DNA of 64,000 nucleotides from Acidimicrobiales bacterium (GTDB lineage: Bacteria > Actinomycetota > Acidimicrobiia > Acidimicrobiales > MedAcidi-G1). A program made the position numbers and the translations under genes. The stretch spans positions 228,841-292,840 of the forward strand of contig JAAZZG010000002.1 of the NCBI GenBank assembly GCA_014237715.1, written 5' to 3'. A model generated the notes under the pieces. That model was not told the DNA's origin. It saw only the letters and a list, made by a program, of their open reading frames with translations, and made no database searches. This document shows, one piece after another, positions 1-64,000 of the stretch (its first letter is position 1; each line of letters opens with the position of its first letter).

Positions 1-300
1 GGGCGCCACGTCGAGCATGGCCAGCACGGCGGTCAGTCGAACCGGGTCCGAGGCCGCGTCGCGTACCTCGGCCAACAACACCGACTCGGGGACCTGATCG
101 CGCCACCATCCAGCGTGCTCGGTGAGACGCGCCGAAAGGGAGGCCATCGTGGCGGACGAGGCGATATCAGCCCCGTCGGTCGACCAGTCTCCCAACTGTC
201 CAGCCAGCGCCTCGCAGAGGTCGGCCAACTGCGTGAACTCGCTGGTCCCACCCTCGGTGGTGAGTGATGTCGGTCCCTCATGCAACGGTGCATCGGTCAC
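1..300 (-). CDS. Hypothetical protein, C-terminus cut by window edge
   Basis: A reading frame opens with GTG at 300 and stays open for 100 codons to the left window edge, so the C-terminus is missing. The start lies only 5 bases past the stop of the NAD synthetase gene, in the same direction, so the two are probably co-transcribed. The visible part is acidic and helix-prone, with a tryptophan pair (AGWWRDQVPESVLL) and no signal peptide or membrane segment. I do not recognise the family. Codon use (G/C in third positions) fits the neighbours and supports coding; the other frames here give Arg/Pro-rich shadow peptides. Confidence 0.6.
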   Translation of the reverse strand, partial: MTDAPLHEGPTSLTTEGGTSEFTQLADLCEALAGQLGDWSTDGADIASSATMASLSARLTEHAGWWRDQVPESVLLAEVRDAASDPVRLTAVLAMLDVAP

Positions 301-305
301 GGCAG

Positions 306-2033
306 TCACCCCCGGAAGTGGTTGACGATCGGCATGCGACGGTCGCGGCCGAACCCGCGTGTGGTCACCTTCGGACCGAGCGGCGTCTGGCGACGCTTGA
401 ACTCCGCTCCGTCCACGAGGCGGACCACCTGGTCCACCAGATCAGGATCGTGGCCCTCGGCCACCAGTTCGGCTCGGGTTCGATTGCCCTCCACGTAGGC
501 CTCCAGCAGCGGGTCCAGCACGTCGTATAGCGGAAGGCTCTGGTCGTCTGTCTGGTCGGGCCGTAGCTCGGCCGACGGGGGCTTGGTAAGGATGCGTTCG
601 GGAATGACCGGCTGTCCGTCTAGCCCCGGTTCCCCGGCATTGCGCCACCGACATAGGTCGTAAACCCTGGTCTTGTAGAGATCCCGGATCACCGCGTAGG
701 CCCCCGCCGTGTCGCCGTACAGCGTCGAGTAGCCGACCGCCGACTCGCTCTTGTTGCCGGTGGTCAGCACCATCCATCCGTGGGCATTGGACAGGCCCAT
801 CAGCAGCACGCCGCGGATACGGGCCTGCAGGTTCTCGTCGACGAGGCCGGTCGGGCCCCCCTCGATGGCCCTGGCCAACACGCCGGTCAGGGCCAAATGG
901 GCCTCTTCGATGGGAAGGACGTGGGCGTCGATTCCCTGAGAGGCGACCAGTGCCCGGGCGTCGTCCACCGAATGGTCGCTGGAGTACCGAGACGGCATGA
1001 GGACCGCGTGGACGTGGTCCGGGCCGAGGGCGTCGGCCGCGACGGTGGCTACCAACGCCGAGTCCACGCCGCCCGATAGGCCGAGACACACGTCGGTGAA
1101 GCCACTCTTGATGACATACCCGCGTGTGGCGGCCACCAGTGCCCCGTAGAGCTCGGCCGTCTCATCCAGTGGAGCCAGCGCGGGCACCACTAGACGGTCC
1201 GACCGTTCGACCGCCTCGGAAACCTCGATCACCGGCAGGGCGGTGCCCTGCGGGGGAACACGATCGTTCACGGGGTCGTCTCCACCTCTGGAGACATCCA
1301 CATCGACGATCACCACGGCCTCATCGAAACGCGGCGCCCGGGCCACGATTCGTCCCGACGGGTCAGCCACCATCGACCCGCCGTCGAACACCAACTGGTC
1401 CTGACCTCCGACCAGGTTCAGGTAGACCACCGGTCGTCCCGAGGAGGCAGCCGAGGCGGCCACCACCGACTCACGGGCCGCCTGCTTGCCCAGGTGGTAC
1501 GGCGATCCGTTCACCGTGGCGATGAGGTCGGCACCACCGGCCACCAGGCGTTCGACCGGGCCACCGGCCACCCACAGGTCCTCACAGATAGCTAGACCCA
1601 CCCGCACCCCGCCGATGCGGTGAAGCACCAGCGGAGCGGTGCCCGGCGCGAAGTCCCGTGCCTCGTCGAACACGTCGTAGGTGGGGAGGCACTCCTTGTG
1701 GTACGTCCCGATGATCCGGCCACCGTGGCAGACGGCCACCGCGTTGTGGGCCGGGCCGTCCGGCCCATCGGGCCCGACGTCAGCGAAGCCGACCACCAGG
1801 GTGCACGAACCGCTCGCCTCGGCCACCCGTTCGACAGCCTCACGGCTGCGGATCACGAAGCCGGGCTTGTGGACGAGGTCCTCGAGGGGATACCCGGTGA
1901 CCGTCATCTCCGGATAGAGCGCCAGGTCGCAGTCGGCCACCTCATCGAGGGTGGCCAGCACCCGGTCGACGTTGCCGTCCAGGTCGCCGACGACCGTGTC
2001 GATCTGCACCATCGCCAGCCGGACCCGGGTCAT
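306..2033 (-). CDS. nadE: Glutamine-dependent NAD+ synthetase
   Basis: Converts nicotinate adenine dinucleotide to NAD+ using ATP and ammonia released from glutamine; cytosolic. About 575 residues from an ATG at 2033; a longer upstream start is possible but adds only nine unconserved residues. The N-terminal half is a nitrilase-type glutaminase domain with the expected triad: Glu about 42 (YPEMTVTGYPLEDL), Lys about 113 (TYHKECLPTYDVFDE) and Cys about 150 (LAICEDLW). The C-terminal half is the synthetase domain with the PP-loop motif SGGVDSA at about 320-326 and the conserved TGNKSE segment. Length suits the two-domain family. It is followed closely by the partial gene at 1-300. Confidence 0.96.
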   Translation of the reverse strand: MTRVRLAMVQIDTVVGDLDGNVDRVLATLDEVADCDLALYPEMTVTGYPLEDLVHKPGFVIRSREAVERVAEASGSCTLVVGFADVGPDGPDGPAHNAVAVCHGGRIIGTYHKECLPTYDVFDEARDFAPGTAPLVLHRIGGVRVGLAICEDLWVAGGPVERLVAGGADLIATVNGSPYHLGKQAARESVVAASAASSGRPVVYLNLVGGQDQLVFDGGSMVADPSGRIVARAPRFDEAVVIVDVDVSRGGDDPVNDRVPPQGTALPVIEVSEAVERSDRLVVPALAPLDETAELYGALVAATRGYVIKSGFTDVCLGLSGGVDSALVATVAADALGPDHVHAVLMPSRYSSDHSVDDARALVASQGIDAHVLPIEEAHLALTGVLARAIEGGPTGLVDENLQARIRGVLLMGLSNAHGWMVLTTGNKSESAVGYSTLYGDTAGAYAVIRDLYKTRVYDLCRWRNAGEPGLDGQPVIPERILTKPPSAELRPDQTDDQSLPLYDVLDPLLEAYVEGNRTRAELVAEGHDPDLVDQVVRLVDGAEFKRRQTPLGPKVTTRGFGRDRRMPIVNHFRG

Positions 2034-2102
2034 GGTCCCAGCGTACCGACGGGCTTCCACCGCCCCAGCCGTGGAGGCGACGAAAGCCCGGGCGGGTTCC
2101 CG

Positions 2103-2714
2103 TCAGGAAGCCAGACGGTGCATCGACCGGTGGAGACCGGACGGGCCACCGCGACGGGTAGGGCTCTCGCCGTTAACCCGGGACGTGGCCCGCTCCTCGG
2201 CTCCGGCGAGAATCTCGTCGGCCCGGTCACGGTCCAGCTTCTCGTCGGCGACAGCCTGTTCGATTCGCTCGGACGCCGTAGCCACCAACTCAGCCACCAA
2301 CTCGTCAACCCGCTCGCCGGCCAGCTCGGCCAGCGTCGCGCCGTCACGCAGGGCCATACCGAGGTCTCTCCGATCCATGTCCAGGAAGTCGGCCACCTGG
2401 CTGGCGAAGTGGGCCCGTCGGTCCCGCTTCTGCTTCAGCTGGTCCTGGCCACCGGAGCGTTCGCCGTGGCCGAACTTTTCTCCGACCTTCTCACCCTCAT
2501 CCGGGCGATCAGCACCCCTGTGATCGGCGAACTGCTCGCGCATCTCGGTCATCCGTGCCGCCCGGTCCATCGGTGCGTCGGCCCAGGTATCCGCCGGGGT
2601 ATCCGCCGCCGAATGAGCACCGGCCGTACCGATCGGCGACAGCGTGGCCACCAGAACTGATCCCGCCATCAGCGACACCGCGGTAGCGATCACCCTGATC
2701 GTCATCTTCTTCAT
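2103..2714 (-). CDS. Secreted helical protein with signal peptide
   Basis: A 203-residue protein from ATG 2714, chosen because AGGAG lies 8 bases upstream and because it begins a clear signal peptide (MKKMTIR, then a hydrophobic stretch ending near Ala-His-Ser about residue 30). After an acidic, Asp/Arg-rich linker, the second half is a charged helical segment (FASQVADFLDMDRRDLGMAL...ELAGERVDELVAEL) that resembles small secreted DUF2680/YckD-like proteins; that resemblance is only a suggestion. No cysteines or enzyme motif are seen. It stands alone between nadE and the terminator behind glnII. Confidence 0.7.
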   Translation of the reverse strand: MKKMTIRVIATAVSLMAGSVLVATLSPIGTAGAHSAADTPADTWADAPMDRAARMTEMREQFADHRGADRPDEGEKVGEKFGHGERSGGQDQLKQKRDRRAHFASQVADFLDMDRRDLGMALRDGATLAELAGERVDELVAELVATASERIEQAVADEKLDRDRADEILAGAEERATSRVNGESPTRRGGPSGLHRSMHRLAS

Positions 2715-2873
2715 CGCCTGCTCCTGTTCTCCCAGTCCTCGATGTACCGGGCTCCGTGGCCACCGTCGGTCGGCGGCATGGAGGCAACGATGCAAGGGCC
2801 AGATGAGGAGACGATGAAGGCCAACAGAGGGCCTGATAAAGAAAAACCGCCGAAAACATCTGTCAAAAAGGCC

Positions 2874-2904
2874 GATGCCCCCGGGCGTGGAACCCGGGGG
2901 CATC
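2874..2904 (-). terminator. Rho-independent terminator behind glnII
   Basis: A perfect 12-bp stem (gatgcccccggg at 2874-2885, its complement at 2893-2904) with a 7-base loop. Read on the minus strand it is followed by GGCCTTTTTGACAG, giving a T-tract, so it terminates the glnII transcript that ends at 2944. Confidence 0.88.
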
Positions 2905-2943
2905 GAACGGCGGCCGGCAGAACCGGTCGAACGTTTGGACCGG

Positions 2944-3957
2944 TCAGCCGGCGAGGGCCTCACAACAGGTGTTGGTGATCAGACGGGTGACCACGTACGG
3001 ATCCATGTTGGCGTTAGGGCGACGATCCTCGATGTAACCCTTCTGGTCGAGATTGACCTGCCACGGGATGCGGACCGATGCACCGCGGTCCGACACGCCA
3101 TAACTGAACTGGTCGAAGCGTTGTGTCTCGTGCGCACCGGTGAGGCGCTCCTCGGAACCCAGGCCATAACCAGCGATGTGCTCCGCCGGCTTACCCTCGG
3201 CGCCCAGCGACTCGCACGCCGTGATGATGGCGTCGTAGCCCTCGCGCATTGCGTTGGTGGAGAAGTTGGTGTGCGCACCGGCACCGTTCCAGTCGCCCTT
3301 GATGGGCTTGGCGGCCACCGAGGCGTCCACTTGGAAGTCCTCGGCCACCCGGTACAGCAGGTAGCGGGCCATCCAGAGTTGATCGGCCACGGCCACGGTG
3401 TCGACCGGGCCGACTTGGAACTCCCACTGGCCGAGCATGACCTCGGCGTTGGTGCCCGAGATGGCCAGGCCGGCGTCCATGCAGGCCTTGGTATGCGCTT
3501 CGACGATGTCGCGGCCGGCGACCTCGATGGCGCCCACGCCACAGTAGTAGGGGCCCTGCGGCGCTGGGTAGCCCTCAACAGGCCAACCCAGCGGACGGCC
3601 CTCCTGGAAGAAGGTGTACTCCTGCTCGATGCCGAAGATCGGCTCCTGGTCGGCGTACTTCTCGAGTGCCTCCACACAGGCAGCCCGCGTGTTGGTGGGG
3701 TGCGGGGTCATGTTCCCGTCGGGGAGGCAGACGTCGCACAGCACGAGGATGTCGTCACCGCCACGGATCGGGTCCGGGCACGAGAACACGGGCCGCAGTA
3801 CACAGTCCGAGTTATCGCCGGGGGCCTGATTGGTGCTCGAACCGTCGAAACCCCAGATGGGGAGGTCCTGCGGGTCCTCGATGATTTTGGTCTTCGAACG
3901 AACGTAGGGAAGCGGCTCGGTGCCGTCGATCCAGATGTACTCAGCCCTGATGGCCAT
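2944..3957 (-). CDS. glnII: Glutamine synthetase type II
   Basis: ATP-dependent condensation of glutamate and ammonia. 337 residues from ATG 3957, which has AGGAG about 8 bases upstream (GATCAGGAGATCACCATG). Length and sequence fit the short eukaryote-like GSII family rather than the about 470-residue GSI family: N-terminal beta-grasp with WGFDGSSTNQAPGDNSD, the catalytic Glu-containing GIEQEYTFF at about 110-118, and the metal/ATP loop NGAGAHTNFST at about 225-235, then the C-terminal RRPNANMDPY. GSII enzymes are not adenylylated. It is divergent from glnA (4145) across a region carrying GlnR-type repeats, and a strong terminator follows at 2874-2904. Confidence 0.96.
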   Translation of the reverse strand: MAIRAEYIWIDGTEPLPYVRSKTKIIEDPQDLPIWGFDGSSTNQAPGDNSDCVLRPVFSCPDPIRGGDDILVLCDVCLPDGNMTPHPTNTRAACVEALEKYADQEPIFGIEQEYTFFQEGRPLGWPVEGYPAPQGPYYCGVGAIEVAGRDIVEAHTKACMDAGLAISGTNAEVMLGQWEFQVGPVDTVAVADQLWMARYLLYRVAEDFQVDASVAAKPIKGDWNGAGAHTNFSTNAMREGYDAIITACESLGAEGKPAEHIAGYGLGSEERLTGAHETQRFDQFSYGVSDRGASVRIPWQVNLDQKGYIEDRRPNANMDPYVVTRLITNTCCEALAG

Positions 3958-4007
3958 GGTGATCTCCTGATCCTTGGGTCGGTCGGTCGGCCGCGTTGCC
4001 GGACACG

Positions 4008-4066
4008 TGAAACCTACGGGTGGAGTGGTTTCATGACTGTTTTCTAACTGTGAACGCCATGTGAAC
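4008..4066. promoter_or_regulatory. Divergent glnII/glnA control region, GlnR-type sites
   Basis: Between the two glutamine synthetase genes lie an inverted pair TGAAAC (4008-4013) and GTTTCA (4028-4033), then GTTTC-6 nt-GTTTT at 4028-4043, and a direct repeat GTGAAC (4050-4055) and GTGAAC (4061-4066) with 11-base periodicity. OmpR-family regulators such as actinobacterial GlnR bind half-sites of the kind gTnAC/GaAAC about 11 bases apart, so these fit loosely. Together with the GlnR-like gene at 5615 this is a good candidate operator, but no binding is shown. Confidence 0.5.
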
Positions 4067-4144
4067 GACGCGCTCTGGAACTGGCACTCCCGGCTCCGAC
4101 GGACCCATGCTGGGCCCATGGACACGGAGCAAGTTGGTGAAGAC

Positions 4145-5503
4145 ATGGACGGCGGGCCGGATCGCGAACACCGCCAACGCGATCAGCAGGCCTACGTCCT
4201 CCGCACGGTCGAGGAACGCGGCGTACGCCTGATCCGACTCTGGTTCACTGACGTCCTCGGCCGTCACAAGTCGGTGGCCATCTCCCCGGCCGAGCTGGAG
4301 ACGGTGCTCGACGAGGGCCTGCAGTTCGACGGCTCGGCCATCGACGGCTTCAGCCGCGTCCAGGAGAGCGACGTGCTGGCCCGGCCAGACCCGTCCACCT
4401 TCGAACTCCTTCCGTGGGCCGACCCGGCCGAACCGTCGGGGACAATCTTCTGTGACATCACCAACCTCGACGGGACCTCGTTCGAAGGCGATCCACGCCA
4501 GGTGCTGCGTCGCAACGTGGATCGGGCCCGGGCCGCCGGCTTCGAGATGTTCTGTGCGCCGGAGGTCGAGTTCTTCTACTTCGCTGATTCGGGGCCCGAC
4601 CCCCAGCCGCTCGACCGGGCGTCGTACTTCGACCTGACCACCACCGACGTGGCATCGGACCTCCGCAAGCAGACCCTTCACATGCTCGAGGCCCTGTCCA
4701 TCCCGGTGGAGTACTCCTTCCACGAGGACGGCCCCAGCCAGCACGAGATCGACCTCCAGTACACCGAGGCCCTATCCATGGCCGACTCGATCATGACGCT
4801 GCGTCTCGCCGTGAAGAAGATCGCCATGGACCGCGGGGTGTACGCCACGTTCATGCCCAAGCCCCTCAACGGCGTACAGGGCTCGGGCATGCATACCCAC
4901 TTGTCGTTGTTCCAGAATGGGCGGAACGCCTTCCACGACCCCGACGCGACGGACGGACTGTCGGCCACCGCGAGGTCGTTCATCGCCGGTCTACTGCACC
5001 ACGCCCGGGAGATCACCGCGGTCACCAACCAGTTGGTCAACTCCTACAAGCGGATCAACGAAGGCTACGAGGCGCCGCGCTATGTCTCATGGGCACGTAA
5101 TAACCGGTCGGCGCTCGTCCGGGTTCCCATTCCCAAGCCGGGGAAGGTGGATTCGACCCGGATCGAATACCGGGCGTTGGATCCGGCGTGCAACCCGTAC
5201 CTTGCCTTCTCGGTACTACTGGCCGCCGGCCTCCGGGGCATCGAGGACGACCTGGAGTTGTCCCCCGAAGCAGCGGTGAACCTCTATGACCTGAGCCGTG
5301 ACGAGCAGCGCGAAATTGGCGTGGACAGCCTCCCGGACAACCTGAACGAGGCGCTGGACGAGATGGAGGCCTCTGAGTTGGTGCGCGAAGCCCTCGGCGA
5401 CCACATCTTCGAGTGGTTCCTGCGAAACAAGCGGGCCGAGTGGAACGAGTACCAGCGGCAGGTCACGCCGTTCGAACTCGACACGTACCTCCCCAACTGG
5501 TGA
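4145..5503 (+). CDS. glnA: Glutamine synthetase type I
   Basis: Dodecameric-type glutamine synthetase, here 452 residues from ATG 4145. An in-frame ATG at 4118 would add nine residues; 4145 matches the usual N-terminus just ahead of the conserved YVLRTVEERGVRLIRLWF. Beta-grasp motif DGSAIDGFSRVQESD, catalytic-site APEVEFFYF, GVQGSGMHTHLSLF and the ATP-loop region NRSALVRVPIP are all present. A tyrosine occurs in NLYDLSRDE, the position adenylylated in some GSI-beta enzymes; whether it is modified here cannot be told. It is divergent from glnII and followed, in the same direction, by a GlnR-like regulator. Confidence 0.94.
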   Translation: MDGGPDREHRQRDQQAYVLRTVEERGVRLIRLWFTDVLGRHKSVAISPAELETVLDEGLQFDGSAIDGFSRVQESDVLARPDPSTFELLPWADPAEPSGTIFCDITNLDGTSFEGDPRQVLRRNVDRARAAGFEMFCAPEVEFFYFADSGPDPQPLDRASYFDLTTTDVASDLRKQTLHMLEALSIPVEYSFHEDGPSQHEIDLQYTEALSMADSIMTLRLAVKKIAMDRGVYATFMPKPLNGVQGSGMHTHLSLFQNGRNAFHDPDATDGLSATARSFIAGLLHHAREITAVTNQLVNSYKRINEGYEAPRYVSWARNNRSALVRVPIPKPGKVDSTRIEYRALDPACNPYLAFSVLLAAGLRGIEDDLELSPEAAVNLYDLSRDEQREIGVDSLPDNLNEALDEMEASELVREALGDHIFEWFLRNKRAEWNEYQRQVTPFELDTYLPNW

Positions 5504-5614
5504 GTCCGAAAGCGAGGCCCCTCTGGAGGCCTGCCTGAATCCCGGAGAGGCACGGATGGAGTCGAACAGGCAGACTGGGAGCGCTGGACACCGTCGGTGA
5601 CCCGCAGAACCACC

Positions 5615-6295
5615 ATGGATCCTCTCCTCGTCTTCCCAAATCCTCCACCGCCGGAACTGGCCCAATGCCTGGATCTGGATGGCTGGTCCTGGAAAGCCGT
5701 TGCTAATGCCGACGCCGCCATGGCCGAGGAACCCGACGAGGGTTGGTCAGGTGCGGTCGTGGTGGCTGACACCGACCCCGAAGGGGCGTTCGCACTGTGT
5801 CGGCGCCTCCGCAAGGTGGAGATGCCCCTGCAGCCGCTGCTGGTCCTAGTGGGAGGTGGCCAGCTCGACGCCCTCGAACTTCGCGACGATCTCTTCGACG
5901 ACTTCTGCCTGACCCCGTTGCGTCCTGCTGAACTGCGGGCCCGGATTGAGCACCTGTTCTCGCGGACTGGCCGTGGCACCCGCCCGGAGTTGGTGGAGTA
6001 CGGGCCACTCGCCCTGAACCTCGAGACCTACCAGGCCGCCATCGACGGCGAGCCGCTCGACCTCACCTACATGGAATACGAGCTACTCAAGTTTCTGGCC
6101 GCCCACCCCGGCAAGGTGTTCACCCGCGAGACCCTATTGAGCCGGGTCTGGGGCTACGACTACTACGGCGGTGCCCGAACCGTCGACGTCCACATCCGGC
6201 GGCTCCGGGCCAAGCTCGGCGAGGAACACGCCAACCTGATCCACACCGTGCGATCGGTGGGCTACCGGTTCGGCCAGTCCCGCTGGGGCATCTGA
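5615..6295 (+). CDS. GlnR-like orphan OmpR-family regulator
   Basis: DNA-binding regulator of about 226 residues from ATG 5615; a GTG at 5597 is an alternative. The C-terminal half is a typical OmpR/PhoB winged helix (LTYMEYELLKFLAAHPGKVF, WGYDYYGGARTVDVHIRRL, TVRSVGYRF). The N-terminal receiver-like half is degenerate: the usual acidic pocket and the Asp followed by a proline turn are not evident, as in actinobacterial GlnR, which works without phosphorylation by a partner kinase. No kinase gene is adjacent. Lying directly behind glnA, it is most likely the nitrogen regulator of the glnII/glnA pair; the GlnR assignment is inferred from the winged helix and location. Confidence 0.83.
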   Translation: MDPLLVFPNPPPPELAQCLDLDGWSWKAVANADAAMAEEPDEGWSGAVVVADTDPEGAFALCRRLRKVEMPLQPLLVLVGGGQLDALELRDDLFDDFCLTPLRPAELRARIEHLFSRTGRGTRPELVEYGPLALNLETYQAAIDGEPLDLTYMEYELLKFLAAHPGKVFTRETLLSRVWGYDYYGGARTVDVHIRRLRAKLGEEHANLIHTVRSVGYRFGQSRWGI

Positions 6296-6325
6296 CCCCA
6301 GTACACGCGGCCAACCCTCTGGCCG

Positions 6326-6511
6326 TTAGCCAGCGGGCCCCGCCCAAGGATCGATCTCGCTCAGTTCGAGCAGTTCCGAACCCTCATGGGTGGTGTCAAC
6401 GTCCTTCTTGAGCACGCCACCCAGCAGAACGGCAGCCAACGCGCCGGTCATCAGGATGCCGACCGGCATCACCACGACAAGCAGAAGGATCATCAGGACG
6501 GCGCCGATCAT
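6326..6511 (-). CDS. Small membrane protein
   Basis: 61 residues from ATG 6511. The first 40 residues are one or two hydrophobic helices (MIGAVLMILLLVVVMPVGIL, then MTGALAAVLLGGVL) followed by a short acidic cytosolic-type tail ending in ELSEIDPWAGPAG. Such single or hairpin membrane proteins with a conserved acidic tail are common and mostly unnamed in actinobacteria. It is convergent with the GlnR-like gene and sits 68 bases downstream of the RidA gene, in the same direction, so it may be co-transcribed with it. Function unknown. Confidence 0.6.
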   Translation of the reverse strand: MIGAVLMILLLVVVMPVGILMTGALAAVLLGGVLKKDVDTTHEGSELLELSEIDPWAGPAG

Positions 6512-6579
6512 GGCCGCAGTCTGCCATCTCGGACCGTGGCCGGCGCACTCCCGCGCCGTCGACCGCGACGGCCAACGGT

Positions 6580-6954
6580 TCAGCCGACGTGGACGATGGC
6601 CTCCACCTCGAAGATGGCGCCCAGGGGTAGGGCGGCCACGGCCACGCACGAACGAGCCGGACGGCTGTCACCGAACGCCTCGCAGTAGATCTCGTTCATC
6701 GCCGCGAAGTTGCCCATGTCGGTAAGGAACACCGTGGTCTTGACCACCTGATCGAGCCTCGCCCCGTTTGCCTCCACCTGAGCCCGCAGGTTGGCCAACG
6801 CCTGGGTGGCCTGGGCTTCAAGACTGTCCCCGGCGAGGCTGCCGGCGACCGGACCATCAACAGTGCTGCCATCGACGATTCCGACCTGCCCACTGACGAA
6901 CAGCAGATCGCCGGCGCGGACGACGGGGGTGTAGGGGCCAGCGGTGTTGCTCAT
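6580..6954 (-). CDS. RidA family enamine/imine deaminase
   Basis: 124 residues, the standard RidA (YjgF/YER057c/UK114) length, from ATG 6954 with GGAG upstream. Expected function: hydrolysis of reactive 2-aminoacrylate-type enamines made by PLP enzymes. Family features seen are the N-terminal GPYTPVVRAGDLLFVSGQVG, the central QATQALANLRAQVEANGA, VVKTTVFLTDMGNFAAMNEIY, and the C-terminal PARSCVAVAALPLGAIFEVEAI, with the conserved arginine in PARSCV that binds the carboxylate. It lies upstream of the small membrane protein and downstream of a molybdenum-hydroxylase-like gene transcribed in the same direction. Confidence 0.92.
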   Translation of the reverse strand: MSNTAGPYTPVVRAGDLLFVSGQVGIVDGSTVDGPVAGSLAGDSLEAQATQALANLRAQVEANGARLDQVVKTTVFLTDMGNFAAMNEIYCEAFGDSRPARSCVAVAALPLGAIFEVEAIVHVG

Positions 6955-7043
6955 CGAAGGACTCCGTTGCTCGGGGACTGGGCTGCTCGAAAAGGACAGA
7001 ATTTGTGGTTGGGGTCTGGATCCTTCCACAACCCGACGGGTGG

Positions 7044-8699
7044 CTAGCCGGTCGGCAGGTCCGGAGGGCACCCCCTATGACACCACGTCGCAGCGGCCAC
7101 CGCGGCGAACACGGCATCCGATCCGTTGATCGGCGTACCGTCGTCGGGCAGCACCTCGACGACGACCGGCGGGGTCTCCGTCGCCCGGACGATGCCGAAA
7201 GATCGGATGGTCAGGTCGTGGACAACACCATCACCATCGACCGACAGGCCCTCCGAGGTGATCCAGCTCCACGCCATGTGGGCCGCACCGATGCAGTAGG
7301 ACCGGAGCACTACCTCATCGAGCGGGTCGCCACACCGGACGACGACCCGGATGCCGTCGTCGTCGACAGTCGCCGCGGCTTCGGCACCTGCGGGTGACAC
7401 CACGGGTTGGCCGGGCGTCATCGCTCCGGCACCGGTGAGTAGAACCACGGCCTCAGCCCAGCCGGCAGCCCGCACGTTGGGGCTGGTCGGTGGCCCGACC
7501 ACGTCAACCTCGACGACATCCAGACCGGGTGCCACGGCAGCCACCGCCTCGACGATCCCCGAGGTGCGAACCACCCGGAGGATGCCGGTTCCATCCACCA
7601 AGGCCCCGCCGGCCACCGGGGGACGCTTGGGACCGAACCGAACGGTGTCCTCCCGCGACGGGGCGACTAGGACGGTTGAACCATGGGCGGCGGCCAGAAC
7701 CCGGGCCACCGCGGGCAGTGGAGAATCAACCTTGGCCCCGAAGGCCCCGCCGTTGGCCAAGGGCCCGACCGGCTCGCTTCCGGGCATGCACCAGGCAGCA
7801 TCGGTCTCTAGCGGAGCCGGTTCGACCCACGCGGTTCGCAGGACACTGGCCCAATTGCCGGCGGGGGCCTCCAACGGCGGCACGACGTCGGCCGTGGTCC
7901 GACGGCCCTGGACCTTGCCCGCTTCCCGGCGGGCGGCGGCCAGCGTGTCGGCGACCACCCAGGAGCCGGGATCGTCGACCGGTCCGTCACCGGGCACGGC
8001 GACCAGAGCCTCGACCGGGGCGGTGTCGGTCGCGAACCCACCACGACCGAGCGCCACCTCGGGGCCCACCTTCTGAGGACTACGTCCCTCAAGGGTGGCC
8101 CGACGGGCTGAAGCGTCCCGGTCGACGGGTTCGCCGGACGAGATGGCAGACAACGTCCGGATGCCAACGCCGACCTCCCAGGCGTCGAGCACGGTCTGCC
8201 AGCCGGTACAGCGACAGAGATGGGCGTGCAGGGCGCGGGCTGCACGGTCGCGGTCCGGCGGAGCCTGATCGCTCAGGGCCCGATTACCCAGAGAATGGTC
8301 GCTCGGCAAGTCATCGGGAACCGAGCCCTCCAGTCCGGCGAAACGCATGATGATGCCCGGCGTGCAGAATCCGCACTGGCTGCCACCGGTAGCGCAGAAG
8401 GCGTCAGCCCACCGTTCACCGTCGCCCTCGGGTAGACCGTCCAGCGTGGTAATCGACCGTCCGGCGACGCGTCGCAACGGGGTCACGCATGACACCCTGG
8501 GCTGACCGTCGACCAACACGGTGCAACAGCCACACTGGCCTTGGGGGCTGCACCCGTCCTTGACCGACCGATTGCCGACCGGACCCCGAAGTGCATCGAG
8601 CAGCGTCTGGCCGTCGTCGGTCACCTCGACCGGTTGACCGTCGACGGTCAGACGCACCGCTCCCCGGTCCAATGGGTCCTCCGGGGTGGGCGTGTCCAT
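7044..8699 (-). CDS. Fused [2Fe-2S] and compact xanthine-dehydrogenase-like protein
   Basis: 551 residues from ATG 8699. Residues 15-175 form a complete CoxS/XdhC-type small subunit: plant-type [2Fe-2S] cysteines C50, C56, C59, C71 and the second cluster C109/C112 (QCGFCTPG) and C162/C164 (LCRCTGW). The rest (about 200-551) reads as a shortened molybdenum-binding large subunit: VEPAPLETDAAWC (family MEPHxxxA), NGGAFGAKVDSP at 316-327 (family GGGFGGK), SPNVRAAGWAEAV (family YRGxGxPEA), and a C-terminal IGAAHMAWSWITSEGL. Normal large subunits are about 750 residues. The family GxGE catalytic glutamate region appears as INGSDA, so catalytic competence is doubtful. One gene thus joins two subunits normally encoded separately. 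No separate FAD subunit is next to it. Confidence 0.75.
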   Translation of the reverse strand: MDTPTPEDPLDRGAVRLTVDGQPVEVTDDGQTLLDALRGPVGNRSVKDGCSPQGQCGCCTVLVDGQPRVSCVTPLRRVAGRSITTLDGLPEGDGERWADAFCATGGSQCGFCTPGIIMRFAGLEGSVPDDLPSDHSLGNRALSDQAPPDRDRAARALHAHLCRCTGWQTVLDAWEVGVGIRTLSAISSGEPVDRDASARRATLEGRSPQKVGPEVALGRGGFATDTAPVEALVAVPGDGPVDDPGSWVVADTLAAARREAGKVQGRRTTADVVPPLEAPAGNWASVLRTAWVEPAPLETDAAWCMPGSEPVGPLANGGAFGAKVDSPLPAVARVLAAAHGSTVLVAPSREDTVRFGPKRPPVAGGALVDGTGILRVVRTSGIVEAVAAVAPGLDVVEVDVVGPPTSPNVRAAGWAEAVVLLTGAGAMTPGQPVVSPAGAEAAATVDDDGIRVVVRCGDPLDEVVLRSYCIGAAHMAWSWITSEGLSVDGDGVVHDLTIRSFGIVRATETPPVVVEVLPDDGTPINGSDAVFAAVAAATWCHRGCPPDLPTG

Positions 8700-8724
8700 C
8701 CGAGGAGTGTGCCCGGTCACCACG

Positions 8725-8779
8725 ACGGTCACCGACCTCACCGCTACGGTCACCGATCTCACCACTACGGTCACCAACC
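8725..8779. repeat. 21-bp direct repeats in divergent promoter
   Basis: Two 21-base units (8725-8745 and 8746-8766) beginning acggtcaccg and differing at 2 positions, then a third partial copy (8767-8775) that runs into the ATG at 8780. A further ggtcacc precedes them at 8715. The period equals two helical turns, and the array fills the 80-base gap between divergent genes at 8699 and 8780, so it may be an operator or simply a slippage-prone spacer. Confidence 0.7.
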
Positions 8780-9745
8780 ATGCAGGATCCCACCGGCGCA
8801 GAACCACAGCCGACGGGTCGGCGTCAGGTCCTGGTCGGGCTGGCCGCCGGCGCGCTTCTGGCCGCCTGCGGTGGTCGCTCCGCCAGCACCTCAGCTGGGA
8901 CATCCGCCCCGGCCGCGACCATCGGTTCGACTGCCTCTGCCGGCTGGCGGCTGGGCGCCCGGTTCGCCGACGGATACGTGGCCCCCAGCGCCCTGGTCGC
9001 CGGTTTGGCCCAGCGCGCGCCCTACGTCCTCCTGGGATCGGACGGCTGGCCCATGGGCACCGAGGGGCCGGACCATCTGGACCTCACCGTCCGACGAGCC
9101 GGTGTGAACGGCGCCGCCGACGGACCGGTGGTGGCCACCCACACCGTCGAACGCCACGGCGGCGACCACGCCACCCCGTACTTCCCGCTGGTGTTCCGGG
9201 TCGACGACCCGGGCGACTATGTCGTACACCTGGCTACCGGGACCCCCGGAGATGTCGGGATCGAGCCCCACCATCTTCGAGTTGTCGGCCGAGGGGAGAC
9301 CACGCTCATCCAGGTGGGAGACCGACTTCCGGCGGTGGCCACCCCGACTCGGACCGATCCAGCAGGCGTCGATCCCATCTGCACCGAGCCCAACGGCCCG
9401 TGCTCGTTCCATGAGGTCTCCGTCGCCGAAGCGCTGGGCCAACCGGGCCCCGTCGCGCTGCTGGTCTCCACACCGCGGTTTTGCCAGTCCGATGTCTGCG
9501 GACCGACCGTCGGCCTACTCCGCTCGGCTCTGCGGATCCGATCTGAGCCCTGGTCGGCGGTACATGCCGAGGTCTACATGGCTCCAGAGACCGGGGACTT
9601 CACCACCACGCCGACCGTGGCGGCGCTCGGCCTGGCCTTCGAGCCGAGCCTCGTGGTGGCCGACCTCGACGGGATCGTCACCGCAGCCCTTCACTTCACC
9701 ATGGACGCCACCGAGGTGGCTGACGCCCTGGCCACCGCTGTCTGA
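8780..9745 (+). CDS. Lipoprotein with thioredoxin-like C-terminus, function unknown
   Basis: 321 residues from ATG 8780. A short N-terminus with an Arg pair (TGRRQVLVGLAAGALLAACGG) leads to a lipobox LAAC at about residue 31, so it is predicted to be lipid-anchored outside the membrane; the RR may mean Tat export. A first beta-rich region (about 55-165) is followed by a region with FCQSDVCGPTVGLL, whose two cysteines five apart resemble the start of a thioredoxin-fold or SCO-like domain, and VVADLDGIVTAALHF near the end fits the last strands of such a fold. It is divergent from the molybdenum-hydroxylase-like gene across the 21-bp repeats. Specific role not known. Confidence 0.72.
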   Translation: MQDPTGAEPQPTGRRQVLVGLAAGALLAACGGRSASTSAGTSAPAATIGSTASAGWRLGARFADGYVAPSALVAGLAQRAPYVLLGSDGWPMGTEGPDHLDLTVRRAGVNGAADGPVVATHTVERHGGDHATPYFPLVFRVDDPGDYVVHLATGTPGDVGIEPHHLRVVGRGETTLIQVGDRLPAVATPTRTDPAGVDPICTEPNGPCSFHEVSVAEALGQPGPVALLVSTPRFCQSDVCGPTVGLLRSALRIRSEPWSAVHAEVYMAPETGDFTTTPTVAALGLAFEPSLVVADLDGIVTAALHFTMDATEVADALATAV

Positions 9746-9756
9746 AAACCACGAAA

Positions 9757-9778
9757 GCCGGCGCCATCGGGCGCCGGC
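9757..9778. terminator. Bidirectional hairpin between convergent genes
   Basis: A 9-bp perfect stem, gccggcgcc and its complement, with an atcg loop, placed between the convergent lipoprotein gene (ends 9745) and erpA-like gene (ends 9818). A short run of A on the left (gaaa) gives a weak T-tract on the minus strand. Confidence 0.65.
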
Positions 9779-9817
9779 CGGTGGTCGCCCCGCAGGGCGA
9801 TCAGAATGTCTGGTTAC

Positions 9818-10138
9818 TCAGCTGAATGACTGACCGCAGCCGCAGGTTCGCTGGGCATTCGGGTTGTCGATTGAGAACCCGGCCTCGTTTAGGCCGTCCT
9901 TGTAGTCCAGCGTGGCGCCCTCGAGCAGTTGGGCACTCGACTGGTCGACCACCACCCGCACGTCGCCGTACGCCTTTTCTAGGTCGTCCTCGGCCCGCTC
10001 AGTATCGAAGTACATCTCGTAGCTGAAACCCGAGCACCCACCGGGGCGAACGGCCACCCGCAGAGCCAGGCCCTCTTCAGATTCACTAGCGATGAGCTGA
10101 CCCACCTTGGTGGTGGCGTCGTCGGTCAACGTGATCAT
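9818..10138 (-). CDS. erpA: A-type iron-sulfur carrier (ErpA/HesB family)
   Basis: 106 residues, the normal length of IscA/ErpA/SufA carriers, which deliver Fe-S clusters to apo-proteins. The three ligand cysteines are in place: C35 (PGGCSGFSYEM) and C99 and C101 (RTCGCGQSFS at the C-terminus). Start ATG 10138 has GGAGG-like sequence (gggaggaatcg on the coding strand) upstream. It is divergent from mrp, another Fe-S-related protein, across 118 bases, a pairing that suits a shared role. The ErpA name rather than IscA or SufA is by similarity of the C-terminal motif and lone-gene context. Confidence 0.93.
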   Translation of the reverse strand: MITLTDDATTKVGQLIASESEEGLALRVAVRPGGCSGFSYEMYFDTERAEDDLEKAYGDVRVVVDQSSAQLLEGATLDYKDGLNEAGFSIDNPNAQRTCGCGQSFS

Positions 10139-10256
10139 CGATTCCTCCCGAAATTGCGGTGATTGTCGGTATGAGCAGTGTACTCAGGGCCCTACCCCGA
10201 TGGCCCACCGAGGATCTGACGCCGTCGGCCGGCGGACATGCTCATAACATGGCGGC

Positions 10257-11453
10257 ATGGAGCCTGAACCTGGGGATGAAACGCTTCCAGGCGGCGCCAG
10301 TCCGACCGAGGCCGATGTCCTCGGCGTGCTCCGGGGCGTCATCGATCCCGAGTTGGGCACCGACATCGTCGAGTTGGGCATGGCCCGTGCCGTGGCTATC
10401 GACGACGATGGTCGCGTCGACGTCACCATCGCGCTGACCACCTCGGGTTGTCCTCTCCGAGCCCAGATCCAACGCGACGTCCGGGCCCGGGTCGCCGACC
10501 TGCCTGGCGTGTCGTCAGTCCACCTCTCGTGGGATGAACTCAACGCCGAAGAGAAGGCCACGGCCATGGCCCGGGCCCGATTCAACGTGAGCCGCAACGC
10601 CCCCGACACCGAGGTGCCGGCGACCACCAAGGTCCTGATGGTGGCCTCGGGCAAGGGAGGCGTCGGCAAGTCGTCAGTGACCGTGAACCTGGCTGCCGCC
10701 ATGGCCGCCCGCGGCATGACCGTCGGCGTCATGGATGCCGACATCTGGGGCTTCTCGATACCACGCATGCTGGGCGTCGAGGGTCGCCTCGGTGGGTCTC
10801 CCGAGGTTGGCAAGATCGACCCCATTGAGGTCCCAATCGGGGACGGCGTCGTGAAGGTCGTGTCGATGGGGCTTCTCGTCGACAACGAGGAGTCGGCCCT
10901 CATGTGGCGGGGTCTGATCTTGAACCGGGCCGTCCAGCACTTCTGCGAAGACGTGGCCTGGGGCCCGATGGACTACCTGCTGATCGACATGCCGCCAGGT
11001 ACCGGAGACGTGCAGATGGGTCTGGCCAAGATGCTCCCGCAGGCCGAGATGGTGGTGGTGACCACGCCGGCCCTAGCCGCCCAGAAGGTGGCCGTGCGGG
11101 TGGCCAACATGGGGCGGGCCAACTACCTGCGAATCGTTGGAGTGGTCGAGAACATGAGTGCCTACGTGGCACCCGACGGCAGCCGCCATGAGCTGTTCGG
11201 CGCCGGGGGCGGTGGCGCGCTGGCCCAACAGGTCGGAGCCCCACTGCTCGGCACCATCCCGCTGGACGGGGCGGTGGCTACCGCCGGCGATACCGGCTGC
11301 CCGATCTCCCTCGGCGAGGGTCCGGCGGCCGATGCCTACCGGGAGATCGTGGAACACATCGTCACCGAGGCGGCTCCACCGGTAGACATGGCGGGCTGCA
11401 GCGCCCGGCTTCTGGCCGCCGCCGAGGACGCTCTGGACGCCGCCGGGGCCTGA
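10257..11453 (+). CDS. mrp: Mrp/ApbC-type P-loop ATPase, Fe-S carrier family
   Basis: 398 residues from ATG 10257. Residues 15-100 form a DUF59/MIP18 domain (VLGVLRGVIDPELGTDIVELGM, TTSGCPL), and residues 125-370 form the Mrp ATPase with deviant Walker A GKGGVGKSS at 132-140, MDADIWGFSIP and DMPPGTGD. Family members bind and transfer Fe-S clusters. In many bacteria a CxxC pair follows VVENMS; here that stretch reads AYVAPDGSRHELFG with no cysteine, a condition I recall as usual for actinobacterial Mrp. Divergent from the ErpA-like gene. Confidence 0.92.
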   Translation: MEPEPGDETLPGGASPTEADVLGVLRGVIDPELGTDIVELGMARAVAIDDDGRVDVTIALTTSGCPLRAQIQRDVRARVADLPGVSSVHLSWDELNAEEKATAMARARFNVSRNAPDTEVPATTKVLMVASGKGGVGKSSVTVNLAAAMAARGMTVGVMDADIWGFSIPRMLGVEGRLGGSPEVGKIDPIEVPIGDGVVKVVSMGLLVDNEESALMWRGLILNRAVQHFCEDVAWGPMDYLLIDMPPGTGDVQMGLAKMLPQAEMVVVTTPALAAQKVAVRVANMGRANYLRIVGVVENMSAYVAPDGSRHELFGAGGGGALAQQVGAPLLGTIPLDGAVATAGDTGCPISLGEGPAADAYREIVEHIVTEAAPPVDMAGCSARLLAAAEDALDAAGA

Positions 11454-11475
11454 GCCAGAATCCGTACGAAACGAC

Positions 11476-11964
11476 TCAGTCGAGCCGATCTGGCTCGTCC
11501 AGTCCGTCGGGAGTCCCGTCCTCCCAGGAGCCGGCGTCGATGATTCCTCCGGACGAGGGATCCTCGCCACGCCACCCGTGCCGAAAGGTGGTCCGCCCGC
11601 TGGCCATCGAACGGGTCAGCCGGCGGGTGGTCATGGCCCGTATCACGGCGCGTGTCGGCGGGAACAGCAGGGCCAGGCCAACAGCATCGGTTACGAACCC
11701 CGGGGTGAGCATGAGAGCACCGGCACCCAGAACCAGCAGACCGTCGACGATCTCGCGGCCGGGGATCCGACCCTGAGCCGCCTCCTCTTGGGCCCGACGC
11801 AGGATGCCGAGGCCCTCACGTCTTACGAGCCACGCGCCCACCACACTGACCAGCACCAGCAACCCGATGGTGTTCAGGACCCCGGTCGAGCCCGCTACCT
11901 GAACGATGACGGCCAACTCCACGATCGGTGTCACTACGAACACCAGGAACAGGATCAGGAACAC
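11476..11964 (-). CDS. FxsA family membrane protein
   Basis: 162 residues from ATG 11964. Several hydrophobic helices: an N-terminal MFLILFLVFVVTPIVELAVIV, LNTIGLLVLVSVVGAWLV, and IVDGLLVLGAGALMLTPGFVTD with the family PGF turn, followed by GLALLFPPTR. The conserved layout, including the helix with Glu (PIVELAVI) and RREGLGILRRAQ between helices, matches FxsA/UPF0716. The C-terminal 50 residues are polar and poorly conserved. FxsA in E. coli affects phage exclusion; a general role is unknown. Convergent with mrp, with 22 bases between stops. Confidence 0.88.
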   Translation of the reverse strand: MFLILFLVFVVTPIVELAVIVQVAGSTGVLNTIGLLVLVSVVGAWLVRREGLGILRRAQEEAAQGRIPGREIVDGLLVLGAGALMLTPGFVTDAVGLALLFPPTRAVIRAMTTRRLTRSMASGRTTFRHGWRGEDPSSGGIIDAGSWEDGTPDGLDEPDRLD

Positions 11965-12073
11965 GGCCGCATGTTAGAGCGGCCCGATACGGGTACCCCG
12001 ATGTGGGGGCCCTGTGGAGGGAACACGGCGAGCCGGGCCCGGACGGGAACCATCCGCCTATCCTCGCGACTAC

Positions 12074-13456
12074 ATGACCCGCCCCTCAGAAAGTTCCCCC
12101 GGCCCGGCCCCTGACCGGCCCCCCAGCGTCGACCGTCTGGCCCGATCGCTGGCCGACATCGGCCTGCCCCACCCCCTACTGGTCGACGCGGCCCGCACCG
12201 CGGTGGCCGAAGCGGTGGCCGCGGACGAACCGGCCAGTGCCCTGATTCGGGCCCGCGAGCTGGCTGAGGCCACGGCCCGGGCCCTCCTGTCCGACGTGGT
12301 CAACGCCACCGGCGTGCTGTTGCATACCAACCTGGGCCGGGCGCCTTGGAGCCCTTCTTCAGGCGACGATCGGCGCTACACGACGCTGGAGTTCGATCTG
12401 GCCAGTGGTTCACGGGGTTCTCGGCAAGATCGGGCCCCCGCGCTGCTGGCCCGGGCGTGCGGCGCCGAGGCCGCCATGGTGGTCAACAACTGCGCATCCG
12501 CTGTCCTGCTCGTGCTGGCTGCTCTGGCCGCCGGGCGGGGAGTGGTGGTGTCACGCGGCGAGATGGTCGAGATCGGTGGCGGCTTCCGGATCCCCAACGT
12601 GATGGCCCAGTCGGGTGCCCGTCTGGTCGAAGTCGGGACCACCAACCGGACCCGCATCGGTGACTTTTCGGCCGCCATCGCGGCCGACCCCGACGTGGCC
12701 CTGACCTTGTCCGTCCACCAGTCCAACTACCGGATCGAAGGCTTCACCGAGTCGGCGTCGGTGGCCGAACTGGCTGCTCTAGACGTGCCGGTGGTGGCCG
12801 ACATCGGGTCGGGCCTGTTGGATGCCGCCTGCCCGTGGTTGGCTGACGGTCCACCGGGGTGGCTGGCCGACGAGCCGGCAGCCCGTCAGACACTGGAGGC
12901 CGGAGCGGCGTTGGTGACGTTCTCGGGCGACAAGCTGCTGGGCGGACCCCAAGCTGGGATCATCGCCGGTCGAGCGGACCTCATCGCGGCGTGCGCCGCT
13001 CATCCGTTGGCCCGGGCCCTTCGCCCGGGAAGCCTCGTGCTGCAGTCTCTTCAGAACCTGGCACTGGCCTATCTGACCCGGGACGGCTGGGCCATTCCGT
13101 TCTGGCGTATGGCCACCGAGCCGGTCTCCGACTTGCGGGCCCGCGCTGGACGGATCGCTGCCAATCTGACACCCGATCTGGTCGCCGACACGGTGGCCGT
13201 GCCCGGCGGGGGAACACTGCCCGGGGTGGAGATCCCTTCGGTCGGGCTGGTCCTCGCCGGTGACCGGGTGGCTGAGTTGCGTGCCGGTTCACCCCCTGTG
13301 GTGGCCCGGGTGACTGACCATTCCACCGTGCTTGACCTCCGGACCGTGCATCCTGATGATGACGACGTGATCGCCGCAGCCCTCGCCGGCCTGACACCCG
13401 ACGCGGCCCCCGTACAGGCGACCGCCGACCGCACCCCCTCCAGCGACAGGCGCTGA
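12074..13456 (+). CDS. selA: L-seryl-tRNA(Sec) selenium transferase
   Basis: PLP enzyme that converts Ser-tRNA(Sec) to Sec-tRNA(Sec) with selenophosphate. 460 residues from ATG 12074, near the family length. Seen: N-terminal domain RPPSVDRLARSLADIGLPHPLL, VVNATGVLLHTNLGRAPW, the PLP pocket around MVVNNCASAVLLVLAAL and SRGEMVEIGGGFRIPNVMAQSG, and the Schiff-base lysine K287 in TFSGDKLLGGPQAG. It is followed after 3 bases by selB in the same direction, forming a selAB operon. selD and the Sec tRNA gene are not visible in this window. Its presence implies that in-frame UGA codons are read as selenocysteine in this organism; one candidate is at 42000. Confidence 0.96.
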   Translation: MTRPSESSPGPAPDRPPSVDRLARSLADIGLPHPLLVDAARTAVAEAVAADEPASALIRARELAEATARALLSDVVNATGVLLHTNLGRAPWSPSSGDDRRYTTLEFDLASGSRGSRQDRAPALLARACGAEAAMVVNNCASAVLLVLAALAAGRGVVVSRGEMVEIGGGFRIPNVMAQSGARLVEVGTTNRTRIGDFSAAIAADPDVALTLSVHQSNYRIEGFTESASVAELAALDVPVVADIGSGLLDAACPWLADGPPGWLADEPAARQTLEAGAALVTFSGDKLLGGPQAGIIAGRADLIAACAAHPLARALRPGSLVLQSLQNLALAYLTRDGWAIPFWRMATEPVSDLRARAGRIAANLTPDLVADTVAVPGGGTLPGVEIPSVGLVLAGDRVAELRAGSPPVVARVTDHSTVLDLRTVHPDDDDVIAAALAGLTPDAAPVQATADRTPSSDRR

Positions 13457-13459
13457 CCG

Positions 13460-15178
13460 GTGCACGTCGTTGCTACGGCGGGCCACGTCGACCATGGCAA
13501 GTCGACCCTCGTTGAAGCCCTGACGGGAACCGATCCCGACCGGTTCGCCGAAGAGAAGGCCCGGGGCCTGACCATCGACCTGGGGTTCGCAGCCACCACG
13601 TTGCCTTCGGGGGCCGCCCTGTCGCTAGTCGACGTCCCTGGCCACGTCCGGTTCCTCAAGAACATGCTTGCCGGTGTGGGTGCCGTGGACGCCTGCCTAT
13701 TCGTGGTGGCGGCCACCGAGGGCTGGAAACCCCAGTCCGAGGAACACCTGCGGATCCTCCAACTACTGGGTATCGGCCACGGCGTGATCGCCCTGACCAA
13801 GGTCGGCACGGCCGACGAGGACCTGGTCGACCTAGCCCGTCTGGAGATCATCGAGCAGGTGGAGGGCACGTTCCTCGACGGAGCCACGGTGGTGGCCACC
13901 GATGCACCGACCGGGCTGGGCCTCGACGATCTGCGAGCCGCCCTCGACACCCTGGTGGCCGCTACGCCCACCGCTGTGGACCACGGCAGGCCCCGCCTGT
14001 GGGTCGACCGTGCCTTCTCCGCTAAAGGTGCTGGCACCGTCGTCACCGGCACGCTCTCCGGTGGTGCCCTGCGGGTCGACGATGAGTTAGCCATCCACCC
14101 CGCGGGCACTGCGGTCCGGGTGCGATCGCTAGAGAATCACCACGCCAGCCACCTCGAGTTGCCTCCCGGTAGCCGGTGTGCGGTCAATCTGGTCGGGGCC
14201 GCCCATGACGAGGTGGTCCGCGGCGACGTACTCGTTCGATCTGACCAGTGGCACCACACAGCGGTGTTCGACGCCTCGCTCCAGGTGCTGGAGCGGCTCG
14301 ACCACCCGGTCTCAAGACGGGGCGCCCACGTCCTCTACCTCGGCTCGGGTGAACACCCGGTGAGGATGCGCATCCTCGGTCCCGATGCCCTCGAGCCGGG
14401 GTCCGAGGGATCAGTCCGGATCCACCTGCCCCGACCACTTCCCCTACTCCCCGGCGACCGGTTCATCCTACGCGAATCGGGCCGGTCGGAGACGGTGGGC
14501 GGGGGCGAGGTACTCGACGTAGACCCGACCGAAAAGGCCTCCGCCGCCCGACCCGACCGCTCCGTGGACCGGGTGGTGAAAGAGCGGGGCTGGGTGGACG
14601 CCGACGAGTTGGAACGACTCACTGGCGAACGTCGGGCTCCCGACGTCGACCGTTGGGTCGTCAATCCCGAGATACTCCATGAGACGCTCGAAAGGTTGCG
14701 AGACACCGTCGATTCCGTCGGTCCGCTGGGTCTCGAACTGTCTCGGCTAGATCCCTTCGAGCGGGCCGTCGCCGGGCTCCTAGGCGATGCGGTGATCGAA
14801 GCCGGCCGGCTGGTCCCGGTGGGAACCGTCGATCCGCTGGCCGACCACCCGTTCGTGGCCGCCCTGGCCGCCTCACCGTTCACCCCACCTGGACCCGACG
14901 GGGTCGACCGCGGCGAGCTACGGGAACTGGTCCGACGGGGCGACGTGATCGAAGTGGAGGGGATCTTCTATTCCACCTCGGCTATCGATGCGGCCGCCCG
15001 GCTGGCCGCCCGGCTACTGGTCGACGATCCCGACGGATTCACCGTCTCGGTATTCCGGGAGGCGGCGGGAAACACCCGCAAGCACGCCATGCCATTGTTG
15101 TCCCATCTAGACGGCACCGGTATAACCAGACGGCGCGGCGACGTCCGAATCGCCGGCCCACGCCTCCCCGTTCTCTGA
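13460..15178 (+). CDS. selB: Selenocysteine-specific elongation factor
   Basis: GTPase that brings Sec-tRNA(Sec) to UGA codons followed by a SECIS hairpin. 572 residues from GTG 13460, three bases after the selA stop. GTP-binding motifs: GHVDHGKST at residues 8-16, DVPGH about 60-64, and the TKVG-type element at about 113-116 in place of NKxD. Switch region EEKARGLTIDLGFA is diagnostic for SelB. EF-Tu-like domains 2 and 3 follow (LWVDRAFSAKGAGTVVTGTL), then C-terminal winged helices that bind the SECIS (FTVSVFREAAGNTRKHAMPLLSHLD, GITRRRGDVRI). It partners SelA and the candidate selenoprotein at 41727. Confidence 0.96.
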   Translation: MHVVATAGHVDHGKSTLVEALTGTDPDRFAEEKARGLTIDLGFAATTLPSGAALSLVDVPGHVRFLKNMLAGVGAVDACLFVVAATEGWKPQSEEHLRILQLLGIGHGVIALTKVGTADEDLVDLARLEIIEQVEGTFLDGATVVATDAPTGLGLDDLRAALDTLVAATPTAVDHGRPRLWVDRAFSAKGAGTVVTGTLSGGALRVDDELAIHPAGTAVRVRSLENHHASHLELPPGSRCAVNLVGAAHDEVVRGDVLVRSDQWHHTAVFDASLQVLERLDHPVSRRGAHVLYLGSGEHPVRMRILGPDALEPGSEGSVRIHLPRPLPLLPGDRFILRESGRSETVGGGEVLDVDPTEKASAARPDRSVDRVVKERGWVDADELERLTGERRAPDVDRWVVNPEILHETLERLRDTVDSVGPLGLELSRLDPFERAVAGLLGDAVIEAGRLVPVGTVDPLADHPFVAALAASPFTPPGPDGVDRGELRELVRRGDVIEVEGIFYSTSAIDAAARLAARLLVDDPDGFTVSVFREAAGNTRKHAMPLLSHLDGTGITRRRGDVRIAGPRLPVL

Positions 15179-15185
15179 CGCAGTT

Positions 15186-15446
15186 TCAGATCCCGAGCAG
15201 CACCCGACGTTCGGACTCATTGGTCCCACCCCAGATTCCATGGGTCTCGCCACGGCCCACAGCGAACTCGAGACACCGTCCGGCCACCACACAACGATCA
15301 CAGATCGCCTTGGCCCGGAGTTCCCGGAGACGCTTCTCGTCCCGGCCCTCACCGCTACCCGGCGGGTAGAACACCACAGCCTGCGGTCCTCGACAAGCCG
15401 CCTTCACCTGCCACTCTCGGAAGTTGCCGTTAACCGGCATCCGCAC
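15186..15446 (-). CDS. WhiB family iron-sulfur transcriptional regulator
   Basis: 86 residues, the normal size of actinobacterial WhiB-like proteins. The four [4Fe-4S] ligand cysteines are C18 (KAACRG), C49 and C52 (ICDRC) and C58 (GRCLEF), followed by the beta-turn GIWGGTNESER that binds sigma factor and DNA. WhiB-like proteins are restricted to actinobacteria and their phages, which supports the taxonomic placement. It is convergent with selB, with only 7 bases between stop codons, so there is no room for a separate terminator. Which WhiB subclass it belongs to cannot be told from the sequence alone. Confidence 0.95.
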   Translation of the reverse strand: MRMPVNGNFREWQVKAACRGPQAVVFYPPGSGEGRDEKRLRELRAKAICDRCVVAGRCLEFAVGRGETHGIWGGTNESERRVLLGI

Positions 15447-15540
15447 ACCCCTCGTGGTCTGTCGGCCCGTCCGATCGGGCCGTAGACGACGAACCTATGA
15501 CGCGCGTGCCGGACGGGACAAGGGTGAATTACCAGCCAAC

Positions 15541-16842
15541 TCAGCGACGTCGATAGTCGCGGGCTGCGCCGTCGACAGGCTCGACCTCCAGCCACAAGCC
15601 ATCGACCCCGGTCACCCGGATGTCGCCACCGGGTTCCACCGGGGTGGCCCGGTTGGTGGTGGCCCGCCACACGGCGTCGCGCACGCGGACCGTGCCGTTG
15701 GGCGAGAGTTCGTCCTCGGCGGTCCCCTCCTCGCCGATGATCCACTCCCGACCGATGGTGGGTGTCGAGAACCGGGTCCGGACCATGGTCGGCATTCCAC
15801 CCACCACACCAGCCACCGTGCCCAGCAGGCCGACAGTCAGAGTGATCCAGGAGAAGGACTGTCCCTCGAAGAGGAACACCGAGCCGGCCACCAGGGCGAT
15901 TGTCCCAATGATCGACCAGAGACGCGGTACACCGGCCTGGACGTCGATGGCGAAGCCCACGAAGGCGAAGACGAGGATGCCAACCGCCCAACCCCGAGCA
16001 GGGAGCACACCGAGGCCATAGGTCGAAAGGAGGAAACATCCGGCGCCGATGACACCGGCGATGCCCACGCCGGCCGTGTACAACTCGAAGACCAGCAGGC
16101 CCATACCGATCAGCAGGAGCAGGTAGGCCACCGCCGGGCTGGCCACCGTATGGAAGAACTGGGCCACGACGTCGAGTTGACGAAAGCGGGTTGGGGTGAC
16201 CGGCTGGACCGACGGGCCGTCGTCGCCGTCGACCGTCCGGACCTCGAAGCCGGGCACGCCCACCAGCTGTTCTAGAAGTACCGGTGCAGAGCGAGCTAGG
16301 CCCCGTTCGATGGCCTCCTCGTAGCCCACGGCCCGGTCCACCAGATCGGTGTCGACGGGCAGGCCGAACGGAAGGCCGAAGCCACCGCCCAGCACGGAAT
16401 CGCCCAACGCCCCGAGGTGGGCACCCGGCGCGATGCCGATGTCGTCGCCGAGGGCCACCAGTCGGGCCATCGGCCCGGTGGCCTCAGCGCCCGACGGGCC
16501 GACCCAGAACGAGACCGGAACCGGTGCGGCGACGATCAGTTCGGCGAGACGGACCAGTTCAGCGTCATCGACCACCGAGGTGGTGCTGTCGACCTGGAAG
16601 ACCACGGCCACCGTCTCGGCCGGATCGAGGGACTCCAGGACGTCGGCCAGCATGTCGACCAGTACCGGGTCCAGGAAGCCCTGGACCTCCACGACGTCGA
16701 CCACGGCCGGTGGGGTGTGCACCTCGCCCTCGTGTTCGGAATGGGCGACAACGGTCGGCGCGCCCAGCACGATGACGGCCGTCATGGTCAGCAGGACAGC
16801 GAGCACACGGCGGAGAAGGGAGAGCGGAGAGAGGGGTCGCAT
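15541..16842 (-). CDS. NfeD family membrane-bound serine-protease-like protein
   Basis: 433 residues from ATG 16842; a TTG at 16881 would extend it by 13. A signal peptide (LLRRVLAVLLTMTAVIVLGAPTVVA as a 25-residue region) leads to a ClpP-like domain (about 45-215): VDVVEVQGFLDPVLVDMLADVL, then VPVSFWVGPSGAEATGPMARL, where the glycine-rich segment includes the candidate serine, and a basic/acidic pair. Then several membrane helices (VAYLLLLIGMGLLVFELY to WSIIGTIALVAGSVFLF), and a C-terminal NfeD OB-fold ending (IIGEEGTAEDELSPNGTVRV). Family role: membrane proteolysis with a stomatin partner, but none is adjacent here. Confidence 0.9.
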   Translation of the reverse strand: MRPLSPLSLLRRVLAVLLTMTAVIVLGAPTVVAHSEHEGEVHTPPAVVDVVEVQGFLDPVLVDMLADVLESLDPAETVAVVFQVDSTTSVVDDAELVRLAELIVAAPVPVSFWVGPSGAEATGPMARLVALGDDIGIAPGAHLGALGDSVLGGGFGLPFGLPVDTDLVDRAVGYEEAIERGLARSAPVLLEQLVGVPGFEVRTVDGDDGPSVQPVTPTRFRQLDVVAQFFHTVASPAVAYLLLLIGMGLLVFELYTAGVGIAGVIGAGCFLLSTYGLGVLPARGWAVGILVFAFVGFAIDVQAGVPRLWSIIGTIALVAGSVFLFEGQSFSWITLTVGLLGTVAGVVGGMPTMVRTRFSTPTIGREWIIGEEGTAEDELSPNGTVRVRDAVWRATTNRATPVEPGGDIRVTGVDGLWLEVEPVDGAARDYRRR

Positions 16843-16971
16843 CACGGGTCCGGGAGGAGGGGAAGACAACGAGTCGGGCAAGCCTACGGACCGTTGTGCG
16901 CTGGCAACCTGCCCAGGCCAACCTGCTTCGGCGGGTGGATCTCCGTGGGCAGTATCCCTCAGAACTACTGG

Positions 16972-17316
16972 TCAGGTACCAGCCTCGCCGAGCGCCAGTG
17001 CGGCCTCCTCGACGGTTTCACGCACCGGCACGATCCGATCGAAGCCGGTGGTGTGCAGCAAGCGAATCAACGCCGGGCGATTGCACGCCACGGCCACGTC
17101 TCCGTCGTTCTCCCGGGCACGTCGGATCCCACCGATGAGCGCACCTAGGCCAGCGGAGTCCATGAACGGGACGTCGGAGAGGTCGACCAGGATGAAGGCC
17201 TCGATAGACAAATCGGTCAACGACTCCCGGAACTGGGCCACCGTGTAGGCGTCGAGTTCCCCGGCTGGTCGGCACAGGACATAGCCATCATGTCGTTCGA
17301 CCGTGATCTCGAGCAT
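16972..17316 (-). CDS. STAS-domain anti-sigma factor antagonist
   Basis: 114 residues from ATG 17316, which has AGGAGG about 8 bases upstream. STAS fold: beta strand MLEITVERHDGYVLCRPAGELD, then LVDLSDVPFMDSAGLGALIGG with the phosphorylatable serine in DSAGLG, the family hallmark. Such proteins release sigma factors by binding a cognate anti-sigma kinase, often SpoIIAB-like, when dephosphorylated. No kinase or sigma factor is next to it. It is divergent from a response regulator at 17425, with 108 bases between, which suggests that the two are co-regulated or part of one signalling pathway. Confidence 0.92.
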   Translation of the reverse strand: MLEITVERHDGYVLCRPAGELDAYTVAQFRESLTDLSIEAFILVDLSDVPFMDSAGLGALIGGIRRARENDGDVAVACNRPALIRLLHTTGFDRIVPVRETVEEAALALGEAGT

Positions 17317-17424
17317 CCGGGTCGCCTCCTGACCGATCGACGTGCGCGGAGGGCACGTCCGTTGGGGGCAACGTAGTCGGCGGCGGGCGGTAACGGTCAC
17401 CGACCCCCCGGTACGCTCCCGCCC

Positions 17425-17820
17425 ATGAGCGAGACCGCTGCCTCACCGACGGGTTATTTGACGGTTCTCGTGGCCACCGATGCCGACCACGTCCACGACG
17501 AGGTGGATGCTGCCCTCGAAGGCGACCACACGGTGGTCCGGGTACACACCGGAGCCGAGGTGCTGGCCGCGGTGGCCGCCCACGAGCCGGCGCTGGTGGT
17601 GCTCGACCTCCAGATCGGGAACATGGGTGGCATGGCCACTTGTATGGACCTTCGCCTCGAGCAGCGGGCCGACCGGATCCCCGAGCAACGGATCGTGATG
17701 CTCCTGGACCGCGATGCAGATGCCTTTCTGGCCCAGCGGGCCGAGGCGGACGCCTGGATGGTCAAGCCGGTCGACGCCCTCATCCTGCGACGCACCGCCC
17801 GTGATGTACTCGCCACCTGA
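17425..17820 (+). CDS. Single-domain response regulator receiver
   Basis: 131 residues from ATG 17425, with no output domain. Receiver motifs: acidic pair near the N-terminus (VATDADHVHDE), phosphoacceptor Asp in ALVVLDLQIGNMGG (about residue 60), a Ser/Thr position replaced in RIVMLLDRDADAFL, and the conserved lysine in WMVKPVDALIL (about residue 113). The IGNMGG loop instead of the usual MPxxxG is shared with some actinobacterial receivers. It is divergent from the STAS gene. A short stretch (17821-17923) with no gene separates it from tRNA-Pro. Confidence 0.9.
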   Translation: MSETAASPTGYLTVLVATDADHVHDEVDAALEGDHTVVRVHTGAEVLAAVAAHEPALVVLDLQIGNMGGMATCMDLRLEQRADRIPEQRIVMLLDRDADAFLAQRAEADAWMVKPVDALILRRTARDVLAT

Positions 17821-17923
17821 ACACACCCGTGACCCACGGAAGGCGACCTGAACGGGGCCATCCGAACTGGCCCGGTGGGCACGACCGGTCCCAGTAGGGC
17901 GCCGGTACCCTTGCCCGCTGAAA

Positions 17924-18000
17924 CGGGTAGTGGCGCAGCTTGGTAGCGCGCCTCGTTCGGGACGAGGAGGTCGTGGGTTCAAATCCCGCCTACCCGACCA
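17924..18000 (+). tRNA. tRNA-Pro (anticodon CGG)
   Basis: A 77-nt cloverleaf with encoded CCA. Acceptor cgggtag pairs with ctacccg; D arm gcgc/gcgc; anticodon stem cctcg/cgagg around ttcggga, so the anticodon is CGG; T arm gtggg/cccgc around ttcaaat; discriminator A then CCA at 17998-18000. Just downstream lies a lower-GC stretch with another tRNA-like end. Confidence 0.95.
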
Positions 18001-18175
18001 GGGGGTCTCGGCAGGTTATTGAAAACGGCTCGGCAGGTTTCAACCACCCAAAGTGGTCTCCTTCGACTTGACCACGGTGTCTGAGGGTTCCCTGGCAAGT
18101 GAGTTGGCTGGTGTCCCGTGTCGAGATGGCATGTGAATGCATGCCAAAGACAGTCCAGAGAAATGCCCTAGGGGC

Positions 18176-18234
18176 AATGATCTGAGAACTGCAATCCGCA
18201 GGTTCCGGGTTCGAATCCCAGGGGGCGCACTCCA
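18176..18234 (+). other. tRNA 3'-end-like relic, possible attachment-site remnant
   Basis: The stretch around 18205-18234 (ccgggttcgaatcccagg then gggcgcactcca) looks like a T arm, acceptor 3' strand and CCA-like tail, and gaactgcaatccgcagg just before it looks like part of an anticodon arm. No 5' acceptor or D arm matches upstream, so there is no complete tRNA. Such halves are left when elements integrate into tRNA genes. The T stem has one mismatch. It sits 180 bases past tRNA-Pro at the edge of a lower-GC islet. Confidence 0.45.
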
Positions 18235-18343
18235 ACAGCCAGAACGGGACCCAGGTTCCCGGTCCATCGGACAAGCCCGTTCGGGGCAGCGCGGGCATCG
18301 AGGGGTGGAACTCTATAGACGCTGGTCTTGAACCTATTTGCCT

Positions 18344-19189
18344 CTACCCGATCGGCCCCTTCTGATCAATCTCTTGGTCGCTATCCGACTTCCGAGCCGA
18401 CCGAATTCGTACGGCGAAGGCGAGAATGGCAGCAAGCCCTAGACCGCCAACTAGACCACCAACAAGAAACAGACCGCTTGACGATGCATTGTCTGAGTTG
18501 TCGGAACGGGACATGTCCGCTGAGGCGTAGAACGAAGTTCGACTCTCGTCTCCGAATAGGTCTAGTTCCCAGTTGAAAGTAGAACCTTGGGTCGAGTCGG
18601 CATTGTGATCGACAGGTGCCCCAGGCAGCGTGACCTCAAAAACCATCTTTGGCTCATCAAGTGCCAAATCGAACACTTTGGCCATCGCTGCCATTTCTTC
18701 AAACGACATGTCCTCGTCGAAGTCTGCGGTTAGGTCGGAAACATCGAGATCGAAGAAAACCGTCTGGTTCTCTACCCAGAGGCGGATCGGCATCCCGTCA
18801 GCCGTAGAGAGTTCTGTAAGGTCGAAATCTGTAAAGGAGAAGGAAATCTCGGCGCCACACCACCCGTCCTTCGAAAGTTCACGCGCCTCGGCACCTGCTG
18901 GCATGTCAGACATAGCGGACTCATTGATCATCTCCGCGCAAAGGTCGCCAGCGTCTTCGTCCGAGAAGGCCTCAGCTAATTCAGTGAGTGTTTCCGAAAG
19001 TAACATCTCGATTTCCACGGTCCCGGTGCCGTCAGGTTCAACCCTGATAGCCATATCCATTCGGAGACAGCCGGTAGCGGTCGTCAGGACCACCACAACT
19101 AAAGCGAGACGTTTCAACCAGCTGGATGAGAAGTTAAACAAGGCGATCACCGCCCCCGACCATTTCCCCTGGGGCCATCTCCCCATCAT
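18344..19189 (-). CDS. LppM-like lipoprotein with C-terminal membrane helix
   Basis: 281 residues from ATG 19189; a GTG at 19150 would give a more compact signal peptide. Lipobox TATGC (ALVVVVLTTATGCLRMDM) predicts lipid anchoring. The following MAIRVEPDGTGTVEIEMLLSE and later paired strands match the LppM-type domain pattern found in mycobacterial lipoproteins. A hydrophobic helix (SSSGLFLVGGLVGGLGLAAI) near residues 245-270 leads to a short basic cytosolic tail. The gene is visibly less GC-rich than its neighbours, with A- and T-ending codons, and stands alone behind tRNA-Pro and a tRNA-end relic, which suggests acquisition by transfer. Family assignment is tentative. Confidence 0.75.
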   Translation of the reverse strand: MMGRWPQGKWSGAVIALFNFSSSWLKRLALVVVVLTTATGCLRMDMAIRVEPDGTGTVEIEMLLSETLTELAEAFSDEDAGDLCAEMINESAMSDMPAGAEARELSKDGWCGAEISFSFTDFDLTELSTADGMPIRLWVENQTVFFDLDVSDLTADFDEDMSFEEMAAMAKVFDLALDEPKMVFEVTLPGAPVDHNADSTQGSTFNWELDLFGDESRTSFYASADMSRSDNSDNASSSGLFLVGGLVGGLGLAAILAFAVRIRSARKSDSDQEIDQKGPIG

Positions 19190-19409
19190 TCCAGACAGGC
19201 GTGGCTAGGTAGCCGTTGAACTCCACGGCCATCACACTACGGGCCGACCAGCGACCCTGGCGGAGTGAGCATGAGCGGTACCGGGACGTGTGGCCAAGGA
19301 CGACGGTTCGACCGTGCAGGTCTCCAAGTGCCCGAACGACCACGGAAAGATCAAGTCCCCACTGTGTTGTGGCGCCGACATGGCGTGCGCTTTCTGAACA
19401 GACTCCTGA

Positions 19410-19430
19410 TCCGGACCTGACGGGTCCGGA
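19410..19430. terminator. Intergenic hairpin, possible terminator
   Basis: Perfect 8-bp stem tccggacc with a 5-base loop, 12 bases past the stop of the minus-strand methyltransferase gene. No T-tract follows on either strand, so termination is uncertain. The rest of 19190-19442 shows no convincing gene. Confidence 0.45.
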
Positions 19431-19442
19431 CGTTCTGACAGG

Positions 19443-20099
19443 TCAGCGAAGACGGAATACGGCGACCGGCGACGTCTGGTCAACGTTGGGTCCGGCACCG
19501 TAGGTGACCACCCGATGGATGGTCGGCTCGATGATGGTTCCGGCGGCCACATCGTTGGCGAACCGGGCCTCGAAGCCGTGGGCCGTGAAGTGGTCGGGGT
19601 TGATTCCGATGGCGAACAGCGCCCCTGGCCGGGCAATGCGATACAGCTCGTCGAACGCGTCGGGCCCCACATGGCCATGGGTGAACGTGCCACAACTGAC
19701 AACGGCCCCGTAGGAATTGCCGACCAGGGGCAGCACGGCTGTCAGGTCGCCCACGTGGAGACTCGAGTAGACGGCCTCACCCGACGCTGTCGACTTGGTG
19801 CCAGCCTGCTCCAACATCTCCGGCGACAAGTCGAGGCCGTCGAGTGGTGACGGGCAGCGGTGGTCGAGCCGCAGCGCCTCACCGACCAGACCGGTGCCGC
19901 AACCGACATCGAGCACCGGCCCGTCGGAAGGAGTCACCGAGGCGAGAAGGGCCCCTGCCACCCCGAGGTGGTACCGGTAGGCGTTCTCCTTGATGAACCC
20001 CGATTCGTAGCTGTCGGCCCACCGGGCGTACAAGTTTCGGTTGTCGTCCGGAGTCTCGACCGCGTAGGCATCAGCCAGGTCGAAATCGCCGTCACCCAT
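19443..20099 (-). CDS. SAM-dependent methyltransferase, class I
   Basis: 218 residues from ATG 20099. Class I (Rossmann) methyltransferase motifs: motif I VLDVGCGTGLVGEAL at about 63-77, motif II region LDGLDLSPEMLEQA, and motif III-type LPLVGNSYGAVVSCGTFTHGHVGPDAF. The N-terminal DDNRNLYARWADSYE resembles the UbiE/Williams-Beuren-type start. Substrate unknown. Nothing nearby indicates the pathway; the gene stands between a lower-GC islet and a small hypothetical gene. Confidence 0.88.
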   Translation of the reverse strand: MGDGDFDLADAYAVETPDDNRNLYARWADSYESGFIKENAYRYHLGVAGALLASVTPSDGPVLDVGCGTGLVGEALRLDHRCPSPLDGLDLSPEMLEQAGTKSTASGEAVYSSLHVGDLTAVLPLVGNSYGAVVSCGTFTHGHVGPDAFDELYRIARPGALFAIGINPDHFTAHGFEARFANDVAAGTIIEPTIHRVVTYGAGPNVDQTSPVAVFRLR

Positions 20100-20240
20100 C
20101 TACTCCACCTCTACCTCGAATTGATCATTGAACCCATGCGCTCCCCACAGGAGGGAGAGTGAAAGATCTATCCGAGGGCTCGGAGTAGCACAAGGCCTCC
20201 GAGCTTTCGGAAACGCACCACTTGCCTCCCCGGAACGCGA

Positions 20241-20268
20241 CGGAGCCGGGGCATTGGCCCCGGCTCCG
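20241..20268. terminator. Strong 12-bp hairpin, no T-tract
   Basis: Perfect stem cggagccggggc with an attg loop. It lies 34 bases past the stop of the minus-strand gene at 20302, so it probably ends that transcript, although there is no T-run after it on either strand. Such U-less hairpins are common in high-GC genomes. Confidence 0.6.
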
Positions 20269-20301
20269 ATTCGCGTGTTGGTTCGCCCGAGAGGCGCCCG
20301 A

Positions 20302-20556
20302 TCAGGCAGCAAGATCCAAATCGGCGATGTCCCGGTTGGCCTCGGTGTCGGCCGCCTTGTGAACGGGCGGAACCGGACGCTGCCGGTCAGCCACCATCTG
20401 CTGTCCGAGGGACATGATCGTCCGCACGGCCCGGTCGTTGAAACCGGCGAAGTGGCCGTAGCCGGCAGCCTGGTTCAGGGCCAGAAAGAGGTCCTGCTGT
20501 GGGTGCCGGAGGTTGTGGAATGAACGGTTGCTGGAACGCAGCTTGTTGGAACGCAT
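20302..20556 (-). CDS. Small hypothetical protein
   Basis: 84 residues from ATG 20556; no strong ribosome-binding site. Composition is mixed, with a helical centre (DLFLALNQAAGYGHFAGFNDRAVR as a 24-residue region) and an acidic C-terminus, unlike the Arg/Pro-rich shadow frames of this genome. No motif, signal peptide or family recognised. A strong hairpin follows its stop, which supports a real transcript. Confidence 0.5.
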   Translation of the reverse strand: MRSNKLRSSNRSFHNLRHPQQDLFLALNQAAGYGHFAGFNDRAVRTIMSLGQQMVADRQRPVPPVHKAADTEANRDIADLDLAA

Positions 20557-20730
20557 GGCTTGCTCTGTTTCACTGTGGTCCGACGGCCGTCGTCCGGATT
20601 CAGCCGGGGGGCTCGTCGAAGCTGTTGTTGTGTCTGACCTGCTCCGATGGCCCCTCCATTTGGAAGTTACCCATCGGTAGATCGCTGCATAGATTCTGGG
20701 GTATCAGTCACGCGAATCCACGGCGACTGT

Positions 20731-20744
20731 GGTCACAGGTGACC
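20731..20744. promoter_or_regulatory. 14-bp palindrome, possible operator
   Basis: GGTCAC-AG-GTGACC in the 234-base stretch between the small gene at 20302-20556 and the sulfatase gene. The rest of that stretch shows nothing else that I can assign. It could serve a promoter for the small minus-strand gene. No regulator is nearby. Confidence 0.35.
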
Positions 20745-20790
20745 CCGGTCGCACCCCAGTACTGGGCAACCGACCGTGGCGATCCGACGG

Positions 20791-22308
20791 TCAGGTGCCG
20801 AGGACGATCATTCCTCCGGGCAGTGCCAGATGGTCCGAGAGTTCCTGCTCGTCGGTGGCCATCCGCCAGTCCAGGAGAGCCGCCGCGTACCCGGCCATCA
20901 ACGGGTGGTCGCCAAGGGGTTCACACTCGTCCGGATCACCCTCGAGGTCGAAGAAGATCGGCGCCATCCCGGCGAAGTGCACGTACTTGCCTCGGTGGTC
21001 CCGGTGCACCGCGAGGTTGCACCGGTGACCGTCCAGCCCATCCAACTCCCTGGAACCAGCCCACGCCCGGAAATCAAATTCCCAATGCGCAGCGGTACGC
21101 CAGCCGTCCGGCAGACCACCGTCGGCAACCGATCCGTCAAGGAAGGGACGCAGTGATCGGCCCTGACACTGCCGGGGCACCTCGGCACCGGCCAGGTCGA
21201 GCACCGTGGGCATCACGTCGATGTTCTCGGTGAAGCCCTCCACCACCTGGCCCGCCCCACCGGTGCAGGCCGTTTCGATTCCGGTACCTCCGGGAGCGCG
21301 GACGATCAACGGGATGTAGAACGCCTGGTCGTGGAACCCCAGCTTTGACATGAGGCCGTGGTCCCCGAGCATCTCGCCGTGGTCCGAGGTCACAACCACA
21401 ACGGTCTCGTCGGTGGCTCCCAGCTCGTCCAGAGCCGTGAGGAGGAGGCCCACCTGGGCGTCGACCTCGGCCATCATCCCGTAGTAGGTGGCCCGCACCT
21501 GCCGGAGGTCGAGGTCGTCACCCGGCGGCCGGTAGGCACCGAAGGCGCGCGCGGCGGTCACGAACGGGTGGGTATCGACTCCGCCGTCCACGAGGGGATC
21601 GGGCACCGTCGCTGGATCGACGAGATCGTGGTACGGCGCTGGCGCCGTGAACGGTGGGTGGGGTCGGTAGATCGACGCGTGGACAAACCACGGGTCGCCG
21701 ACGCTCTCCAGCCGGGCGAGTTCGTCGATCACCTCCCCGACCAGAAACGCCGTCTCGGTCTCCTCGGCGGCAAACGGTGGTGGTGGCCACGACGCCCCCC
21801 GACCCGCCGGGATGGCCACGTCGTCGCGGGGCCGCAAAAACCGCTCGCGATCCGACACGTCGTGACCCCGGGCCTCCAGCCACCGGTACCAGGGCTCCCG
21901 ATGTTCGGGTAGGTCAAGCCCCACCCGGAACCCGGGCAGCGGACCCTCGTAGTCCCCGAGCCTCGGATCGCCCGCGGACACGGTGCGCGGGTCGACCGTG
22001 GTATCGGTATGGCCGAACAGCACCGGGTCGTACCCCACGGACCGCATGGCCAGGGCCACGTTGGTGAAGCGGGCGTCCAGCGGGGTGCCGTTCAGAACCG
22101 ACCGGTGCACGTGCTGGTAGGTGCCGGTAAGCAGGCTGGCCCGGCTGGGTCCGCACGGCGCGGCCTGCGCGAAGTGCGAGGCGAACCGCACCCCCTCCGC
22201 GGCAAGACGGTCCAGGTTCGGGGTGGACACCGATGGGTGGCCAGCCGCCGAAAGGCAGTCACCACGCCACTGGTCCAGGGTCACCAGCAGAACGTTGGGT
22301 CGTCGCAT
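20791..22308 (-). CDS. Type I sulfatase
   Basis: 505 residues from ATG 22308. Hydrolyses sulfate or related esters with a formylglycine cofactor made from a cysteine. Motifs: metal-binding start NVLLVTLDQWRGDCLSAAGHP; signature CGPSRASLLTG with the modified Cys at residue 52 (CxPSR); and the metal site VVVVTSDHGEMLGDHGL about 300-316. No signal peptide is visible, so it is probably cytosolic, and it needs a formylglycine-generating enzyme, which is not in this window. The substrate cannot be told. It is divergent from a DMT transporter gene 73 bases away. Confidence 0.93.
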   Translation of the reverse strand: MRRPNVLLVTLDQWRGDCLSAAGHPSVSTPNLDRLAAEGVRFASHFAQAAPCGPSRASLLTGTYQHVHRSVLNGTPLDARFTNVALAMRSVGYDPVLFGHTDTTVDPRTVSAGDPRLGDYEGPLPGFRVGLDLPEHREPWYRWLEARGHDVSDRERFLRPRDDVAIPAGRGASWPPPPFAAEETETAFLVGEVIDELARLESVGDPWFVHASIYRPHPPFTAPAPYHDLVDPATVPDPLVDGGVDTHPFVTAARAFGAYRPPGDDLDLRQVRATYYGMMAEVDAQVGLLLTALDELGATDETVVVVTSDHGEMLGDHGLMSKLGFHDQAFYIPLIVRAPGGTGIETACTGGAGQVVEGFTENIDVMPTVLDLAGAEVPRQCQGRSLRPFLDGSVADGGLPDGWRTAAHWEFDFRAWAGSRELDGLDGHRCNLAVHRDHRGKYVHFAGMAPIFFDLEGDPDECEPLGDHPLMAGYAAALLDWRMATDEQELSDHLALPGGMIVLGT

Positions 22309-22381
22309 CGTCCCGCATACTGCCAGCCCCGCCGACTCCCGGGCAGCAGGTGGCGCACACGACCGCCACTAACGTCCGGCG

Positions 22382-23314
22382 ATGGTCAAGTCATCCACCC
22401 TGCGGTCCCTCAGGGACAGGATTCCCCAATCCGGGCGGCCCCTCGGCCTGCTGCTGGCCTTCACCGGGATGTTCCTGGTCTCTACCGACGCCCTGTTGGT
22501 TCGGGTGGCCGAACGCGACTCCGAGGTCGACGGCTGGACCATCGCCTTCATGGTCGGCGTCTTCTCCTCACCGGTGGCCTGGAGTCTGGCCATCCGAAAG
22601 ATCGGGCGTCACCTGGGACGTGAACTAGTCCGGTGGCGACGCCCGCTCCTAGTGACCGGGCTGCTGAGCGCGGTCGGCACCACGGCTTTCCTGACGGCAG
22701 TGACCCTGACCGCTGCATCCAACGTGGTGGCCATCATCGCCTCGGGACCCATTTTTGCTGCCGTCCTGGCCCGGATCGCCCTCCATGAGCGCACCTCGAT
22801 GCGAACCTGGCGGGCCATCGGTCTGACCCTGATTGGCATCGTGGTGATCGTTGGTGGGTCGATGGCCGCTGAGGGAATCGCCGGCGACCTGGTGGCCCTG
22901 CTCGCCATCATGAGCTTCGCCGTCAACCTCGTGATCTGGCGCCGGTACCCCGAACTGCCCCGCACCCTGGTGGTCGCCGTCGCTGCCACCTGCATCTTCC
23001 TGATGACCGTGGTTCCCGCCGACCCCTCACTGCTCGATCGACGGGCCCTGCTAGCCACTCTGGCCATGGGCGGACTCTTCGGACCGATCGCCCGGCTATG
23101 CATGTCGACGGCCACCCGCCACGCCCCACCCGCCGAGGTCAGCCTCTTCACACCCGTGGAGACGGTCGCCGCATCGCTGTGGGTGTGGCTGTGGTTCGAC
23201 GAAGTACCGGCTACCCCGACGTTCATCGGCGGCGTCATCGTGGTGGCCTCTGTGTTCTACGGACTGACCGGTCCGGCCCGAGAGGTCGACCCTCAACCCC
23301 CGAGGCAAGCATGA
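22382..23314 (+). CDS. EamA/DMT family transporter
   Basis: 310 residues from ATG 22382 with about ten hydrophobic helices in the two-repeat EamA layout (for example LLLAFTGMFLVSTDALLVRV, LLVTGLLSAVGTTAFLTAVT, IVVIVGGSMAAEGIAGDLVA, FIGGVIVVASVFYGL). EamA proteins move small organic metabolites, often as exporters; the substrate is unknown. Its stop overlaps the next start as ATGA (23311-23314), so it is translationally coupled to the YbaK-family gene. Confidence 0.9.
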   Translation: MVKSSTLRSLRDRIPQSGRPLGLLLAFTGMFLVSTDALLVRVAERDSEVDGWTIAFMVGVFSSPVAWSLAIRKIGRHLGRELVRWRRPLLVTGLLSAVGTTAFLTAVTLTAASNVVAIIASGPIFAAVLARIALHERTSMRTWRAIGLTLIGIVVIVGGSMAAEGIAGDLVALLAIMSFAVNLVIWRRYPELPRTLVVAVAATCIFLMTVVPADPSLLDRRALLATLAMGGLFGPIARLCMSTATRHAPPAEVSLFTPVETVAASLWVWLWFDEVPATPTFIGGVIVVASVFYGLTGPAREVDPQPPRQA

Positions 23315-23847
23315 CCCCACCCCACGACGCGTCAGATCCGGTGCTCGACCAGTTGGAAGCACTGGATATCGAACACGAGGTGATGGCGTGCGATCCCGCG
23401 TTGGCCGACACAGCCGACTTCTGTGCCGCCTACAACATCGACCCCGCAGATTCAGCCAACGCCATCCTGGTGGCCGGCAAGGCCCGCGAAGGCGAAGAAA
23501 GGCCCTTCGCCCTCTGCCTGGTGCTGGCCACACACCGCCTCGACGTCAACGGCACCGTCCGCCGGCGGCTGGGCTCCCGCAAGGCCTCGTTCGCCGGAGC
23601 CGACGAGACGGCGACCCTGACCGGCATGCAGATCGGTGGCGTCACCCCGTTCGGGCTACCCGACGGCTGCACCGTTCCTATCTGGATCGATGCCGATGTG
23701 ATGGCCCGGAACCGAGTAGTGGTCGGTGGCGGCTCGCGCGACCGCAAGCTGCTGCTGCCTCCAGTCGGGCTGCTGGCCCTTCCGGGAGCCGAGGCGGTCA
23801 ACTACCTGGCACGCCTCGTCCCTCCGCAGCCCTCGCCCGAGGTCTGA
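23311..23847 (+). CDS. YbaK/ProX-type aminoacyl-tRNA deacylase domain protein
   Basis: 178 residues from ATG 23311, overlapping the EamA stop by four bases (ATGA). YbaK/prolyl-tRNA-synthetase-associated domain: the central NAILVAGKAREGEERPFALCLVLATHRLD, the GSRKASFAGADETATLTGMQIGGVTPFGL region with the family catalytic lysine in the SRKASF segment, and a C-terminal IWIDADVMARNRVVVGGGSRDRKLLLPP. Related proteins hydrolyse mischarged tRNA, such as Cys-tRNA(Pro) or Ala-tRNA(Pro). Free-standing here; actual substrate unknown. Confidence 0.88.
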   Translation: MTPPHDASDPVLDQLEALDIEHEVMACDPALADTADFCAAYNIDPADSANAILVAGKAREGEERPFALCLVLATHRLDVNGTVRRRLGSRKASFAGADETATLTGMQIGGVTPFGLPDGCTVPIWIDADVMARNRVVVGGGSRDRKLLLPPVGLLALPGAEAVNYLARLVPPQPSPEV

Positions 23848-23885
23848 TCACCGGTCGTCCGGGTTAGCCCGGCCGGAACGCAGTC

Positions 23886-24236
23886 TTACGAACGCGTCAG
23901 GTGTCGGGCCAGTGCGTCACGGGCACTGCCCGGAGGCGCCTCGTCGACCAGGTGGCGCACGGTGTCGTCCCGCCCGAGTGCTCCCAGCAGGTCGACGGCC
24001 ATGGTGTCCACGACGCACAGACTGTCCAGCCGGGTCCCTTCGGTGAGCGGGTCAGCGATCAGACCGTCGATCGCCGGGCCGGCCGCCAACTCGGCCCGCA
24101 CCAACTTGATCGCCGCGGCCTCCAACTCGTCAAGAGCGTCGAGGGCCCGCATAACCTGGGTCGCCTGACCTCTGGGGAGGAGGCCTTCAGCTTGCAAATC
24201 ATCGGTCGACACCCGTTGAGTGTGGATCGAACACAC
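23886..24236 (-). CDS. Hypothetical helical protein
   Basis: 116 residues from ATG 24236; a GTG at 24209 is an alternative. The sequence is mainly helical (LQAEGLLPRGQATQVMRALDALDELEAAAIKLVRAELAAG), without signal peptide, membrane segment or known motif. Composition is protein-like and uses GC-ending codons; the opposite-strand frame looks like shadow. It is convergent with the YbaK-family gene and divergent from the MazG-like gene. Family not recognised. Confidence 0.5.
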   Translation of the reverse strand: MCSIHTQRVSTDDLQAEGLLPRGQATQVMRALDALDELEAAAIKLVRAELAAGPAIDGLIADPLTEGTRLDSLCVVDTMAVDLLGALGRDDTVRHLVDEAPPGSARDALARHLTRS

Positions 24237-24289
24237 GCGCGATCGGTGGATGCCCGCTGACCTGCCCGGCGACCGGTACCGTCCGCCTC

Positions 24290-24541
24290 GTGGAACTCGT
24301 CGAAGTGCAGACGCTGGTGGAAGACCTTTACGGCGAGGTCGACCGGGCTCGGGGAATCCCGGCCACCGTGGCCTGGCTCTGCGAAGAACTCGGCGAGCTG
24401 GCTCAGGCCACCCGCAAGGGCACGACCGAGCAGCAGCTCCACGAGTTGGGCGACGTGATGGCTTGGTTGGCCAGCCTGGCCAACCAGTTGGGCTTGTCGC
24501 TGGATGAGGCGATGGCCCGCTACGTGACGGACCCTCCGTAG
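24290..24541 (+). CDS. MazG-like nucleotide pyrophosphohydrolase
   Basis: 83 residues from GTG 24290. Metal-binding all-alpha NTP pyrophosphohydrolase pattern: EELGELAQATRKG at about 31-43 (EExxE) and the second part HELGDVMAWLASLANQLGLSLDEAM (ExxD-type) at about 50-75. Such small MazG-like proteins remove non-canonical nucleoside triphosphates or act on dCTP/dUTP. Convergent with asd, with 30 bases between the stops. Confidence 0.88.
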   Translation: MELVEVQTLVEDLYGEVDRARGIPATVAWLCEELGELAQATRKGTTEQQLHELGDVMAWLASLANQLGLSLDEAMARYVTDPP

Positions 24542-24571
24542 ACCGGCCCCGGCAACAGGCCGGAATCGGGT

Positions 24572-25669
<1,098 letters not shown>

Positions 25670-26392
25670 CTATTTGGAAACGGGTGCGAAAAGGTCTGGC
25701 ATCGACTCCATGATCGGAAAGCCGTGGCCACAGGCCTGATCGACGAAGGCCCCCAGACGTCGAGCCGACAGATCCAGTTCCCCGGCTTTGACCACCGGGG
25801 AGTCGAGCACATAGGTGAAGACCAGGGCCTGAAGGCGCGGCATGGTAACCGTCTCGGGGTTCAGGCGGTCCAGTTGGATTCCCAGATCGGCGTAGACCCG
25901 GTTCAACAGGCCCACGTCGGCTCGGAGCTCGGCGGGCACCCGGTTATTGGTCCACGCCAGCAGGTTCCGGGTGGCCAGCAACAGGGCGTGTTGGCTGCGC
26001 GGATCCAAGAGGCCGTCGTCGGGTAGCACCCGCTCCACCTCGAGGATCAACTCGCCGGACTCGACGGCCAGCTCGGCGCAGAAACCAACGGCCGCCTCGG
26101 GGATCGGTCCGCCGGCCAACGAGGTGGTCGGGGTGACGCTGGTCGACGGCGCCATCGACGTCGAGGCAGGCACGGTGGTGCTCGGAACCATCGTCGTCGA
26201 GGGGGCCTCGGTGGTCGCGGGCGCCGACGTGGTAACCGGGGTCTCTCCGATGGTTGTCGGCGTCGGGGCGGTCAGTGTCGACCCCCCACCACAGGCCGAT
26301 GCCACCAGACTGGTTACCGCGACCAGAACTGGCACCACAGTTCGTAAGACGGACCTGATCACCGCCGCGCCACCTTCCGACATCAGCCCCAC
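25670..26392 (-). CDS. Putative lipoprotein, Thr/Ser/Pro-rich linker
   Basis: 240 residues from ATG 26392. Lipobox SACGGG (VPVLVAVTSLVASACGGG) near residue 34 predicts a lipid-anchored surface protein. A Thr/Ser/Pro-rich linker (PTTIGETPVTTSAPATTEAP and onward) spans about 40-95 and a helical domain with several conserved-looking Leu/Arg runs follows (LLDPRSQHALLLATRNLLAW). Its start overlaps the end of the upstream lipoprotein gene by 10 bases. Function unknown. It shares architecture with that neighbour, but the two mature domains do not clearly match. Confidence 0.72.
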   Translation of the reverse strand: MGLMSEGGAAVIRSVLRTVVPVLVAVTSLVASACGGGSTLTAPTPTTIGETPVTTSAPATTEAPSTTMVPSTTVPASTSMAPSTSVTPTTSLAGGPIPEAAVGFCAELAVESGELILEVERVLPDDGLLDPRSQHALLLATRNLLAWTNNRVPAELRADVGLLNRVYADLGIQLDRLNPETVTMPRLQALVFTYVLDSPVVKAGELDLSARRLGAFVDQACGHGFPIMESMPDLFAPVSK

Positions 26393-27471
26393 ATACCGGT
26401 GAGCAACTCGAACAACATCGACGAGGAATCACCACAGGTGGCGATCGTCCAGTCACGGAGGCGTGCGCCTGCCGCGTCCACCTCGTCCATGTCTGCCTCG
26501 AGGTCCGCCGCGATACGGGCCATCATCCCCAGGAAGGCCGCCATCCGTGCCTCGTTCGCTGCGGAATTGGCAGCTGGGTCGTCCTCGGTAGCTTCAGCCA
26601 GTTCCTCGAGAGCCTCAGCCATGAGGGTCCCGATCCGGCCGGTGGTCTCTCGTACCAGTTTGGCGTCACCCCGCAGATCCGGGGGGACCTCGTCGACCAG
26701 CCAGGCAAAGACCTCGTCGGTCACCCGGAAGACGCCTACCAGTGCGAACGGATCCGGCTCGGCCCCCGGCTCCGGCTCCATCTCCATGAGGGTGGCCATC
26801 ATCAGCCCGAGGTGTTCGGCCAGGCCGGCACAAACCGCCGGGGCATCGGTCGATATGCCCAACATGGCCTCGGTCGAGCATCGAATCATGTTGGCCATCA
26901 CCGGAGTGTCCAACAAAAGGTCCATGGCCTCGTCGTCGTCGAGGTTCACCACACCGGTCTCGAACCGCTCCTCTAGGTAGGGAACGAGGTCGTCGGCCGT
27001 AACCCCCTCGAGCATGCACTCGGGTTCGATGGGTGGTGCATCGGGGTCGGCGGCGAGCGACTGGCCGATACCCAGTCCCACCACGGCGACCACTAGGTCA
27101 CAGTCCCGAAGGGCGGCCACCGCTAGGGACGCCTGGTCGGGACGGGGACCGTTGCGGGTCAGGGCCACCACCTCAGCCGGATCCACCTCGACCAGCAGAC
27201 GGTCGGCCACGCACCCCAGGTCGGCCTCGGTAAGACCCTCGAGGATCGGTGCGGCGGCCGCCACGTCGGACACGAACCCGCTACGGGCGTCGTCCGACGA
27301 GACCGTGGTGGTCGACACCGACAGCATCGTGGTCGAGACCGCCTCGGTGATCCCGGGGTCGGCATCGGTCGCGGTCGCACCGCCGTGAGTGGTACCCGAA
27401 CCACAGGCTGAGATCACGAACACCGCGCTGAACAGGAGACCGGCTAGCGCCGATCGTGGATTGATCGTCAT
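26383..27471 (-). CDS. Putative lipoprotein, acidic helical
   Basis: 362 residues from ATG 27471, chosen because it begins a signal peptide with lipobox (LLFSAVFVISACGSG), cleaved near residue 23. A Thr/Ser-rich segment follows, then a long acidic, Leu/Ala-rich domain (EGLTEADLGCVADRLLVEVDPAEVV) with about seven scattered cysteines that could form disulfides. No enzyme motif recognised. It lies between lysC (upstream) and a second lipoprotein (downstream, overlapping by 10 bases), so the pair may be co-transcribed with lysC. Confidence 0.72.
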   Translation of the reverse strand: MTINPRSALAGLLFSAVFVISACGSGTTHGGATATDADPGITEAVSTTMLSVSTTTVSSDDARSGFVSDVAAAAPILEGLTEADLGCVADRLLVEVDPAEVVALTRNGPRPDQASLAVAALRDCDLVVAVVGLGIGQSLAADPDAPPIEPECMLEGVTADDLVPYLEERFETGVVNLDDDEAMDLLLDTPVMANMIRCSTEAMLGISTDAPAVCAGLAEHLGLMMATLMEMEPEPGAEPDPFALVGVFRVTDEVFAWLVDEVPPDLRGDAKLVRETTGRIGTLMAEALEELAEATEDDPAANSAANEARMAAFLGMMARIAADLEADMDEVDAAGARLRDWTIATCGDSSSMLFELLTGMWG

Positions 27472-27550
27472 GGGAACGCCTTCAAGATCGTGTGTGCACC
27501 GGGGAAGGTGATCGCCCATTAGGTGAACGGAGGGATCGGAGAAACGGGAC

Positions 27551-28768
27551 TCAGGCCTCAGCCAGGCCGAAGGCATCGTGGAGGGTCCGCACCGCGTCCT
27601 CCACCCGCTCGCCGTCGACCACACAGCTGACGCGGATGGCCGACGTCGAGATCATCTGAATGTTCACTTCGGCGGCTGCCAACGTCTCAAACATGGTGGC
27701 GGCCACGCCGGGGTTGGACCGCATGCCGGCACCCACCACGCTCACCCGGGCGATCGAGTCGTCCGACGTCACGCCGCCCGCCCCGACCTCGGTAGCCAGA
27801 CGCTTCGTATGTTCCATGGCCCGCGCCAGATCGGCGTGGGGCACGGTGAACGAGATGTCGGTCACGCCCTGAGCGGACACGTTCTGCACGATCATGTCCA
27901 CGTTCACCTCGAGGTCGGCCAGCGCACGGAACACCGTGGCTGCCACCCCGGGCTGATCGGGCACGCCGGCCAATGTCATCTTGGCCTCAGACGTGTCGTG
28001 GGTGACCGCCGAGACGATGGCCTGTTCCATGTCGGGTACCTCCTCGTCGACCCACGTCCCCTCCTGCCAGGTGAAGGCGGAACGGACGTGGAGGCGCACC
28101 CCGTGGGTGCGTGCGTATTCAACCGACCGCATGGCCGGCTTGGGACAACCTGTCGCCGTCATCTCCAGCAACTCGTCATACGAGATGGCGGACATGCGTC
28201 GAGCCGTGGGCACGACCCGGGGATCGGTGGTGAACACCCCGGTCACGTCGGTGTAGAGCTCACAGGCATCAGCGCCTAGGGCGTGGGCGATGGCCACTGC
28301 CGTCGTGTCGGATCCGCCACGACCCAGAAAGGTCACGTCGTTGTCGGTCGACACGCCCTGAGACCCACCGAGCACCGGCACCCGGCCGGCATCCAGCGAC
28401 GCACGGACACGATCGGGCCGGACATCGACGATCTTGGCGTTCTGATGGTTGGTGTCGGTCAGGAAGCCAGCCTGGCTGCCGGTGAACGACTCGGAGTCCA
28501 CCCCGATGTGGTGCAGGGCCATGCACACGAGCGCCATGGCCTTGCGTTCACCGGCCGTGATGAGCATGTCCATCTCACGGCCCGGGTGGACAACCGACAC
28601 CTCGCCGGCCAGCCGCAGCAACTCGTCGGTCTCCTTGCCCATGGCCGAGACCACGAGGACCACCTGGTCGCCACGCCGCACGGTGCGGGCAACGTGATCG
28701 GCCACCTCGCGCATGCGATCCGCATCCGCGACCGAGGTGCCTCCGAACTTCTGGACGATGAGTGCCAC
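27551..28768 (-). CDS. lysC: Aspartokinase
   Basis: Phosphorylates aspartate to start the lysine/threonine/methionine pathway. 405 residues from GTG 28768, chosen because the family N-terminus (ALIVQKFGGTSVADADRM) begins there. Kinase motifs: KFGGTSV, DMLITAGERKAMALVCMALHHIG, GSQAGFLTDTNHQNAKI, GRGGSDTTAVAIAHALGA and ELYTDVTGVFTTDPRVV. Two C-terminal ACT domains (about 265-340 and 345-405) predict allosteric feedback by lysine and/or threonine. It is divergent from a cyclophilin gene. asd is separated from it by two lipoprotein genes. Confidence 0.95.
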   Translation of the reverse strand: MALIVQKFGGTSVADADRMREVADHVARTVRRGDQVVLVVSAMGKETDELLRLAGEVSVVHPGREMDMLITAGERKAMALVCMALHHIGVDSESFTGSQAGFLTDTNHQNAKIVDVRPDRVRASLDAGRVPVLGGSQGVSTDNDVTFLGRGGSDTTAVAIAHALGADACELYTDVTGVFTTDPRVVPTARRMSAISYDELLEMTATGCPKPAMRSVEYARTHGVRLHVRSAFTWQEGTWVDEEVPDMEQAIVSAVTHDTSEAKMTLAGVPDQPGVAATVFRALADLEVNVDMIVQNVSAQGVTDISFTVPHADLARAMEHTKRLATEVGAGGVTSDDSIARVSVVGAGMRSNPGVAATMFETLAAAEVNIQMISTSAIRVSCVVDGERVEDAVRTLHDAFGLAEA

Positions 28769-28872
28769 GGGGCTCCACGCTACCGGCGCCCCATGCGCCG
28801 TCTGTTGCAGGTTCCCGGAGGGCACCGGTCCGATCGACCCGCTCCCAGCCTCCGTCGGTAGGGTGCCGATCC

Positions 28873-29661
28873 ATGGTCCAGAAGTCCCGACGTTCCAGCT
28901 CCCGAGGTTCTGGGCAGCAGCGCTCGACCACCGTCCGGGTGGTGGCCGGCGTGCTGGCCCTGATGATGGTGGGCAGCCTGGCTTTCGTCGTCGTGGGCAC
29001 CGCCGGATCAGGGGGCGACGACCTGGCGACCCTGCCGGTTCCCGACGACTGCCCGGCAGACGACAAGTCCGACGCCCCACGACTGGCGTTCACCAGCCGC
29101 CCCTCCTGGTGTCTGTCCCCCGGTGTCTCCTACACCGCGGTCTTCGACACCACCGAGGGTGAGATCCGGGTCGCCCTGGACAAGGCCCGTACCCCGGAGA
29201 CGGTCAACAACTTCGTGGTCCTGACCCGGTTCGGGTACTACGACGCCACGATGCTGTTCCGGTTCGACCCGTCGATCGACATCATCCAGGGCGGCGCACC
29301 GACCACCAATGACTGGTCCGACAGGGGCCCCGGCTACACCATCCCCGATGAGGGCGGCGAATACCTGGCCACCACCTCGGGTCAGCTCTTGGGCCCGTTC
29401 ACCTACCAGGCCGGCGACCTGGTGATGGCCCGCTCGGCCGGCCCTGACAGCTCGGGCGCCCAGTTCTTCTTCGCCACCGGATCCCGGACGTCGCTGCTGG
29501 ACGCCCAGGGCACCTACATCGTCTTCGGCCACGCCGATGAGGCCGGCACGGCAGTGCTACAGGCGATGATGGGCCTCTATGAGGTGGACGAGACCTCGCA
29601 GTACGGCGGTGGCCCGAGTCGGGACGTGGTCGTCCGCTCGGTCACCATCGAAGCCGACTGA
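28873..29661 (+). CDS. Membrane-anchored cyclophilin-type peptidyl-prolyl isomerase
   Basis: 262 residues from ATG 28873. A basic N-terminus (QKSRRSSSRGSGQQRS) and one hydrophobic helix (VVAGVLALMMVGSLAFVVVG) form a signal anchor, so the enzyme probably faces outside. The cyclophilin domain starts at about residue 70 (AVFDTTEGEIRVALDKARTPETVNNFVVL) with YYDATMLFRF, the active region GPGYTIPDEGG, QAGDLVMARSAGPDSSGAQFF and IVFGHADEAGT. It catalyses proline cis/trans isomerisation to help extracytoplasmic folding. Followed, 36 bases later, by aat. Confidence 0.92.
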   Translation: MVQKSRRSSSRGSGQQRSTTVRVVAGVLALMMVGSLAFVVVGTAGSGGDDLATLPVPDDCPADDKSDAPRLAFTSRPSWCLSPGVSYTAVFDTTEGEIRVALDKARTPETVNNFVVLTRFGYYDATMLFRFDPSIDIIQGGAPTTNDWSDRGPGYTIPDEGGEYLATTSGQLLGPFTYQAGDLVMARSAGPDSSGAQFFFATGSRTSLLDAQGTYIVFGHADEAGTAVLQAMMGLYEVDETSQYGGGPSRDVVVRSVTIEAD

Positions 29662-29697
29662 CCGGCCCGACCCCACCCGACACTACGAGGCCGGATC

Positions 29698-30390
29698 GTG
29701 CCGATGCCCGGAACGCGTCCGCCCGTCGAGCCGCCTGCCAGTACCTGGACGTTCCCCCGGGCCGATACGGCTGATGAGAACGGGGTGGTCGGCGTGGGTG
29801 CCGACGTCGACCCCGGCACCCTGCTGACGGCCTACCGGTCGGGCCTGTTTCCCATGCCCGTGGAACCGGGTGGCCCCATGGCCTGGTGGTCGCCCGATCC
29901 CCGGGGCGTGCTCGAGATCAACGACCTGCGGGTGTCCCGATCGCTGAGGCGTTCGCTAGACCGCTACGAGGTGCGTGTCGACACGGTGTTCGCCGACGTG
30001 GTGGTGGCGTGCGCTGATCCGACACGCGACCGGGGCTGGATCGACGAACGCATCGCTGGGGCCTACACCGAGCTCCACCGTCTGGGCTGGGCTCACTCGG
30101 TCGAGGCCTGGGACGACCACGGCCTGGCCGGTGGGCTCTACGGGGTGGCCGTCGGCGGCCTATTCGCCGGCGAGTCGATGTTCCACCGACGCACCGACGC
30201 CTCCAAGGTCGCCCTGCACCACCTCGTCGAACTCATGGGAACCGAAACCCATCGCCTGATCGACGTGCAGTGGTGCACGCCGCACTTGGCACGAATGGGG
30301 GCCGGCGAGATGGACAGGGATCACTACCTGGAACGGCTCGCCGACCTGGTCACCGTTCCCGGCCCTCGCTGGCCGGGTGAACCGGTCTAG
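29698..30390 (+). CDS. aat: Leucyl/phenylalanyl-tRNA--protein transferase
   Basis: Attaches Leu or Phe from charged tRNA to proteins with N-terminal Lys or Arg, marking them for ClpS-ClpAP degradation (N-end rule). 230 residues from GTG 29698; an ATG at 29704 is also possible. Diagnostic segments: GADVDPGTLLTAYRSGLFPM, AWWSPDPRGVLEINDLRVS, AYTELHRLGWAHSVEAWDDH, GGLYGVAVGGLFAGESMF, ALHHLVELM and LIDVQWCTPHLARMGA. Convergent with the AccE gene, overlapping it by four bases. clpS/clpA are not in the window. Confidence 0.95.
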   Translation: MPMPGTRPPVEPPASTWTFPRADTADENGVVGVGADVDPGTLLTAYRSGLFPMPVEPGGPMAWWSPDPRGVLEINDLRVSRSLRRSLDRYEVRVDTVFADVVVACADPTRDRGWIDERIAGAYTELHRLGWAHSVEAWDDHGLAGGLYGVAVGGLFAGESMFHRRTDASKVALHHLVELMGTETHRLIDVQWCTPHLARMGAGEMDRDHYLERLADLVTVPGPRWPGEPV

Positions 30391-30608
30391 GAGCCCAGCC
30401 CGGTACGGGACCGACGAATCGGCAAGTCGCCAGCTCGCCACCACCGACCCGAGAAGCGCCAGACCCCGGGATCGGGCGGCGTTCGCGCATCGACAGCCGA
30501 CTTCGGCCACAGCGCCTTGACGGCCACCAGGATGGCCGCCAACTCCTGGGGGGTCGCACCCTCCGCGGTAACCCGGATGCCTGACTGCCCGGACTGCTCA
30601 GATTCCAT
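30387..30608 (-). CDS. Acyl-CoA carboxylase epsilon subunit
   Basis: 73 residues from ATG 30608. Small AccE/PccE family: the core motif VTAEGATPQELAAILVAVKAL followed by a Trp-rich tail (VWRFSGRWWRAGDL). The epsilon subunit binds the beta carboxyltransferase in actinobacterial acyl-CoA carboxylases. It lies 24 bases downstream of the beta subunit gene, in the same direction, the usual arrangement. Overlaps the end of aat by four bases on the opposite strand. Confidence 0.88.
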   Translation of the reverse strand: MESEQSGQSGIRVTAEGATPQELAAILVAVKALWPKSAVDARTPPDPGVWRFSGRWWRAGDLPIRRSRTGLGS

Positions 30609-30632
30609 GACCTATTCCCCGATCGCCGCCCG

Positions 30633-32189
30633 TTAGAGGGGCACGTTTCCGTGCTTGCGGCGAGGGGACTCCTCCTGTTTGGTCACCAGCATCCGGAGTC
30701 CGGCCACCAGCTTGACCCGGGTGTCGGCCGGGTCGATCACGTCGTCTACGTAACCCCGTTCCGCGGCCACGTACGGGTTGGCGAACTTCTCCGTGTACTC
30801 GTCGATGAGCTCAGCCCGGCGGGCGTCGGGGTCGGCGGCATCCTGGAGTTCCCGGCGGTGGACGATCTCCACGGCTCCCTGCGGGCCCATGACAGCCAGC
30901 TCGGCAGTCGGCCAGGCCAGCGACAGGTCCGAACCCACAGACTTGGAGTCCATGACCACGTAGGCACCGCCGTAGGCCTTGCGGGTGATGACCTGGATGC
31001 GGGGCACGGTGGCCTCGCAGTAGGCGTAGAGCAGCTTGGCCCCATGGCGGATGATCCCGCCGTACTCCTGATCGACCCCGGGGAGGAAGCCGGGTACGTC
31101 CACGAAGGTGATGATCGGCACGTTGAACGCGTCACACGTGCGAACGAATCGGGCCGCCTTCTCCGAGGCCTCGATATCGAGCACCCCGGCGAAATGCATG
31201 GGCTGGTTGCCCACCACGCCGACGCTGCGGCCGTCGAGCCGCCCGAAGCCGCACACGATGTTGCCGGCCCATGCCGAGTGGTACTCGAGGAAGTGGCCGT
31301 CGTCGAGCACCGTCTCGATGACGGTCCGCATGTCATAGGGGACGTTGGCGCTGTCCGGCATGAGGTCATTCAGCTCGGGACACAGGCGGTCGCCGGGGTC
31401 ATTGGTCTCGACGAGCGGGGCCTCCTCGAGGTTATTGGACGGCAGCTGGGCCAGCAGGGCCTTGACCTCGTCGAGCACCTCATGTTCGTCTTCGCACACG
31501 AAGGTGGCCACGCCGGACTTCGTCGAGTGACTGCCGGCACCCCCAAGTTCCTCGAGGGTGACCTCCTCGCCGGTGACCGTCTTGACCACGTCTGGACCAG
31601 TGATGAACATGTGCGACTTCTCACGGACCATGAAGATGAAGTCGGTCATGGCCGGGCTGTACACGGCTCCTCCGGCGCACGGGCCGAGGATCACGCTGAT
31701 CTGCGGGATGACCCCCGAGGCTTGGACGTTTCGCCAGAAGATCCCGCCGTAGCCGTCGAGGCTGACCACGCCCTCCTGGATACGGGCCCCGGCCCCGTCG
31801 TTGAGGCCCACGAACGGCGCGCCGACACTGAGTGCCAGGTCCATGACCTTGTGGATCTTCTCGGCGAACACCTCGCCGAGCGCCCCGCCAAACACCGTAA
31901 AATCCTGGGAGAACAGGAAGACCTTGCGGCCGTCGATGGTGCCCCATCCGGTTATCACCCCATCGGTGTAGGGCCGCTCCTCGATGCCGCTCTCGTGCGC
32001 CCGATGGCGGGCCAGCATGTCGAGTTCGTGGAAGGACCCCGGGTCAAGCAGGTACTCGATCCGCTCGCGGGCCAGCATCTTGCCCTTGTCGTGCTGGCGC
32101 TGAACGGCACGCTCGGGGCCGGCGTGGATCGCCGACTCGCGGCGTTCGTTCAAACCGTCGAGGCGTTCGGACATCGTGTGATCGGCCAT
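30633..32189 (-). CDS. pccB: Propionyl-CoA carboxylase beta chain (carboxyltransferase)
   Basis: Transfers carboxyl from carboxybiotin to propionyl-CoA or related acyl-CoA. 518 residues from ATG 32189, usual length. Carboxyltransferase motifs: [79 protein letters not shown] and, in the C-terminal half, [24 protein letters not shown] with [22 protein letters not shown], the oxyanion-hole glycines. Followed by accE. A biotin-carboxylase/BCCP alpha subunit is not in the window. A methylmalonyl-CoA epimerase gene 2 kb away supports propionyl-CoA metabolism. Confidence 0.93.
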
Positions 32190-32250
32190 GGTCGCCACAG
32201 GGTACAGAACGCGGTCGTCCCATCCGAAAGTAGACCAGTACGGTCCGACC

Positions 32251-32856
32251 ATGGCCCTCGACAATGACGCCACAACGACAACCGGTAGGCCCGCATCTGG
32301 GAGACGAGCCCTCGGCGTGTTCTGCGGTTCCCGTTCCGGCACCGACAACTCGGCGCCCGACCTCGCCCGCGAGCTGGGGGAGGCCATGGCCGCAACCGGA
32401 ATCGACCTCGTCTACGGGGGTGCGGGGATCGGGGTGATGGGTGCGGTGGCCGACGCCGTGTTGGATGCCGGTGGCCGGGTCATCGGCGTCATCCCGTCGG
32501 GCCTGTTCGGCCATGAGATGCCCCATCATCGCCTCACCGAGCGCATCGAGGTGGCGGACATGCACGAGCGGAAGCGCATCATGTACGCCCGATCCGACGC
32601 GTTCTGCTGCCTGCCCGGCGGGTACGGCACCCTCGAGGAGTTGTTCGAAGCAGCCACATGGACCCAGCTGGGCCTTCACGATCGGCACAAGCCAGTCGCC
32701 CTGTTGGACGGAGGCGCACCCGGATCACCCGGCTACTGGTCCCTCCTCGAGGCGTTCCTGGACGCCATGGTGGATGCGGGTTACGCAAAGCCTGAGAACC
32801 GCGACATCGTCAAGCGGGTGGAAACGGTGGCTGAGGTTCTCTCGCTGCTGGACTGA
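32251..32856 (+). CDS. LOG family nucleotide-5'-monophosphate phosphoribohydrolase
   Basis: 201 residues from ATG 32251; upstream in-frame starts lack support. Lysine-decarboxylase-like (LOG) Rossmann fold: [38 protein letters not shown], the [27 protein letters not shown] segment with the family motif PGGxGTxxE at about 124-132. Such enzymes release the base from nucleoside monophosphates; plant-like homologues make cytokinins. The bacterial role here is unknown. Divergent from pccB, so it may share a promoter region of about 60 bases. Confidence 0.9.
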
Positions 32857-32897
32857 GACGGGTGCTGGCTGGGCTCGACTAAACCAGTTGCTACTGG

Positions 32898-33800
32898 TCA
32901 GGTGCGTTCGGCGGCCAGCCGACGAGCCCGCTCGGCAATACGGGGGGCGTCAATGTGGGCGCACACCGCCTCAAGGTGGTCGGCCGGGCCGGTCCACCGG
33001 AGATCCTCCACGTCGGCCATGACCGGGGCGTCGAGGTCCAAGGTGGCCAGGTGCCGGTAGAGCTCGGCGTCATCGCGCCGCTCGACCAACGTGGCGGCCA
33101 ACTTGGCGGCGCTCCGCACCGTGACATCCCAGTCCTCGGCGTCGGAAGGAATCGATTCGAGGTGGCCGTACCGGGCCAGCACTACCGACGAGGACTTGGC
33201 ACCCCAGCCAGGAAGACCGGGGATCCCGTCGGCGGTATCGCCGACCAGGGCCAGCCAGTCGGGTATGGAGGTCGGTTCGACGCCGAACTTTTCGACGATG
33301 CCCGCCCGGTCGTAGAGGACCTCCCGTCGACGGTCCAGTTGGGCAATGCCCGCCGCATCGTCAACCACCTGGGCGAGGTCCTTGTCCGGCGTGCAGATGT
33401 GCACAGCACTGACGCGGGGGTCGGCGCCGGCCCGTACCGCCGCGGCACCCATGGCGTCGTCTGCCTCGTGGGCCACCATGGCGAAGACGGTGAAGCCCGC
33501 CGCCTCCAGCACAGCCTCCAGCAGCGGGAACTGGGCAAACAGCTCGGGAGGCGTTCCCTCGCCCGTCTTGTAGCCGTCGAACAGGTCGTTGCGGAACGAC
33601 TCGACCACCCGGTCGGTCGCCACTCCCACGTGAGTGGCGCCGTCAGCCAGCAGACCGAGCATCGATCCCAGCACCCCCCGGGTGGCCGCTACCTCGACGC
33701 CCTCAGTCGTCACGTGGGACGGCACGGCGAAGTGGTACCGAAAGAGCTCGTAGGTGCCGTCTACGAGATGGACGACCGGGATGCGGCCGGGATTGTTCAC
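32898..33800 (-). CDS. 5'-3' exonuclease (flap-endonuclease-like)
   Basis: 300 residues from ATG 33800. Free-standing version of the PolA N-terminal 5' nuclease. Acidic metal-binding sites: HLVDGTYELFRYHF, DRVVESFRNDLFDGYKTGEG, AHEADDAMGAAAV, CTPDKDLAQVVDD and VGDTADGIPGLPGWGAKSS (helix-hairpin-helix). It degrades flaps or RNA-containing DNA ends, or acts as a structure-specific nuclease. Convergent with the LOG gene and 16 bases downstream of the epimerase gene, in the same direction. Confidence 0.92.
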   Translation of the reverse strand: MNNPGRIPVVHLVDGTYELFRYHFAVPSHVTTEGVEVAATRGVLGSMLGLLADGATHVGVATDRVVESFRNDLFDGYKTGEGTPPELFAQFPLLEAVLEAAGFTVFAMVAHEADDAMGAAAVRAGADPRVSAVHICTPDKDLAQVVDDAAGIAQLDRRREVLYDRAGIVEKFGVEPTSIPDWLALVGDTADGIPGLPGWGAKSSSVVLARYGHLESIPSDAEDWDVTVRSAAKLAATLVERRDDAELYRHLATLDLDAPVMADVEDLRWTGPADHLEAVCAHIDAPRIAERARRLAAERT

Positions 33801-33816
33801 CGTCGCCCCCCTACTC

Positions 33817-34224
33817 CTAAATCCGTTCCTGGACCAGTTCGATCAGGGTGCCGAACGATCCCTTGGGATGGACGAAGGCCACCGTCGTTCCTCGGGACCC
33901 CGGTCGGGGTTCAGGATCGATTGCGCGGCCGCCGGCGGCCACGATGGCAGCCAACGCCTCGGCGCAGTCGTCCACCCGGTAGCCGACGTGGTGGATGCCC
34001 TCGCCCCGCTTGGCCAGGAAGGTGGTGATGGCCGAGCCGGGTCGGGTCCCGGTGGTCAGCTGGAGATAGGACTCGCCGATCTTGAGGAGGGCCTCCTCGA
34101 CACCATCGAGCTCGACCACCTCCCGGTGGTGGACCTCGGCGCCGAAGGCCCGCTGGTGGTAGTCGATGGCCGCCTCAAGGTCGTGGACGGCAATGGCCAC
34201 ATGGTCGATCTGGGTTAGCAGCAT
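33817..34224 (-). CDS. mce: Methylmalonyl-CoA epimerase
   Basis: Interconverts (S)- and (R)-methylmalonyl-CoA, joining propionyl-CoA carboxylase to methylmalonyl-CoA mutase. 135 residues from ATG 34224, which has AGGAG 7 bases upstream. VOC-fold repeats: MLLTQIDHVAIAVHDLEAAI, AEVHHREVVELDGVEEALLKIGESYLQL, then GIHHVGYRVDDCAEALAAI and SRGTTVAFVHPKGSFGTLIELVQ, with metal ligands His in the DHVAIAV and HHVGYRV motifs and Glu in IELVQ. Length suits the family. A propionyl-CoA carboxylase beta gene lies 1.6 kb away. Confidence 0.92.
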   Translation of the reverse strand: MLLTQIDHVAIAVHDLEAAIDYHQRAFGAEVHHREVVELDGVEEALLKIGESYLQLTTGTRPGSAITTFLAKRGEGIHHVGYRVDDCAEALAAIVAAGGRAIDPEPRPGSRGTTVAFVHPKGSFGTLIELVQERI

Positions 34225-34663
34225 GAGGTGTCTCCTGTCTGGTTCGGTTTCCGGTTCGCCCTCCGGCGCCGAGGGTCGAAAGAGAAGCCCCGACCGTGGC
34301 AATCCACAGCACCGTGCTCCGCCCTGTGGACAGAACTGTGGATAACTTCCCCCTCTCGGCGACCGGGCCTCGGAACCCTCCGATGGGCCCCGATCTGGCT
34401 GTTTTGTGACGATTTGCGAGGCATTTTGGCCTGACTTGTCACAATCTTGTCAATGTTGTAACGTAACTGCAATAGTTGGGAACCACCCCTCCACCCAACT
34501 CGGAGACGGCCCCTCGGCGTGGCGAAAGCCCCCGGGGGGGCGTTTCCATGTCGAAGGCCGTATGTGGGCTCCGTCATCCACTAGGTGTCCACAGGGCATC
34601 CAATCGGGGATCTGATGCTGCGTCGACTGGGCCAGATAACCGGATTCACGGCACGACACCGGC
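34225..34663. other. 439-base intergenic region with DnaA-box-like sites
   Basis: No convincing gene here; open frames on either strand are Arg/Pro/Ser-rich. It holds tgtggataa at 34331-34339 (perfect DnaA box complement) and tgtggacag at 34315-34323, plus gtgtccacag at 34586-34595, and an AT-richer stretch 34400-34490 with TTGACA-like and TGTAAC-like hexamers. A GC hairpin-like stretch is at about 34522-34545. Two boxes in a row are more than expected by chance but far from a full origin; dnaA and dnaN are not here. Confidence 0.4.
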
Positions 34664-35266
34664 TCAAACCCCGTCCAGCCGACGACGACCCTCGAGCGCC
34701 CGACCCAGTGTGAGCTCGTCGGCGTACTCCAGATCGCCCCCCACCGGCAGCCCACTGGCGATCTTGGTGACCACCAAGCCCAATGGCCCCACGAGGCGGG
34801 CCAGGTACATGGCGGTGGCCTCCCCTTCGATGTTCGGGTTGGTGGCCAGGATCACCTCAGCCACGCCCTCGGGGTCCAGTCGGGCCAGCAGTTCCCGGAT
34901 CCGGAGTTGGTCGGGGCCGATCCCCTCGATGGGGCTGATGGCTCCGCCGAGCACGTGGTAACGACCACCGAACTCGCCGGTTCGTTCCACGGCAACGATG
35001 TCCCGAGGCTCCTCGACCACGCACAGGATCGATCCGTCGCGGCGATCGTCCGCACATACCGGACAGAGTTCAGCCTCAGCGATGTTGAAGCACCGATCAC
35101 AGAATCGCACCCGATCCTTCATCTCGTCGATGGCCACCGTGAGTCGGGTGGTGTCCTCGACCGAGAGCTTCATCAGGTGGAAGGCCAGACGTTGGGCCGA
35201 CTTGGGCCCGACGCCGGGCAGACGTCCCAACTCGTCGATCACCGCCTGGACGGCATCTGCGTACAC
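34664..35266 (-). CDS. recR: Recombination protein RecR
   Basis: Binds DNA ends and loads RecA in gap repair with RecF/RecO. 200 residues from GTG 35266, which gives the family start [31 protein letters not shown] (HhH). The zinc finger [22 protein letters not shown] (C4) and the Toprim segment [38 protein letters not shown] follow, ending in [23 protein letters not shown]. Follows dnaX by 19 bases. The small ybaB gene often found between dnaX and recR is absent. Confidence 0.95.
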
Positions 35267-35285
35267 CTCGACGACCCCGGTCCGG

Positions 35286-37139
35286 TCAGTCCGGCTCGAC
35301 CAGGGCAGCCCCCGGGAACGCCTCGGTAAGTCGTTCCACGGCCGAGCCCTCAGCCGCGTTCGCATCCACAAGGGCGGACAGGTCGACCTCATCATCGGCC
35401 TGGGGCGCCCGAGTTTCGGGAGTCACCGTCGTTCCACCGGTCGGCATTGCATCAGGGGAGCCGTCATCGACCACCAGTCGGACGGAAAGCGTCGTCTGGA
35501 ACCGGTCGGCCAGGACAGCCTCCAACTCGCCACGGAGGTCCTCGCAGCGCTTCCGATGTGGCTCATTGGGTAGCCCCATCACCGCGGTACCGTCCTCGAC
35601 CGCGATGAACCGGCCAGCGGAGAAGCGTGCCCGACCCTTACGGCTCATCTGCTCTAGAAGGTCGCCAGCCCATGCCTCGGCAAGTTCCTCGAGGGGTGGA
35701 ACGGACCCGCCGCCCACGGAGGCCACGGCGGGAGCCGCGACAAGGGCAGGTTCATCGGTAGGCGGAGGGGGGGGCGGGGCGCTGGGGGACGCCTCAGCGA
35801 GCCGGGCCCGTCCCTCTGCAGCCGGGCCCGACGCCGATCGCGATGCCGGCCGAGGCGGTGGAGACGGAGCTGCGGGCGGTGCCGGTGGTCCTGGCTGTGC
35901 AGGTCGTCCTGGCGGTGCCGGGGGTGCAGGCGACGCGGAACCTGGTGGTGGTGCTGAGGTCTCCGGCGGCAACCCGCCTGTCGACTTCAGCGCCGACTCC
36001 AGGGTCGACTCGAGCCGTTCGATCCGACGAGTGAGAGCGGCAATGGTTCCAGAGGCATCGTCCGCTCCCTGGGCCGTGGCGGGAACCGCGTTCGAGCCAG
36101 TGGCCGCGCCAGCGGTGAGACGGACAAGGGCCACCTCCAGGTCAACCCGGGGATCCGGCGAGCGACGCATGGCCACCAGCGCCGAACCGAGGGCTTCGAG
36201 CGAACGGGTGATGACCGCCGGGGTGACCTGCTCGGCGAACGCCTCGGCACGGACACGGTCGGCCTCGGCCAACTGCGTGGCCGGCACCCCCATCGAGACC
36301 AGGAAGGCCTCCCGGAGGGCCGCCAGCAGCGCCTCACCGGTGACCCGGGGCTCTCGCCCCCGTGTAATACCTGCGGCGAGTGCCCCGAGGGCCGCACCAG
36401 CGTCACCGGCAGCCAGCGCAGCCAGCAGGGCATCGGTGGTGCTGTCGTCGTCGGTGACCCCGCCCGCCACCACGCGGTCCAGTGCCGACAGGGTGTCTCG
36501 CGCCGAGCCCCGCCCGGAACGAACGGCATGGGAGATGCCCGCTTCGTCCACGTCGAGACCGGCGTCGGCCACCACGTCACGGGCCAGTGCCTCGAGTTGT
36601 TCGGCCGGGAGGAGGTTCAACTCGAGGTGCTGGGAACGACTGCGTATCGTCTCGACCACCTTGTGGGGTTCGGTGGTAGCCAGTACGAACACCACGTGGT
36701 CGGGCGGTTCCTCGAGGGTCTTGAGGAGCGCGTTCTCAGCACCCGAGGTGAGCATGTGTACCTCGTCCAACAGGTACACCTTGGTGCGTCCCGGGGTTCC
36801 CAGAGCAACCTTGGCCAGCAGTTCGCGCATGTCGTCGACCTTGTTGTTGGACGCAGCATCCAACTCGTGGAGGTCGAACGACGTTCCGGCGTCCACGGCC
36901 TCACAGGAGGCACACGCACAGCACGGCTCGCCAGCCTCGGGCTGGGTGCAGTTCAGCGCCTTGGCCAGGATCCTTGCAGCCGTCGTCTTGCCGGTGCCTC
37001 GGGGCCCGCTCAGTAGGTAGGCGTGTAGCACCCGCTCCCCGGCCACCGCATTTTGCAGGGCGGCCACCACGTGTTCCTGACCCCGCATCTCGGCGAACCG
37101 CCGCGGTCGATACCGGCGGTAGAGGGAGGTGTAGGCCAC
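35286..37139 (-). CDS. dnaX: DNA polymerase III subunits gamma and tau
   Basis: Clamp-loader ATPase. 617 residues from ATG 37139. AAA+ domain: [19 protein letters not shown], Walker [21 protein letters not shown], zinc site [16 protein letters not shown], Walker [12 protein letters not shown], and [26 protein letters not shown]. Residues about 390-470 are Pro/Ala-rich ([20 protein letters not shown] and onward), a flexible linker before the C-terminal tau part. No obvious slippage site for the short gamma form. Leads recR in one operon. tRNA-Ser(GGA) lies upstream on the same strand. Confidence 0.95.
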
Positions 37140-37224
37140 GCGCCGACCCTACAACCGGGCGGTGACGGGGCAATCTGGGAGGCCGCGCCAACTCCACATC
37201 GGAGCCATACAGGAGGCAAGTCGG

Positions 37225-37311
37225 CGGAGGGAGTGGGATTCGAACCCACGGTGACGGTGAAGCCACACACGCGTTCCAGGCGTGCCGAATCGTCCGCTCT
37301 CGCATCCCTCC
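37225..37311 (-). tRNA. tRNA-Ser (anticodon GGA)
   Basis: An 87-nt class II tRNA on the minus strand: acceptor GGAGGGA/TCCCTCC, discriminator G, long variable arm (gtgtggcttcaccgtcacc region), anticodon loop CTGGAAC giving GGA, T arm GTGGG-TTCGAAT-CCCAC. CCA is not encoded (CCG follows the discriminator). Confidence 0.94.
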
Positions 37312-37372
37312 GGGAACCGGCCGGGGCCGGGATCCGGGCGCCAAGGGTATCGTTGCCGGGCACCCGTTCTGG

Positions 37373-37484
37373 AGTGTGGCGGTCGGGTCCTGTGCGATCG
37401 GAGCCTGTGAATCGAGTCAGGGCCGGAAGGCAGCAGCTCTCAGCGGAACCTCCGAGGTGCCGCAGATCACCTGGCCGCCACGCT
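37373..37484 (+). ncRNA. ffs: Signal recognition particle RNA (small bacterial type)
   Basis: The SRP54-binding hairpin is unmistakable: GGGCCGGAAGGCAGCAGC (37432-37449) within a long imperfect helix whose ends, agtgtggcggtc at 37373-37384 and its complement ggccgccacgct at 37473-37484, pair with a few G-U steps. About 112 nt, the 4.5S-like form without an Alu domain. It directs secretory proteins with Ffh. Placed between tRNA-Ser(GGA) and tadA. Confidence 0.92.
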
Positions 37485-37568
37485 CGAGAACGGGTGCTGC
37501 CCATTTCCCCGACCCGGCATTGGCCACCGGTCGTCAGCCGCCAATCATCGGCCCCCTATCGTCATCGC

Positions 37569-38042
37569 ATGACCTCCACCAAGTTCGAATCCGCAGACCA
37601 GCTGCACGAGTGGATGGGCCTCGCCCTGGCCGAAGCCGAGGCGGCAGGGACCGAGGGCGAGGTGCCGATCGGTGCTGTGGTGGTGGTCGACGGTGAGGTG
37701 GTGTCCCGCCGCCACAACGAACGCGAGGCCACCGGTGATCCGACGGCCCACGCCGAGGTCCTGGCGTTGCGGGACGCAGCGACCCACGCCGGGACATGGC
37801 GCCTTTCCGAAGCCACTCTGGTGGTCACGCTGGAACCCTGCCCGATGTGTGCCGGCACGGCGTGGGCGGCCCGAGTCGGCCACGTGGTCTGGGGCGCAGC
37901 CAACGATGACGCCGGCGCCATGGGCAGCCTCTACAACCTCGCCGCCGACCCCCGGCTGAACCACGAGCATCTGGTCACCGCCGGGGTACGGGCCGATGAG
38001 TGCTCGGCCCTGCTGGTGAACTTCTTCACCAAACGACGCTGA
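37569..38042 (+). CDS. tadA: tRNA adenosine(34) deaminase TadA
   Basis: Converts A34 to inosine in tRNA-Arg(ACG). 157 residues from ATG 37569. Cytidine-deaminase fold zinc site: PTAHAEVLALRDAA (His and catalytic Glu) at about 57-70 and LEPCPMCAGTAW (two Cys) at about 88-99, with EVPIGAVVVVDGEVV at the front and YNLAADPRLNHEHLVTAGV near the end. Length is normal. tRNA-Ser(CGA) follows 45 bases later; an SRP RNA gene lies upstream in the same direction. Confidence 0.95.
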   Translation: MTSTKFESADQLHEWMGLALAEAEAAGTEGEVPIGAVVVVDGEVVSRRHNEREATGDPTAHAEVLALRDAATHAGTWRLSEATLVVTLEPCPMCAGTAWAARVGHVVWGAANDDAGAMGSLYNLAADPRLNHEHLVTAGVRADECSALLVNFFTKRR

Positions 38043-38087
38043 ACCCGCCGGTTGGCCGGCCTCCAGCGCATCAGTAGCCTCGCCGGT

Positions 38088-38177
38088 GGAAGGTTGCCAG
38101 AGCGGACGAATGGGGCGGCCTCGAAAGCCGTTGTGGCCTCCGGGTCACCGTGGGTTCAAATCCCACACCTTCCGCCA
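38088..38177 (+). tRNA. tRNA-Ser (anticodon CGA)
   Basis: A 90-nt class II tRNA with encoded CCA: acceptor GGAAGGT/ACCTTCC, discriminator G, anticodon loop CCTCGAAAG giving CGA, long variable arm, T arm GTGGG-TTCAAAT-CCCAC. A strong terminator follows at 38185. Confidence 0.95.
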
Positions 38178-38184
38178 CCTGCAC

Positions 38185-38224
38185 GATGCCCGGGTCTCAC
38201 GACCCGGGCATCGGCTCTTTTCCC
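38185..38224 (+). terminator. Rho-independent terminator behind tRNA-Ser
   Basis: Perfect 12-bp stem gatgcccgggtc/gacccgggcatc with a tcac loop (38185-38212) followed by ggctcttttt, a good T-tract on the plus strand. It ends the tRNA transcript. Confidence 0.93.
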
Positions 38225-38256
38225 GTTCACGCCTTCGGAACCGACGCCGGAACGGG

Positions 38257-39768
38257 TCAGCGGACGTTGGTCGGATCGGAAAGGGCGATCCAGATCGCTT
38301 CTTCATGGGACCACTCGGCCAAACTGAGCGTGTCGCGGGCATCAGCTTTTCCAGGACCAATTGAGTTGTAGGGCTGAGCGGTGATCGAAAATGTCCCGAG
38401 AGACTCGGCCGCTTCCCTGAACGAGTCGTTGGTGAGGTCCGGACCTGCTGCCGTTGCGATGTAGCGGAACAGTTCGAAGGACCTGCAGACGTTCATGGAT
38501 CCGGCCCAATAGTTCGTCTGGCCTGGCTCAAGGAGGTTGGGGGAGAGAACCTCCAAACCGAGAGCAGGTTCGATGATCGACATGCACTCGGCAGTGTCCG
38601 GATCCTCTGATGATTCGAACGCCCTGTTGGTCAGCAACTGACCGGCACTCTCGATTCCTTCTGGCGGGCTATCCATCCAGCTATTGGTTGAGTCACCGTT
38701 CAAGATGAGCACGGTGAACTCGTTACCTAGCCGGAACAGGTATTCCATCGCATAGTTGGCTTCTCCAACAAACATGATCGTGGATACAGCCTCTGAGCGA
38801 GCTCGCTCAAGCAGGACCTCAAGAAAGGCAATGGTGGCCGTCTCGTCGCCGGTGTTCGTGTTTGCAACACTGATCGGCACCTGCATGTCCGCTCCGATCA
38901 GTGCCGCCTTGGTGTCGGCCATGATCACTTCGTACTCGGCATTGGCACCGAAGATCATGATCGGTCCTAGGTCGTCGAGGCGCCCGGTCTCACGGAGGAG
39001 GTTGACGAATGCCCTACCCCTCCTTCCGAGACTCATGTCGTAGGAGATCCAGGGTGCAGTTGATTCCGCAAGTTGTTCCGGTGTTGGCTTACCCCCGATC
39101 AGGATCGTGTCGTATGTCCCCGGGAAACAAAGGTTCGTGCTCTCGGCACCAGGTCCAGCAAAGCCATTGAGGACAACAAACACCCTGTGGTCCTCAGCCA
39201 ACTCGACGCACGTCGTCTCGGCCGAAACCGGACCCACCGGAAGGAAATGGCTGTGGACTAGTTCGATCATGCGACCGTGAATGCCACCGGTGGAATTGAT
39301 GTGGGCCACATAAGCGTCCACCATGTCGTCATAGTTGGCATACGGCAGCGGAATCCCGTAGGTCTCCGTGAACTTCTCGAAGTCGATCGAGGCAAACCCG
39401 ACCTTGATGGTCTCGGCGGTCACACCCCGGAACGAATCGGTGAGGACGATCGGCGCCTCAGTAGTCGTCGTGGTCGTTTCCGCCGGGGTCTCGGTGGTCG
39501 TCGTCGCGTCTAGCGGCTCGTCCGGTGGCTCTGTGGTCGCCGGAACGGCCGTCGTAGTCGACGCAATCGTCGTCGTCGCGTCTAGCGGCTCGTCCGGTGG
39601 CTCTGTGGTCGCCGGAACGGCCGTCGTAGTCGACGCAATCGTCGTCGCTGCAGCAGTGGTCGGTGCCGGTTCCGCCCCGTCACTACCACCTCCACCGCAG
39701 GCCCCCGCCATCAAGGCCAATGCCACCAACACGGCGAGCGTCCAACGGTACGGATTTCCTCTGGCCAT
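38257..39768 (-). CDS. ABC transporter substrate-binding lipoprotein (Peripla_BP type)
   Basis: 503 residues from ATG 39768. Signal peptide and lipobox (TLAVLVALALMAGACGGGG) anchor it outside. Next comes a Thr/Pro/Glu-rich linker (about 40-105) holding an exact 24-residue tandem duplication, and then a leucine/amino-acid-type binding domain starting at VTAETIKVGFASIDFEKF. It resembles class-B (branched-chain) binding proteins. No permease or ATPase genes adjoin, so the transport partner is unknown or lies elsewhere. The gene has lower GC and more A/T-ending codons than its neighbours and starts right behind a tRNA terminator, which suggests horizontal acquisition. Confidence 0.82.
   Translation of the reverse strand: MARGNPYRWTLAVLVALALMAGACGGGGSDGAEPAPTTAAATTIASTTTAVPATTEPPDEPLDATTTIASTTTAVPATTEPPDEPLDATTTTETPAETTTTTTEAPIVLTDSFRGVTAETIKVGFASIDFEKFTETYGIPLPYANYDDMVDAYVAHINSTGGIHGRMIELVHSHFLPVGPVSAETTCVELAEDHRVFVVLNGFAGPGAESTNLCFPGTYDTILIGGKPTPEQLAESTAPWISYDMSLGRRGRAFVNLLRETGRLDDLGPIMIFGANAEYEVIMADTKAALIGADMQVPISVANTNTGDETATIAFLEVLLERARSEAVSTIMFVGEANYAMEYLFRLGNEFTVLILNGDSTNSWMDSPPEGIESAGQLLTNRAFESSEDPDTAECMSIIEPALGLEVLSPNLLEPGQTNYWAGSMNVCRSFELFRYIATAAGPDLTNDSFREAAESLGTFSITAQPYNSIGPGKADARDTLSLAEWSHEEAIWIALSDPTNVR
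39498..39641. repeat. Exact 72-bp tandem duplication in linker
   Basis: Two identical 72-base units (39498-39569 and 39570-39641) encode a repeated 24-residue Thr/Pro-rich stretch (IASTTTAVPATTEPPDEPLD plus ATTT). Identity without drift points to a recent duplication, so linker length may vary between strains. Short extensions of the repeat continue a few bases at each end. Confidence 0.9.
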
Positions 39769-40031
39769 GGTCCCCCCAGACTTGGTCCTCGTCTGCCGAC
39801 GACCCAATGGGACGCCATCCGTTGTCAAACCGTAGGCGCTTGTGGGTGGTGCTGTCACCCCAAGGACCCGCGCAGTGAACCCTCCCCGGGAGACAGTTGG
39901 GAGAAAAGAGGGCGCGAATGGTCTCCCTGGGGCTGAGTCCTTCCGCCAACTCGAACAGGGATCGAGCCGCCATGCACTCGGCCGTCAGGTCGTCCCATGG
40001 TTCATCATCGAAACCAACCCGTCCAACTGAC

Positions 40032-40598
40032 TCACGCAACGCTTTCCAATCGGTCAAGGAGTACATCCACTAGATGGTCGACAGTGGTCGACGGTTCCGG
40101 CGACAGGGTGAGTCGGCCGTCGCGCACTAGTGCGGCGTACCCGGTCGTGATGGCTAGTTGTAGGCGGACCCAGTGGACTCGATCCTCGGCATCAAGGCCT
40201 AGCGAGGTCAGCACGGTCTGAAGTGGTCCGCCGGCCCGTTCGATGGACGCCACCAGTTCCGGATCGTTGCCTGGTGGGTGGACCGTGGCCTCGGACCGGC
40301 CGGGGTGCGCCAACGCATGGTCCAACTGCGTTCGGACAATGGCCTCCACCGCGTCTCGGCCCGAGCGGCCAACTGCCGCTGTCGTGACCAGACCGGCCAA
40401 CTCGTCGAGGCACAACAGTGCTAGCAGGCGACGCAGTCCGGCAATCCCGTCTACGTGGGCGTAGAGAGACTGACTGCGAATGCCCAGTCGGTCAGCCACA
40501 GCAGAAGGTCGAACCGCTTCGAGACGACCAGCTTCGTCCAATATCACCAGCGCGGCCTCGGCCACCTGTTCTGACGTAACTCCCCGACGCGCCGCCAT
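40032..40598 (-). CDS. TetR family regulator of the UGSC operon
   Basis: 188 residues from ATG 40598. N-terminal HTH (VTSEQVAEAALVILDEAGRLEAVRPSAVADRLGIRSQSLYAHV), followed by a helical ligand-binding domain. Divergent from the operon at 40657, with a 16-bp palindrome at 40642-40657 between the two, the classic arrangement of a TetR repressor and its target. It probably represses the UGSC operon until an inducer binds; the inducer is unknown. Confidence 0.9.
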   Translation of the reverse strand: MAARRGVTSEQVAEAALVILDEAGRLEAVRPSAVADRLGIRSQSLYAHVDGIAGLRRLLALLCLDELAGLVTTAAVGRSGRDAVEAIVRTQLDHALAHPGRSEATVHPPGNDPELVASIERAGGPLQTVLTSLGLDAEDRVHWVRLQLAITTGYAALVRDGRLTLSPEPSTTVDHLVDVLLDRLESVA

Positions 40599-40641
40599 AG
40601 CCGTCGATTCAACCCCCTCTTGCCGACTCTGTCAACATCTG

Positions 40642-40657
40642 TCAGACTTGAGTCTGA
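40642..40657. promoter_or_regulatory. Likely TetR operator overlapping the start codon
   Basis: Perfect 7-bp arms TCAGACT and AGTCTGA with two bases between them. The last base is the A of the ATG at 40657, so binding would block transcription and start of the operon. It lies between the TetR gene (start 40598) and the first operon gene, the expected position. Confidence 0.7.
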
Positions 40658-41733
40658 TGTATGTAGACAAACTAGACGAACCAACCTCCGTTCTGCTTCA
40701 AGTCGACGACGGTGCCGACCTAGTGGATGCGCTAGCTCAACACGGCTGGGGGGACGGCCTCCCCGTAGTGGCCCCCACGCCCGAGCGGGTAGACGCCATG
40801 CTGGCCGGGAACCCCGGCGACGCTGTCATCGCCGTACTCCCCCCCCGCTTCGGCGAGGCCACTCGACGGACTCTGGCCGTCAACGCGGTGATGGCCGGCT
40901 GCCTCCCGGTACACCTCCCCGTCCTAGAAGCCGCCGTCCGGGCACTGGCCCGACCCGAGCTGAACCTGCGGGGGGTGAACGCGACGACCCACTGCGTAGC
41001 ACCACTGCTGATCGTCCACGGCGAAGTGGCCCGCACCGCCGGCTACCACGGAGGCCGCGGCGCCTTCGGCCCCGGCAACCGAGCCAACGCGGCGACCGGT
41101 CGGGCCCTCCGGCTGGTGCTGCTGCACGTGGCCGGCGCCACCATCGGCGACGGTGACGCGTCGACCCAGGGCGGCCCGGCCAAGTACGGCTACTGCGTGG
41201 CCGAAAATGTCGACGCCTCTCCGTGGCCCGCCTACCCGACAACCATCGGCATGGATACGGCCTCGGCGGTGACCGTGCACTGCGGCGAGGCGCCCCACAA
41301 CGTGCATGACATGGAGTCCGACGACCCGGCACGCATCCTCGACAAGGTGGCCTCGGCCATGGCCACCACGGCCCAGAACAACGCCTGCATCAGCCAGGGC
41401 GAGTACCTGGTGGCGCTCTGCCCGGAGCATGCCGCCACATGTGCCGACGCCGGTTGGTCGCGCCGTGACGTGGCGTCCTACCTGTTCCAGAAGGCCCGCC
41501 TTCCGGCCGCCGAACTCAAGCGGGCGTTCGCCCTCCGAGCCTGGGAACCGTGGATGGAACGGCTCGGCGACCACGATCCCGCTCCGATGACCGCCCACCC
41601 GGACAACATCCGGATCCTCGTGGTTGGTGGACCCGGCAAACACAGCTCGGTGATCCCCAGCTGGGGCATGACCCGAAGCGTGACCCTCCCTCTTGCCGAC
41701 GGGCCCCTCGGGAACGAGTCGACACCATGCTGA
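40657..41733 (+). CDS. Uncharacterised protein paired with UGSC selenoprotein
   Basis: 358 residues from ATG 40657. I cannot name its family. The N-terminus has a distinctive HGWGDGLPVVAPTPERVDAMLAG motif; the centre holds GVNATTHCVAPLLIVHGEVA and RGAFGPGNRANAATGRALRLVL, and the C-terminal part ILVVGGPGKHSSVIPSWG. No signal peptide or membrane helix. Three cysteines in the second half (EHAATC, NNACIS, LCPEHA) might be redox-active. Its last bases overlap the next gene by seven (ATG at 41727, TGA at 41731-41733), so translation is coupled to the UGSC gene. The stop here is a true stop: reading past it gives no conserved sequence. Confidence 0.82.
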   Translation: MYVDKLDEPTSVLLQVDDGADLVDALAQHGWGDGLPVVAPTPERVDAMLAGNPGDAVIAVLPPRFGEATRRTLAVNAVMAGCLPVHLPVLEAAVRALARPELNLRGVNATTHCVAPLLIVHGEVARTAGYHGGRGAFGPGNRANAATGRALRLVLLHVAGATIGDGDASTQGGPAKYGYCVAENVDASPWPAYPTTIGMDTASAVTVHCGEAPHNVHDMESDDPARILDKVASAMATTAQNNACISQGEYLVALCPEHAATCADAGWSRRDVASYLFQKARLPAAELKRAFALRAWEPWMERLGDHDPAPMTAHPDNIRILVVGGPGKHSSVIPSWGMTRSVTLPLADGPLGNESTPC

Positions 41734-42275
41734 TCCACCGCCCCGACGGTGCCGTGACCACTCCCCCGGCCGACCTCTCAGCCTCGCCTGCCGTCCTGTC
41801 GGGAAAGCGAATCGGTCTCCTCGACAACCGCAAGCCAAACGCCGACGTGCTCTTGGGACGTCTGGCCGAGCGGATCGTGGAACGAACCGGAGCCACCCTG
41901 GTACGAACCGAGACCAAGAACGCCGCCATCCCCTGTGACGATCAGGTCCTGGGCCTCCTCGCCGAGGAGGTCGACGTGATCCTCACCGGCACTGCTGATT
42001 GAGGGAGTTGCACGTCGTGGAGTGTCCACGACACTGTGAAGCTCGAAGCGGCCGGTCGGCCCACCGTGCTGGTAGCCACCGGTGCCCTACGCGAGCTGGC
42101 CGACCAGACGGCCCACGACCTCGGGCTGGACGACCTGCGCGTCGTTTCGGTGGCCCACCCGATCGGCGGCGTCGATGCCGACGAGATCCGTCGTCGGGCC
42201 GACGCCGTGGTCGACGAGGTGCTGGCCCTCTTGACCGGTGCCCCGATCAGTACCACCACCGGAGGAACACCATGA
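41727..42275 (+). CDS. UGSC-motif selenoprotein (in-frame TGA at 42000-42002 read as Sec)
   Basis: 182 codons when the TGA at 42000-42002 is read as selenocysteine (residue 92), otherwise cut to 91. The TGA is followed by GGG AGT TGC, giving Sec-Gly-Ser-Cys, a UxxC redox-type motif. Upstream reads SGKRIGLLDNRKPNADVLLG and VDVILTGTAD; downstream reads TSWSVHDTVKLEAAGRPTVLVATG, SVAHPIGGVDADEIRRRADAVVDEVLA, protein-like and codon-biased in the same frame. The frame ends at 42275 in an ATGA overlap with the SDR gene. A SECIS-like hairpin sits just past the TGA. selA and selB are in the window. UGSC/CGSC motif proteins are, as I recall, a recognised selenoprotein family of unknown function. Redox role inferred. 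Confidence 0.86.
42003..42038 (+). promoter_or_regulatory. Bacterial SECIS-like hairpin
   Basis: Immediately after the TGA at 42000-42002: left arm gtcgtgga (42014-42021), loop gtg (42022-42024), right arm tccacgac (42025-42032), eight perfect pairs; outer cac/gtg pairing can extend it. The loop starts about 19 nt after the TGA and begins with G, which meets the known bacterial SECIS rules (apical loop about 16-37 nt after UGA, G at the front of the loop). Confidence 0.8.
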
Positions 42276-43186
42276 CCATCGCCATCGACCACACCGGCCG
42301 TCGGGCACTGGTCACCGGGGCCGGAGCCGGCATCGGTCGGGAGATTGCCCGCTGGCTCGCCCGGGCCGGAGCCACGGTGGCCGTCAACGACCTGATCCCC
42401 GAGCGTGCCGAAGCCACCACCCTGGAGATCAACGCCGAGATCAACGCCGAAGCCACCGTTCGGACGGGTGCCGGCTCGGCAATCGCCGTGCCCGCCGACT
42501 GCCGTAACGACGAAGCGGTCGACACCCTCGTGGCCACCACCGTGGAGCGGCTCGGCGGCCTCGACCTGGCGGTCAACAACGTCGGGATGCTGCCCGCGGG
42601 GCGCCGACCACAACCCTTCGTGGCCAACCGGGGCGACGACTGGCGCGACATCGTTGACCAGAACTTGATCGTGGCCGCACTGTGTGCCCGGGCTCAAGCA
42701 GAAGCGATGCTGACCTGCTCCGCAGACGGCCGGCACTCCGATGGCCAGCCCTCCGATGACAGGTACCCGGAGGCCAGTCGGTCGATCCTGTTCGTGACAT
42801 CGGGGGAGACGACCAGACCAGCGCCCTACAACGCCGTCTACGCCGCGGCGAAGGCCGCGGTGAACCACCTGGTTACCACGATGGCCGTCGAACTGGGCCC
42901 CGAGGGGATCCGGGTCAACGCCATGGCCCCTGGCACGACGCTGACCGAGACGGTGGCCGCAGCGTTCACCGAGGACCGGGTCGCCGCGCTGGTGGCCTCG
43001 ACGCCACTGCGCCGCATGGTCGACCACGATGAGTTGGCACGCCTGGCCGTGTTCCTGACCAGCGACCTGGCCCGGTGCATCACCGGCCAGTTCGTGCTGG
43101 CCGACGCCGGGGCGTTCCTGTCCCGAAGCCGTCCGGCCAACGACCAGGGTCTGGTATCCCCCCTCAGCGGGTCCAACGCCCGCTAG
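42272..43186 (+). CDS. Short-chain dehydrogenase/reductase
   Basis: 304 residues from ATG 42272, overlapping the UGSC stop by four bases (ATGA). Rossmann SDR: cofactor motif TGAGAGIGREIARWLARAGA at about 16-35, NNVG about 93-96, catalytic Ser in VTSGETT, YNAVYAAAKAAVNHL with Tyr-xxx-Lys (YAAAK), and the C-terminal RVNAMAPGTT. An insertion around 150-175 (CSADGRHSDGQPSDDRYPEA) is unusual. Probably NAD(P)-dependent alcohol/ketone conversion of the same substrate class that the UGSC operon handles. Confidence 0.92.
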   Translation: MTIAIDHTGRRALVTGAGAGIGREIARWLARAGATVAVNDLIPERAEATTLEINAEINAEATVRTGAGSAIAVPADCRNDEAVDTLVATTVERLGGLDLAVNNVGMLPAGRRPQPFVANRGDDWRDIVDQNLIVAALCARAQAEAMLTCSADGRHSDGQPSDDRYPEASRSILFVTSGETTRPAPYNAVYAAAKAAVNHLVTTMAVELGPEGIRVNAMAPGTTLTETVAAAFTEDRVAALVASTPLRRMVDHDELARLAVFLTSDLARCITGQFVLADAGAFLSRSRPANDQGLVSPLSGSNAR

Positions 43187-43253
43187 GAGTCACCGGCCAA
43201 CCCGAGCGACTGGTACCCGGGCGACTGGTACGGGTGGCCGGTGTAGCCGCTGG

Positions 43254-44153
43254 TCAGAGCCCCATCTGGTGGTGGGGCGGCAGGTCCAGGGCACCAATGG
43301 CGTCGGCACGCCGATGCAGCAGGTCAATGGTGTCGTCGAGGTCCCGGCCGATGACGTACTGGCGTCGGGCGGTGCAGTCCACTACCCACCGCCCCAGCTC
43401 GTCGAGGTCTGCCACCTTCACGTTACGGCCCGACTTCTCGAGTCGATCCTTCATCTCCTGGAAAGTCATGGACGTGCGGCCTGTACCCCCCCGCACCCGC
43501 TCCAGGTCGGCTGGTCGGTTCCGGTAGGAGGAGAACAGGCCGGTGTCCATGAGCCCACCGGACGGGTAGAAGACCGACGCCCCGACCTGGTCTGAATCCT
43601 CGGCCAGCTGATGGGCCAACGCCTCGGTGAGGCAGCTCACTGCGGCCTTGGATGAGGCGTACACCGCGGCATTGGGCACCGGGGCGAAACCGCCGTCACC
43701 TGACGAGGTGTTGACCACGTGCCCCGGTTCACCGGATTCGAGCATCCGACCCACAAACGACATGACCCCGTTGGCCACGCCGAACACGTTCACCGAATAA
43801 CACCATCGCCAGTCGTTGGGCTCATGGGTCCACATTCGCCCACCGCCGCCGGAACCGACGCCGGCGTTGTTGAATAACAGGTTGCAGCAACCATGGGTGT
43901 TGAAGACATGGTCGGCCAACGCATCGGTGGACGCGTCGTCGGTCACGTCGGTCACCACACCGGTGATCCGGCCGGGGTGACTGGCCGACAGGGTGGCCAC
44001 CGTGGTATCCAGTACGGCCTGTTCGACGTCGGCCACCACGACGGTGGCATCGGCCTCCAACAACGCCCGGACGATGCCCCGACCGATGCCGTTGGCCCCA
44101 CCGGTGACCACGGCGACCGAGCCGGCGACCTCAATGGATGCCAGGTCGGTCAT
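43254..44153 (-). CDS. Short-chain dehydrogenase/reductase
   Basis: 299 residues from ATG 44153, which overlaps the stop of the preceding amidohydrolase (ATGA). SDR motifs: VTGGANGIGRGIVRALLEADA at about 17-37, NNAGVGSGGGG, catalytic STSSGDGGFA... with NAAVYASSKAAVSCL giving Tyr-xxx-Lys. The second half is unusual for an SDR in its long polar tail (FQEMKDRLEKSGRNVKVADLDELGRWVVDC). Substrate unknown. Last gene of a three-gene minus-strand run with two amidohydrolases. It faces the UGSC operon SDR across a short convergent gap (43187-43253). Confidence 0.9.
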   Translation of the reverse strand: MTDLASIEVAGSVAVVTGGANGIGRGIVRALLEADATVVVADVEQAVLDTTVATLSASHPGRITGVVTDVTDDASTDALADHVFNTHGCCNLLFNNAGVGSGGGGRMWTHEPNDWRWCYSVNVFGVANGVMSFVGRMLESGEPGHVVNTSSGDGGFAPVPNAAVYASSKAAVSCLTEALAHQLAEDSDQVGASVFYPSGGLMDTGLFSSYRNRPADLERVRGGTGRTSMTFQEMKDRLEKSGRNVKVADLDELGRWVVDCTARRQYVIGRDLDDTIDLLHRRADAIGALDLPPHHQMGL

Positions 44154-45457
44154 GCCGCGGCCTGGGTCTGGCTGTGTGGGGCCATACCCGGACAACCCTT
44201 GGCCATCTCCGGGATCTCGTCGTAAGTGATGCCCGATGCCACGTGTGCCTTGGTCGGACAGTGCTCGTCGGCCAGGGCCTGCAGCGCCGCCACGTCGAAC
44301 TTGTAGATGTTCGCCGCGTTGGTGGTCAGGATCTGCGTTGCCTCGCCGGTTGACATCTCGCCGAAGGTGAGCCGAAGGTGTTGGTCGGTATAGGGATGCG
44401 ACCCCTCGATGTGTGGGTAGTCCGAACCCCACATGACCTTGTCGGCGCCGAGGCTGCGAACCACGTTGACCTCAGCAGGCCGCAGAAAGCTGGCACCCAC
44501 ATGGCACTGGCGCTGCCAGTACTCCGACGGAGTGAGCGACATGCCGGCCACCGCCGCACCACCGAAGATGGCCTCCGAGCCGTACTTCGAGTGCTTCATC
44601 CGGTCGTAGAAGGAGTCCAGCTTGGCCAGTGTCTCGGGCACCCAGGCCGTCCCGCTCTCGGTGTTGACCCACTGCAGGTTCGGGTGGCGTTCGAACACGC
44701 CGGAGAACATGAGATGCCACAGGGCCCGCTGGCTCCACCAGGTGACCTCCAGCATGAACATGGCCAACGAGGCAGGAAAATGGCTACCGAAGTCCGGCGT
44801 GGCGCCACCGGAGTGGTGGTTGAGCGGCATGTCGCATGCCTCGGCCGCAGCCCAGATGGGTCGGTAGGCCTTGGAGTAGAGCGGCTCGAACGGCGAGTCG
44901 GGTGGCGTACCCGGAACCAGGATTCCACCCCGGAGACCGTGTTCGGCCGCCCACTCGATCTCGGCCACCGATCCCTCAACGTCGCCCAGGAAGATCTGGG
45001 CAATGCCGGCACGGCGCTCTGGTGCCTCGGCCACGAAGTCCAGTAGCCAGCGGTTGTGGGCCTTCAGCCCGGCCCAGCGGGCCTCCATGTCCTGGGTATA
45101 GGCCGGCGCCTCGAACTGGCTGGCCGCCGCCGGAGCGAACGGCGGTTGGGTGTTGGGGAACAGCACCGCGGCCACCACCCCGTCGGCCTCCTGCTCGGCC
45201 AGCCGCCGGGCGGAGTCGTAGTTCCGATTGCCGTCGACAACCGGGTCACCGTCCACGCCGACATTCAGGGGCGACCGCTCAGCGTCCTTGAAGGCCTCGG
45301 CGGTGCGTCGCTGGCCCTCCTCGATGCTGCGGGCCCACTCGTCGAAGGCCTCGTGGTGCTTCTGCTCCAGGTAATCCTTGTAGTCCCACAAGCCGGCACC
45401 GCAGTGGGTGTCAGCCGAGATGACCACATGATGTTCAGATGCCTGCTGTTCACTCAT
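44150..45457 (-). CDS. Amidohydrolase family protein (TIM-barrel)
   Basis: 435 residues from ATG 45457 with AGGAAGAG upstream. Amidohydrolase-2 (PF04909-like) metal-dependent hydrolase/decarboxylase: N-terminal VVISADTHCGAGLWDYKDYL, then LKAHNRWLLDFVAEAPERRAGI, PLNHHSGGATPDF metal/His region, ESGTAWVPETL and WGSDYPHIEGSHPYTDQHL with catalytic Asp near the end. It is 53 bases downstream of a related gene (45511); together they are probably duplicated partners. Overlaps the SDR start by four bases. Relatives act on aromatic or carboxylic substrates. Confidence 0.88.
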   Translation of the reverse strand: MSEQQASEHHVVISADTHCGAGLWDYKDYLEQKHHEAFDEWARSIEEGQRRTAEAFKDAERSPLNVGVDGDPVVDGNRNYDSARRLAEQEADGVVAAVLFPNTQPPFAPAAASQFEAPAYTQDMEARWAGLKAHNRWLLDFVAEAPERRAGIAQIFLGDVEGSVAEIEWAAEHGLRGGILVPGTPPDSPFEPLYSKAYRPIWAAAEACDMPLNHHSGGATPDFGSHFPASLAMFMLEVTWWSQRALWHLMFSGVFERHPNLQWVNTESGTAWVPETLAKLDSFYDRMKHSKYGSEAIFGGAAVAGMSLTPSEYWQRQCHVGASFLRPAEVNVVRSLGADKVMWGSDYPHIEGSHPYTDQHLRLTFGEMSTGEATQILTTNAANIYKFDVAALQALADEHCPTKAHVASGITYDEIPEMAKGCPGMAPHSQTQAAA

Positions 45458-45510
45458 CAGTTGCTCTTCCTTCTCTCGGGCTTCTCCCGGGCTTCCCTCG
45501 GCTACCGGCC

Positions 45511-46791
45511 CTAGGCGTACTGCATCTCGCAGCCGTACTCGTCCAACCACCACCGCGCGGTCCGGGTGGCGTCCGCGGGGGTGCGAACGTCGAGCGCCTG
45601 GCCCAGGTCCTCGGGGGTAGGGCCGATCCGGTCGGCTACGGCCTGCAGACCCGCCTCGTCCAGGCCGTAGCAGTCGATGGCGTTGAGGCCCAGCAGTCGC
45701 CGGGTGTCCTCGACCGTGGCGTCGGCGAAGTCGTTTTTGAGGCGAGCCCGGGTATTGGGCCACGATCCTTCGGGGTGCGGGTAGTCGGTCCCCCACATGA
45801 GGGCATCGACGCCGTTCACGTGCCGGCGACGGACCTCTTCGCGCGACATGGTCGAGGCGCCGATGAACACGTTGATACCGAAGTACTCCGACGGGAGACG
45901 GGTAATCAGCCCCTTCATCCGTGAGCCCATCTTCTTGACCTTGAAGCTGGCTCCGAAATTGACGTCGGCCTTCCAGAGGAGGTCGCCAATCCAGTAGGAA
46001 CCGCACTCGACCACCGCGTAGCGAAGGTTCGGATACTTATCGAACTTGCCCGAGAACAAGAGTTGCCAGAGGATCCGGTGGGTCCAGAAGGGCACCTCGC
46101 TGATGTACATGGCGACGTTGTCCCCGTAGGCCGTGAAGTCCGCCTCACCCGAATGGGTGTGGACGACCAGGCCGGTGTCGGCACACGCTGCCCAGAAGCG
46201 GTCGTAGTGGTCGGTGCCGTAGGCGGGGAAGTCGTGCCACATGGTCGGCACCATGACGCCCTTGATACCGGGCTTACCGGCCAGGGCCTCGACCTCCTTG
46301 ACCGCCTCGTCGACGTCGTGCACCACCGGGATGAGGGCCACGCCGGCACGACGGACCGGGTCGGTGGCGCAGAACTCCTCCAACCAGCGGTTGTGGGCGC
46401 GGGCCCCGCCGAAGGCCTGGCGGGCATCGGTTATCTGGCCGGCGGCCAGGCCGGCACCGAAGGGCGGCGACTCCTGACCGGTCACCGCATCGCCGTCAGC
46501 GAAGATGATCTCCCCGGCCACCCCGTCGGCGTCCAGCACCGGGTCACGCACCTCGGGGTCGTAGGCACCCTGTAGGCCCCACTCGTTGTCGCCCTCCCAT
46601 TCGGCGATGAACTCGGCGTTCAGCTCTTCGGCGATCTGGCGATGCTGGTGGCGTTCGGCTACGTAGACGTCGAACTCCTCGTGCAGCGATGATTCGAGGT
46701 AGGGCCGGTATTCCTCGCACTGCAGACCGGCATGGGTGTCCGACGAGACGACGACGTACGGCTCGCTTCCTGTGCTGATTTCCCGTTCCAT
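45511..46791 (-). CDS. Amidohydrolase family protein (paralogue)
   Basis: 426 residues from ATG 46791. Same family as its neighbour: VVVSSDTHAGLQCEEYRPYLES, GARAHNRWLEEFCATDPVRRAGVALI, VVHTHSGEADF (family metal-region H-x-H-S-G), CGSYWIGDLL, DALMWGTDYPHPEGSWPNT. The two share the same order of motifs and similar length, and moderate identity, so they arose by duplication and may form a hetero-oligomer or act on different steps. First gene of the minus-strand run, divergent from a TetR regulator. Confidence 0.88.
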   Translation of the reverse strand: MEREISTGSEPYVVVSSDTHAGLQCEEYRPYLESSLHEEFDVYVAERHQHRQIAEELNAEFIAEWEGDNEWGLQGAYDPEVRDPVLDADGVAGEIIFADGDAVTGQESPPFGAGLAAGQITDARQAFGGARAHNRWLEEFCATDPVRRAGVALIPVVHDVDEAVKEVEALAGKPGIKGVMVPTMWHDFPAYGTDHYDRFWAACADTGLVVHTHSGEADFTAYGDNVAMYISEVPFWTHRILWQLLFSGKFDKYPNLRYAVVECGSYWIGDLLWKADVNFGASFKVKKMGSRMKGLITRLPSEYFGINVFIGASTMSREEVRRRHVNGVDALMWGTDYPHPEGSWPNTRARLKNDFADATVEDTRRLLGLNAIDCYGLDEAGLQAVADRIGPTPEDLGQALDVRTPADATRTARWWLDEYGCEMQYA

Positions 46792-46841
46792 CGTGTGCTC
46801 CCCCGGGCGCTGCCCGTGCCTATGGACGACCACCCTCCTTG

Positions 46842-46872
46842 GACAGCGTCACATGATCTCTTGTACACTGTC
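46842..46872. promoter_or_regulatory. Imperfect inverted repeat between amidohydrolase and TetR genes
   Basis: Left arm gacagcgtcaca and right arm tgtacactgtc pair imperfectly (seven of eight outer bases match) around an eight-base centre. It lies in the 127-base gap between the divergent genes at 46791 and 46919, the place for a TetR operator. Confidence 0.45.
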
Positions 46873-46918
46873 GCAGAGAACACGCCCGATGGCAACCCGG
46901 GCGGACGACGGAGATCTC

Positions 46919-47620
46919 ATGGCCACCCAGCCACCACACCAAGCAGTACCCCGGAGTTCCGGAAGCGACTCCGGTCCGGGCCGTCGAGCCGGGTTGGATG
47001 CCGGCGAGATCCTCGACCGGGCCATCGCTCTGGTGGAGGACGAGGGCGCCGGCGCCCTGACCATGCGTCGCCTGGCAGCCGAACTGGGTGTAGCCACCAC
47101 GTCTATCTACTGGCACGTCGGCAACCGGGGCGACCTGGTCACCGCGCTGGTCGGACGCCACGGCGAGCGTCTAGCCCAACAGCAGATCGAGGGCGAAACG
47201 GCCCGCGACCGGGTGCAGGCCGTGGCCAGGATGATCTGGAGCAGCGCGGTCGACCACCGGGAGGTCACCCGACTTGCCGCGGCGGCCGGCGCCTCGTCGC
47301 TGCACGCCCGCCAGCTGGAGTTGGCCATGGCCCGCGAACTTCAGGAGGCGGGTGTGGTCGGCCCGGCGGCCCGGGACGCCATGCGGGCCATCACGGCCTG
47401 CGTCGGAGGGTTCATCGTGGCCAACCTCATCGATGACCGGACGCCCTCGTCCCTGCGGAGGACGTCGGTACTGGGGGGGGCGGAATCCACTGGCCTCGAA
47501 CCGTCCACCCTCGAGGCACTGGCCGAACCGGCCGATCTACCCTCCCTGTTCGAGGCCACCCTGCGGGCCGTCGTCGACTCGGTAGTGCCCGCCGACCTCT
47601 CAGCCAACGCCTACCTCTAG
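46919..47620 (+). CDS. TetR family regulator of the amidohydrolase cluster
   Basis: 233 residues from ATG 46919, with GGAG 8 bases upstream; an ATG at 46889 would add ten residues. HTH: LDAGEILDRAIALVEDEGAGALTMRRLAAELGVATTSIYWHVGNR, a classical TetR reading head. C-terminal helices are alanine-rich and unassigned. It is divergent from the amidohydrolase/SDR run and likely represses it; inducer unknown. Confidence 0.9.
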   Translation: MATQPPHQAVPRSSGSDSGPGRRAGLDAGEILDRAIALVEDEGAGALTMRRLAAELGVATTSIYWHVGNRGDLVTALVGRHGERLAQQQIEGETARDRVQAVARMIWSSAVDHREVTRLAAAAGASSLHARQLELAMARELQEAGVVGPAARDAMRAITACVGGFIVANLIDDRTPSSLRRTSVLGGAESTGLEPSTLEALAEPADLPSLFEATLRAVVDSVVPADLSANAYL

Positions 47621-47701
47621 GCCCACTTCCAGGTCACCCGTTTGTCGCAGAGCGACGGGACGCTGACCGCCGGGCGACCAGTCGTTGTAGCGACCCGGCG
47701 T

Positions 47702-50515
47702 TCAGGCGTCGTAGTTGTACGCGGTGGCCTGTGGCTTGACCGGGCGGGCCATCCACAGTGGACGCCGCAGGTTCCCTGGTCCGGGCCCGGGTCGGGTCTT
47801 GGCCAGCCACTCCTCAAAGATTCGATGTGAGGCCGCGGTGTCGACCACGACGTCACCGTAGGCATCGCCCTCCTCAGCGGGGCCCACAGTGACCCGCTGC
47901 AGCCAGCAGTGCATCCCGCTGACCGGGTCGGGCTGCACGGGGAAGGTCAGGTTCTGGTGCACGCCGGTGTCGGTCCACCAGATCAGGCCGGTGTCCGGGT
48001 CGTCGCTCTCATAGGCCTCTGCACCATGCTCGCGCCGCAGGCGCCAGCGACCGTCGTCGTCCCGTTCGATGGACGCCTTGCCGGCCCCCCAGGATCGGGC
48101 CTCATCCTCTTCGAGGCGCCACCGGCCCATGTGGTGGCTGGCCGCCACCACTCCGGGGCGGATCCCCTCGGTCCGCCACGACTGGATCACAAAGTGGCCG
48201 GTCCGCGTAGTGATTCGCACCAGGCCGTTCTCGTCAATGCCCAGTTGCTCGGCGTCCCCCGGGTGCAACCACAGCGGGTGTCGGTGGCTGATCTCATTCA
48301 GCCACTGGCTGTTCGCCGACCGGGTATGTATGAGCGTCGGGATCCGGAAGGTCGGCACGAGGATCCGCTCCCCGGCCGTCATGTCCAGGTCCTCCCAGTG
48401 GACCTGGCTGCGGATGAACGCAGGCATCGAATATTCGGGCCAACCCCAGTCCCGGATGGTCTCTGAGAAGAACTCCAACTTCTTGGACGGCGTCGGGAAG
48501 CCGAACTTCGCCTCCCCGTCGATGTCCACGGCCGGTGAGCCGTCTCCGATGAACGGCATGTGGCCGGTGATCTCGTCCAGCGAGTCGTGCGAGCCGGCGG
48601 TGCCTGGGCGTCGCCACACGCCATCTGCATCGCGTACCGCTCCGTTCAGGTCGTCCTCGGACACCCCCCGCTCGTAGACCTGCGCCTGATCACCGGGCAG
48701 GGCGAACGATCCCTTGCGCCGCATGTACTCCAGCGGGGTCAGGCCCTCTTCGGCCGCTGCCTCGGGCAGGCCGGGGACCGAGCCCTCGAACAGCATCGAG
48801 TAGTACTCATCGAGGCTGAGCGGCGTGCCCGGATCAGTCTGGCTCTCGAACTGCTGGCGGATGCCGAGCGCCCCGTCGGGATCGATGCGCCACGACAGGT
48901 CGATCCAGAACTCCTGTTCCTCCCACACCTCGCCCGGGTTGGCCTCATGCGTGCGCTCGAAGGTCTCGCCCTCCAGTTCGCGATGGCGACGGTTCACGGG
49001 TTGGCGGAAACCGATCCACCGCCCGTTGTGGGTCTCAAAGCTGGATACGTCGTGGCGTTCGGACGCTATGCCCATGGGCAGCACGTAGTCGGCGAACCAC
49101 GCCGACTCGTTCCACGTCGGGGTGAGCGCCACGTGGCAGCCGACGAGCTCCGGGTCGCGCAGCACCTCCATCCAGGTGAACCCGTCGGGGTTGGTCCACA
49201 GCGGGTTGTAGACCCGGGTGAAGTAGGTGTCTATGCGGCCCCGACCGGCCTTCAGGAAGTGGGGTAGCAGGATCGACAGTTCGTGGTGGCTGAGCGGGTA
49301 CTCGATCGGCCACTGCATCTCATTCCACCGGGCCTGGGGCTCGGGGTGGATCGGGGTGACGGGGATGAACTTGTTCCACCCGTTGGCGTTGGTGCCACCC
49401 TCGGTGCCGACCGATCCGGTCAGCACGTTCAGGAACTGCAGGCAGCGGGCTACCATCCAGCCGCCCTCGTTGCCGGCCGAAGATGCCCGCCACGTGTGCG
49501 ACGCGAACTTTCCGAGGCCGCCGCCGATGACCTTGGCCACCTCGAGGATCTGGTCCTCGTCGAGGCCGCACACGCGTGCCGCCTCGGCCGAGGTGTACTC
49601 GGCGTACTGGTCGATGAGGGCCTGGCGAACGTTGGCGAAGTTGGGCTCCAGGTCAGGTCGGGCCTCGGTGAGGAAGGTCTCCCAGTTGACCCACCGCTCG
49701 AAGAAGTCGGCGTCCCAGGTGTCGTCGACCAGCAGCAGCCGGGCGATGGCCAGGAGCATGAACGCTTCGGTGCCGGGCCACGGTGACATCCAGTGGTCGG
49801 CCTTGGCGGCCGTGTTGGAGAGTCGGGGATCGACGCATATGACCGTGGCGCCGTTCTTCTGGCCCTCGATGATCCGTTGGGCGTGCGGGTTGAAGTAGTG
49901 GCCGGCCTCGAGGTGCGACGAGATGAGGAAGATGACCTCGGCGTTGGCGAAGTCGGCCGAAGGGCGGTCGAAGCCCATCCACGAGGCGTAGCCCACCCGG
50001 GCACCGCTGGAACAGATGTTGGTGTGACTGTTGTGGCCGTCGATGCCCCAACTGTGGAGGACCCGCTCCATGTAGCTGTCGTCGCCCATCCGACCAACGT
50101 GGTACATGATCTCGTCGTGGCGGTCCTCGCGAAACGCCGTGCCGATTCGATCACCGATCTCGTCGAGCGCCTGATCCCACGAGATCTGTTCCCAGAGGCC
50201 TTCGCCCCGATCGCCGACACGCTTCATGGGATGCAGGATCCGCTCGGGGTCCTCGACCTGGTTGATGGTGGCCGGGCCCTTGGCGCAGTTGCGGCCGCGG
50301 CTCGCCGGATGCACGGGGTTTCCCTCGAACTTGGTGATCTTCCCGGTGTCCTTGTCCACCCAGGCCAACAGCCCGCAGTTGGCCTCACAGTTGAAGCAGG
50401 TGGTCGGCACCAGACGGTGGGCGCGACGCACCTTGGTGGGCCAGGCGGCCGGGTCGAGGGACTCGACGTGATCCCACGACTCTTCGGGCGGGTAGGCGGA
50501 CAGGGTCTCGGTCAT
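47702..50515 (-). CDS. Molybdopterin oxidoreductase catalytic subunit
   Basis: 937 residues from ATG 50515. N-terminal [4Fe-4S] cysteines C40, C43, C47 (TTCFNCEANCG) and C77 (RGRNCAKG), the molybdenum ligand region HSHTNICSSGARVGY with Cys168 as probable ligand, and the MGD-binding second half ending in RITTRTGHFVIQSWRTEGIRPGVV. It belongs to the PsrA/PhsA/DMSO-reductase family, but the substrate (a sulfur compound, arsenic oxyanion or alkane-type organic) cannot be read off. No Tat signal RR is visible, so the enzyme may face the cytosol. It is transcribed after the fused Fe-S/membrane gene. Confidence 0.9.
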   Translation of the reverse strand: MTETLSAYPPEESWDHVESLDPAAWPTKVRRAHRLVPTTCFNCEANCGLLAWVDKDTGKITKFEGNPVHPASRGRNCAKGPATINQVEDPERILHPMKRVGDRGEGLWEQISWDQALDEIGDRIGTAFREDRHDEIMYHVGRMGDDSYMERVLHSWGIDGHNSHTNICSSGARVGYASWMGFDRPSADFANAEVIFLISSHLEAGHYFNPHAQRIIEGQKNGATVICVDPRLSNTAAKADHWMSPWPGTEAFMLLAIARLLLVDDTWDADFFERWVNWETFLTEARPDLEPNFANVRQALIDQYAEYTSAEAARVCGLDEDQILEVAKVIGGGLGKFASHTWRASSAGNEGGWMVARCLQFLNVLTGSVGTEGGTNANGWNKFIPVTPIHPEPQARWNEMQWPIEYPLSHHELSILLPHFLKAGRGRIDTYFTRVYNPLWTNPDGFTWMEVLRDPELVGCHVALTPTWNESAWFADYVLPMGIASERHDVSSFETHNGRWIGFRQPVNRRHRELEGETFERTHEANPGEVWEEQEFWIDLSWRIDPDGALGIRQQFESQTDPGTPLSLDEYYSMLFEGSVPGLPEAAAEEGLTPLEYMRRKGSFALPGDQAQVYERGVSEDDLNGAVRDADGVWRRPGTAGSHDSLDEITGHMPFIGDGSPAVDIDGEAKFGFPTPSKKLEFFSETIRDWGWPEYSMPAFIRSQVHWEDLDMTAGERILVPTFRIPTLIHTRSANSQWLNEISHRHPLWLHPGDAEQLGIDENGLVRITTRTGHFVIQSWRTEGIRPGVVAASHHMGRWRLEEDEARSWGAGKASIERDDDGRWRLRREHGAEAYESDDPDTGLIWWTDTGVHQNLTFPVQPDPVSGMHCWLQRVTVGPAEEGDAYGDVVVDTAASHRIFEEWLAKTRPGPGPGNLRRPLWMARPVKPQATAYNYDA

Positions 50516-50545
50516 CTCAGGCTCCGATGAGGTCAGGGGCAGCAG

Positions 50546-52093
50546 TTACGAGAGGGGGACTGACTGGCCGGCCCGGACGTAGGCGTCCTCGTAGGCGAAC
50601 AGGCCGTACAGCGCAGCCAGGGGAACAATGGGCTGGACTGGGCCGGTCCAGTCGAACACGAAATTGCCCAGCAAAATATCCAGACTCAGGAACAACATCG
50701 CGAACACGGTGCAGAAGAGCCACTTGCGCCACCGCTTCTTCTGGGCGCCGAGACGCAGGTCGGCTAGCGCCATGGTCACGTGCCGGGAGTGACCACCGCG
50801 GACCTCGGCACCGACTAGGGCGGCGTTGGCCGCCAGACCAGCCAGGAACAGCCACTTGACCGACTCGTGGGACGGCACGTCGAGGAACTGGTCGAGCAGC
50901 GACCACGAGGCCCCACCGGCCATGACGGTCTGGGCCAGCAGGACGGGCAGCAACAGGGATTCCTGCCAGAGGTCACGACCTTCGCACTGGCCGAAGAGGA
51001 AGGCCGTGTAGCCCGCGGTACCCAGTGCCAGCAAAACGGTCGGCACCACGATCACCGGCAGTGCACCACCGGCATCAGTCAGGCCGACCACCCACCATGC
51101 GGCCAGACAGACGGCGAAGGCGCCAAGCACCCACGCCCCCTTGACCAGCCACGAGGTCGAGTTTCCCCTCGTCAGCAGGTACCAGAACCGCTTCGGCTGC
51201 TTGAGATCGGCGACTAGCAGGAGACCGGTCAACACCAGGAAGACACCGGCCACCAGCGGCGGAACCACGCCGATCACCGATCGCTCGTCACCGTGGCCCA
51301 GCACCACCAGCAGCGAGGCGACCAGCATCACGCCCGCCGCAATGGCCTTCGTCACCAGGTAGCCCGACACCATCGAACCCCAGACCGGCGGGTGCTGGGT
51401 CGTGTAAGCGGTTCGGGCCATGGGCTCGCCGTCGTCCCTGGTGGGCGCGACAGTCAGAGCCACCGGTGTGGGCGTGGAGTGACCGGGGGTGGTGTCGGCC
51501 CAGATCAACCCGTCGTCGGAAATGGCCGAGGCGAGCGGGTCCAACGACGAGGCGGTAGCCCCCCTGTAGATGACTTTGGGCCGGGTATTCTGCTCCGGCG
51601 ACCGCACCAGGCCCCCATCGGCGTGCAGCCGGCTGATCTCACTGTCCGGATCGTCGAGGTCACCCACCCGGATGGCCTGGGTGGGGCACACGATCACGCA
51701 CGACGGCTCGAGGCCGTCCTCGATCCGGTGGTTACAGAAGTTGCACTTGTGGGCGGTATTGGTTTCGGGGTTGAGATAGATGGCGTCGTAAGGGCAGGCG
51801 TTCATGCACGCCTTGCAGCCAATGCAGTCGTCATCCTGGAAGTCGACCACGCCGTTGTCGGCCCGATACAGCGCCGAGGTGGGACAGATGGTCATGCACG
51901 GAGCGTCTTCGCACTGGTTGCACCGCATAACCGAGAACAGCCTGTCGGTGTCGGGGTGGGTACCCGTCTCCACGTACTTGAGCCATGTGCGGTTCACGCC
52001 CAGCGGCACGTTGTGCTCGCTCTTGCAGGCCACCGTGCAGGCATGGCAGCCGATGCAACTGCTGGAGTCGAGGACGAAACCGAGGCGAGTCAC
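50546..52093 (-). CDS. Fused four-cluster ferredoxin and NrfD-type membrane subunit
   Basis: 515 residues from GTG 52093, whose GTGA overlaps the stop of the TetR gene. Residues 8-160 hold four [4Fe-4S] motifs: CIGCHACTVAC, CNQCEDAPCMTIC, CIGCKACMNAC and CNFCN...CVIVC. The remainder (about 240-510) has at least eight hydrophobic helices of the NrfD/PsrC type, such as GYLVTKAIAAGVMLVASLLV and VIVVPTVLLALGTAGYTAFL. In most complex iron-sulfur molybdoenzymes these are separate B and C subunits. It carries electrons between the menaquinone pool and the catalytic subunit (47702). Confidence 0.88.
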   Translation of the reverse strand: MTRLGFVLDSSSCIGCHACTVACKSEHNVPLGVNRTWLKYVETGTHPDTDRLFSVMRCNQCEDAPCMTICPTSALYRADNGVVDFQDDDCIGCKACMNACPYDAIYLNPETNTAHKCNFCNHRIEDGLEPSCVIVCPTQAIRVGDLDDPDSEISRLHADGGLVRSPEQNTRPKVIYRGATASSLDPLASAISDDGLIWADTTPGHSTPTPVALTVAPTRDDGEPMARTAYTTQHPPVWGSMVSGYLVTKAIAAGVMLVASLLVVLGHGDERSVIGVVPPLVAGVFLVLTGLLLVADLKQPKRFWYLLTRGNSTSWLVKGAWVLGAFAVCLAAWWVVGLTDAGGALPVIVVPTVLLALGTAGYTAFLFGQCEGRDLWQESLLLPVLLAQTVMAGGASWSLLDQFLDVPSHESVKWLFLAGLAANAALVGAEVRGGHSRHVTMALADLRLGAQKKRWRKWLFCTVFAMLFLSLDILLGNFVFDWTGPVQPIVPLAALYGLFAYEDAYVRAGQSVPLS

Positions 52094-52665
52094 GAGACCG
52101 CTGGAACCATCTGGTGGATGCCGGCACACAACAGGTCGACCAGGCGGTCGAAGCTCTCGTCTAGGTCGACGGGATGAGGGTGGCCGTCACCGGACTCAAG
52201 GTGGGCGAAGCCGTGGAGGGCGCTTCGCATCGACCGGGCGGCGTGCACCCGGTCGACGTCGGCCAGCCCATAGGCGGCCAGCGCCTGACCCAGAACGGAT
52301 ACGACCCGTTCGACGGCCTCTTCCAGCTCCGCGTCACCGGCACACGGGTAGCGGTCGGTGGCTGCGTAGAGACCCGGGTGGTCACCGACCATGGCCCGCC
52401 AGGCCCGACCCATGGCCCGAACCGCGTCGTCGCCGGCCAGACCCACGGCGGCCTCGCCGAGTCGACTGGCCAAGATCTCGCGGCCCCGGAGTCCGAGGGC
52501 CCGGATGAGGGCGTCGTAGCTGTCGATGTGCCGGTACAGGGCAGGCTGACGGACCCCGAGCAGCAAGGCCACCCGGGTGAGGGTCACGGCATCAAGGCCT
52601 TCGGAGTCGGCCAGTGCAGCCGCCGAATCCACGACCTGGTCGGTGTCCAACGTCCGGCGGCTCAT
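52090..52665 (-). CDS. TetR family regulator of the molybdoenzyme operon
   Basis: 191 residues from ATG 52665. N-terminal HTH (LDTDQVVDSAAALADSEGLDAVTLTRVALLLGVRQPALYRHI) and a C-terminal WHG-type domain (ALIRALGLRGREILASRLGEAAVG). Its stop overlaps the start of the Fe-S/NrfD gene by four bases, so it is the first gene of the operon and likely autoregulates it. Direct and inverted repeats upstream (52675-52711) are candidate binding sites. Confidence 0.9.
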   Translation of the reverse strand: MSRRTLDTDQVVDSAAALADSEGLDAVTLTRVALLLGVRQPALYRHIDSYDALIRALGLRGREILASRLGEAAVGLAGDDAVRAMGRAWRAMVGDHPGLYAATDRYPCAGDAELEEAVERVVSVLGQALAAYGLADVDRVHAARSMRSALHGFAHLESGDGHPHPVDLDESFDRLVDLLCAGIHQMVPAVS

Positions 52666-52674
52666 AGTCGAACC

Positions 52675-52711
52675 CTAGTGTTAGAGGCTCTCACGTGCTA
52701 GTTAGAGAGAG
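52675..52711. promoter_or_regulatory. Repeats upstream of TetR, possible operator
   Basis: ctagtgttagaggctc (52675-52690) and ctagttagagagag (52698-52711) are near-direct repeats, and ggctctc/gagagcc form an inverted pair around a 14-base centre. They lie just ahead of the TetR start at 52665, in the promoter region of its operon and of the divergent EamA gene side. Confidence 0.5.
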
Positions 52712-52749
52712 CCACATCTACCGTGACACCATCTCTCGCCTCATCTTGC

Positions 52750-53547
52750 TCACCACACCACCAGCCCGGCACCGACGGTCACCAGTACGGCACCCCACAT
52801 GGCCCGCGGGCCGAGGGATTCCCGGGCGATGAGCACGCCCAGGACCACCGAAACCTGACGGAGTCCGGCCACCTGCCCGGCCTGGGCCTGTTGGAAGGCC
52901 ATCAGGATCAGGCCGTACGCCCCGCCCTGCCCGACGCCCACCACCGCGGCATGGCCCAGTATTGGTCGAACCCGGTCCATGCCGGGACGCCTCACCGTCA
53001 GGACACCTACCGAACTGATGATCATGATCACCGACAGGTAGCCCATGGCCCCGGTGAGATCGACAGAGCGTGCATCGATCAGGGAGTAGCCCACCGTGCA
53101 CAACCCGGTCACCGCGGCCAGTACTACGGCCCGACGCTCTTGACGCTGTGTTCCCACCCCGGCCAGCGAGAGCAGGCCGACGACCAGGACGACCAGACCC
53201 ATCGCCGTGAACGCCGACGGGGTCTCGTCGAGGAGCAGCCAACCCCCGAGGCCGACCAGGAGCGGGGCCGTGCCGCGCGCGATCGGGTAGGCCACACCGA
53301 GGCTCCCCGCCCGGTAGGCCGAACCGAGCAGGCCCATGTAAAAGCCTTGGGCCAACGACGAGGCCAGCACCCAGCCCATCACCTCGCCCGGTGGGTCGAG
53401 CACCGCAGCGGGCAGCAGCACGATCCCCACGAAGAGGTAGGCCAGAGCGATGACCACTTCTGGGTCACCCCCCCGATGCAGGCGGGCGTTCCAACCGGCA
53501 TGGAGGACCGTCGAGGTCAGCACGAGGAGGACGGCAGACAGCGACAC
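52750..53547 (-). CDS. EamA/DMT family transporter
   Basis: 265 residues from ATG 53547. About nine or ten hydrophobic helices in the EamA pattern: LVLTSTVLHAGWNARLHRGG, VVIALAYLFVGIVLLPAAVL, PLLVGLGGWLLLDETPSAF (family E-rich loop), MGLVVLVVGLLSLAGVGT and ARESLGPRAMWGAVLVTVG at the end. It ends before a TetR operon and lies 32 bases upstream of pta. In taurine-degrading bacteria a sulfite or sulfoacetaldehyde exporter often accompanies the genes; whether this carrier does that is only a guess. Confidence 0.88.
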   Translation of the reverse strand: MSLSAVLLVLTSTVLHAGWNARLHRGGDPEVVIALAYLFVGIVLLPAAVLDPPGEVMGWVLASSLAQGFYMGLLGSAYRAGSLGVAYPIARGTAPLLVGLGGWLLLDETPSAFTAMGLVVLVVGLLSLAGVGTQRQERRAVVLAAVTGLCTVGYSLIDARSVDLTGAMGYLSVIMIISSVGVLTVRRPGMDRVRPILGHAAVVGVGQGGAYGLILMAFQQAQAGQVAGLRQVSVVLGVLIARESLGPRAMWGAVLVTVGAGLVVW

Positions 53548-53579
53548 CGGTACGTCTCCTGTTCCCGTATTTTGGTCGA

Positions 53580-54521
53580 TCAGGTGCCGATGGCGCCGCT
53601 GGAACGCGCCTGCAGCCCGGCGATGACCGCCACGTCGACGATGTCAGCCGCCGAACAGCCCCGCGACAGATCGTGCAGGATCCCGTCCAGTCCCTGGAGG
53701 AGCGGCCCATAGGCCCGGGCGCCACCGAGGCGCTCGGTGACCTTGTAGGCGATATTGCCGCTGTCCAGGTCGGGGAACACGAAGACGTCCGCTGCGCCGG
53801 CCACCGGTGACCCGGGGGCCTTGACGGCCGCCACGGAGGGAACCATCGCCGCGTCGAACTGCAGCTCTCCGTCGACGGTCAGATCGGGCCGCCGGTCGGC
53901 GACCAGCGCCGTGGCGGCCCGCACCTTGTCCACCCGGGGATGCTCGGCGCTGCCCTTCGTCGAAAAAGAGAGCATGGCCACCCGAGGGGAACCGCCCCCG
54001 GAGACTGGACCGGCCAACCCGGTCCAGGTGTCGGCCGTCGAGGAGGCGATGGTGGCCAACTGGGACACATCAGGATCGGGCACCACGCCGCAGTCGCCGT
54101 AGGCCACCGGCCGGCCATCGGCCAGAACCATCAGGAAGCAGCTCGAGACCACCTCCACTCCGGGAGCCACCCCCAGAACCTTCAGCCCGGCCCGTAGGAC
54201 GTCGGCCGTCGACCGGGTGGCCCCGGCCACCGCGGCGTCAGCTGCTCCGGATCGCACCAGCACCGTGGCCGCCACGATCGGGTCGCTCACGTCCAGGCCT
54301 GCATCCTCGGCCCGGGCGATCGCCTCGGCCTGTTGCCCGTCGCCGCGGTCCACGATCGGATGGACGGGCTGCACGAGCTCTTCGTCCACCAATTGGATGG
54401 CCGCGAAGTCGGCTCGGGGGTCACCCAGATCAGCCAGCACCACCCGGGCCGGATCGGCGGCAGCCCGCTCATACCACCCGGAAACAACCGACGGGACGTT
54501 GGAACTCCCCGGGGAACTCAC
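53580..54521 (-). CDS. pta: Phosphate acetyltransferase
   Basis: 313 residues from GTG 54521, the compact form lacking the long N-terminal regulatory domain. Converts acetyl phosphate and CoA to acetyl-CoA and phosphate. Core: ARVVLADLGDPRADFAAIQLV, DPIVAATVLVRSGAADAAVAGATRST, AYGDCGVVPDPD, KVRAATALVADRRPDLTVDGEL, VFPDLDSGNIAYKVTERLGGA, GPLLQGLDGILHDLSRGCSAADI. In taurine/isethionate dissimilation, Pta follows Xsc (sulfoacetaldehyde acetyltransferase), which makes acetyl phosphate and sulfite. It is here beside taurine-type ABC and aminotransferase genes, which favours that role; Xsc itself is not in view. Confidence 0.9.
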   Translation of the reverse strand: MSSPGSSNVPSVVSGWYERAAADPARVVLADLGDPRADFAAIQLVDEELVQPVHPIVDRGDGQQAEAIARAEDAGLDVSDPIVAATVLVRSGAADAAVAGATRSTADVLRAGLKVLGVAPGVEVVSSCFLMVLADGRPVAYGDCGVVPDPDVSQLATIASSTADTWTGLAGPVSGGGSPRVAMLSFSTKGSAEHPRVDKVRAATALVADRRPDLTVDGELQFDAAMVPSVAAVKAPGSPVAGAADVFVFPDLDSGNIAYKVTERLGGARAYGPLLQGLDGILHDLSRGCSAADIVDVAVIAGLQARSSGAIGT

Positions 54522-54544
54522 CGGGCGGAAATCACCGGACGGGC

Positions 54545-55408
54545 TCAACCCTTGCCACGCCAAGGGATGAGGCGCCGCTCCAGGAAACGCATGACCAGGT
54601 CCATGGCCACACCGATAACCCCGATGACGATGATCGAGACGACCACGACATCCATCCGGAAGAACTTCGAGGCAGCGAAGATCATTGCTCCGAGGCCGGT
54701 GGTCGTCCCGGTCAACTCGGCGGCCACCAGGGTTCCCCAGCACACACCCAGGGCGACCCGCATACCGGTGAAGATGTCTGGCAGCGCGTTGGGGAGGATC
54801 ACGTACCGCAGGATCTGCCACTTATTGGCACCCAGGGAATAGGCGGCGTGGACCTTCGAGCCCCGCACGCCGAGTACCCCGGCCCGAGCCGCGATGACCA
54901 TGATCCACACCGCGGCGAAGAACAACAGGTTGACCTTGGAACCCTCGCCGATGCCGAACCACACGATGAACAGCGGCAGCAGGGCCAAAGGTGGCACAGG
55001 ACGCAGCAACTCGACGATGGGGTCGAAGATGCCCCGCAACCGGTTGGACAGGCCCATGGCGAAACCGACGGGCACACCCACGATCACCCCGTAGACGAGA
55101 CCCTTGAGGACCCGCCAGAGACTGGCCCACGTGTGGTCCCACAGGCTGACCCGGCGGTAACCGTCGGTCGCCAACTCGAAGAAGGCATCCCACGTCTGAC
55201 GCATCGATGGGAACGTCCGGTCGTTGATCATCGGTTCGGTTCCGCTCTTGATCCACCACCAGACGAAAGCCACGAACAGCAGCGAGGCGACGCTCCACAG
55301 CGGGGAACCCTTGACCTCCGAGGCATCGCCGAAGGTCACGGTCTTGCGGCCACTGGCCCCCTTACGAACCGCTCCCGCGTGGCCGGCGAGCCTGCTGGGG
55401 GTGCTCAC
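54545..55408 (-). CDS. tauC: ABC transporter permease, nitrate/sulfonate/taurine type
   Basis: 287 residues from ATG 55408. SsuC/TauC-like permease with six predicted helices (PLWSVASLLFVAFVWWW, LWRVLKGLVYGVIVGVPVGFAMGL, and so on) and the EAA-type loop AAYSLGANKWQILRYVILPNALPDIFTGMRVALGVCWG that contacts the ATPase. Overlaps the ATPase gene (55405) by four bases (ATGA). A periplasmic binding protein gene is not adjacent, which is unusual for this family. Confidence 0.88.
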   Translation of the reverse strand: MSTPSRLAGHAGAVRKGASGRKTVTFGDASEVKGSPLWSVASLLFVAFVWWWIKSGTEPMINDRTFPSMRQTWDAFFELATDGYRRVSLWDHTWASLWRVLKGLVYGVIVGVPVGFAMGLSNRLRGIFDPIVELLRPVPPLALLPLFIVWFGIGEGSKVNLLFFAAVWIMVIAARAGVLGVRGSKVHAAYSLGANKWQILRYVILPNALPDIFTGMRVALGVCWGTLVAAELTGTTTGLGAMIFAASKFFRMDVVVVSIIVIGVIGVAMDLVMRFLERRLIPWRGKG

Positions 55409-56211
55409 GACACACCTCCATCGTGGCCCATGATCTGCTCCTCCATCTCCCAGATGAGCGACAGCAACTCCTCGCGCTTCTCGATGAACTCGGGCGAGGC
55501 TTTCATCTCACGGGGATCGACGTGGAGCCCCTTGGCCGCGAACGGCAGCTCATATTCGCGCTCCACGCGACCCGGACGCGGAGCCATCACGAAGAGGCGG
55601 TCCCCCAGGTAGAGGGCCTCCTCCACGCTGTGGGTGACCAGAACGATCGTCTTGCCCGTCTCCTGCCAGAGCTTCAGGATGAGACTCTGCATCTTCTCCC
55701 TGGTGAGGGCATCGAGGGCACCCAGCGGCTCGTCCATGAGGATGATCTCGGGATCATTGGCGAGGCATCGGGCCAGGGCGACCCGCTGCTGCATGCCACC
55801 GGAGAGTTCGTAGACCGCCTTGTCTCCGAAGCCCTGCAGGCCCACCGTGGCCAGCAGGTCCTGGACCAGCTCGTTGGTCTCGGATCGCTTCTTTCGGTTC
55901 ATCCGGGGTCCGAAGGCCACGTTCTGAGCCACCGACTGCCACTCAAACAGGGCGCCCTGCTGGAACACCATGCCCCGCTCCTGGCCGGGCCCCCTGATGG
56001 GGTCGCCACCGAGGGTCACCGACCCCGACGTGGGAGCCAGGAAGCCGGCGATGATGTTGAGCAACGTCGTCTTGCCGCACCCGGAGGGCCCGAGCAGCGT
56101 CAGCAACCGCCCCGCCTCGAGGTCGAACGAGACGTCATGCAAGGCCTGAACCGAGCCGCCCTTTGGCAACTCGTAGACCATGCCCAGCCCCTCGACTGAA
56201 AGATTCTTCAC
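55405..56211 (-). CDS. tauB: ABC transporter ATP-binding protein, nitrate/sulfonate/taurine type
   Basis: 268 residues from ATG 56211. Walker A LLGPSGCGKTTLLNIIAGFL at about 40-59, Q-loop GMVFQQGALFEW, signature LSGGMQQRVALARCLANDP, Walker B EIILMDEPLGALD and switch His in VTHSVEEALYL. The subfamily fits SsuB/TauB. It drives the permease at 54545. Transcribed downstream of the aminotransferase (56263) and upstream of pta, so the taurine-type set is one minus-strand run. Confidence 0.92.
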   Translation of the reverse strand: MKNLSVEGLGMVYELPKGGSVQALHDVSFDLEAGRLLTLLGPSGCGKTTLLNIIAGFLAPTSGSVTLGGDPIRGPGQERGMVFQQGALFEWQSVAQNVAFGPRMNRKKRSETNELVQDLLATVGLQGFGDKAVYELSGGMQQRVALARCLANDPEIILMDEPLGALDALTREKMQSLILKLWQETGKTIVLVTHSVEEALYLGDRLFVMAPRPGRVEREYELPFAAKGLHVDPREMKASPEFIEKREELLSLIWEMEEQIMGHDGGVS

Positions 56212-56262
56212 GTTTCGGTCCCCCTCGGTACCGGTGTCGTTTCCCGACCGATCCCTGTCGGT

Positions 56263-57633
56263 CTAGTCGTTGTCGCCCAGCCATGCGTCGACCCGGTCGG
56301 CCACCCGGTCGATCCGGGCCACCAGGTCGTCGATGATCGCACGGTCTGCGACCAGCGGTGGCGAGATGGTCAGGCCGGTGTAGCCACGATCATCGGGCCG
56401 CACCGTCATCCGCTCTTCGCGGACGAAGCCGCCCAACGCCCCGCCCCGCAGGCCGGTCTCCTGGGTGGGGCTGAGGTCGAGGTCGTTAGCCGAGTCAGAG
56501 CACAGGTCCACGGCGTAGAAGTAGCCGGTGCCCCGAACCTCGCGGACCGACCGATGGGCATCACCCATCGCCTGCAGCTGCTCGGTGAAGTAGCCCTCGT
56601 TGTCCAGCACATGCTGCAGCACCCCCTCGTCACGCATGGCAGTCATGTTGGCCACGGCCACCGCAGTGGCCACCGGATGCCCACCGAACGTCGAGCCGTG
56701 CACGTACGAACCCATGGGCGAGTCGAACAGCTCCTCGACCAGCTGGCCACGGATGACCACCCCGCCGAGCGGCTGGTAGGCCGAGGTCACGCCCTTGGCG
56801 AAGGTGATCATGTCGGGCACCACGTCCAGACGCTCGCTGGCGAACCAGTGGCCGAACCGACCGAACGAGCAAATGACCTCATCGGCCACCAGCAGCACGC
56901 CATACCGGTCGCAGATGCGGCGAAGCTCCTGCCAGTAGCCGTTGGGCGGCACCAGGGCACCACCACCGTTCTGAACCGGTTCACCGATAACCATCGAGAT
57001 GGTCTCGGGGCCCTCGGCCAGGATCATCTCCTCGATGGCCTGCACACAGGACAGTTCTGCGGCCGGGGTGCCGACCGGAGAGGTGCACTCACGGGTATTG
57101 GAGACATGGCGGGTGCCGTCCCACAGCATCGGCAGATATGGATCCCGGAACTTGGGGATACCGGTGACCGAGAGCGCCCCCAGCGTCGTGCCGTGGTAGG
57201 CCCAGTTGCGAGAGATGACCTTGTAGCGACCCTCGTCTCCCCGGGCCAGGTGATAGTTGCGGGCGAACTTGATGGCCGACTCCACAGCTTCGGACCCCGA
57301 GCTCACGAAGAACGTCTCGCTCAGATCTCCGGGGGCAAAGCCGGCGATCATCTCCGCGGCCTCGATGGCCGGCGGGTGGGCGAACCCCCAGTTGGTGGAG
57401 TAGGCAAGTTTGTTCATCTGCTTGGCCGCCGCGTTCGACAGATCGGGCCGACCATGACCGATGTTCACGCAGAACAGACCGGCTAGGCCATCGAGGTACT
57501 CGACTCCGTCGGTGTCGTAGAGGTAGCAGCCCTCAGCCCGTTCGATGATGGGCAGGGCATCGTTCTGCCATGCCGCCTTCGGCGTGAAGTGGGGTACGAG
57601 ATACTTCTGGGCGAGTTCTCGATGGGTGCTCAT
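56263..57633 (-). CDS. tpa: Class III aminotransferase, taurine--pyruvate type
   Basis: 456 residues from ATG 57633. PLP-dependent omega-aminotransferase: FVSSGSEAVESAIKFAR, ISRNWAYHGTTLGALSVTGIPKFR, GEPVQNGGGALVPPNGYW, LLVADEVICSFGRFG (Asp that holds the PLP ring nitrogen) and ITFAKGVTSAYQPLGGVVI with the Schiff-base Lys, then HGSTFGGHPVATAVAVANM. Members amine taurine, beta-alanine or similar amines with pyruvate. Taurine is favoured because tauBC-type and pta genes are next to it, but this remains inference. Divergent from the dimethylglycine-dehydrogenase-like gene at 57809. Confidence 0.88.
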   Translation of the reverse strand: MSTHRELAQKYLVPHFTPKAAWQNDALPIIERAEGCYLYDTDGVEYLDGLAGLFCVNIGHGRPDLSNAAAKQMNKLAYSTNWGFAHPPAIEAAEMIAGFAPGDLSETFFVSSGSEAVESAIKFARNYHLARGDEGRYKVISRNWAYHGTTLGALSVTGIPKFRDPYLPMLWDGTRHVSNTRECTSPVGTPAAELSCVQAIEEMILAEGPETISMVIGEPVQNGGGALVPPNGYWQELRRICDRYGVLLVADEVICSFGRFGHWFASERLDVVPDMITFAKGVTSAYQPLGGVVIRGQLVEELFDSPMGSYVHGSTFGGHPVATAVAVANMTAMRDEGVLQHVLDNEGYFTEQLQAMGDAHRSVREVRGTGYFYAVDLCSDSANDLDLSPTQETGLRGGALGGFVREERMTVRPDDRGYTGLTISPPLVADRAIIDDLVARIDRVADRVDAWLGDND

Positions 57634-57681
57634 GGATCCTCCGCTGGGGGTGCGGTCGTACACTGCGCGGACCGGTCGTAG

Positions 57682-57695
57682 GTGACTGGCGTCAC
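57682..57695. promoter_or_regulatory. Palindrome in aminotransferase/oxidoreductase divergent region
   Basis: GTGAC-tggc-GTCAC in the 175-base region between divergent starts at 57633 and 57809. The neighbouring cactggcg unit repeats once. Nothing else assigned in this stretch except AT-poor promoter-like sequence. Could bind a regulator such as the MarR gene at 60253, but that is unproven. Confidence 0.4.
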
Positions 57696-57808
57696 TGGCG
57701 TTAGAGCCTGTAACGTAATCGCTAAGTCTTCTAACAGCAAGGGCCCGGACCGACGACCCCCAACCGGGCGGAAACACCGGCAACCCGAGATCCCCGGAGT
57801 CCCTCCAC

Positions 57809-60256
57809 ATGGCCAAGCAGATCCCCGATCGGGCTCAGGTCGTCATCATCGGTGGCGGCATCGTGGGCGCCAGCATCGCCTACCACCTCACCGAGTTGGG
57901 TTGGACCGACGTCGTCCTGCTGGAACGCAACACGCTGACCAGCGGCACCACCTGGCACGCCGCGGGCCTCGTGGGCTGCCTTCGGGCCACCCAGAATATG
58001 ACCCGACTGGCCGCCTACTCCGCCGAGCTTTACGAGTCCCTCGAGCGCGACATGGGACATGCCACCGGCTTCAAGAAGGTCGGATCGCTCAGCGTCGCCG
58101 ACAACCCGGAACGCATGGAGGAGTTGGTGCGGGGTGCCGGCATGGCCAACACGTTCGGCGTTGAGGTGGAAGTCATATCCGCCGACGACCTGTGCGCCCG
58201 CTATCCGCTTTTGAACCCCGACGGCATCGTGGGAGGTGTCTGGCTACCCGGAGATGGTCAGGCCTCGCCAGTGGACACCACCATGGCCATGGTCAACGTG
58301 GCCAAGGAGAGGGGCGCCCGGATCTTCGAGGGCGTGTCCGTCGAACACATCCGCACCGCCGATGGCCAGGCGGTTGGCGTCGATACCGATCAGGGACCCA
58401 TCGATGCCGAGCACGTGGTCACTGCGGCCGGCATGTGGTCCCACCAATTGGGCCGTGACGTGGGAGTCAACATTCCGCTGCACGCCTGTGAGCACTTCTA
58501 TCTGGTGACCGAACCGATCCCCGATCTGCCCTCTGGCCTGCCGGTGCTGCGCGACACCGACAACTGCATCTACGTCAAGGAAGAGGCCGGCCGACTCATG
58601 GTCGGAGCCTTCGAACCAGTGGCTAAGCCGTTCGGTATGGCCGGCATTCCCACTGACCGGCCGTTCATGCAGCTGGACGAGGACTGGGACCACCTCGCCC
58701 CGGTCTATGAGGCGGCCTGTGAACGTCTTCCCGTACTCGACAACATGGGCATCCGACTGTTCTTCAACGGCCCAGAGTCGTTCACCCCCGACGACCGCTA
58801 CCTGCTCGGCGAGGCCCCGGAACTTCGCAACCACTGGGTGGCCACCGGGTTCAACTCGATAGGGATGCAGTCAGCCGGGGGTGCCGGAAAGGTGCTGGCC
58901 GAGTGGATGGTCCACGGTCGGCCACCAATGGACCTGTGGGACGTCGACGTCCGACGCATGCAACCCTTCCAGACCAACCGGCGCTATCTCCACGATCGTT
59001 CCGTGGAGGCTCTCGGCCTGCTGTACGCCATGCACTGGCCATTTCGCCAGGTCGAGACGGCCCGCGGTGTACGCCACTCGCCGTTCCACGACCGTCTGGC
59101 CGACCTCGGTGCCTGCCATGGCGAAGGCGGCGGCTGGGAGCGACCCAACTGGTACGCACCCGAGGGCGTGGAGCCGACCTACGAGTACACATTCGGTCGC
59201 CAGAACTGGTTCGAGTACTCGGCTGCCGAGCATCGGGCGTGCCGGGAGGGAGCGGCGCTGTTCGACCAGACCTCGCTGGCCAAGCTGCTCGTCCAGGGAC
59301 CGGACGCCTGCACCGTGCTGAACCGGATCTCGTCGGCCGACGTGGACGTCGAACCAGGCACGTCGGTGTACACCACATGGCTGAACGACCGGGGCGGCAT
59401 CGAGGCCGACCTGACCGTCAACCGCCTCGACGACCACCGCTTCCTGGTGGTGACCGCCTTCTCTACCCAGATCAGAGACGCTGACTGGATCTCGCGCCAT
59501 ACCCCCGACGACGCCCGCATGACGGTCACCGACGTGACCTCCGCCTGGGCCGTCCTGGGCGTCTTCGGACCCGAGGCCCGCAACATCGTGGCACCACTGA
59601 CCGACGCCGACCTGTCCAACGAGGCCTTCCCGTTCGGCACCCTCCAGGAGATCGACCTTGGCTACGCCCGTTCCATCGCCGTGCGCCGCACCTACATGGG
59701 GGAGCTGGGTTGGGAGCTGTACGTACCCACCGAGTTCGCCCTCGGGGCCTTCGACGCACTCTGGGAATCCGGTGAGCCACGGGGTCTCACGCCGGCCGGC
59801 TACCACGCCATGAACTCGCTGCGCATGGAGAAGGCCTACCGCCACTGGGGCGACGACATTGCCGAGGAGGACACCCCCCTCCACGCCGGCCTGTCGTGGG
59901 GCGTCGCATTCGACAAGCCTGGTGGCTTCATCGGCCTCGATGCCTTGATGGCCCAGCGCGAAACCGGGGTGGATCGACGCCTCGTGCAGTTCCGCCTCGA
60001 CGATCCAGCGCCGCTGCTCTACCACGACGAACCCGTGTACCGCGACGGCGTCCTGGTCTCGAGGATTACCTCGGGCATGTACGGCCACACGGTGGGCGGT
60101 GCCCTGGGCATGGGCTACGTGGGATGTGAGCCCGACACCCCCCGCGCCCAGGTGATCGAAGGCACCTTCGAAGTCGATGTGAACGGCATCCGAGTTCCGG
60201 CAACCGCCTCGTTCCGCCCGTTCTACGACCCGGGCAGCAGCCGGGTGCGCCTCTAG
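57809..60256 (+). CDS. Dimethylglycine/sarcosine-dehydrogenase-like protein (FAD + GcvT)
   Basis: 815 residues from ATG 57809. N-terminal DAO-type FAD domain: VVIIGGGIVGASIAYHLTELGW at 11-32, and TSGTTWHAAGLVG with His50, the residue to which FAD is covalently joined in dimethylglycine dehydrogenase. The C-terminal half (from about 430) is a GcvT-type folate-binding region (RQNWFEYSAAEHRACREGAAL, KLLVQGPDACTVLNRISSAD, SIAVRRTYMGELGWELYVPTE). It would demethylate dimethylglycine or sarcosine-like N-methyl amines, feeding one-carbon units to tetrahydrofolate. Overlaps the MarR gene stop by four bases (convergent). Confidence 0.9.
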   Translation: MAKQIPDRAQVVIIGGGIVGASIAYHLTELGWTDVVLLERNTLTSGTTWHAAGLVGCLRATQNMTRLAAYSAELYESLERDMGHATGFKKVGSLSVADNPERMEELVRGAGMANTFGVEVEVISADDLCARYPLLNPDGIVGGVWLPGDGQASPVDTTMAMVNVAKERGARIFEGVSVEHIRTADGQAVGVDTDQGPIDAEHVVTAAGMWSHQLGRDVGVNIPLHACEHFYLVTEPIPDLPSGLPVLRDTDNCIYVKEEAGRLMVGAFEPVAKPFGMAGIPTDRPFMQLDEDWDHLAPVYEAACERLPVLDNMGIRLFFNGPESFTPDDRYLLGEAPELRNHWVATGFNSIGMQSAGGAGKVLAEWMVHGRPPMDLWDVDVRRMQPFQTNRRYLHDRSVEALGLLYAMHWPFRQVETARGVRHSPFHDRLADLGACHGEGGGWERPNWYAPEGVEPTYEYTFGRQNWFEYSAAEHRACREGAALFDQTSLAKLLVQGPDACTVLNRISSADVDVEPGTSVYTTWLNDRGGIEADLTVNRLDDHRFLVVTAFSTQIRDADWISRHTPDDARMTVTDVTSAWAVLGVFGPEARNIVAPLTDADLSNEAFPFGTLQEIDLGYARSIAVRRTYMGELGWELYVPTEFALGAFDALWESGEPRGLTPAGYHAMNSLRMEKAYRHWGDDIAEEDTPLHAGLSWGVAFDKPGGFIGLDALMAQRETGVDRRLVQFRLDDPAPLLYHDEPVYRDGVLVSRITSGMYGHTVGGALGMGYVGCEPDTPRAQVIEGTFEVDVNGIRVPATASFRPFYDPGSSRVRL

Positions 60257-60774
60257 GTCAGATCTCCGACGCCCCCACCCAACGGGGTGCCGATCAACGT
60301 CGCCAACGCCTCGGCCAGCGCAGCGCGTTCCGTCGGGGACAGGCCTTCGTACTGGGTCTGCTCCAGCGCGTACTGGCCTTCGTAGGTCTCGCGCACTGCA
60401 GTCTCACCGGGCGGCGTCAGCGACACGGTCACCACCCGACGATCGTCATCTCCACGCGTCCGCTCCACCCGACCGTCTCGCTCCAAGGTGTTCACCACGC
60501 TGGATACCGACGCCCTCGACAGACCAGCCAGCAGGGCAATCCGGTGGGCGGGAAGGGGTCCGCTGGACCAGAGGGTGAACAGGATCCGGAAGCCGGCAGT
60601 GGTCAAGCCCCGGGGGCGGTGCACGGTGGACTCGACGTGGCGACTGAACCGGTTGGCGGCCCGAGTCAGGACGAACGAGAGGCGGAAGAGGTCGAGGTCA
60701 ACGTCGGGCAGCGCATCGGCCACCTTCGCGGTGGCCCGCTCCAGAAACGGATCGGAACGGAGCTCGTCGGTCAC
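60253..60774 (-). CDS. MarR family transcriptional regulator
   Basis: 173 residues from GTG 60774. Winged helix: VESTVHRPRGLTTAGFRILFTLWSSGPLPAHRIALLAGLSRASVSSVVNTLERDGRVERTRGDDDRRVVTVSLTPPG, with the recognition helix SRASVSSVVNTL and the DRRVV wing. MarR-type dimers usually repress adjacent genes until they bind an aromatic or amine ligand. It sits beside the ABC transport genes (60800 on) in the same direction, 25 bases downstream of the ATPase gene. Confidence 0.92.
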   Translation of the reverse strand: MTDELRSDPFLERATAKVADALPDVDLDLFRLSFVLTRAANRFSRHVESTVHRPRGLTTAGFRILFTLWSSGPLPAHRIALLAGLSRASVSSVVNTLERDGRVERTRGDDDRRVVTVSLTPPGETAVRETYEGQYALEQTQYEGLSPTERAALAEALATLIGTPLGGGVGDLT

Positions 60775-60799
60775 CGTGGAGTCTCCGCCGGCTCGCCGG

Positions 60800-61614
60800 T
60801 CAGGAGCCGGCTGCAGCCAGGCCAGCTTCGTCACCGAGGTAGGCGGCGATGACCGCCGGATCCTTCTGGACGTCGGCGGGTACGCCCTCGGCGATCTTCT
60901 GGCCGAAGTCCAGTACCAGCACCCGGTCAGCGATGTCCATGACCAGACCCATGTCGTGCTCCACGAGCACCATCGAGATACCGAGCTCTTCGCGGATGTC
61001 GAGGATGAACCGAGCCATGTCCTCGGTTTCCTCAAGGTTCATGCCAGCCACCGGCTCGTCCAACAGCAGCAGTTCAGGGTCCATGGCCAGTGCCCGACCC
61101 AACTCGACCCGCTTCTGGAAGCCGTAGGGCAACAGGGCCACCGGGTGCTTACGCCATTGTTCGATCTCCAAAAAGTCAATGATGTCCTCGACTGCCCGGC
61201 GATGCTCCATCTCTTCGCGCTTGGCCGGTCCGACCCACAGTGCCCCGGCCAGCCAGGAACGCTTCATGCGGATGTGGCGTCCCAACAGGAGATTCTCCAG
61301 CACCGTCATGTGCGGGAAGAGTTCGATGTTCTGGAAGGTGCGGGCAATACCCATGCCGGCCACCCGATCCGGGCGGCTGCCCAGTATCGACTGGCCCTTC
61401 CACCGGATGTCGCCCTCCTGGGGGCGGTAGACCTGACTGATGGTGTTGAAGACCGACGTCTTGCCCGCGCCGTTGGGGCCGATGATGGCGAACAGTTCCT
61501 CGGTGCCCACCTGGAACGAGACGTCGGTGATGGCCTTGATGCCCTTGAAGGACAGGCTGATCCCGTCTACGTCCAGTAGCGGATCGTCCAGACGGCGGGC
61601 CGACGATTCCGGGG

Positions 61615-61618
<4 letters not shown>
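60800..61618 (-). CDS. livG: Branched-chain-type ABC transporter ATPase (LivG-like)
   Basis: 272 residues from ATG 61618, which overlaps the stop of the upstream gene (ATGA). Walker A IIGPNGAGKTSVFNTISQVY, Q-loop FQNIELFPHMTV, LivG-specific long insert (HIRMKRSWLAGALWVGPAKREEM), signature LPYGFQKRVELGRALAMDP, Walker B LLLLDEPVAGMN and VEHDMGLVMDIADRVLVLDFG. The degenerate signature (YGFQ in place of SGGQ) is common in LivG. Partner ATPase at 61615. Permease genes (livHM) are not in this window. Confidence 0.9.
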
Positions 61619-62409
<791 letters not shown>

Positions 62410-62463
62410 CTGTGACCCTTCTCGGGTGACGCTGGTTTCGTGTGGATTTGAAATCGATGGTGA

Positions 62464-62523
62464 GGGGGCGGCCGGCGGACCGGCCGCCCCCTTCCATCAG
62501 GTCCGGGCCCCCTCCAGGGGGCC
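62464..62523. terminator. Twin hairpins between substrate-binding protein and livF
   Basis: First, a perfect 12-bp stem gggggcggccgg with a cgga loop (62464-62491); second, ggccccc-tcca-gggggcc (62506-62523). They sit right after the stop of the binding-protein gene at 62531 on the minus strand. This placement is typical of attenuators that keep binding-protein mRNA above ABC mRNA; no strong T-tract follows. Confidence 0.6.
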
Positions 62524-62530
62524 TACGGGA

Positions 62531-64000
62531 TCAACTTGCGGAGAAGCAAGCTCCGTCATACTCGTGCGCCGCTGCGACGGTCCCCGTGTAGGACGCCTCC
62601 AGCAACACCGAGCCAAGGCTTCCACCCTCGGCGATCGTCGCGTTGGGTGTGTAGATCGACGTATCGATCTGGAAGAGCACGCTGCTCCGGACGACGTTGT
62701 CGCCCGGTGCACCGCTCCAACTCTGGTTCGGCGTCAAGCCGCCATAATCGACGGTGACCTGGTTAGCGGCGGCCACGACCCCGGCACGGGTCATGTCCTT
62801 GTTCTTCGCCGCCTGCTCCAAGATCTGGTGGGCGGCCATGCCCTCCAACCAGCCGACGACGTACGCGTCGGAGATGGCAGCGTCCGGACGGGCGGCCAGC
62901 ATCTCCTGCTCCATCTCCACCATGCCCGGCGAGGCGCTGGAGCCCCAGGCCAGGTTGTAGGTCGAGATCAGATAGTTCGCCTCCATGTACGGTGCCAGCG
63001 GCGAGGCCAGCAGCGCAGGGTTGTACGACGGACTGTTGCCCGACCACACGGCCTCGAAGCCCTGGGCGGCTGCACCACCCATGATTTCAGCCGTGAGACC
63101 CGGAGAGCTCGTGAGCCACACCATGTTGGCTCCCGACTCGACCAGGCCGGTAATCACCGGCGTCTGGTCGGCGCCAGGAATGATCGCAGCCTCACCGTCG
63201 TAGACGACCTCAATGCCGAGAATGTCGGCGGCCATCTTGGCTCCCACGGCGCCGTCCTGGCCGTACTCGCCCGGGAACGAGATGACGGCCAGCTTGGGCT
63301 CGCCGTCGATCATGTTGGCGGCGATGTACTCGACACCGTTCATGCCCTCGTAGCAGTAGTTGGTGCCATTTTCGAAGACGTTGGCGCCGTAATCAGTTTC
63401 AGGCCACCCGGAGTACCACGACAGCGGGACGGCGGCCAGATCGTCCTCAACCAGCGTCTCGGCGATGGCCGCGGTGTGCGGCGAGCCGGTGCTGTTGGAC
63501 AGGATCACCACACCGGAGCCGCCGGTGTCGCGCATGACCTCGTAGCGCTCCAGGTGGGTGGCCACGTCGTAACCGTTGTCAAGCACGACGAACTCCACCT
63601 CCTTGCCGTCGATGCCGCCGTTGGCGTTCACCATGTCCCAGTACACGGACTGGGCGTCCACGATCAGGGTGGTGAGCCCCGCGAACCGACCGCTGAGGTC
63701 GGCAATAGCGCCGATCCGGATGGTGTCATCTGTGACCCCATAGTCGTAGAGCGTTTCAGCAGCTACCGGGGCCTCGGGGCAGACACCCTGATCGGCTGAA
63801 GCCCAGCCGGTCCAGCGGGCGCAGTTGTCGGCCAGCCACTTGTTGGCGGCGTCCTCAGGCTCCATGCCGTCGATGTCGACGTACATGGCCAACTGGGCAA
63901 TGTCCAGGTTGGTGAAGTTCATCTTCTGGACAGCGACATACGCAGTCGGCCACTTGTCCGGGAAGCCGGACCACACACCGAGCTTGAGGTACCCATCCTT
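62531..64000 (-). CDS. ABC substrate-binding protein, tandem OpuAC-end plus branched-chain-type domain, N-terminus outside window
   Basis: The open frame runs unbroken from the right edge (64000) to a stop at 62531, at least 489 residues. The first visible 60 residues (LGVWSGFPDKWPTAYVAVQK, YVDIDGMEPEDAANKWLADN) match the C-terminal end of OpuAC/ProX-type glycine betaine-binding domains. Then from about VTDDTIRIGAIADLSGRFAG a branched-chain-type (Peripla_BP_6) domain begins and ends with the stop. The two are fused in one frame without a stop. A dimethylglycine-dehydrogenase-like enzyme and Liv-type ATPases nearby agree with an osmolyte substrate. No signal peptide can be seen because the start lies outside. 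Confidence 0.83.
   Translation of the reverse strand, partial: KDGYLKLGVWSGFPDKWPTAYVAVQKMNFTNLDIAQLAMYVDIDGMEPEDAANKWLADNCARWTGWASADQGVCPEAPVAAETLYDYGVTDDTIRIGAIADLSGRFAGLTTLIVDAQSVYWDMVNANGGIDGKEVEFVVLDNGYDVATHLERYEVMRDTGGSGVVILSNSTGSPHTAAIAETLVEDDLAAVPLSWYSGWPETDYGANVFENGTNYCYEGMNGVEYIAANMIDGEPKLAVISFPGEYGQDGAVGAKMAADILGIEVVYDGEAAIIPGADQTPVITGLVESGANMVWLTSSPGLTAEIMGGAAAQGFEAVWSGNSPSYNPALLASPLAPYMEANYLISTYNLAWGSSASPGMVEMEQEMLAARPDAAISDAYVVGWLEGMAAHQILEQAAKNKDMTRAGVVAAANQVTVDYGGLTPNQSWSGAPGDNVVRSSVLFQIDTSIYTPNATIAEGGSLGSVLLEASYTGTVAAAHEYDGACFSAS

Follow-up and report, generated by a model that had tools for sequence, protein, structure and literature searches.

A UGSC-family selenoprotein gene in an acidimicrobial genome and its near-constant partner

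Does the TGA that interrupts a reading frame in an Acidimicrobiales genome end the gene or encode selenocysteine (Sec), and what might the complete protein do? The window analysed here, a stretch of 64,000 nucleotides from contig JAAZZG010000002.1 (assembly GCA_014237715.1), contains a frame that opens at ATG 41727, meets a TGA at 42000-42002, continues through GGG AGT TGC (Gly-Ser-Cys) and closes at a terminal TGA at 42273-42275 (Table 1). An earlier note on this DNA had proposed that the frame is read through, and the sequence and its translation confirm the course it described, with 182 residues encoded, position 92 being the predicted Sec (MLIH...LTGTAD-U-GSCTSWSVHD...). GC content at the three codon positions is similar upstream (0.73/0.47/0.78) and downstream (0.76/0.53/0.80) of the TGA, in keeping with the note's view that the frame past it has a normal high-GC codon bias. 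Three relatives of the same genus show a predominance of third-position differences, upstream as well as downstream of the TGA; at codon positions 1/2/3 we counted 15/5/37 before and 8/5/28 after the TGA in L126, 24/13/48 and 16/21/43 in L128, and 24/6/50 and 19/10/47 in L129. The terminal stop overlaps the start of the following short-chain dehydrogenase (SDR) gene as ATGA (SDR ATG at 42272), a junction that the earlier note held to make sense only with read-through. The overlap is real and suggestive but not decisive: among the three same-genus relatives ATGA is kept in one, TGATG stands in another, and in the third the genes do not overlap.

Table 1. Features of the window that bear on the interrupted frame, with the evidence for each.
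Feature	Position	Strand	Evidence
selA	12014..13456	+	TIGR00474 396.7 bits (cut-off 267.9); frame taken from first start codon
selB	13460..15178	+	TIGR00475 282.5 bits (cut-off 242.25)
Constant partner 'UP', 358 residues	40657..41733	+	Co-occurrence, adjacency; no Pfam/NCBIfam family
UGSC-family selenoprotein gene	41727..42275	+	PF24696 160.8 bits (cut-off 25, residues 5-170); NF041046 138.5 bits (cut-off 125, residues 26-170); translation; AF2 model pLDDT 93.3
In-frame TGA, predicted Sec92, then Gly-Ser-Cys95	42000..42002	+	Sequence, translation
Bacterial SECIS-like hairpin, 8 bp	42014..42032	+	Pairing conserved in TGA genes, covariation
Short-chain dehydrogenase (SDR)	42272..43186	+	PF13561 E 5.8e-47; PF00106 E 3.1e-37

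The read-through product scores above the cut-offs of both Pfam UGSC (PF24696) and NCBIfam 'UGSC family (seleno)protein' (UGSC_fam, NF041046) and covers the two profiles nearly entirely, so that, judged by profile matches, the gene is a member of the known, named UGSC family, as the earlier note had supposed. At the aligned position the TGA GGG AGT TGC of the window faces CGSC in its relatives. Cys stands at both 92 and 95 in 67 of 79 database matches. Of the rest, one carries Trp at 92 and 11 leave the site uncovered; seven of these 11 end exactly before the Sec codon, which bears out the prediction that standard annotation would split this single gene at its UGA. The earlier note would have abandoned its reading had homologues stopped at the TGA; they run past it, with Cys at the Sec position. 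Genuine Cys codons occupy that position at 80 distinct sites (genome loci), and C95 is invariant in 62 of 62 UGSC members. The family was published in 2008 as the 'UGSC-containing protein' (PMC2398784), and since the window gene belongs to it, the family is not a new one. The available text of that paper suggests a thioredoxin-like fold, gives no partner gene, and counts 255 UGSC sequences in an ocean survey, among the commonest marine selenoproteins. In a later survey UGSC accounted for 8.2% of selenoprotein genes; a 2022 review lists it, and a 2026 review places it in a group with largely uncharacterised biological functions.

The hairpin that the earlier note saw beyond the TGA has the form described there: 8 bp (arms 42014-42021 and 42025-42032), a G-starting loop (GTG, 42022-42024), and 19 nt between TGA and loop. 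Folded in isolation it is not significant (z -1.40; 20 of 200 shuffles fold equally well). It was also read across a set of 41 distinct TGA genes, window included, set against 80 Cys genes. An 8-bp stem begins 11 nt past the TGA with a mean of 7.66 pairs out of 8, and at least seven pairs form in 40 of the 41 TGA genes, as against 7 of the 80 Cys genes (mean 4.55). Shifting the stem partner by 1-3 bases left at most 4.07 pairs in the TGA genes, and when the peptides were recoded synonymously from the pooled codon usage (1000 rounds), the mean was 4.95 and the maximum 5.71. All 41 TGA genes have AGT as the serine codon that spans the loop, although among called genes of the window with at least 150 residues AGT makes up 4.4% of serine codons. 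In nine Cys genes chosen for the peptide C-G-S-C-T-S-W, AGC stands at that place. Six of these nine retain 7 or 8 stem pairs, so the stem is partly dictated by the peptide. In a covariation test on 14 sequences chosen from the 41 TGA genes, with 500 shuffles, two-sided changes occurred in four of the eight pairs (matched by 46 shuffles), and the covariation score of 0.363, compared with 0.117 in shuffled data, was reached by none; nor did any of the 500 match the percentage paired or the count of cells with both sides changed. The conservation of the hairpin exceeds chance.

The genome is equipped for Sec insertion. SelA and SelB, which the earlier note had placed within the window, are both found there above cut-off (Table 1). 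A tRNA-Sec (C22:227315-227406, 67.5 bits) lies ~1.4 kb before the window start on the same contig, and selD (C11:80011-80934, in L011) lies on another contig with an in-frame TGA of its own and is probably itself a selenoprotein; the absence of tRNA-Sec and selD, which the note had named as grounds for giving up its reading, is thus not the case. The source genome has two UGSC genes, each with one TGA, the second (G000 C33:105426-105923, locus L013:9927-11968) reading U-x-x-C-x-x-C and also adjoining a partner gene. Among 60 genomes of the class, UGSC is present in 19 with 39 matches, 32 with one TGA and seven stop-free; two of the latter are C-terminal fragments too short to include the Sec site. 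SelB scored above cut-off in 29 of the 60 genomes; the sub-cut-off SelB-like matches in all 60 are probably other elongation factors. All 18 genomes that hold the 32 TGA-bearing matches have SelB above cut-off, and in the only UGSC genome without it (G053) every UGSC copy is stop-free. Across the order, UGSC occurs in 150 of 298 genomes; matches per genome number up to ten. Three records of metagenome-assembled genomes titled Bifidobacterium breve (L051, L057, L058) carry UGSC loci that are acidimicrobial-like, and the titles look wrong.

That the TGA is a genuine stop, leaving a pseudogene or two separate genes, is barely credible: gene callers do cut here, as the seven truncated database entries illustrate, and 20 of 200 shuffles fold as well as the window hairpin alone, but the identical TGA recurs in 41 distinct genes, 40 of them with the hairpin, coding bias and mainly third-position change persist on both sides of it, and TGA copies occur only in genomes with SelB above cut-off among the 60 examined. 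We predict that the internal UGA is decoded as Sec, and regard this as very likely.

Immediately before the UGSC gene lies a gene that we call UP, whose stop codon (41731-41733) falls inside the UGSC start, an overlap of 7 nt. No family was found for the protein in Pfam or NCBIfam; it has at least 3000 database relatives, one of which is 99% identical and also 358 aa long. In the 60 class genomes UP and UGSC occur in the identical 19, and 37 of 38 UP matches adjoin UGSC on the same strand within 300 bp (23-282 bp between matched stretches). The lone exception is in G053, and two UGSC matches are unpaired, one in G053 and one, a fragment, in G211. By simple gene calling both genes were recovered in 87 of 102 loci and were adjacent on the same strand in 85, the other two having gaps of 306 and 954 bp; UP comes before UGSC in 29 of the 85 and after it in 56. 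A UP reading frame is present in 77 of 80 loci from named genomes and was not found in the other three (L098, L099 and L104). Both UP matches of the source genome adjoin its two UGSC genes. The operon with a 358-residue protein that the earlier note had drawn in the window is thus repeated widely and, since UGSC is nearly always beside UP, the two proteins are likely to form one selenium-dependent enzyme; that it has two subunits, UGSC being the one that bears selenium, we consider quite probable. Among the residues invariant in 56 UP proteins are D33, C82, T111, N144, R149, E183 and H258, with C180 nearly so.

The SDR, which the earlier note included in the same operon, accompanies UGSC in some loci only. 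We surveyed 97 anchored loci to a distance of 6.5 kb, naming each gene cluster from one representative. SDR-cluster genes turn up in 40 loci (on the same strand in 30), zinc alcohol dehydrogenases in 36 and amidohydrolase-2 in 35; 23 loci have IclR regulators and 21 have luciferase-like monooxygenases. Substrate-binding and ABC genes are also among the neighbours. Beside UGSC in the window lie two SDRs and one or more amidohydrolase-2 genes. We infer from this company the look of small-molecule catabolism, and a role in such catabolism is most likely.

Several other features of these surroundings deserve mention in their own right. On the minus strand of the window, a pair of adjacent genes next to the UGSC operon spans 44153-46833; a frame over the first matches Amidohydro_2, and the second seems similar at its N-terminus but has no NCBIfam match at E 1e-10. 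Also on the minus strand, 47702-52129 encodes a molybdopterin oxidoreductase and an iron-sulfur protein of the DMSO-reductase type, and a small bacterial SRP RNA (Rfam RF00169, 68.3 bits) lies on the plus strand at 37381-37479. In a Microbacterium locus (L069:11873-13611), an aconitase X large subunit and an apparent small subunit come after the UGSC, partner and CxxC genes, a possible clue to the substrate.

A third element recurs near UP: in 26 of 102 loci, no more than two genes away from it, there is a protein of ~85 residues with the motif C-x-x-C-(L/V/I)-(V/L/A)-P. The profile of this protein also matches 18 of 79 UGSC proteins at E 1.6e-10 or better, usually at the C-terminus, so that in these the CxxC protein is fused to UGSC. 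NifU-like PF01106 (cut-off 27) was matched weakly by two such fusions, at 20.3 and 20.0 bits; of three separate small CxxC proteins scanned, one matched at E 0.16 and two had no match. The small protein was not found in the source genome, in a search run without a positive control. Beside the UP of the second UGSC copy (L013), and in four same-family relatives, there is a C-P-A-C reading frame of 108-125 residues, for which thioredoxin-like is our own label, its Pfam matches being at chance level.

What kind of enzyme might this be? Strands and helices alternate throughout the structural model of UGSC, with a strand at 84-90 and Sec92 at the N-terminus of helix 93-108, and most of the top structural neighbours listed are Rossmann-, receiver- or flavodoxin-like, absence from that list excluding nothing. 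The predicted fold is thus of the alternating alpha/beta kind and differs from the thioredoxin suggestion of the 2008 paper. We think it improbable that UGSC is a thioredoxin-like oxidoreductase acting alone. The UxxC motif does resemble that of many thioredoxin-like selenoproteins, the available text of the 2008 paper favours such a fold (PMC2398784), and the C-P-A-C frame adjoins the partner of the second copy, but a confidently modelled fold with such neighbours speaks against it, and a stand-alone enzyme would leave the near-constant partner and the catabolic neighbours unexplained.

Profile comparisons point to another relationship. TIGR01917 matches 37 of 62 UGSC members at E <= 1 (best 1.2e-6) and TIGR04483 matches 23 of 62 (best 1.9e-4), and hhalign aligned UGSC to PrdB-like proteins with a probability of 82% and E 1e-5, the UxxC in register. 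By profile, then, UGSC is distantly related to the GrdB/PrdB selenoproteins. A further Cys at +6 (UxxCxxC) is present in 26 of 41 TGA genes, the window copy having Trp98 in place of the third Cys; in the accessible text of one paper UxxCxxC is attributed to GrdB (PMC13188914). Neither the Gly_reductase (PF09338) nor the GrdA (PF04723) profile matched the source genome, and the control genomes gave no match to either.

The best overall explanation, which we favour with some reserve, is that a single gene encodes UGSC with Sec92, the selenium subunit of a two-protein, GrdB/PrdB-like enzyme with UP. For GrdB/PrdB, the proposed mechanism is attack by a selenolate on a carbon bearing a leaving group. 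In UGSC, SelB would read UGA as Sec92 by means of the hairpin, and the position of Sec92 at the N-terminus of its helix would stabilise the selenolate, which, by analogy with GrdB/PrdB, would attack the leaving-group carbon of a small substrate held by UP. Resolution of the selenium adduct would then fall to Cys95, giving a selenenylsulfide; electrons would return via the small CxxC protein, whether free-standing or fused, or via a thioredoxin-like protein, and the SDR would process the substrate or product. The chemistry is the weakest step because no counterpart was seen for the pyruvoyl partner of GrdB/PrdB, and GrdB/PrdB-like chemistry as such we put forward tentatively, at slightly less than an even chance.

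Alternatively, UGSC and UP could form an enzyme of the racemase, lyase or hydrolase type, in which Sec92 serves as nucleophile or base with no net reduction and UP is fumarase- or Toblerone-like. By fold UP comes closest, though weakly, to class I fumarase and to cyclic amide hydrolases, UGSC weakly matches an Asp/Glu racemase chain by profile (E 0.091), and aconitase X stands beside some Cys-type loci (seven loci in the cluster, with one representative named). These fold and profile matches fall below significance, however, and the conserved C95 and nearby CxxC proteins point to redox chemistry, so we judge this alternative unlikely, though less so than a thioredoxin-like enzyme.

Returning to the GrdB/PrdB-like reading, a bolder version of it, which we offer as speculation, would place UGSC and UP in the GrdB/PrdB selenoreductase superfamily as a two-subunit branch not yet described, with UP replacing the pyruvoyl subunit. 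Paralogous pairs would have specialised on different substrates, whose carbon-heteroatom bonds would be cleaved by means of Sec. The UGSC/UP pairs seen in this analysis come mainly from Actinobacteria, among them many aerobes. Added here to what was known of the family are the constant partner, the profile kinship with GrdB/PrdB, the predicted alpha/beta fold and the CxxC protein. Of these, the near-constant partner, the changed fold prediction and the tie to the selenoproteins of glycine and proline reductase open the function of UGSC to direct testing.

Among known systems, the GrdB/GrdF/GrdH/PrdB proteins (of glycine, sarcosine, betaine and D-proline reductase) have their UxxC in register with the UGSC profile. 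UGSC, in contrast, has only ~180 residues and scores far below the GrdB/PrdB family cut-offs (for the window copy, 18.0 against 800, 13.3 against 300 and 11.3 against 602.2 bits in NCBIfam), and its partner UP shows no match to the family of the pyruvoyl subunit with which GrdB/PrdB is paired. Closer at hand are two PrdB-like genes of the source genome (C11:20429-21073 and C33:255314-255886), each with one in-frame TGA and scoring 141.8 and 102.2 bits against TIGR04483, below its cut-off of 300; they are probably further selenoproteins. They share with UGSC the Sec machinery, the single in-frame TGA and a distant profile kinship but form a separate family, and the two UP matches of this genome stand beside its UGSC genes. 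Within the UGSC family itself, the proteins of Geodermatophilaceae use UAG as the Sec codon according to the available text of their description (PMC5330540), whereas the window gene uses UGA. The window copy does not differ in kind from the known family, with which it shares the Sec-Gly-Ser-Cys motif, the SECIS-like hairpin and the Cys homologues.
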